Notes under the pieces: model-generated
Told to the model about the DNA's origin: nothing
Databases searched by the model: none
Seen by the model: only the letters and a program-made list of their open reading frames with translations
Shown here: in pieces, positions 1 to 26,892 of the stretch
Position numbering within the stretch: the first letter of the stretch is position 1
How the letters are laid out: each line of letters opens with the position of its first letter
Position numbers and translations under genes: made by a program
From: a virus
Direction: 5' to 3' (one strand)
DNA: 26,892 nucleotides
IMG/VR virus record: IMGVR_UViG_3300023116_000281
Span: 1 to 26,892 of that record

Positions 1-274
1 CATTAGTATTTGTAGAGTTTTGAGCGGCTTTACCGACTGCCATAATACCTTTGCCGGTTTGAGCTAATCCTTCTTTTGCAGCAACTGCGCCAGCTTTAGC
101 TCCAGCAGCTGCGCCTACGGCAGCTGACGTTGCTAGTTTAGTAAGAGTACCACCTGCACGACTCATCGCCCGAGAAAATTTTCCAGCGACTTTACCAGCT
201 CTGCCAGCTTGTCTTGATGTAGACTGAGCTGTTATTTTAGCTATTGCTTTAGCTATCCCAGATATTCGGCCCAT
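1..274 (-). CDS. Partial N-terminus, candidate tail tape-measure / hub-core protein
   Basis: A leftward gene starts at ATG 274-272 and stays open to the left edge (91 codons seen). The visible part is rich in Ala, Gly, Lys and Ser, with many small residues and basic spacing (for example AAVGAAAGAKAGAVAAKEG around residues 53-71). This looks like an amphipathic helical N-terminus. The start overlaps the end of the 57-codon frame by 26 bases and has a purine-rich AAAGAAAAGAG leader that can act as ribosome binding site. In many tailed phages the gene right after the tail-assembly chaperone pair is the tape measure, which sets tail length (gp29 in T4). The identity here rests on position and composition only. 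It could also be another hub protein, and the missing C-terminal part would decide. Confidence 0.6.
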   Translation of the reverse strand, partial: MGRISGIAKAIAKITAQSTSRQAGRAGKVAGKFSRAMSRAGGTLTKLATSAAVGAAAGAKAGAVAAKEGLAQTGKGIMAVGKAAQNSTNTN

Positions 275-422
275 TGTTACTCTTTTCTTTTTGTATTTTT
301 TCTAGTATCATGTCTACATATACTTCACGCTCGAATGGAATCATTTCGTTAATTTCAGTCAATGTGAACTTGTGATACTGAGTTACGTCAAAGTTTAACT
401 TATAGTGACTGTAAAGGTCCAT
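249..422 (-). CDS. 57-codon frame after gp26: -1 frameshift extension, candidate chaperone 'T' part / gp51-like
   Basis: The frame runs from ATG 422-420 to TAA 251-249 and encodes a charged, helix-prone polypeptide. Its core reads HYKLNF, HKFTLTEINEMIPFERE and VYVDMILEKIQKEK. This resembles, from memory, the short proteins next to gp26 in marine T4-like phages that are sometimes named gp51 (baseplate hub assembly). The ATG has no good Shine-Dalgarno sequence and lies next to a predicted stem. The frame is -1 relative to gp26. Read upstream, it stays open to a TGA at 449-447, directly before the slippery heptamer at 446-440. It is therefore best explained as the C-terminal extension of a gp26 frameshift product (about 296 aa: 233 from gp26 plus 63). 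Independent initiation is the alternative. It overlaps the next gene by 26 bases. Confidence 0.75.
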   Translation of the reverse strand: MDLYSHYKLNFDVTQYHKFTLTEINEMIPFEREVYVDMILEKIQKEKSNNGPNIWDS

Positions 423-446
423 ATAACTCAGCCCAATTGAAAAAAA
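378..446 (-). promoter_or_regulatory. Predicted programmed -1 ribosomal frameshift signal at the end of gp26
   Basis: On the minus strand a T TTT TTT heptamer (446-440) sits in the zero frame as GAT-TTT-TTT, the X XXY YYZ arrangement needed for tandem -1 slippage. Eight bases later starts CTGAGTTA (431-424), whose exact reverse complement TAACTCAG lies at 385-378. This 8-bp stem can grow to 10 bp with flanking G-U pairs and has a 38-base loop. The stem contains the gp26 stop codon. After slippage the reading continues TCA ATT GGG CTG AGT TAT ATG into the 57-codon frame. Spacer and stem dimensions fit known frameshift stimulators. Seen directly: heptamer, stem and frames. Inferred: that slippage occurs. 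Confidence 0.7.
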
Positions 447-1138
447 TCATCTAGATCCCTAAATACTACTCTTTTTTCTTTATTATTACTATTTGTATAT
501 GTAATGACATGCTCGATTTTTGGAGCGGTTTCGAAAAATCCTTGAATTTTATTATATGCTTCTATAGGCAATGAATCTAAAAATTCTTCCTTATCTTTTT
601 TAGATTCTTGTTTCCATGAGAAGACATCATCTCCATCAAAAATCTGATCAATTGATGCATTGATCATGGTATCAGTAACTTCTACTAATGTTTTTTTATC
701 TAACAATTCATCTGAGACTTTAGGAGTGGGATGTTTTAAAACTAAACCAACTTCATCAGTAATCATGATTTTTTTATCATGATCATCGGGAAATTGTACT
801 TCAACTTCATTAAGATCTGCTTCTAAATCATATGTGATACCATCATCACTATCAATGACTTGAAATTTTACAATGTTACCAACTGATGCAGATCTAATTT
901 TAATGAACATATATTCCATATCAAAAATAGGAATATCATTAACATCAAAATCTTCTTTTAAGATGCAGTTATTAACGATCGATTTGATAGCATTATAAAT
1001 GTCTATCTTCTCTCCTGATTCTTTCGCTACGAGTAGAATCTTTTCTTCTTTGACCAAAAAAGGTCGATATATTAATTTTTCGCCAGTTGAAGGTTGTGTT
1101 AATTCAAATGTTGGCGTACTAATTTTTGGTAAAGCCAT
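428..1138 (-). CDS. gp26: gp26-like baseplate hub / tail-assembly protein (T4 baseplate family)
   Basis: 236 aa, close in size to T4 gp26. The N-terminus (MALPKISTPTFELTQPSTGEK, then YRPFLVKEEKILLVAKES) is the signature I recognise from gp26 of marine T4-like phages, where it continues as a mixed alpha/beta domain with a conserved FDMEYMFIKIRSASVG segment (about residues 70-90), as here. Start ATG 1138-1136 has a GAGGAT ribosome binding site overlapping the stop of the upstream tube gene, so the two are translationally linked. In T4 the product is assigned to the baseplate hub. Its position before a frameshift cassette and a candidate tape-measure gene suggests it is the counterpart of tail-assembly chaperone G. 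The last codons (DDFFQLG) include the slippery site. Confidence 0.88.
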   Translation of the reverse strand: MALPKISTPTFELTQPSTGEKLIYRPFLVKEEKILLVAKESGEKIDIYNAIKSIVNNCILKEDFDVNDIPIFDMEYMFIKIRSASVGNIVKFQVIDSDDGITYDLEADLNEVEVQFPDDHDKKIMITDEVGLVLKHPTPKVSDELLDKKTLVEVTDTMINASIDQIFDGDDVFSWKQESKKDKEEFLDSLPIEAYNKIQGFFETAPKIEHVITYTNSNNKEKRVVFRDLDDFFQLG

Positions 1139-1147
1139 GATTTATCC

Positions 1148-1669
1148 TCATCCTAATATTTTAAATCTTGTAAATCTATAATTCACTGAAAATCTTGCGA
1201 TCTCGTCGTGTTGACCCCAACCCAATTGCATTGGTTCAACTACGATAGGAAATGCTTCAATAAATTGCACCATCTTTGCTAGTTTATTCTGTTGATTATA
1301 TATTGTGAGATTCATATCAACAACATAATCTTTTAAATACTTTGCACCATATTTTGCATCACCATCGAGGTCAACAATCTTATTTGCCCATTCTCTAAAC
1401 GTTTTATAAATCTCTGCTTTCTCATCAACCGTATGTGTCATTGATACTTCTTGTGGATTATAGCGATACGGAATGTTATACATCAATCCATTACCGTAAG
1501 GAGAATAATTATCAACTGATAAGAAAGAAATACCTGGTGCACTGACAGTTTCGGCACGCACTAATATTTCTTGTCCATCGCCTCCCGGCGGATTGACAAG
1601 TACTTCGTAACGATTAGCCGGTAGACTATCTTTTACTCTTCCTTTCCATGCGGGTATTGAAAATGGCAT
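1148..1669 (-). CDS. Tail-tube-fold protein (T4 gp19 family), candidate tube initiator
   Basis: 173 aa, close to the 163 aa of T4 gp19. The pattern is typical of the gp19 tube fold: N-terminal RYEVLV strand, VRAETVSAPGISF (about 38-50), a strand pair around IPYRYNPQEVSMTH, the helix EIYKTFREWANKIVD, and the final strand pair QLGWGQHDEIARFSVNYRFTRF. In contractile tails this fold forms the tube, and longer versions (gp48, gp54) cap the hub and start tube growth. The main tube gene normally sits beside the sheath gene, which is absent here. The hub context and short length therefore suggest a tube initiator or hub adaptor in the role of gp54, though a tube paralogue cannot be excluded. Two bases separate it from the upstream gene. 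Confidence 0.82.
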   Translation of the reverse strand: MPFSIPAWKGRVKDSLPANRYEVLVNPPGGDGQEILVRAETVSAPGISFLSVDNYSPYGNGLMYNIPYRYNPQEVSMTHTVDEKAEIYKTFREWANKIVDLDGDAKYGAKYLKDYVVDMNLTIYNQQNKLAKMVQFIEAFPIVVEPMQLGWGQHDEIARFSVNYRFTRFKILG

Positions 1670-1671
1670 TT

Positions 1672-2277
1672 TTAATTTCTCTGAATAAATTGTTTAGAAT
1701 CTCGCCAGACTACGCTAGCTTGTTTCTTTCTGAATCTTTGTGTAGGTAACATTAATGCTATATCCCATTCTTCGTATGGTACCCAAAGAAATCGTGATCT
1801 AACTTGTGAATTTAGATAGCGTTTAACGGTAGGCCTAAAGTATTTATATCTCGCCAGAGAATTCAATAAACCATAATTTAAACGTAGCTTCTTAGACTCA
1901 CGTAAAGCATCATTTCTTTCTATCTGATATAGTCTATCCATTAATCTTGCACGAAAAACTGGAGGCAGATAATGCAGATTCATGCCAAGAAAACCATCGC
2001 TATATTTTTCTAATACAAATATCAACGGAAATATGTCGTAATATGGTAATGTAGCTTTGCCCTTCGGATCGTATTGAAACATATACATGCGACCGATATC
2101 AGTTTCAACCATTTTATTATATGTACGGTCACGATTGCGCAGCTCCCGTTTCATATTGACAGATTTTATTGATTGCGCTTTATCACGATACCAATCACGT
2201 GACTCTTCTGCGTCTATATCTGATCCAAGTTGTACTTTGCCTTCGTCAGCAATTTTTTGAAATATATACGTAGCCAT
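1672..2277 (-). CDS. Conserved T4-like myophage protein, function not established
   Basis: 201 aa, strongly basic (Arg/Lys-rich). A central block reads YDPKGKATLPYYDIFPLIF (about 69-87) followed by SDGFLGMNLHYLPPVFRARLMD. The C-terminal block, about residues 150-183, includes RYLNSQVRSRF and WDIALMLP. I recognise these motifs as a family conserved in T4-like phages, but I cannot attach a proven role. In T4 the neighbour of gene 4 is gene 2 (DNA-end protector), so a head-completion or DNA-end role is possible by position and basic charge. This is only a positional inference. Its ATG at 2277 overlaps the last base of the gp4 stop codon, so it is probably co-translated with gp4. Confidence 0.85.
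   Translation of the reverse strand: MATYIFQKIADEGKVQLGSDIDAEESRDWYRDKAQSIKSVNMKRELRNRDRTYNKMVETDIGRMYMFQYDPKGKATLPYYDIFPLIFVLEKYSDGFLGMNLHYLPPVFRARLMDRLYQIERNDALRESKKLRLNYGLLNSLARYKYFRPTVKRYLNSQVRSRFLWVPYEEWDIALMLPTQRFRKKQASVVWRDSKQFIQRN
1841..1848 (-). promoter_or_regulatory. Late-promoter octamer (TATAAATA) upstream of the tube-fold gene
   Basis: Perfect octamer on the coding strand about 170 bases before the tube-fold gene start (1669), inside the preceding gene where it encodes RYKYF. It could give extra late transcription of the tube protein and gp26. Chance occurrence is a real alternative. Confidence 0.25.
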
Positions 2278-2747
2278 TAAAATTTAAGTCCTAATTCTTT
2301 TTCGGTGATGATCGTGAATTCCCATCCTCTATCAGCACAATAACTTCGTGCTGCTTTCCATTTAGAAGAATTTACACCCCATGTCTTCACCTCGTATAAA
2401 TACCTCTTAGTAAGATTTTTTTGCGGAGTTGGCTCTACGGTTTCCTTAAATGGTTTAATCTCCACTACAACCGTATCTAGTTTTCCCTCGCGATTAATCT
2501 TCTTAATCCAAAAATCCGGAAAGTATCTGTGTACTCTTCCATCGATAGGTGAACGATACGGAATGACTAGCTCTTCACTCGCCCATTCCTTTATTCCGCT
2601 ATTATCATCGAGGTAGCGCATGAAATATAGTTCCCATCTACTTCGATAAATAATGTTAGTAGGATCTCCACGATACTTACTCGGATTTTTAGGTTTAAAG
2701 ACACCTTTATAAGTCTTCGCCATATACATATTTATAGGAATAATCAT
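2277..2747 (-). CDS. gp4: gp4-like head-completion protein with PD-(D/E)xK-type nuclease motif
   Basis: 156 aa if read from the first ATG; the family start MAKTYKGVFKPKNP corresponds to an internal ATG at 2723-2721, which would give 148 aa and is more likely. The sequence continues KYRGDPTNIIYRSRWEL, PYRSPIDGRVHRYFPDF and VVVEIKP. This is the conserved core of gp4 (gp50) head-completion proteins, which finish the capsid before tail joining. The arrangement E39 ... P77-D78 ... E96-x-K98 is that of a PD-(D/E)xK nuclease active site, with a Glu in the upstream helix as in TnsA-like enzymes. The upstream ATG (2747-2745) overlaps the start of the divergent gp48 gene. Confidence 0.9.
   Translation of the reverse strand: MIIPINMYMAKTYKGVFKPKNPSKYRGDPTNIIYRSRWELYFMRYLDDNSGIKEWASEELVIPYRSPIDGRVHRYFPDFWIKKINREGKLDTVVVEIKPFKETVEPTPQKNLTKRYLYEVKTWGVNSSKWKAARSYCADRGWEFTIITEKELGLKF
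2395..2402 (+). promoter_or_regulatory. Late-promoter octamer (TATAAATA), rightward, inside gp4
   Basis: Perfect octamer on the plus strand about 340 bases upstream of gp48, within the divergent gp4 gene. No promoter-sized gap exists between gp4 and gp48, so a rightward promoter must lie inside gp4. This is the best consensus match. Confidence 0.4.
2645..2652 (+). promoter_or_regulatory. Late-promoter-like octamer (GATAAATA) 94 bases before gp48
   Basis: Matches the NATAAATA form reported for late promoters of marine T4-like phages. It is closer to gp48 than the perfect octamer at 2395, so it is an alternative start for the rightward operon. Confidence 0.3.
2729..2736 (-). promoter_or_regulatory. 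T4-type late promoter octamer (TATAAATA) before gp4
   Basis: A perfect TATAAATA on the minus strand just upstream of the gp4 family start at 2723. T4-type late transcription starts roughly 5-7 bases after this octamer, so the message would begin at or beside the MAKTYKG start codon and lack a normal leader. Its position at the head of the leftward gene group supports function; the octamer is also expected a few times per strand by chance. Confidence 0.45.
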
Positions 2748-3969
2748 GGCAGAAAAAACTACAATCGATTCGGTTGGTCCGATAGCAGCTCAATTGAAGA
2801 ACGAGCTATCTTCTCTCGAAAAGACACAGATCGCAGGAATTAGAAATTTAGGTAGTATTAGTACACGACCAGGTGTGTTGAATGGTAGTGTAGCTAACTC
2901 TATTACTAATCTAAATAACCATCAAAAATCTGCTATGGAGTTAGGCGCTAACGTAGCTGCTAAACTCGAAAGAGCAGGAGCATTTAGTAAAGGTGCCGAG
3001 AAAATATTGACAACAGCTGTATCATCGACTGTCACGGACAAAATTACTCTTCCTCAAAAGTTTCCTAAAAATCCAATTGATATGGGTAGATTAGATAATC
3101 GACTTCCAAGTTTTAAGAAAAAAAGTCCTTATGAAAAAATCGCTGATAAAAAGAAAACCCTTGTAGGAGATGCAGATTTAAACTATGGTGGTTATAGTTT
3201 CCCACCAGATTTAGACAGCAATGCTGCTTCTTATATAGAATTATGGTTTTGGGAATATGATAGGCCGTCGCCTACAGCGTCAGGTACAATAAGTCCAGGT
3301 TTGAAAGTATGGTTACCAATTCCAGAAAACTTTACTATCAATCATGAAGTCAAATATCAAGAACGAGATACAGGAATTCTCGGAGATTTAATGCAATCCG
3401 ATGGAGCTCAAAATTCTGGATATGCCGGTGAGGGCTTAAGCGGTTTGCAAGCGAAAGCAAACGAATTGATGGAAAGAATGGCAAAAGCTACCGGCGAAGA
3501 AGCCTCGCAAGCATTAGCTGAAGTTTCAAAGCGTGCAGCTTTTGCTGCATTGAACTCTTCAGATGAAGTACTAGGAGGTTTAGCTGGCCGGATTACTGGC
3601 GAGATTCCAAACCCACACCCAACAGTATTCTTCAAAGGTTTGGAATTACGTCAATTTACTTGGACTTGGAAATTAGTACCACGATCAGCTGATGAAGCGG
3701 CTACGTTAAAAGATATAATTATTCAAATGAAGAAACGTATATTGCCGAAAAAAGACGGCAGCTTCTTAAAATACCCAAATGTATTACAACCATCAGTAAA
3801 ACCGAATGAAAGTCTTTATGGTAAATTTATGAAATCTGCTGTTAAAACATTTTCGGTTAATTATACCGCTGAAGGCACATCTGCTTTCTTTGTAGATGGC
3901 GCGCCTGTAGCAATCAATCTTATTCTCACATTCCAAGAAATGGAGAATATGACTTCAGAGGATGTATAA
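2746..3969 (+). CDS. gp48: Baseplate tail-tube cap protein (gp48-like)
   Basis: 407 aa (T4 gp48 is 364). The N-terminal about 100 residues look helical and flexible. The middle has YIELWFWEYDRP and LKVWLPIPENFTINHEVKYQE. The C-terminal part has the family signature FFKGLELRQFTWTWKLVPRS (about 297-316), an EAATLKDIIIQMKK helix, YPNVLQPSVKP and FSVNYTAEGTSAFFVDGAPV. gp48 caps the central hub and presents the first ring on which the tube polymerises; it is built on a gp19-like fold. The ATG has AGGA at a 6-base spacing. Its TAA overlaps the next ATG (TAATG), so gp53 is coupled to it. The insertion of about 80 mostly Ala/Glu/Ser-rich residues around 210-290 is helical and lies inside the family core. 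Confidence 0.85.
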   Translation: MAEKTTIDSVGPIAAQLKNELSSLEKTQIAGIRNLGSISTRPGVLNGSVANSITNLNNHQKSAMELGANVAAKLERAGAFSKGAEKILTTAVSSTVTDKITLPQKFPKNPIDMGRLDNRLPSFKKKSPYEKIADKKKTLVGDADLNYGGYSFPPDLDSNAASYIELWFWEYDRPSPTASGTISPGLKVWLPIPENFTINHEVKYQERDTGILGDLMQSDGAQNSGYAGEGLSGLQAKANELMERMAKATGEEASQALAEVSKRAAFAALNSSDEVLGGLAGRITGEIPNPHPTVFFKGLELRQFTWTWKLVPRSADEAATLKDIIIQMKKRILPKKDGSFLKYPNVLQPSVKPNESLYGKFMKSAVKTFSVNYTAEGTSAFFVDGAPVAINLILTFQEMENMTSEDV

Positions 3970-4844
3970 TGACAGATAGAACTCAATACTTTCGTAAATT
4001 TCCTATTACAATTTATAATGATATTCCTTCGCTCAATATTTTGCGACGCGTCGATTTTAATAAAAATGTCAAGAATTTCTTATCGGCATTTTATACATTT
4101 GAAATGCCTGAAGGAACGAGACCAGAGACATTAGCATTTGATTATTATGACGATGTAGATCTTGATTGGTTGATCTATATGACAAATGATGTCGTAGATC
4201 CATATTTTGATATGCCTTTGAATCAAGATGATTTTACAGCAAATATCAAGAAAAAATATGGATCAGAGGAAAACGCTCGTAAGAAAGTATTCGTTTATAG
4301 AAATAATTATAGAGGCGATGATCAAATTATTGCGCAGGGAGTATATGATTCGTTAGTCGGTGAACGTAAAAAATATTGGGAGCCAATCTTTAATCAATTA
4401 GGTATTATTGGTTATCAACGAACTAAGACAGAAATGTATGCGTCTACAAATCGAATTATTTCTTATAGCTACAGTTCCACAGTGTCGACACCGTTTACGA
4501 AAGGAGAGATAGTAAGATTTACTTCTGGTTCATCGAGTGGTATTGCTACGGTCGCAACATCTGATACAACATATATTACTTTACAACATATCACTGGAGA
4601 TTGGAGTGAGATGACATCAAACTTCGATGTAACTGGAGATACTTCTGGAGTAACTATCAATTTTGATTACGAAACATATACCCTGATCAAAGATGTAATT
4701 CCGTCTGTTGAGCAAGTTTATTTTTCTCCATATTATTATTATGATTATGAGTTTGAATTAAACGAACAAAAACGCAATGTCTATCTCGTAGATAGTGACT
4801 ATGCAAACAGAGTAAATAAGCAATTAGATGACTTGCTGAAATAG
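3969..4844 (+). CDS. gp53: Baseplate wedge subunit gp53-like, with inserted beta module
   Basis: 291 aa against 196 in T4. The N-terminal core is clear: EGTRPETLAFDYYDDVDLDW (48-67) then LIYMTNDVVDPYFDMPL aligns with T4 gp53 'GSPRPEELANAIYGNPQLYW' and its following NDNYDPYY segment. The C-terminal part (YEFELNEQKRNVYL, then a helix ending DDLLK) matches the T4 C-terminus in layout. Between them lies an extra segment, about 165-235, holding GEIVRFTSGSSSGIATV and a DVTGDTSG strand. The same kind of module occurs in other proteins of this window. gp53 joins neighbouring wedges and binds the hub. The start overlaps the gp48 stop and is preceded by AGAGGA. Confidence 0.9.
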   Translation: MTDRTQYFRKFPITIYNDIPSLNILRRVDFNKNVKNFLSAFYTFEMPEGTRPETLAFDYYDDVDLDWLIYMTNDVVDPYFDMPLNQDDFTANIKKKYGSEENARKKVFVYRNNYRGDDQIIAQGVYDSLVGERKKYWEPIFNQLGIIGYQRTKTEMYASTNRIISYSYSSTVSTPFTKGEIVRFTSGSSSGIATVATSDTTYITLQHITGDWSEMTSNFDVTGDTSGVTINFDYETYTLIKDVIPSVEQVYFSPYYYYDYEFELNEQKRNVYLVDSDYANRVNKQLDDLLK

Positions 4845-4851
4845 GTGAAAG

Positions 4852-6123
4852 ATGCAGAAAGATGCTTCTCATGTTGATATAGTCGGAGACGAAATCACTC
4901 TTAAAACATTTAGTGGTGGTAAAAAGCTGAATATTAAGAACCTCGTCAAAAGCTTCGATATCTACGAATCATTAGACAACTATACGATTGCAGCTGATTT
5001 CTATATCGCTGAAGGTATAGAACTAATGAATGAATTCCCATTGGGTGGTGAAGAAACTATCGAGTTAACTATTCAGACACCGACTCGCAAAGCTCTGACA
5101 TATAAGTTTTTCGTAGAAAGTATTCAAGGTTTGACAACAAATGATATGTCAAACTTACGTCAATATAAATTACGTTGTGTGACGAAAGACTATTTAAAAA
5201 ATAGTTATATGGTAATGACGCGTCGATATAGAGACATGCTTTATCATGATGCGCTGAATGAAGTGATCACGCAAGATCTCGGCGCTGAGATTCCACTGAT
5301 CACAAAAGAATCTACGAAAGGTAAGTTTGATTATGCCTGTAATATGGTCCGACCATTTCAGGTAGTTAATCTGATTAAAGAAAGGGCAGTATCTGCTGAA
5401 GGAAATAAATCATCGGTATTTGTTTTCTATCAAGATTACGAAGGCTATCATTTTCAGACGATAGAAAAGTTGATTATTGATCGTAAACCAGGTGCATCAG
5501 AAAAAGAATTCTTCTATGACACATCTAATAGAAATTCACCTTTTGAGAAAGTAGTTAACTATCGAAATATCTTGTCATATGAAACTACAGGCCAAGGTTC
5601 ATCGATTAAGAAAGTAGTTGCTGGCGCTATGCGCAATCAGTTTAGAGAGTTTGATATTCATCGTGGTTCATATTGGTTGATGAATGAATATAATAATCTC
5701 GGCGATCATGCTATATTTAAGAAGACAGATGACTCGTTTGATTTTAATAGTGCAGAATATAACAGTTTTACGATGGCGATGCCAGGTGTCACACGTATGG
5801 CAGTGAAAGATGGCACTCGCCCTGAAATGGAACATAATAAGAATCTACATTATCAACGGCCATTCCATGAGAGAATCACGCAGTACACTGTACGTATTAG
5901 AACTTATGGTGATACGAATATGCGAGTTGGTGATGTCATTAAAGTCAATTTTCCTGAGATTTCTGGTTTGACTCGCGAGCCACAACAGAATAAGATATTC
6001 TCTGAAAATTATATCGTAACAAATTTAAAACATCGTTGTGATCAGACTCGTAATAATGTGTTCGAACACTTCTTAGTAATGGATATAGCGAAGCCGAATC
6101 AGTACGGCAAATCGTTAGGTTGA
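4852..6123 (+). CDS. gp27: Baseplate central hub protein (gp27-like)
   Basis: 423 aa (T4 gp27 is 391). Its position directly before the spike gene and its beta-rich sequence fit the hub family shared by T4 gp27, Mu gp44 and P2 gpD. The N-terminal tube-like domain includes FDIYESLDNYTIAADFYIAEG (about 35-55), followed by helical elements (DMLYHDALNEVITQDLG). The C-terminal beta-barrel has MRVGDVIKVNFPEISG (about 360-375) and a segment ENYIVTNLKHRC, resembling the strand before 'xxYxVxxVxH' in hub proteins. The hub trimer adapts the threefold spike to the sixfold tube. AGGTGA lies just before the ATG. Its TGA is 11 bases before the spike gene. Assignment rests on order and these motifs. Confidence 0.78.
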   Translation: MQKDASHVDIVGDEITLKTFSGGKKLNIKNLVKSFDIYESLDNYTIAADFYIAEGIELMNEFPLGGEETIELTIQTPTRKALTYKFFVESIQGLTTNDMSNLRQYKLRCVTKDYLKNSYMVMTRRYRDMLYHDALNEVITQDLGAEIPLITKESTKGKFDYACNMVRPFQVVNLIKERAVSAEGNKSSVFVFYQDYEGYHFQTIEKLIIDRKPGASEKEFFYDTSNRNSPFEKVVNYRNILSYETTGQGSSIKKVVAGAMRNQFREFDIHRGSYWLMNEYNNLGDHAIFKKTDDSFDFNSAEYNSFTMAMPGVTRMAVKDGTRPEMEHNKNLHYQRPFHERITQYTVRIRTYGDTNMRVGDVIKVNFPEISGLTREPQQNKIFSENYIVTNLKHRCDQTRNNVFEHFLVMDIAKPNQYGKSLG

Positions 6124-6134
6124 TGGAGAGATAG

Positions 6135-8309
6135 ATGGCGTATTATAATCTCGGTGATACTTTTAGATGGTTTATGGGCCGAGTCGTTGAGCTTGATCCC
6201 ACCGAAGATCCGAAAGATAAGCGATATCTTGGACGTGTTAAAGTACGAACTTTGCACGAGCAAACTGGTGAGTTAGGTAAAAAGAAAAAGACATTTGGTA
6301 TTGTTGATGACGATTTGTTGTGGGCGTGGCCACTGTCTTCTATTCAATCTGCTTCTCTTAGCTATCGTAAGATCGTAGAGCTCGAAGAGTTTCAAACACC
6401 GTTTTGGATTGATGCCGTTGGTACATCGCCGACTGGTATCGCAGTAGGTACTTACGTATTTGGTTTTTATCTCGATGGCCACGAGAAAAATATTCCAGTT
6501 ATTTTTGGAACGTATCATAAATCATCAATATATCCCGAACCGCCGACCGATGTACCAACTGGTAAATTCTTGCAAATTAAACCGCCTGAAGAAGATTATC
6601 CGTATATGGATGTTTCTGCTTTGGCAAAAGGTTGGCATGAAGATACACAACGTGAAGCGAATCATCCATTAGGTCAAGATTATCCACTCGCTACTGATCC
6701 AGGTAAGGGTGGACAGATGTTGCCTAAACATCCATATCATAAAGGTCAAATGAATATCGTATGGCAACCAGCCTCTGACTACGATACTGAATATCCATAT
6801 AATTTTGTACATACAACTAAATCAGGACATGCTATTGAATTAGATGATACACCTGGACATGAGAGGATGCAGTGGTGGCATCGGTCAGGCAGCTACGAAG
6901 AGGTATCTAATAATAAACAAGGTTTGCCCAATTGGCGCGATGCGCTGCCTGGTGCATATCCGGACACAATGCGTGGATGGTTAGAACCAAACAAGAATCA
7001 CGAGCCTGGACTTCATCCGCCATGGGAAGGCAGACGAGTAAAGAAAACAGTCGGTAATGATTATACTATTTCACTTGAAAATAAAGAGACATATGTTGGT
7101 GCATCAGTAAAACTTGAAGTTGTTAATAGTACTACATCAGGTATCGGCAATAATCATGTAGAAACAATTGCTAATAATATGTTTATTGCGGTTGGATATT
7201 ATCCGCGGACTGCTAATAATCAATTGGCAGGTGAGTCAGCACGTTATCAACTAAATGATTCATGGATTAATGAAACAACATACCGTGAGAATGCAGATAA
7301 GAAAACACAAATTTTACCTGATACACACAAATATGATTTTATTACTGATGTAGCTAATAACGTACAACTATCAGTCGGTTGGTCATGGAAAAAATCTCGA
7401 GAGCTTGATACACACTCAGAGAAAAACAATTATGTTGAGATAGCCAATAATCAATACACTTCTCTCGGCTGGATACCACGAAACAATTACGATAAAGATG
7501 GCGAAAGTCGGCAGCTATCTGACTTTGAAAAAACAAATCAGTATTTTGATATTAAAGGTAATAGCGTTTCTAATATCGGATGGAAACCAAAAGACGAAGC
7601 GAGAAGTCTCAGTAAAACCGATAATACAAATTATTTTACTGATATTAAAAACAATTTATATATTGATGTAGGCCATAAACCAACGGGAGATATATTAAGA
7701 CAGAGTTCTGCAACCGATAAGACAAATTTGTTTATCGATGTAGCGAATAACACCGTACAGACAACAACAAATAACTATATGCTTAGTGTTGGATATGATC
7801 CGACAACTGAACCAGCTATCGATAACCTCGGCAAGTTTAGTTATCGACTTGATGTCAAAAATACTGGTGTGATGAGATTCCAAAACGTTTTGTCTATCAA
7901 CGTTGGTGTGCCGCGTAATCGAATGCAAGATCTAGCATCGGCTGAACCATTCTCAATGTATGCTGCCGCTGAAGGCAATATGACAATGACGAATGGTAAA
8001 GACAGACTCGATTATAGTATGGGTACATTGACACATAAGACAGATAGTACACATTATCTAAAAGCTGCGGAGGGCAGTTTCGAAACAATTAATGGCATTA
8101 AAAAATTCGATGCCAATGAAGTAGAAATTGATACAAGAAAAGGTGAAGACGGAGGACGCGGTCTTACAATATTTGGTAATCTATTCGTAAAACAAGGAAC
8201 AGTAAGTATCGATGGTGAACAGGTTGTAAGATCTGGAAGTTTTACTACAGCAGATGGTACAGAGATAACTGTTAAACATGGTCTTATAGTTGGAATTACA
8301 CCGGCATAA
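6135..8309 (+). CDS. gp5: Central spike protein, gp5/gpV-like, no lysozyme domain, repeat-containing shaft
   Basis: 724 aa. Residues about 10-130 form an OB-fold-like domain (FMGRVVELDPTEDP, YLGRVKVRTL, then PFWIDAVGTSPTGIAVGTYV and PVIFGTYH) as in T4 gp5 and P2 gpV. A conserved junction GHAIELDDTPGHERM ... HRSGSYEEV (231-257) marks the start of the triple-stranded beta-helix. T4 gp5 carries a lysozyme domain between these parts. Here the link is only about 95 residues and shows no lysozyme catalytic motif. The shaft (345-556) holds six imperfect repeats of the form [IV]xxNxxxxx[VIL]G[WYH]xP with 30-37 residue spacing, one at 61. The C-terminus (FVKQGTVSIDGEQVV ... ITVKHGLIVGITPA) is a typical spike ending. 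GGAGAG precedes the ATG. Confidence 0.85.
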   Translation: MAYYNLGDTFRWFMGRVVELDPTEDPKDKRYLGRVKVRTLHEQTGELGKKKKTFGIVDDDLLWAWPLSSIQSASLSYRKIVELEEFQTPFWIDAVGTSPTGIAVGTYVFGFYLDGHEKNIPVIFGTYHKSSIYPEPPTDVPTGKFLQIKPPEEDYPYMDVSALAKGWHEDTQREANHPLGQDYPLATDPGKGGQMLPKHPYHKGQMNIVWQPASDYDTEYPYNFVHTTKSGHAIELDDTPGHERMQWWHRSGSYEEVSNNKQGLPNWRDALPGAYPDTMRGWLEPNKNHEPGLHPPWEGRRVKKTVGNDYTISLENKETYVGASVKLEVVNSTTSGIGNNHVETIANNMFIAVGYYPRTANNQLAGESARYQLNDSWINETTYRENADKKTQILPDTHKYDFITDVANNVQLSVGWSWKKSRELDTHSEKNNYVEIANNQYTSLGWIPRNNYDKDGESRQLSDFEKTNQYFDIKGNSVSNIGWKPKDEARSLSKTDNTNYFTDIKNNLYIDVGHKPTGDILRQSSATDKTNLFIDVANNTVQTTTNNYMLSVGYDPTTEPAIDNLGKFSYRLDVKNTGVMRFQNVLSINVGVPRNRMQDLASAEPFSMYAAAEGNMTMTNGKDRLDYSMGTLTHKTDSTHYLKAAEGSFETINGIKKFDANEVEIDTRKGEDGGRGLTIFGNLFVKQGTVSIDGEQVVRSGSFTTADGTEITVKHGLIVGITPA
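7167..7802 (+). repeat. Six imperfect protein-level repeats in the spike shaft
   Basis: Within the spike gene the translated units IANNMFIAVGYYP (345), VANNVQLSVGWSW (406), IANNQYTSLGWIP (436), IKGNSVSNIGWKP (473), IKNNLYIDVGHKP (504) and, interrupted, VANNTV..YMLSVGYDP (536-556) recur with spacing 61, 30, 37, 31 and 32 residues. The conserved NN and VG[WYH]xP positions suggest one beta-layer plus loop per unit in a trimeric shaft. At DNA level the copies have diverged too far for a simple tandem repeat. Confidence 0.75.
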
Positions 8310-8322
8310 TAGAGAATAAAAA

Positions 8323-9309
8323 ATGTCAGATTTTACAGAAGCAATCAATTCTATAGACAAGATGATATATGATTTAGGCGCTGCGACTGGTGTTGTCAAT
8401 GTGCAACGTCCTAAATTAAAAACTATCACCGTAGAAAATTTAGACGGTACAACTTCTACGACAGAATATCATGTCAAGAACGAAAACTACGATCCGTCAC
8501 AGCCGACAGAAGTTGATCCAGTGACTGGAGCAGTGACTAGCAATGGACCATATGAATACGAAGAAGTGCCAGTTGTCGGTCCTTATAGTTGCGAAGCTTT
8601 ACAGGCTAAAATTGATGAATATGTAACTATGGTGACTGAGCTCATTAAGGCAAAAGTAGAAACAGTTGGGCGTATCATGAGTGATTGGGCACCGATGATG
8701 ACTCTACCAACAGATCCATTAAAAATCTTGACATGGGCAGCAAAGGTAGTCGGAGGTCCAGCGGCCACGCAGATCGCGCTCGTTGCTCACATCATTACTG
8801 ACATTGCTTTGCTTGCTACGAAAGTGGCTGAAATGGCAACAGCCGCTGCAAATGCTGCCGCGCAATTAGCCGCGTGTGTACAAGGCGCAGTCATCGGAGC
8901 CATTGAAGCAGTGATCGATGAATTGCTAGTAGGTACCGCTGTATTGATCGGTAAAGCTGAAAGTCTGATGGATCAAATCATCTCTGATAACTTAACAGCC
9001 ATTGGCGCAGACCAGCTCATCAGTCAAATCAGCAGCATTGAAGATTCTATTAGCGACGTTAGCGATGCAATGGGTGATCTGCAAGAAGCAGGTGATGCGA
9101 TTGCTGATGCAAGTAGTAAGATATCAGATATTCAAGTCGCAGACTTTGGTGATGCATTGGCTGTTGATTTACCAGGAGATTTAGACAGTAAAGTGGATGC
9201 ATTAGCTCGTGCCGACGATGCATTAGACTCATACTTCGAATATGAAGCATCGTTCCAAGATTCAGGTAAGAATACAGATCCTGCACCACCTAGCGACGGA
9301 GGAGGTTAA
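8323..9309 (+). CDS. Unassigned structural protein with long hydrophobic helical core (328 aa)
   Basis: I do not recognise this protein. Residues 1-120 are mixed, with a Pro/Asp/Thr-rich linker. Residues 133-218 are unusually hydrophobic and Ala-rich (IALVAHIITDIALLATKVAE, then AACVQGAVIGAIEAVIDELLVGTAVLIG), able to form several helices long enough to cross or enter a membrane or pack as a bundle. Residues 220-305 are acidic helices (SISDVSDAMGDLQEAGDAI). The end is APPSDGGG. It has no signal peptide. It lies between the spike and gp25 in a tight operon, 13 bases after the spike gene, with a weak AGAG leader. A virion component at the tail tip, possibly acting at the host membrane, is a guess from composition and place. 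Confidence 0.82.
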   Translation: MSDFTEAINSIDKMIYDLGAATGVVNVQRPKLKTITVENLDGTTSTTEYHVKNENYDPSQPTEVDPVTGAVTSNGPYEYEEVPVVGPYSCEALQAKIDEYVTMVTELIKAKVETVGRIMSDWAPMMTLPTDPLKILTWAAKVVGGPAATQIALVAHIITDIALLATKVAEMATAAANAAAQLAACVQGAVIGAIEAVIDELLVGTAVLIGKAESLMDQIISDNLTAIGADQLISQISSIEDSISDVSDAMGDLQEAGDAIADASSKISDIQVADFGDALAVDLPGDLDSKVDALARADDALDSYFEYEASFQDSGKNTDPAPPSDGGG

Positions 9310-9311
9310 TT

Positions 9312-10034
9312 ATGGCAGGTCCACGTGTACCAGGATTTGGGAATAAAAACTACGATAATTCGGGTGTCTTAAGTGCAGATAGAATACAAAATTCTTTTGA
9401 TAAAGTACAAAATTCTACTGATACTTTAGACGATGTATTCGATGAATTAGAGTCTCAGATCAACTCGTTTAATTTTACTGTGCAGGCGTTACAAGCTAAC
9501 AGCTCGTTTCTCCCGGCTCCTAGTGATTTTTCAAGTACACCATCGCAGAATACTGTCGGTGTCGCTATCGATGATCTCGGACCAGCCGAATCAGATCCGT
9601 TGGCAAATACTCTATTTAATGCTTCTTCTAATACAATTCTGAGTGTACCATTTACTGCGAATAATGTTGCTGATACAGATTATCATTATACAGTTGCAGC
9701 AGATTCTGACAATACGGACGATGTTTGTATGTGGCTATCGACGACACCAGGCGGAAATACTATCTCTTATAATACATATATTGCAAGCGAAGCATCAGGT
9801 GTTAAAATTGAACCAGGTGAAGAAGCTACTTTCAAGATTGTAATGGACGATGATGAGTTTGCAAATTCAGAACACATTTATACACACTGGCAAATGGTAT
9901 TGAGCGAAACATATTATCTCAATATCACAGGTAATCGTTTTGGTAATTTTCAAGGCAGTCGGTGTGTGAACGATAGACAAATAAAAGCAGGAACTGCTAA
10001 CGTAAGCGTTATTATTTCAGGAGGATCCGTATAA
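9312..10034 (+). CDS. Unassigned structural protein, helical N-terminus plus beta domain (240 aa)
   Basis: Not recognised. Residues about 20-62 form an amphipathic helix, possibly a coiled coil (SADRIQNSFDKVQNSTDTLDDVFDELESQ shows heptad-like spacing in two blocks). Residues 95-240 look like a beta-sandwich (ILSVPFTANNV, YHYTVAADS, VKIEPGEEATFKIVMDDDEF, YYLNITGNRFGNF, ANVSVIISGGSV). Such a layout, a trimerising stalk followed by a beta head, is common in small baseplate or fibre accessories. It starts 2 bases after the upstream stop, behind a very strong GGAGGAGG ribosome binding site, which suggests a high copy number relative to its neighbours. Its TAA overlaps the next ATG. Confidence 0.82.
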   Translation: MAGPRVPGFGNKNYDNSGVLSADRIQNSFDKVQNSTDTLDDVFDELESQINSFNFTVQALQANSSFLPAPSDFSSTPSQNTVGVAIDDLGPAESDPLANTLFNASSNTILSVPFTANNVADTDYHYTVAADSDNTDDVCMWLSTTPGGNTISYNTYIASEASGVKIEPGEEATFKIVMDDDEFANSEHIYTHWQMVLSETYYLNITGNRFGNFQGSRCVNDRQIKAGTANVSVIISGGSV

Positions 10035-10504
10035 TGGCATTTGTAGATGACGTAGCTGTAAAAGCGGCAGCATTAAAAGCAAGAGCAGCTAATTTGGAAG
10101 CAGGTGTAAAACAAGCCGCGATGCAAGCAATGAACCCTCCTCCACAAAGCGAGTATGATACCGAAGCACTTCTAGCACGGATTGATCAATTGGAAGGTGT
10201 AGGTAAACAATGTGATGAGCCGTTTGAAATAAAAGCTGACGGATTTACTATTAATTGTAATTCAATGACAGTTGATGCGTGTGGTGGTAGTAAACCAGCT
10301 GTTACATTTAATACAGGCGCATTTAATATTACAACTGATGGTGCTGCTGTCACCATTACAGACGGGGACCTCACGTTGACAATTAGTGGTAGTAGTATTA
10401 ATGTAACTGGAGGATATTTGAGGGTTGGTGGTAAAAAAGTAGCGACTGAAGAATGGGTTGAAGACAATTTTGCAGAATCTGATCATACTCATCAATTACC
10501 ATAA
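10034..10504 (+). CDS. Small beta-helix-like protein ending in HTH: candidate spike tip (156 aa)
   Basis: The N-terminus (residues 1-57) has helices with Ala/Lys and Glu/Leu spacing (ALKARAANLEAGVKQ, EALLARIDQLEG). Residues 60-135 are short beta strands rich in Thr, Val, Asn and Gly (FTINCNSMTVDACGG, AFNITTDGAAVTITDGDLTL, SSINVTGGYLRVGG), as in a narrow trimeric beta-helix. It ends VATEEWVEDNFAESDHTHQLP, with H151-T-H153. HxH motifs hold an iron ion at the tip of P2 gpV and phi92 gp138 spikes and occur in T4 gp37. A separately encoded spike tip, in the role of T4 gp5.4, is a reasonable inference; a small fibre is the alternative. It is coupled to the previous gene by TAATG, with AGGAGGATC upstream. 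Confidence 0.8.
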   Translation: MAFVDDVAVKAAALKARAANLEAGVKQAAMQAMNPPPQSEYDTEALLARIDQLEGVGKQCDEPFEIKADGFTINCNSMTVDACGGSKPAVTFNTGAFNITTDGAAVTITDGDLTLTISGSSINVTGGYLRVGGKKVATEEWVEDNFAESDHTHQLP

Positions 10505-10507
10505 ATA
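10500..10507 (+). promoter_or_regulatory. Late-promoter-like octamer (CATAAATA) before gp25
   Basis: Lies in one of the few non-coding gaps (it overlaps the preceding stop codon) and would start transcription about 14 bases before gp25, just ahead of its AAGAGA ribosome binding site. The geometry is that of a true late promoter for the gp25-gp6-gp7 group. Confidence 0.42.
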
Positions 10508-10526
10508 ACAATTAAAAGAGAAAACA

Positions 10527-10961
10527 ATGGGCGTTAAAACAGCAACGAAAAACCAAGAGTTTCAGATTAGTGCGAACAATCGCGATATCTATAGCGATTT
10601 CAATCATACTTTTCTACCTCATCCCAACACGGGTCAAATTACTCGCCGTGTAAATGCTGATGCTGTTAAACTTGCTATACGTAATCTGGTATTGACGAAT
10701 AAATATGAAAGGTTACGTAATCCTTCTTTTGGTGGAAATATCAGTCATTATTTGTTTGAGCCTCTCAATGATAATACAGCAGAAGAAATTAAAAACGATC
10801 TTAAATGGTTAATAGAAACATATGAACCACGAGCTCAAGTGAGAGAAATTTATTGTGTTGTTTCAGAAGATCAAAATTCAGTCGACGTAAGAATTCAATT
10901 TAATGTCTTGACATCGAGGGATGTTGAAGACTTAGACCTCACACTATACCGAGTAAGATAA
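10527..10961 (+). CDS. gp25: Baseplate wedge protein gp25 (gpW/gp25 family)
   Basis: 144 aa (T4 gp25: 132). The pattern is characteristic: SDFNHTFLPHPNTGQITRRVNADAVKLAIRNL with the helix that follows, then LRNPSFGGNISHYLFEPL, EEIKNDLKWLIETYEPRAQV, and terminal strands VDVRIQFNVL. The EPR motif at 100-102 is the most conserved element of this family and contacts the hub and sheath initiator. gp25 is the first sheath-like layer and forms the wedge core with two gp6 and one gp7. It is followed after one base by gp6, as P2 W is by J. The leader carries CATAAATA, a late-promoter-like octamer, 19 bases before the ATG, and an AAGAGA ribosome binding site. Confidence 0.95.
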   Translation: MGVKTATKNQEFQISANNRDIYSDFNHTFLPHPNTGQITRRVNADAVKLAIRNLVLTNKYERLRNPSFGGNISHYLFEPLNDNTAEEIKNDLKWLIETYEPRAQVREIYCVVSEDQNSVDVRIQFNVLTSRDVEDLDLTLYRVR

Positions 10962-10962
10962 A

Positions 10963-12747
10963 ATGGCTACTAGCAACGATCTCACTACATTAGATTTCGC
11001 TTCAATCAAAGAAAATCTAAAACTATATCTCAAGAGTCAAGATCTTTTTAGAGACTATGATTTTGAAGCATCTAATATTAATGTATTGTTAGATGTACTC
11101 GCATATAATACCAGTTTAAATGGTTTCTATTTGAATATGGTTGCAAACGAGATGTTTCTTGATTCGGCGCTTTTAAGAGATTCTATTGTTTCGCACGCTA
11201 AAGAGCTAAACTATATTCCTCGTTCGTTTAGATCTGCACAGGCGAGAGTGAATATAACGCTGAGAGATAATTCTGAAAATGCAACTGTATTAATTCCTCG
11301 CGGTACATCATTTACTGGTACTGCAGGCAGCCGTAATTTTACATTTACTACTAATCAAAATATTCAAGCATTTAGTACTGACACGCAAAACGTATTCATT
11401 GCGACTGATGTAGTACTTTATGAAGGTGACTACGTACAAGATTCTTATGTTGCCGATACACAAAATCCAGTTAGATATTTGATTACTAATAAAACTATCG
11501 ATACGACGAGTTTACGTGTAACTATAATCGAAGATAATGGCGCAACCGTTTTGAATTACGATATACGTGATTCATTATTTGGTCTTGGAGCTACTAGTCA
11601 AGTATTTTTCTTGCAAGCCGCAGAAAATGATTCTTACGAAATACTCTTTGGTGACGGGGTTATTGGTCGACCTCCAAAAAATAACTCTATTGTGTTGATT
11701 GAATATAGAGCATGCAATGGTGAATTGCCAAATGGTATACGTACATTTACAGCTGATGATGATATCACGACGGCGACTGTTTCCGATATTCGTGTATTAT
11801 CTAGGGCGTCTGGCGGTTCTATTCCCGAATCAGTAGAATCAATTAAGTTTAATGCACCTCGAGCATTTACAACACAAGAGCGAGTTGTAACAGCACAAGA
11901 TTACGCTACACTATTAAAAGCAAATTTCTCAGAGATCAATGATATCGCTGCGTATGGTGGCGAAGAATTTGATCCTCCACAATTTGGTAAAGTAATTATT
12001 GCTGTGGACCTTAAAAATACAGATTCATTGCCCGATACGTATCGAGCCAAATATAGAGACTTTATTAAACCTCGTAGCCCCTTATCAATTGATCCTGTGT
12101 TTATTGTTCCAAATTATATGTATTTGACAGTGAGTTCAAATGTGAAATACGATATTACACAAACATCTTTGGGTGTTGATGATATGAAGAGTCTTGTAGT
12201 ATCAGCCATTCAATCGTTTAACTTTAACAATCTCAATGGATTTAATAAAACATTACGTTATAGTAAGTTTATTGCTGCTATCGATGGGGCACAAGATGCT
12301 ATTATCAGTAACGATACAACAGTCGAAGCCACACAGTTTATTTCTCTAAATGTAGCAGAAAGAACTAATTATACGATTGATTTTGGCATGCCATTAGTAA
12401 ATGATATTGGCCAAAAACAAGGAGATCACTCTTCCAATCAAAGAGCTGTAGTGCGCACTGATACTTTCTTATATCAAGGCGAGCAATGTTCTATTGAAGA
12501 TAATGGATTGGGAGATTTGATAATAATTAAATCAACAACAGGTAGGCATACACAATTGACGTCTATTGGTTCTGTTAATTACGAAACTGGTGTATTACGT
12601 ATTAATAATTTCTTGCCTCAAGACCAAAAGCCTCAACTAAAAGTTACTGTTACACCACGAGAAAAAGATATTACAGCAAAAAATAGATCTATTCTCAGGG
12701 TACTCGATGCTGATATTAATGTAAGAATTGAACAGGTTAGAATTTAA
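10963..12747 (+). CDS. gp6: Baseplate wedge protein gp6 (Baseplate_J-like)
   Basis: 594 aa (T4 gp6: 660). The N-terminus is the hallmark of T4-like gp6: LTTLDFASIKENLKLYLKSQ, then FEASNINVLLDVLAYNTSLN, MFLDSALLRDSIVSHAKELNY, and IPRSFRSAQARVNITL. The middle has FFLQAAENDSYEILFGDGVIGRPP (about 210-235) followed by INFNAP-like SIKFNAPRAFTTQERVVTAQDY, and EINDIAAYGGEEFDPPQFGKV, which are Baseplate_J features. Two gp6 chains per wedge form the iris-like ring that links the six wedges and controls baseplate opening. Only one base separates it from gp25 and its TAA overlaps the next ATG, so the three core wedge genes are translationally coupled. Confidence 0.95.
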   Translation: MATSNDLTTLDFASIKENLKLYLKSQDLFRDYDFEASNINVLLDVLAYNTSLNGFYLNMVANEMFLDSALLRDSIVSHAKELNYIPRSFRSAQARVNITLRDNSENATVLIPRGTSFTGTAGSRNFTFTTNQNIQAFSTDTQNVFIATDVVLYEGDYVQDSYVADTQNPVRYLITNKTIDTTSLRVTIIEDNGATVLNYDIRDSLFGLGATSQVFFLQAAENDSYEILFGDGVIGRPPKNNSIVLIEYRACNGELPNGIRTFTADDDITTATVSDIRVLSRASGGSIPESVESIKFNAPRAFTTQERVVTAQDYATLLKANFSEINDIAAYGGEEFDPPQFGKVIIAVDLKNTDSLPDTYRAKYRDFIKPRSPLSIDPVFIVPNYMYLTVSSNVKYDITQTSLGVDDMKSLVVSAIQSFNFNNLNGFNKTLRYSKFIAAIDGAQDAIISNDTTVEATQFISLNVAERTNYTIDFGMPLVNDIGQKQGDHSSNQRAVVRTDTFLYQGEQCSIEDNGLGDLIIIKSTTGRHTQLTSIGSVNYETGVLRINNFLPQDQKPQLKVTVTPREKDITAKNRSILRVLDADINVRIEQVRI

Positions 12748-15686
12748 TGGCTATTGATGTAGAAAATACAATATCGCAATTAGTTGCGAATCAATTTCCT
12801 GATTTTTATAAAGAAGAAGGCCAACTTTTTATTGCCTTTGTAAAAGCATATTATGAGTGGCTAGAGACGAGTGAATTTTATGCTGATTTAGATGGTGATG
12901 GAACTAAAGAAACACTTATTCAAAATCCTTCAGAAGCGATACATCATGCGAGAAAGCTTGCAGATTACAGAGATATCGATAATACTATAGATGATTTTAT
13001 TCTATCATTTAAAAACAAATATCTTTCTAACATTCAATTTAACGTTGCTACAAATAAACAGTTATTCATTAAAAATGCTTTAGAATTTTATAGAGCGAAA
13101 GGTTCTTCGCGAGCCATCGATCTATTCTTTAAGCTGGTGTATGGATTAGAAGCAAGAGTTTACACTCCATCAGATGATGTATTCCGATTATCAGATAATG
13201 AATGGACAGACGAACGTTATCTTGAGTTATTGCCAGATCCCTCTAATATCAATTTTGTAGGCAAACAAGTTTTTGGAACAATCACGGGCGCCTCTGCATT
13301 TGGAGAAAAATTAATTCGAATTAAACGAGGTAGCTTATACATCGAAGTTTTATATCTCAGCGGTCTCAATGGTAATTTTCAAACTGATGAATTAGTTGTT
13401 GCTTTTGATGAAGTAGAATTAGGTGGTACTCAGTATAGAAATAGAATGATTGGCTCATTAAGTTCATTTGAAATTCAAGCTTCAAACGATGGTTTTATAG
13501 TTGGTGAAGAAGTAGCAGTTAAAGACGGCAAGGGTAAAAAAGGCGTAGCAGTTGTAACAGCTGTTCGAAACGCTGTTGGTGTTGTAGACTTCAATCTAAT
13601 CGATGGGGGTTGGGGATATACTAATGATGCTCAAGTCATCGGTTCAAAAAGAACACTGAGATTTGATGAAATAAAGAATTTTGAAAACGAAGACTTTTTC
13701 TTTCAAACACAACCATTTGAAATTTTCAATACTGTAAAACAAGATCTGCATCGTTTCTATCTCAACACTTCTAATACTACATCTACAGACGCTGCACTAG
13801 CTCTTGATTTAGGAACAGAGTTGTATATTACTGCAAACGATGATATCGGCAATACTATTGTATGGGAAGGCACTCTTGTTGATAAAAGTACTGCTGACGG
13901 TTATCTTGTTTTAAATTATATTAAAGCTAATTATGCTAATAGCTCTACTGGTTTGATTGAAACAGATGATGGTAGGGACATAGCAAACAGTTTTTCTTCG
14001 AACACACAAAATATTCAATATCTGTATTCTAATGTAGATAGCTCATCTGAAAGATATGAATTAGAAGATTTAGATGGTATTGATGTTTCAGTAGAAGCAA
14101 ATGTTATCGCAGTGAGCAATGTTTTTACACTTGAATACACCACAGATTCAGATATTGCAATTGCTGCTGATACCATTTTCTACCAAAAAGATGATATAAA
14201 TCAAATCTATACGCGTGCAGGCGTAGCAAATACATTCTCAAATAATGCAACAGGTCAAACGTTTCTCAATCTACAATCAAAGGTCGGCGCGTTCAGAACA
14301 AATCGGCCATTTTATATATTAGGTGATGAATCCAGCGAGCCATTTACGATTGTAGAAATGTCAAATGTAAATATCGGTTTAATTGGCACAACATCAGAAG
14401 ACTTACCATTTAAACTATATGCAAATACATATGCATCGAATACAGCGCTTGGTACATATGCTCCTGGTAGTGCAAATAATAGAACATCAACTTATACTAC
14501 TAGAGCTAATTTTACATTATCGACTTTCGAAGAACAAGAAACACAATTCTATTACGAAACGACTCAAAGATCTGGTGGTCCTCTAATATTAGATACTCTT
14601 GATTTATCTACTATTATATACGAAACAGCAAACATTGATGCAGATGATCCAGGCAATTCAGAATTCCAAGAAGTTGCACAAGGAAATACAATTAATTATT
14701 CTAATACTACATTGCTTGATGCTTTAAATTATACTACAACCGGTATAGAAATTGGATCGATTGATTCTATTGTAATTACCGCACCTGGTGAAGGATATGG
14801 TGATGATCCATTCTTTATAGTATACGATCCATTGACCTCACACATCGATAGACATGATTTTTACATTCGCTATAAAGATGAAGGAGATGCTGAAAATCTC
14901 TTAAAGACATTTAGAGTAGGAGAGAAAATTGTAGTACAAGGCGAAAATGATACAAAAGAAGCAAGAATATATGATTTTAATATTCAGACAAGAGAGATAT
15001 TTGCCAGACGTTTAAATTGGGATGTACGCGTAGATGATAATGTCGACACCGGTGCAAATAATGTTATGAATTTTTCTACTCAATCTGAATTTAGACATGG
15101 AGAATCGATTACAGGAACGACTTCAGGTGTCACTGCAGTGATTGAAACTGTTGATGAAACTCGAATGCTACCAGGTCCTGGCCGAAATGCAGATGTAAAA
15201 GCAACAGCATTATCAGGCAACGGATTTGCTACAGCTGTTAGAATCATCAATTCTGGTTTCGGTTATTTCGGTAAAAATTATGTAAATTCTACTGACACAT
15301 ATGAACCAGGAGAAAATTTAATTCTTGAGTCGACTAAAACTGCCGATAAAACAATATCAGTAAAAGGTTTTCTTGGTAATCAAGGTATCGCTCCTGGTAC
15401 CCACCCAAATAGAAGGTCGTTCCTCAGTTCGGATAAATACCTAGCGGATAATGATTTTTATCAAGAATATTCTTATCAAGTATTGTCGGCTTTACCTTTT
15501 AACAAATATAAGAAAACACTTGTAGATGTTCTTCACGTTGCAGGTAGTAAACCGTTTGGTGGATATGTTGGTACTTCAGAAGCCACAGTAAATATTACAC
15601 CTACCGATACTTCAGTACAGTTTGATTTGAAATCGACGTCATTGTTCATCAATCAAAATACTTTCTACACTGCTAATGTAGCATAG
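12747..15686 (+). CDS. gp7: gp7-like baseplate wedge protein (P2 gpI-like core, large insertions)
   Basis: 979 aa (T4 gp7: 1032). The N-terminal about 160 residues are helical and conserved in T4-like phages: FPDFYKEEGQLFIAFVKAYY (18-37), EWLE, a block with DTIDDFILSFKNKYL-like sequence, then FIKNALEFYRAKGSSRAIDL (107-126). The last resembles the core helix of P2 gpI-type tail proteins. The remainder is a chain of beta modules, with three GxGY motifs (DGGWGY about 286, PGEGYGDD about 680, SGFGYF about 836) and a FRHGESITGTTSG turn (about 782-794). Position after gp6 and coupling by TAATG support the gp7 role, which clamps the two gp6 chains and connects to the periphery. The assignment is by order and N-terminal motifs; the insertions are not T4-like. 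Confidence 0.8.
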   Translation: MAIDVENTISQLVANQFPDFYKEEGQLFIAFVKAYYEWLETSEFYADLDGDGTKETLIQNPSEAIHHARKLADYRDIDNTIDDFILSFKNKYLSNIQFNVATNKQLFIKNALEFYRAKGSSRAIDLFFKLVYGLEARVYTPSDDVFRLSDNEWTDERYLELLPDPSNINFVGKQVFGTITGASAFGEKLIRIKRGSLYIEVLYLSGLNGNFQTDELVVAFDEVELGGTQYRNRMIGSLSSFEIQASNDGFIVGEEVAVKDGKGKKGVAVVTAVRNAVGVVDFNLIDGGWGYTNDAQVIGSKRTLRFDEIKNFENEDFFFQTQPFEIFNTVKQDLHRFYLNTSNTTSTDAALALDLGTELYITANDDIGNTIVWEGTLVDKSTADGYLVLNYIKANYANSSTGLIETDDGRDIANSFSSNTQNIQYLYSNVDSSSERYELEDLDGIDVSVEANVIAVSNVFTLEYTTDSDIAIAADTIFYQKDDINQIYTRAGVANTFSNNATGQTFLNLQSKVGAFRTNRPFYILGDESSEPFTIVEMSNVNIGLIGTTSEDLPFKLYANTYASNTALGTYAPGSANNRTSTYTTRANFTLSTFEEQETQFYYETTQRSGGPLILDTLDLSTIIYETANIDADDPGNSEFQEVAQGNTINYSNTTLLDALNYTTTGIEIGSIDSIVITAPGEGYGDDPFFIVYDPLTSHIDRHDFYIRYKDEGDAENLLKTFRVGEKIVVQGENDTKEARIYDFNIQTREIFARRLNWDVRVDDNVDTGANNVMNFSTQSEFRHGESITGTTSGVTAVIETVDETRMLPGPGRNADVKATALSGNGFATAVRIINSGFGYFGKNYVNSTDTYEPGENLILESTKTADKTISVKGFLGNQGIAPGTHPNRRSFLSSDKYLADNDFYQEYSYQVLSALPFNKYKKTLVDVLHVAGSKPFGGYVGTSEATVNITPTDTSVQFDLKSTSLFINQNTFYTANVA

Positions 15687-15687
15687 A

Positions 15688-15695
15688 GATAAATA
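15688..15695 (+). promoter_or_regulatory. Late-promoter-like octamer (GATAAATA) before gp8
   Basis: In the 13-base gap before gp8, but only 4 bases from its ATG, so a transcript would begin at or inside the start codon. It would work only if translation were leaderless, hence low confidence. Confidence 0.18.
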
Positions 15696-15699
15696 AAAA

Positions 15700-17940
15700 A
15701 TGGCAAAGAAACTAGTACCAGCAGAATTTAAGACACATCTGATTAATCAGATAATCGAATCTGTCACCGAGCGGGCAAATACTGCCTATTATGCTTTTGT
15801 TGGTGATCATGAAACTGTTGCGGCGACGCTAGAAGAAATTAATACACCGACTGAGACAGTACGTCAATTAAACTCTGAAATATTTAGAAATATGATTTTC
15901 GGGAAAAAGATGACTTCTGCCGATATTCGTTTTGTAGTCAATCGTACAAATTGGGAAAGTGGTACAGTATATGAAATGTACGATGATCAATTACTTGAGC
16001 TACAAGATAAAAACTTTTATGTGCTAGTCGATGAAGGTGCTTTCAAACATGTTTATAAGTGTCTATATAATAATAATGGAGCGCCGAGCACTTCTAAGCC
16101 ATTATTTGCAAATGCCAAATACGATGCTGATTTATATACAGTAGGTGATGACTATTATGAAACTGCTGATGGATATCAGTGGAAATATATGTATAGTATC
16201 ACGTCGACGGTATTTAATAAGTTTGCTACTGAAAAATATATTCCTGTTGTTGCTAATACTGTAGTACAAGATAATTCTGTTGAAGGATCGATCGATGTTG
16301 TAAGAGTTACATTTGCTGGTAAACAATACGATAACTATATTACAAATGCAAAATTTGAAGTTGCAGATATTAATAGAATTACATCAACAATTATCGATAG
16401 CGCCCCTGACGGATCAGCAGAAGCACACTTTACTGCAGCTAAAGCCAATCAAACGTATCGATTAAAATTAGGCTCAGAACAAACTACAGATTTTTATAAA
16501 AATACTATATTGTATATTACAAGTGGTGTAGGCTCGGGTCAATATAGAACCATTGAAAAGTCTGCATATATTTCAGATCTAGGTGGTGTGTTTGCACAAT
16601 TAGATGAACAATTTACTACACTTCCTAATGAAACGTCTACATATGAAGTAATGCCAAAAGTAGAAATCATTGGTGATGGTAACCAAACAGCTAATGCAGA
16701 AGCCCGAGCTATTATTGATTCTTCTGCTTCAAATAGTGTAAATCGAGTCGAAATGCTTGAGATAGGTAGAAACTATTCATTTGCATCTGCTACTGTACTT
16801 CAAGGAAATCCAGTTTCAAATAACGGAATTACTACTGCACCAACCCCAGCGACTATTAGACCTATTATTCCACCTCAGGGCGGTCATGGCGCTAATACTG
16901 TTATTGAATTTGGTGCAAAACGATTATCATTCTATATGAAATATAATAGAGATGAAGCAGGTCTCGTTGAACCTACCAATTCATTTGCTCAATTTGGTAT
17001 TATTCGAGATCCACAATTTGCAAATGTGGCAATATATACTACTGACGAAACTGGTGATTTCGTTGAAGAAGAAGTTGTTAGGCAATTTTCTAAGTTGCAA
17101 ATAGGAGCGATTGGAACTTTTATTAGTAATACTGCACTGGGTGCTTCTATACAAGATAGTGTAGATGATGGTAATTATAATCTACACTTTAACACTGGTG
17201 AATATATTTTTCTTAAAACTGAAACATCAGTTCCGCAATATTTGTTAACAAAGGTAGCAGCAGGTTCATCTTCTAATACAATTAATTTGACAGACACTCC
17301 AGAATGGGTGACAGCTACTGATACATCAGTTACTGCTTATTATGTTCATATGCAAGCAGATGCTATCGTCTCAAATAAATCTGCTCCATTGCCTGTTGGA
17401 ACACCGAGCAATATTGCTGGTATTTTAGTTAATAACTGTAGACCATTCTTTACTAAAGGTAGTATGATTTATGGTGAAACAAGTAAACAAATAGCTACGA
17501 TTGCTGGAATTGATATAAATAGTAGAATAGGTCAGCACGATGCTGATTTTAGATTTGCCGACTATAATCAAATGTTAAAAATTATCGGTAACAGTGTGAT
17601 TGATGGTCCAGGTGGTCCATTTACTCAAGATGAGACAATATATCAAGGAGAATCTTTACTTGAGGCGACCAGTACAGGTCAATTGCATTCTTCAACTGAT
17701 ACTGGCGGTTCTTCGACAACCATTAGTCTAACGAATGTTACCGGTAACTTTAATACATTTACTAATTTACATGGATCAGTTAGCGGAGCGCAATTAGTAG
17801 GAGATACTAGTAATGCTCTCGATATTAAATACGGTGATCTAGATCCGAATAGAGGAGCCATCCTCTATGTTCAAAATGATATACCAGTTGATAGAGACGA
17901 AAATCAATCAGAAGAAATTCGCGTTATATTGGAGTTCTAA
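15700..17940 (+). CDS. gp8: Baseplate wedge protein gp8-like
   Basis: 746 aa, over twice T4 gp8 (334). The first 180 residues align in layout with T4 gp8: FKTHLINQIIESVTERANTAYYAFVGDHE, IRFVVNRTNWESGTVYEMYDDQ (compare T4 'VIPRRDWGDTRYPDPY'), FKHVYKCLYNNNGAPSTSKP, and DGYQWKYMYSITSTVFNKFA ... YIPVVANTVVQ. The C-terminus IPVDRDENQSEEIRVILEF matches T4 'ENRPPIIMAMDQTEEINILFTF' in form. In between lies a beta-rich insertion of some 350 residues with a GRNYS variant of the GxGY motif (about 355). gp8 dimers sit on the wedge and hold peripheral adhesin proteins. The ATG is preceded by AGAGATAAATA. A run of A gives a weak ribosome binding site. Confidence 0.9.
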   Translation: MAKKLVPAEFKTHLINQIIESVTERANTAYYAFVGDHETVAATLEEINTPTETVRQLNSEIFRNMIFGKKMTSADIRFVVNRTNWESGTVYEMYDDQLLELQDKNFYVLVDEGAFKHVYKCLYNNNGAPSTSKPLFANAKYDADLYTVGDDYYETADGYQWKYMYSITSTVFNKFATEKYIPVVANTVVQDNSVEGSIDVVRVTFAGKQYDNYITNAKFEVADINRITSTIIDSAPDGSAEAHFTAAKANQTYRLKLGSEQTTDFYKNTILYITSGVGSGQYRTIEKSAYISDLGGVFAQLDEQFTTLPNETSTYEVMPKVEIIGDGNQTANAEARAIIDSSASNSVNRVEMLEIGRNYSFASATVLQGNPVSNNGITTAPTPATIRPIIPPQGGHGANTVIEFGAKRLSFYMKYNRDEAGLVEPTNSFAQFGIIRDPQFANVAIYTTDETGDFVEEEVVRQFSKLQIGAIGTFISNTALGASIQDSVDDGNYNLHFNTGEYIFLKTETSVPQYLLTKVAAGSSSNTINLTDTPEWVTATDTSVTAYYVHMQADAIVSNKSAPLPVGTPSNIAGILVNNCRPFFTKGSMIYGETSKQIATIAGIDINSRIGQHDADFRFADYNQMLKIIGNSVIDGPGGPFTQDETIYQGESLLEATSTGQLHSSTDTGGSSTTISLTNVTGNFNTFTNLHGSVSGAQLVGDTSNALDIKYGDLDPNRGAILYVQNDIPVDRDENQSEEIRVILEF
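17514..17521 (+). promoter_or_regulatory. Late-promoter octamer (TATAAATA) within gp8, upstream of the giant gene
   Basis: Perfect octamer 423 bases before the giant DUF4815-type gene, inside gp8 where it encodes DINS. Could boost adhesin expression; may be chance. Confidence 0.2.
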
Positions 17941-17943
17941 GTA

Positions 17944-20900
17944 ATGCCCCTTAATACAAATTTATCATCATCTCCTTATTTTGACGATTTCGATAGAAAT
18001 AATAACTACTATCGAATTTTGTTCAAGCCTGCGACAGCGGTGCAAGTACGTGAGGTGAATCAACTTCAAACTATGCTGCAAGATCAAATCGAGCAGTTCG
18101 GTGATCACATTCTAAAAGCTGGTACAATTCTTGACGGTTGTAATTTTACATACCATAACTCAATGCCATTTGTAAAAATCTTAGATACTACCAAGAAAGG
18201 GGCCGCGGTAGATATAAGTAAATTGGCAGGTATGAGTGCAAACGGTCAATTGACAGGTAAAATTGCGTTGATCGATCATGTTGAAGATGGTTTCGAAAGC
18301 GATAATATAAATTTAAAAACATTATATGTCACATATTTAGATGACGAAGCTGCGTCAGCAGCAGGCACAACAAATCCTGATGAAGATGAGTTCCTCGCAG
18401 GTGAAGAAATTAGAATCTTCCATCAAGACGAGAGACTCTTTGATATTACCGTAGCTAACAATTCAAATGGATCAACTGTCTTTTCTAATAATGATGTTGT
18501 AGTAATATTTTCTGCAATTGAAATTAGTAGCGCTACTAACGGCGATGCTAATTTCGCTAATACATTTGCAGTAAATGATGTCATTTCAGACGTCGCGACA
18601 GGCAATATCTCACTGATTGTAACACATGATCCAATACCTCATCCAGAAAATGATAGTTTGATTCTTCGTGTAAAACCAAATTCACAATATCAATATGGCG
18701 ATCAAATTGATGCTTCACGTTGGGATATTGAAGTCGATCAGTTACTCGAATGTACAACTGGTAGTGGATCAGGCAATCAATTTAAGGTTGTTTCGTTTAT
18801 TGGACAAAACGCTACTGGCAAAATCACTACAACTGCTGGTGGACAAATTCAGTCTGCTGAAATTACTCGCGGAGGATTTGGTTATAATATACTGCCTCAT
18901 ATTAGCTTATACTCAGTAGGCGCAACGAATGCTACCGTTTTAAATAATCTTCAATTAGATCCAGAAAACTGGTATCAAACTGTTACAGCCGGATCTAGTG
19001 TAACTAATCCCATAGGCGAAGGTTATGGTATTTCAGTTGCATCGGGTCAAATTTATCAAAAGGGTTTATTCTTGAATGTTGCTCCTCAATTCAAGATGGT
19101 AAGCAAGTTCTCAAATACACCGAGCGATTTGTCAGTCGGTTTTGATAGTACTGAATCAGTAGTAAACGTATTTACAGATGCGACTCTTTATGACAATGCG
19201 TCTGGTTTCCTTAATCAATCTGCTCCTGGTGCAGATCGATTGAGAGTATCACCTGTACTTGTTGTTAGAACTGCAGCAGAAGAGAAGACTGCAACTAATT
19301 TCTTCCCTATCATTCGATTCTCTGAAGGCAAGCCTTTCCAACAAAATAAGACAACACAATATAATAAGATAGGCGACATGATCGCTCAGAGAACATATGA
19401 TGAGTCTGGTAACTATGTTCTCGATGAGTTCCGCGCCACAACTCGATCACCTTTAGATTTCGAAGATTCTGATACTACCTTCTCATATGTAGTCGATCCT
19501 GGTCATGCATATATCGGCGGATATCGAATTAAGACGGAGACAAACTTTGTCAAGAATGTTAATAAAGGTACAGATACAGTCACTAAAACAGATCAAGATA
19601 TTGATCTGAACTATGCTGCATACGTCGAAGTAAATGAAGTTGCAGGTGTTTCATCTTTTAATGATAATAACGATGTAGTATTGAAAGATGCTGCTGCTAA
19701 TTTTATTAGTGATTATGATTACGATGGTGTTGCAGGAGCGAACACTGTTTCTTCTTCACTCGGCGGTAATACGATTGGATCTGCGAAGATTAGAAACATA
19801 ACATATGTCAGCGGCATTCAAGGTACATCAAACGCTAAGTACCGAATTTATCTGTTTGATATTCAGATGAATAAAGGTAAGAACTTTAAAGATGTGCGTT
19901 CTATCTATACAGATCTTAATTCGGGCTTGATGCTTGAAGATGGTATTGCGGATGTCGTTACTATTCAATCAAATCAAAATATTATTCGATCACTTAAATC
20001 TGCCGGCGAAGTGCAAATAGAAGAAGGTGGTAATAACTATATCGTCGATGCTTATGGTGATATTGCTCAAATTGTAGATGCAGACCGAAACGCACTTATT
20101 TTTAACACTGGTTTACCAGCTTCTAGTATCACTAATACATCATACATTTATCGTACTACAGGTACTACATATTATAACGTAAATACTAGCGGTCAAATTA
20201 CCGTTGCTAAACAAACTAATGCAACTTGGCCGTACTCTTCTGGTTCTGGCTATCTTAGCGATCAAGAAGAAAATGATCTAGTCATTGTACCAAAACAAGA
20301 TGTTATTGCTTCAGCAGATATCGAATCTGGTATGACACTTTCTACATCAAGTGACGGCAATAATCTTTATACTATTACAGATAGTGCAGGTGCTGCAACA
20401 TTTGTTACTAATATGAGAGTTGGTGATTGGATTACTGACGGTACAGATGTTGGTCAAATTACAGCAATTGGCGGACAAAATAAACTGACATTTAGATCAC
20501 AGAGCGGTTTGTTTTCTGGATTATCAAATGCTACAGGTAAATCATTTAAGAGAATTTTCCCAAAAGATATTCCTGTCGATCTTTCTTCACGATCAACAGC
20601 GAATGCTGAAGTAAATGGTAATGACCTAATCATTAATTTAGGCGTCGCTGTCCCTGCTGCCACAGGCGCGTTCAGTGTAACTTTTGATCAACAATATGAT
20701 AATCAAATTGTATCTATGGATGTCCGTCGAGGATATTACGTACTTGTTAATACAACTGGTGATTGGGATAAAGGTAAAAACCTTGGTTTCTCAGGTATTA
20801 TTCGACTAGTTAATGTTTATAATGGAACAGATACTAGTAATACAAATATTACATCAGAATTCTATGTTGATAATAATCAACGAGATGCATATTGGGGCCT

Positions 20901-23655
20901 TGGTTATTTGTATCAACGGCCATCGGCATCTACGACACTCGCTACTGAAATACTTGTAGAATTTGATTATTTGTATGACGGCGATGAACACGGTGCTAAA
21001 GTAATAAACTCATATAATATTAGTGATGAGCAAGAACTCACTACTCTACGTGCTAATACTACACCTAATGGAGTAATGCATACTCTTGAAATTCCAGAAA
21101 TGGTAAGTGAGAGAGGACGATATTTCGATCTTCGTGAATGTATTGACTTTAGACCGATGGCAAAACCGACTGCAGCCGTTACTACTGATCCTGCAACAGC
21201 AAACTGCGCATCGTCTGAAGTGGTATCATTTAATTATAGTCAATATAGATTCCCGAAACCACAAAGCAACTTTGAATATGATATTACATATTATAAAGGT
21301 CGCACAGATGAAATCAGTGTAAAGTCTGATGGTAGTTTCGACGTTACAATTGGTGCTAAAGAATTACAGAAACATACTGAAGCAAATAAATTAAGTTTAT
21401 ATAAGTGTAGTGTAAAACCATATCCTTCAATTCCTGAGAGACCATCGACAGAATTGAAAGAGATTATGTCTACGTTTGTAGAAAATAGTAATGCGCTATT
21501 CATTCGAGTAAGTAAATTCCAAAATCAATTATTCAAAGTTGATCCACAGAATCGTGTATATACGATGTCTGAAATTGGTAATCTTGAGAGAAGAATTAAT
21601 GCTCTTGAATATAATCAAAATATGTCAGAACTTGAAAATAAGACAATTAATAAAACAATTCAAAGTTCTGTTGATAGTACACTAGAAAGATTTAAGTTTG
21701 GTTTCTTTGTAGATAATTTTGAAAACTATGGTCTTTCAAATAGAGACCTATCATATTATAATGCATCTATCTATGAATACGTATTACAGCCCGATAGAAC
21801 AACACTCAATATTGACTTTGAGGTTGCTGCAGTATCTTCGAAGTATGTAATCGGTAATAAGATTACTTTCCCACATAAGAGAAAAAATCTTGTAAGTCAA
21901 ACAATTGCTACTTATGCGCCATATGTAGAGCCATATGTGCCTGAGATTGAAGAGTTTTGTGAATTTGAATCTAATAGAAATCTACAAAATGTCGGAGATA
22001 CAACTACTACACCATACGAAAAACTGCAACGAGTGTGGGAAGAGTTTACATTCGTAGGTACTAACGAAACTGACGGTACACAAAGATATGTTGAGATTAA
22101 ATTCTTCAACCCGCAGGGTGGTATTTCATATGAAGTAATTCAATCATCTCAGCCACCGACACAGGCTAGCCAAGAAGTTGGTACGTTACAAGTAGATCCT
22201 ACTAAGACTGATAAATTTGTAGCTCTTGGACCTGATGAAGCTATTGAGTTATATAAGAAATTATATCCAGTCAAAAACGGTAAAAATCAAGTTGTTCCAT
22301 ATTCTACTAATCCATGGTTTGAAACTGCAAATTCAACTCCGTCAAATATCAGAGTAACAATAGATGGTACTGGTCCATTTGATTATAAAGCTTGGCAAGG
22401 AGCCGGCAAATTACGATTTGCATATAATCATCTCAATGGTCGATATATTACGGTTAGAGCCCATAAAGCAAAAGAAGTATTTAACTTTGAAATTTGCTAT
22501 CCTGCTACTACACAAGCTGATGCGGTATATGATTCTGGTCAAACAGCTGTAAATACACGGCCGCCTGCATGTCCTAAAGGTACGTTCAAATACGATCGTT
22601 GTGTTGGTAGCACACTTTATGTATATCAGTGTGATGGTAACTATGGCACCGAAATTGGTTATACTGTACCAAATTCACCAAAGTGTTATGTCGCTCCACC
22701 GCCAATTGATGAACCGCCTGAAGAAAGTTGTCCTCCAGCTGGTTCGTTCTACAAAGTTTCATGTTCCGGAACATCACAGATAACATACACATATACAGGT
22801 AATGTAGGTAGTGGACCTGGTGGTTGTAGTGTCACAGCTTCAGATACTGTAGTTTGTTCTTCAGCGTGTGGTTGTAGTCCGACTACACCAGAACCTGGTT
22901 GTACTGAACAAACCACACCACCAACAAATAATAGTGGTGATGATGGTTGTGTGAGTACAAACGATCCCACATGTAATATTGAAGAAGAATCTACTCCACC
23001 ACCAGTTCCACCTTCTGGTCCACCAACACCTGACCCCGATGATGACCCACCACTGCCTGAAGAGCCAGTTGTTGAGCCGCCAGATCCACCGCCTCCGCCG
23101 CCTCCACCTCCACCTACTCCGCCTACTACTCCTGGCGGCGGTGGTGGCTGTGTACATGTAGACAGTTATTTGCCAGTCGTTACAGAAGGTCAAAATCGGG
23201 CGCATCAAATGATGCCTGGATCTGCTGTATTGTTGGGTACTGAAGATCTAGAAATAGTTGAAGGCACTGTTATTAATGCAGTAACTAAACCAGAACCATG
23301 CGTAAGAGTTACAACTGAAGCTGGAATTAGTCTGATATGTTCTACGTCAGCACCTCTATGGACCGATGAAGGTAAATACTACGATGCACCAGATGTCGGC
23401 GACAAGAAAGTAGCAGTTATGAAAGATGGTCAAACATGGTTCGATACCGTTGTTAATGTCGAAGATATGGGTGTACTTGATGTTAGGCCGATGGATTGCG
23501 GTGATAAGAACTTCTGGGCAGGTGAAAAAGATGGTGAATACATCTTACACCATAACGTGAAGATAAGATTTAAAGATGGTCCAAACTTTGCGCCGATGCA
23601 CGGTATGTTTAATCTACCCGGCACCCTTAGAGACTTAGTATTAGATAAAAAATAA
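17944..23655 (+). CDS. Giant DUF4815-type baseplate/adhesin protein with C-terminal Cys-rich repeats, Pro linker and Hint domain
   Basis: 1903 aa, the largest protein here. Residues 1-70 (SPYFDDFDRNNNYYRILFKP, then VREVNQLQTMLQDQIEQFGDHILKAGTILDG) are the DUF4815 signature found in large structural proteins of marine T4-like phages. A long beta-rich body follows, with a GGFGY motif near 310 and a coiled stretch (MSEIGNLERRINALEYNQNM, ELENKTINKTIQSSVDSTLERF, about 1210-1250). Residues 1543-1638 hold two Cys-rich repeats. About 1684-1735 is Pro/Asp/Glu-rich, ending in ten consecutive Pro, TPPTTP and Gly5. From C1736 to N1871 is a Hint-like domain, and 32 residues follow. It probably sits at the baseplate periphery (the place of T4 gp9/gp10 or a fibre base). 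GGAG precedes the ATG by about 9 bases. Confidence 0.85.
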   Translation: MPLNTNLSSSPYFDDFDRNNNYYRILFKPATAVQVREVNQLQTMLQDQIEQFGDHILKAGTILDGCNFTYHNSMPFVKILDTTKKGAAVDISKLAGMSANGQLTGKIALIDHVEDGFESDNINLKTLYVTYLDDEAASAAGTTNPDEDEFLAGEEIRIFHQDERLFDITVANNSNGSTVFSNNDVVVIFSAIEISSATNGDANFANTFAVNDVISDVATGNISLIVTHDPIPHPENDSLILRVKPNSQYQYGDQIDASRWDIEVDQLLECTTGSGSGNQFKVVSFIGQNATGKITTTAGGQIQSAEITRGGFGYNILPHISLYSVGATNATVLNNLQLDPENWYQTVTAGSSVTNPIGEGYGISVASGQIYQKGLFLNVAPQFKMVSKFSNTPSDLSVGFDSTESVVNVFTDATLYDNASGFLNQSAPGADRLRVSPVLVVRTAAEEKTATNFFPIIRFSEGKPFQQNKTTQYNKIGDMIAQRTYDESGNYVLDEFRATTRSPLDFEDSDTTFSYVVDPGHAYIGGYRIKTETNFVKNVNKGTDTVTKTDQDIDLNYAAYVEVNEVAGVSSFNDNNDVVLKDAAANFISDYDYDGVAGANTVSSSLGGNTIGSAKIRNITYVSGIQGTSNAKYRIYLFDIQMNKGKNFKDVRSIYTDLNSGLMLEDGIADVVTIQSNQNIIRSLKSAGEVQIEEGGNNYIVDAYGDIAQIVDADRNALIFNTGLPASSITNTSYIYRTTGTTYYNVNTSGQITVAKQTNATWPYSSGSGYLSDQEENDLVIVPKQDVIASADIESGMTLSTSSDGNNLYTITDSAGAATFVTNMRVGDWITDGTDVGQITAIGGQNKLTFRSQSGLFSGLSNATGKSFKRIFPKDIPVDLSSRSTANAEVNGNDLIINLGVAVPAATGAFSVTFDQQYDNQIVSMDVRRGYYVLVNTTGDWDKGKNLGFSGIIRLVNVYNGTDTSNTNITSEFYVDNNQRDAYWGLGYLYQRPSASTTLATEILVEFDYLYDGDEHGAKVINSYNISDEQELTTLRANTTPNGVMHTLEIPEMVSERGRYFDLRECIDFRPMAKPTAAVTTDPATANCASSEVVSFNYSQYRFPKPQSNFEYDITYYKGRTDEISVKSDGSFDVTIGAKELQKHTEANKLSLYKCSVKPYPSIPERPSTELKEIMSTFVENSNALFIRVSKFQNQLFKVDPQNRVYTMSEIGNLERRINALEYNQNMSELENKTINKTIQSSVDSTLERFKFGFFVDNFENYGLSNRDLSYYNASIYEYVLQPDRTTLNIDFEVAAVSSKYVIGNKITFPHKRKNLVSQTIATYAPYVEPYVPEIEEFCEFESNRNLQNVGDTTTTPYEKLQRVWEEFTFVGTNETDGTQRYVEIKFFNPQGGISYEVIQSSQPPTQASQEVGTLQVDPTKTDKFVALGPDEAIELYKKLYPVKNGKNQVVPYSTNPWFETANSTPSNIRVTIDGTGPFDYKAWQGAGKLRFAYNHLNGRYITVRAHKAKEVFNFEICYPATTQADAVYDSGQTAVNTRPPACPKGTFKYDRCVGSTLYVYQCDGNYGTEIGYTVPNSPKCYVAPPPIDEPPEESCPPAGSFYKVSCSGTSQITYTYTGNVGSGPGGCSVTASDTVVCSSACGCSPTTPEPGCTEQTTPPTNNSGDDGCVSTNDPTCNIEEESTPPPVPPSGPPTPDPDDDPPLPEEPVVEPPDPPPPPPPPPPTPPTTPGGGGGCVHVDSYLPVVTEGQNRAHQMMPGSAVLLGTEDLEIVEGTVINAVTKPEPCVRVTTEAGISLICSTSAPLWTDEGKYYDAPDVGDKKVAVMKDGQTWFDTVVNVEDMGVLDVRPMDCGDKNFWAGEKDGEYILHHNVKIRFKDGPNFAPMHGMFNLPGTLRDLVLDKK
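22570..22857 (+). repeat. Two Cys-rich repeats in the DUF4815-type protein
   Basis: Unit 1 spans C1543-C1581 (CPKGTFKYDRCVGSTLYVYQ, then CDGNYG ... KC). Unit 2 spans C1596-C1638 (CPPAGSFYKVSCSG ... YTYTGNVGSGPGGC ... VVC). The shared frame is CP-x-G-[ST]-F, C-x-G, a YxYxGN/CDGN-like turn, and a closing Cys. They resemble 'GTF...C.G...DG.GG...C' repeats I recall from fibre-related proteins of marine T4-like phages. More cysteines follow (CSSACGC, CTEQ, DDGC, PTC), giving an unusual Cys density for a phage protein. Confidence 0.7.
23149..23556 (+). other. Hint (intein/hedgehog-like) domain at the C-terminus of the giant protein
   Basis: This 136-residue segment has the Hint layout. It begins with Cys after a Pro/Gly linker (GGGGGC-VHVDSYLPV, block A). 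MMPGSAVLLGTEDLEI takes the place of 'l.xGDxV'. CVRVTTEAGISLICSTSAPLW is block B-like. Then come DVGDKKVAVMKDG and a strand WFDTVVNVEDMG, and finally VRPMDCGDKNFWAGEKDGEY with ILHHN (blocks F and G), ending in His1869-His1870-Asn1871. The usual block B His of TxxH is Ala1803 here, and the residue after Asn is Val, not Cys/Ser/Thr. Full splicing is therefore unlikely; cleavage at Asn or a purely structural role remain possible. No homing-endonuclease insertion is present. Confidence 0.75.
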
Positions 23656-23668
23656 TAGGATTATTTAA

Positions 23669-26488
23669 ATGGCACGCAAAAGACTAAGAGGCAGTATTAA
23701 CCATATTAGGAGACGTGATGAAAATGTTTTCACGATGCCTAGAGCTGCTCGTGGTAAAAATAAACCTAAGTGGGTAAAACTAAAAACTACTGGATTAAAA
23801 CCCAATACAAAATATAAGGTGATGCTCGATAATCACCCTGGTAATCAATTTGAAGATATTACATCATTTTCAAAACCAGTGGGCAAATCTGTTAAAAATA
23901 ATACCCATCGTGAAGGAAATAGAGGTCTTACGACATATTTAAAATCTGATGCGAACGGTAAACTTGAAATTAAAACAAGGCCGTTTGGTACGGATGATGC
24001 TACTGTTTCAGGTACTAAATCTAGTGGTTCTAAAGACTTCACAAAAATGTGGAAGTTTTGGCATACTCGTACTCAAAAGAATGATTTAGGTCGAGATAAA
24101 ATTAAACTCATTGCTTATAGCAGTGTAAATAATCCTGATGCTTCCAATAAGATTAAAACTCTTAAAAAAACAATTGCGCCGCCGGTAGTAGTAGAAGATG
24201 GGGATACATCAACTACTGTTGTAAATCCTCCTCCTCGACCTGAAGATGCTTTACCTCCTGGTATTATTTGTGATTGTTTACTACCCGACGTGGGGATGAT
24301 CGATCCGATTGTACCTATTTCAACACGCAGTAATTATTATCAAACTTTCTTTATTGATGCATTAAAAGTTGATGGATCAGATACTGTAGATTTGCTCGAT
24401 GTTGTTCTGTATATCAGATCTAAACCAATTATCAAACAAAATGCTTCTGGTTTAGCAAATCCTGGCATTAACATCTCTATTCTACAGTGTGAATCAGATG
24501 GCACGCCGATTATTACATCACGCTATGCTGGTTCAGAAGTGCAATTAGATTATAATCAAATCAAAGCTTCACCTCTTGCAACTTCTGGTACTGTATTTAC
24601 GTTCAAAGGTCCATTGAGATTAAAAACAAATCGATTTTATGCGATTGCTGTCAATTTAGAAGATACTAATTATGCTTTATGGATGAATCAAAAAGGTGAT
24701 TTGACTCTTGTAGATGGAGTTAAAACAGAAGAAAGATCTCAAGGTTCTTCGAAAGGACATAAAGGTGATGTTTTCTATTATGATAGAGAAAAATCTAAGC
24801 GTAAGACTGCTGCAGCGTCGTCATGGACACCTAAAAACGATTTAGACATTAAATTCGATGTTAATATTGCAGAATATACATTGAGCTCAGTCGATGTTAC
24901 TTTGCATAATGCATCGTACGAATTCTTCAATCTTTCTAGTACTGCGGCAACATGGGAACCAGGTGAAGAAGTATATAAAGTTCGACCAGGTGAATCGAGC
25001 ACAGTATACATTGCTGCCGGTACAAATAAAATCATAGGAAGTGGCACTAATTTTGCAACACTCAGCGATGGTGACAAACTAATATTAACTGATAACACAG
25101 ATACCACCATTCAACAAGTATTCACTGTAGATAAATCATTTGCTGGCAGTGCGACTATAGTCTATGTTGAAGAATATGCTGAAAGAACAATCGGTGGTAC
25201 ATCAGGTTCTCCATTAGGCACATGGTTTAAGACAGTTGTAGGCGAAGTCGAATATTATGATTATTATTTCTCAAATATTCGACTTTCTGATTCGTCTGTT
25301 AATTATGCTCAGTACAATCTAGATTCGAATATGAGATTTGCTGTGGGTGATACTATTAAAGGTGTAGATTCTGGTACAACTGGCGTTATTGATACATATA
25401 ATCCATTGCCCGTATCAGTATTTAGATCAAACTGGAATGCTCAGCTGCCACCGAAATTTAAGCCAGTCACTTACTATAACCTGTCTGAAGATTTAGGCTC
25501 CGGTCTATATAAGTTGCATTCGAATGATAAGATTTTTTATCTTAATGCTCCAAATCATATCAAAGATTACGCAGGATGGATTATTTCTACTTCGCAAGAA
25601 GTTGATCAGGCTAGTTCAGGTGGTACCAATTTTACTGGTCAAATGAAGTCTGCAGAAATCAATTTGACTTATCAATATCTCGGTGAGACTGATCGATCAT
25701 ACTCTGCTCCAACTATTGATTTGAACGAAATGGATATGGTCACACATCGATGGTTGATCAATAATGATAGTACCAATGAACATCTCAATAAAGGTAATGC
25801 GTTGACACGACATATCTCTACAACTCTTGAGTTAGGTGACGGAAACAATGCTGAAGATATTAAAGTTATTATGAATGCATATCGACCACGTAATACTGAT
25901 ATCGAAGTTTACGCTAAGATTCATAATAATGCCGATCCTGATGCATTTGACGATAAACAATGGACAAAACTTGCAAGAACAGTTGGTGATGATAAGTTTA
26001 GTAAAGCTGGATCTTTAAAAGATTACAAAGAAATGGAATTTAGTTTCGCTAATACAACTACAACAACTGATTTAGCTGGTACATTTACTACTGAATTAAA
26101 TAGCGCAAATGTCGTCGGTGAATCTGGAACAACTGATGTATCAACAATTTCTGTTGATGACGTGATTAAGATTTCTAGCCCGTTATTCCCTGAAAATTAT
26201 CAATTATTTGCTATTGATTCAATTGATACTGCAAACCAAACAATTACGTTGACTGAGTCAGTGAGTAATAATAATATAGTTGGTGAAGGTTTTGTAGTGT
26301 CGACTCTTGATGCTGCACAGACTGCATATCGCAATCCAGACAACTATAATGCAGTACGATATTTCAATGAAGCCGGGTCACCGTATGATACGTATAATCG
26401 AGTTGCTATTAAGATTGTCTTACTGGCTTCAGATAGAAAACTTGTACCGAAAGTTGACGATTATAGGGTGATCGGAGTCACAGCATAA
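23669..26488 (+). CDS. Large structural/adhesin-associated protein (939 aa), marine T4-like modules
   Basis: The N-terminus is very basic (MARKRLRGSINHIRRR). Residues about 34-160 contain WVKLKTTGLKPNTKYKVMLDN followed by LKSDANGKLEIK, a module I recognise from marine T4-like structural proteins ('GLKPNT...'). A Pro-rich linker (170-200) leads to IICDC and then NYYQTFFIDALKV ... DVVLYIRSKP ... FTFKGPLRLKTNRFYAIAV ... YALWMNQKGDL (220-335), a beta-domain normally found C-terminal in DUF4815-bearing proteins. A late segment has FAVGDTIKGVDSGTTGVID. No catalytic motif is seen. It begins 13 bases after the giant protein, with AGGA upstream, and probably assembles with it at the baseplate edge. 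Exact function unknown. Confidence 0.82.
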   Translation: MARKRLRGSINHIRRRDENVFTMPRAARGKNKPKWVKLKTTGLKPNTKYKVMLDNHPGNQFEDITSFSKPVGKSVKNNTHREGNRGLTTYLKSDANGKLEIKTRPFGTDDATVSGTKSSGSKDFTKMWKFWHTRTQKNDLGRDKIKLIAYSSVNNPDASNKIKTLKKTIAPPVVVEDGDTSTTVVNPPPRPEDALPPGIICDCLLPDVGMIDPIVPISTRSNYYQTFFIDALKVDGSDTVDLLDVVLYIRSKPIIKQNASGLANPGINISILQCESDGTPIITSRYAGSEVQLDYNQIKASPLATSGTVFTFKGPLRLKTNRFYAIAVNLEDTNYALWMNQKGDLTLVDGVKTEERSQGSSKGHKGDVFYYDREKSKRKTAAASSWTPKNDLDIKFDVNIAEYTLSSVDVTLHNASYEFFNLSSTAATWEPGEEVYKVRPGESSTVYIAAGTNKIIGSGTNFATLSDGDKLILTDNTDTTIQQVFTVDKSFAGSATIVYVEEYAERTIGGTSGSPLGTWFKTVVGEVEYYDYYFSNIRLSDSSVNYAQYNLDSNMRFAVGDTIKGVDSGTTGVIDTYNPLPVSVFRSNWNAQLPPKFKPVTYYNLSEDLGSGLYKLHSNDKIFYLNAPNHIKDYAGWIISTSQEVDQASSGGTNFTGQMKSAEINLTYQYLGETDRSYSAPTIDLNEMDMVTHRWLINNDSTNEHLNKGNALTRHISTTLELGDGNNAEDIKVIMNAYRPRNTDIEVYAKIHNNADPDAFDDKQWTKLARTVGDDKFSKAGSLKDYKEMEFSFANTTTTTDLAGTFTTELNSANVVGESGTTDVSTISVDDVIKISSPLFPENYQLFAIDSIDTANQTITLTESVSNNNIVGEGFVVSTLDAAQTAYRNPDNYNAVRYFNEAGSPYDTYNRVAIKIVLLASDRKLVPKVDDYRVIGVTA

Positions 26489-26689
26489 ATGTCAGCAGTT
26501 GAAAAAGATTATGTTTCTATAGGCGAAGGTTCGTTTATAAATACCAATAAGAAGGATCTCGAGCACTATAAAATGAACAGAGCTCGAGCTTATAAAGAAC
26601 GAGAAATGCAAGACAAGATAGACAAGCTCGAAAGAGAAATTATTCAAATCAAGCAGATCCTCCAAAAACACATAGTAGGAACCAGATAA
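26489..26689 (+). CDS. Small coiled-coil protein (66 aa)
   Basis: A short gene directly following the previous stop (TAA then ATG), with GGAG about 12 bases upstream. Residues 22-60 are charged and helical (HYKMNRARAYKEREMQDKID, then KLEREIIQIKQILQKH), with hydrophobic residues at heptad spacing (I-L-I-I-I-L), a clear coiled coil. Similar tiny proteins follow large adhesin-type genes in marine T4-like phages, but I cannot name a function. An oligomerising adaptor or fibre chaperone would fit. Its stop codon overlaps the next ATG, so the downstream fibre-like gene is coupled to it. It also contains a consensus TATAAATA at 26536-26543. Confidence 0.75.
   Translation: MSAVEKDYVSIGEGSFINTNKKDLEHYKMNRARAYKEREMQDKIDKLEREIIQIKQILQKHIVGTR
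26536..26543 (+). promoter_or_regulatory. Late-promoter octamer (TATAAATA) before the fibre-like gene
   Basis: Perfect octamer 146 bases before the fibre-like gene, inside the 66-aa gene. A 7-bp inverted repeat (CTCGAGC 26558-26564, GCTCGAG 26582-26588) follows within the would-be leader. Confidence 0.3.
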
Positions 26690-26892
26690 TGGCATTACTG
26701 TCAGATTTTCCACAACTCAATCCAGCTACAGACACATTTGCTGATTGGCTGAATAGGACCAACGACATCTCGCTTTATTTGCGTGGTGAATTTGTCGCTG
26801 GTACTACTCAGATCATGACAGCAAATAGTTTGCCTGGCGGTTCAATGACCTATGGTAATGCTACACTTTTTGGTCAATTTACTGCAAATACT
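26689..26892 (+). CDS. Partial N-terminus of probable tail-fibre or structural protein
   Basis: Starts at ATG 26689 (TAATG overlap with the previous stop; AGGA upstream) and stays open to the right edge, 68 codons seen. The sequence MALLSDFPQLNPATDTFADW, then LNRTNDISLYLRGEFV, resembles the N-terminal 'TFxxWxxRTN' segment found at the start of fibre-like structural proteins in marine T4-like phages, which probably attaches to the baseplate. The Thr/Ala/Gly-rich continuation (TYGNATLFGQFTANT) looks like the beginning of a beta-structured shaft. The remainder lies outside the window, so receptor-binding parts cannot be judged. Confidence 0.75.
   Translation, partial: MALLSDFPQLNPATDTFADWLNRTNDISLYLRGEFVAGTTQIMTANSLPGGSMTYGNATLFGQFTANT

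Follow-up and report, generated by a model that had tools for sequence, protein, structure and literature searches.

The gp26 locus and its -1 frame

We analysed a window of 26,892 bases, which is a whole IMG/VR virus record and represents a fragment of a marine T4-like phage. On its minus strand a tail-tube-like gene (phrog_45) is followed by gp26, by a frame in the -1 phase that overlaps the end of gp26, and by the start of a further gene that is cut by the record end (Table 1). The zero frame of gp26 matched PF12322 (T4_baseplate, E 1e-51) and phrog_150 (baseplate hub, E 1.1e-57) and was less than 60% identical to every phage in the collection searched. Counted from the zero-frame stop, the -1 frame opens at position -16, that is, at a slippery heptamer, and its 65 codons include the two Phe codons of the heptamer, which leaves the 63 open codons counted in a first-pass annotation of this DNA. 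The 57-aa frame that begins at an internal ATG (422) belongs to the gp51 family (phrog_634, E 1.3e-18). The next ORF, starting at 274, overlaps the -1 frame by 26 nt; the first-pass annotation had noted the overlap, and the coordinates that it gave, among them those of the heptamer, the preceding TGA and the stem, all agreed with the sequence.

Table 1. Features of the gp26 locus in the window.
Feature	Position	Strand	Basis
Tail-tube-like protein, directly upstream of gp26	1148-1669	-	phrog_45 tail tube, E 4.5e-21
gp26, candidate short tail-assembly chaperone (TAC-N), 236 aa, zero frame	428-1138	-	PF12322, phrog_150
TGA closing the -1 frame directly 5' of the heptamer	447-449	-	Sequence
Slippery heptamer T TTT TTT, in phase with gp26	440-446	-	Sequence and conservation
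-1 frame extension (gp51-like, candidate TAC-C), 65 codons and stop, from the heptamer	249-446	-	phrog_634, alignment, PxER spacing
Stem, 5' arm	423-432 (core 431-424, CTGAGTTA)	-	Sequence, family pairing
gp26 zero-frame stop TGA, inside the 5' arm of the stem	428-430	-	Sequence
Small ATG frame, 57 aa	249-422	-	ORF list
Stem, 3' arm	377-386 (core 385-378, TAACTCAG)	-	Sequence, family pairing
Next gene, start only; Ala/Lys/Gly-rich tape-measure candidate, cut by the record end	2-274	-	ORF

Conservation of the heptamer and the -1 frame

A search of IMG/VR with gp26 recovered 80 loci, 79 of them (38-99% identical) with an intact gp26 end. In all 79 intact relatives the heptamer keeps its phase and reads either T TTT TTT or T TTT TTC. 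The residue preceding it is D, N or S, always with a T-ending codon, and the heptamer is kept even where this residue changes. Computed with each locus's own codon usage for 51 representatives of less than 75% mutual identity, and ignoring phylogeny, the joint probability of this codon choice is ~1e-21. The -1 frame is open in every intact relative and its peptide is conserved from the first residue, beginning with FF at the heptamer (alignment consensus FFYxxLSHNxLxNYYxxxFxLxQHHKYSxxEIENMIPxERDxYVxML). The PxER motif lies 36 codons from the heptamer in all sequences but one (L006, 37 codons), and the zero-frame stop varies in position, its distance from the start of the heptamer being 7, 10, 13, 16 or 31 nt.

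Public records either annotate gp51 as a small CDS of its own, with starts that vary, or have no entry for it, and the corresponding reading of the window makes the 57-codon frame a small gene in its own right, translated by re-initiation at ATG 422 after the gp26 stop, the T run being incidental. In favour of this reading, the ATG lies 5 nt past the stop; L002 and L004 likewise have an in-frame ATG a few nucleotides past the zero-frame stop, and Sinorhizobium phage phiM19 has one near it. Against re-initiation, ATG 422 shows no recognisable Shine-Dalgarno sequence, in agreement with the first-pass annotation, which had found no convincing ribosome binding site for the small frame. Most relatives have no ATG at this place, and many have none in the -1 frame before codon 34-45, so that in those loci an independent start could not yield the conserved part. 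An independent gene would also leave the invariance of the heptamer unexplained, and conservation begins at the heptamer and keeps a fixed spacing.

Twelve named phage records from several T4-like groups were read in addition, and the arrangement of heptamer and -1 frame is present in 11 of them: Synechococcus phages S-MbCM7, S-RSM4 and S-H68, Prochlorococcus phage P-HM1, Pelagibacter phage Mosig, Sinorhizobium phage phiM19, Stenotrophomonas phage Yut2, Pseudomonas phage Astolliot, Vibrio phage nt-1, Citrobacter phage Ci1 and Aeromonas phage 65. The groups represented are Kyanoviridae, Emdodecavirus, Menderavirus and Otagovirus, together with the Vibrio nt-1, Citrobacter Ci1 and Aeromonas 65 phages. 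Only Vibrio phage D504 (L091:2842-3870) departs from it: a gp26 homologue is followed by an open -1 frame, and the small frame is kept, without the slippery heptamer and with a TAATG stop-start overlap. This is perhaps a switch from frameshifting to re-initiation, and it counts in favour of a separate gp51. The annotated gp51 starts differ between phages and omit conserved residues, and no gene is annotated at the gp51-like frame of S-MbCM7, both of which speak against a separate gene. We consider an independent gp51 in the window very improbable; some independent small product is possible in the window, L002 and L004.

The first-pass annotation had named a broken heptamer or a changed phase in relatives as contrary evidence, and both heptamer and -1 phase are kept in 79/79 intact IMG/VR relatives and 11/12 named phages. 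The same counts bear on chance, under which neither the T run nor the overlapping frame would have a function. The window is AT-rich and its main ORFs contain 40 in-phase X XXY YYZ strings of any kind, which would favour chance; across the 8712 in-phase positions of these ORFs, the heptamer is the only T6Y/T6A or A6G/A6A/A6C site. With this degree of conservation and a -1 frame family homologous to T4 gp51, the probability that we assign to chance is negligible, and the comparative data rule it out. The programmed -1 frameshift cassette is, on comparative sequence evidence, real.

A conserved stem downstream of the heptamer

The first-pass annotation had also described a stem downstream of the heptamer. 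It is perfect over 8 bp, starts 8 nt past the heptamer, encloses a loop of 38 nt and could be lengthened at its two ends by the pairs G432-U377 and U423-G386. Its placement stands and the family data show it to be selected, but in the window alone it is not significant: its folding energy is unremarkable (z -1.37), and compared with synonymous shuffles it reached p = 0.10. RNAalifold found no consensus structure in gapless alignments of the window's clade and a second clade, and the stem was therefore tested by named pairs and synonymous-codon nulls. Since both arms are coding, the null was a synonymous one that preserves the peptide of the -1 frame as well as the whole sequence as far as the zero-frame stop.

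For the window's clade, the gapless alignment comprised 29 representatives. The 10-pair helix forms in 80.7% of cells, compared with 21-38% for slid partners, and its covariation score of 0.21 was reached by none of 500 shuffles (phylogeny ignored). Folding compared with the synonymous null gave a mean z of -2.26, with p < 0.05 in 59% of loci (phylogeny ignored). When the 3' arm alone was re-coded, 227 of 261 pairs were formed in the actual sequences as against 193.9 ± 4.1 in the null (phylogeny ignored). For the Gln codon of this arm, 23 of 27 loci use CAG, although it accounts for 35% of the Gln codons across these genes. Where the stop is UAA the window-type pairing is lost, and some such loci (L016, L019 and L047) have a best fold that pairs GGGCUAA with a shifted partner.

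The second clade has a different hairpin, GCCUC/GAGGC, in 9/9 loci. All 45 of its 45 pairs are formed (null 37.0 ± 1.3), a count that ignores phylogeny and is partly circular, the set having been chosen for the motif. The codon bias is the stronger point: the hairpin uses the Leu codon CTC, which elsewhere accounts for 2 of the 228 Leu codons in those genes. One locus of this clade shows a double compensating change, CTG with CAG. At family level the predicted stem is real and under selection. On balance, and with some reserve, we favour the reading that a conserved stem just past the slippery site stimulates the T4-like tail-chaperone frameshift and comes in two shapes, one with 9-10 bp and a 36-38-nt loop overlapping the gp26 stop (window's clade) and a short hairpin of the GCCUC/GAGGC type (second clade). 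Stop and stem would be locked together, loci with UAA in place of UGA losing the stem or shifting its partner. The literature searched, in which Vladimirov et al. 2022 is represented by papers that cite it, yielded no description of conserved downstream stems.

The stem bears as well on transcriptional slippage, in which RNA polymerase would drop or add a U in the T run and so produce mixed mRNAs. A T run is a typical substrate for such slippage and the -1 frame could be reached by it. Efficient polymerase slippage, however, usually occurs on runs longer than 6-8 T, and the run has only 6 T in 34 of the 80 sequences and 7 or 8 in the others. What is conserved is an in-phase X XXY YYZ heptamer with a selected stem 6-8 nt downstream, which fits ribosomal slippage. 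We judge the transcriptional route very improbable, slightly more so than an independent gp51.

Comparison with T4 gp26 and gp51

T4 gp26 (208 aa) matches phrog_150 over 14-235 only, and T4 gp51 (249 aa) matches phrog_150 over 13-280 and, with residues 147-246, also phrog_634. The two T4 proteins are recognisably similar to each other (BLASTP, E 2e-6), and this similarity and the match spans make gp26 the short and gp51 the long form of one protein. Window gp26 aligned with T4 gp26 (hhalign, E 2e-10). Direct BLASTP of window gp26 or of the small frame against T4 gp51 was weak or not significant, so that profiles were needed for this comparison; by profile, the -1 frame peptide aligned to T4 gp51 residues 200-244 (hhalign, E 1.3e-4) and found no placement on T4 gp26 (E 0.39). 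The homologous parts shared with T4 are thus gp26 with the zero frame and the gp51 C-terminus with the -1 frame. The first-pass annotation had proposed one system for gp26 and the gp51-like part; the paralogous short and long forms of T4 and the assignment of the small frame to phrog_634 bear this out.

T4 gene 26 ends in GAG TTC TTT GAG TTA CTA TAA at the homologous FF; it lacks the heptamer, and there is no -1 frame of the gp51 type after it. In T4 the two forms come from separate genes of divergent orientation, whereas in the window the -1 extension is directly attached and the heptamer is present. The T4 arrangement, with a separate long gene, was considered for the window and rejected because of the heptamer and the attached extension. 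A tblastn search with gp26 gave a single match in the 26.9 kb that the record covers, and a second copy may lie elsewhere in the genome. T4 is a natural control for the predicted frameshift, lacking the heptamer and carrying the extension in a separate long gene 51.

Neighbouring genes and predicted fold of gp26

The downstream gene was regarded in the first-pass annotation as a tape-measure candidate, and some relatives have a tape-measure-like protein there. In L010 the ORF after the -1 frame belongs to tape-measure family phrog_9570 (E 4.7e-36), and the ORFs at this place in both L010 and L080 match tape-measure families, but those of the other relatives tested do not, and the ORF of the window had no family match in Pfam or PHROG. 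The same holds for the ORF of L001, whose gp26 is 99% identical to that of the window and in which the downstream gene extends to at least 471 aa.

What follows the -1 frame in relatives is frequently the ORF of a long protein that has domains of cell-wall hydrolases, which are of the chitinase type in L006, a tail lysozyme in L010, SLT in L037 and Hydrolase_2 in L080. One clade (L039, L040, L046, L061, L062 and others) has a small membrane protein of ~100 aa directly after the gp51-like frame; the first 40 residues of that of L039 match GTA_holin_3TM (PF11351, E 2.7e-5). A holin-like gene seems to have been inserted in this clade, where it separates the chaperone from the large gene that comes next. 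On the plus strand of the window, a long run of large ORFs (6135-26488), apparently baseplate and tail genes, lies downstream of gp48- and gp53-like genes (2746-4844). Within this run, the C-terminal part of a 1903-aa ORF (23149-23655) follows a proline/glycine linker, starts with Cys (GCVHVDSYLP) and has HHN near its end; it is reminiscent of a Hint/intein-like domain, and Pfam gave no match.

An AlphaFold2 model of gp26 alone, made without the -1 extension, had a pLDDT of 89. The first match of this model in a PDB fold search was the HK97 tail-assembly chaperone 2ob9, at an E-value (0.83) and probability (0.51) that are not significant, so the predicted resemblance is suggestive only. Further matches of the model are numerous gp26 models of viral origin and a single 'hub assembly catalyst' from Acinetobacter, and a sequence search of gp26 against PDB chains gave nothing real.

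A probable frameshifted tail-assembly chaperone

In lambda G/GT, a short chaperone is extended by a -1 slip near the 3' end of its gene, at the heptamer G GGA AAG, into a longer fusion, and the tape-measure gene comes next. The window shares this layout, with a predicted -1 slip and fusion and a tape-measure candidate as the next gene. It differs in its heptamer, T TTT TTT, and in a downstream stem that is under selection in its family, and its predicted fold resembles a TAC of such kind (HK97, 2ob9) only weakly. It has several features of a TAC-N/TAC-NC pair, namely a gp26/TAC-N homologue, a conserved in-phase heptamer and a -1 frame with a gp51-type C-terminal domain. We hold it highly probable that the T4-like phage of the window carries a lambda G/GT-type gene for its tail-assembly chaperones, with gp26 as the short product and a gp26-gp51 fusion made by a -1 slip. 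The interpretation in the first-pass annotation was essentially right, and the kind of system was already known.

We infer slippage, its efficiency and the chaperone action from these sequence features, as follows. Most ribosomes would read gp26 to its TGA and give the short form, TAC-N. A minority would stall at U UUU UUU, aided by the stem 8 nt downstream, and slip by -1 with re-pairing of the tRNA-Phe in both P and A site; reading on in the -1 frame, they would produce the long form, TAC-NC, a fusion of gp26 with the gp51-like domain. If lambda is a guide, the tape-measure protein encoded by the next gene would be coated by many short and few long molecules, and these would deliver it for assembly of the tail tube.

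Frameshifting is reportedly conserved in several T4-like groups, with the T4 group said to use two genes, in the work of Vladimirov, Gautam and Davidson. As far as the citing papers PMC10885494 and PMC12846349 convey it, TAC frameshifting in T4-like phages was already described (Vladimirov, Gautam & Davidson 2022, Virology 566:9-15). In citing that study, the PRFect paper (PMC10885494) states that some T4-like phages have separate short and long TAC genes and no frameshifting, and PMC12846349 refers to poly-T slippery sequences in T4-like TAC-N genes. To the extent of these citations, the poly-T site and the scheme of short and long products are shared with the window, which differs from the T4-like TACs of Vladimirov et al. 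2022 in being an unannotated IMG/VR fragment. The system that PMC12846349 itself deals with similarly shifts frame by -1 at a poly-T site where TAC-N ends, and has a downstream ORF misannotated as a separate gene, but its conserved motif is GTTTTT, unlike the T TTT TTY of the window, and its phage family is different. The window is an unannotated further case of a known T4-like strategy, of which the conservation of the stem is the sole part that we did not find described.

Sullivan et al. 2010 (PMC3037559) give cyanophage gp51 as only ~20% of the length of other gp51, and this would be because it is the end of a frameshifted gp26. What is annotated as a small 'gp51' gene in many marine T4-like phages is very probably no gene of its own and instead forms the end of a frameshifted gp26; its annotated starts would then be wrong and cut off conserved residues. 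T4 may then be seen as a natural experiment in the exchange of a frameshift for two genes, in one direction or the other.
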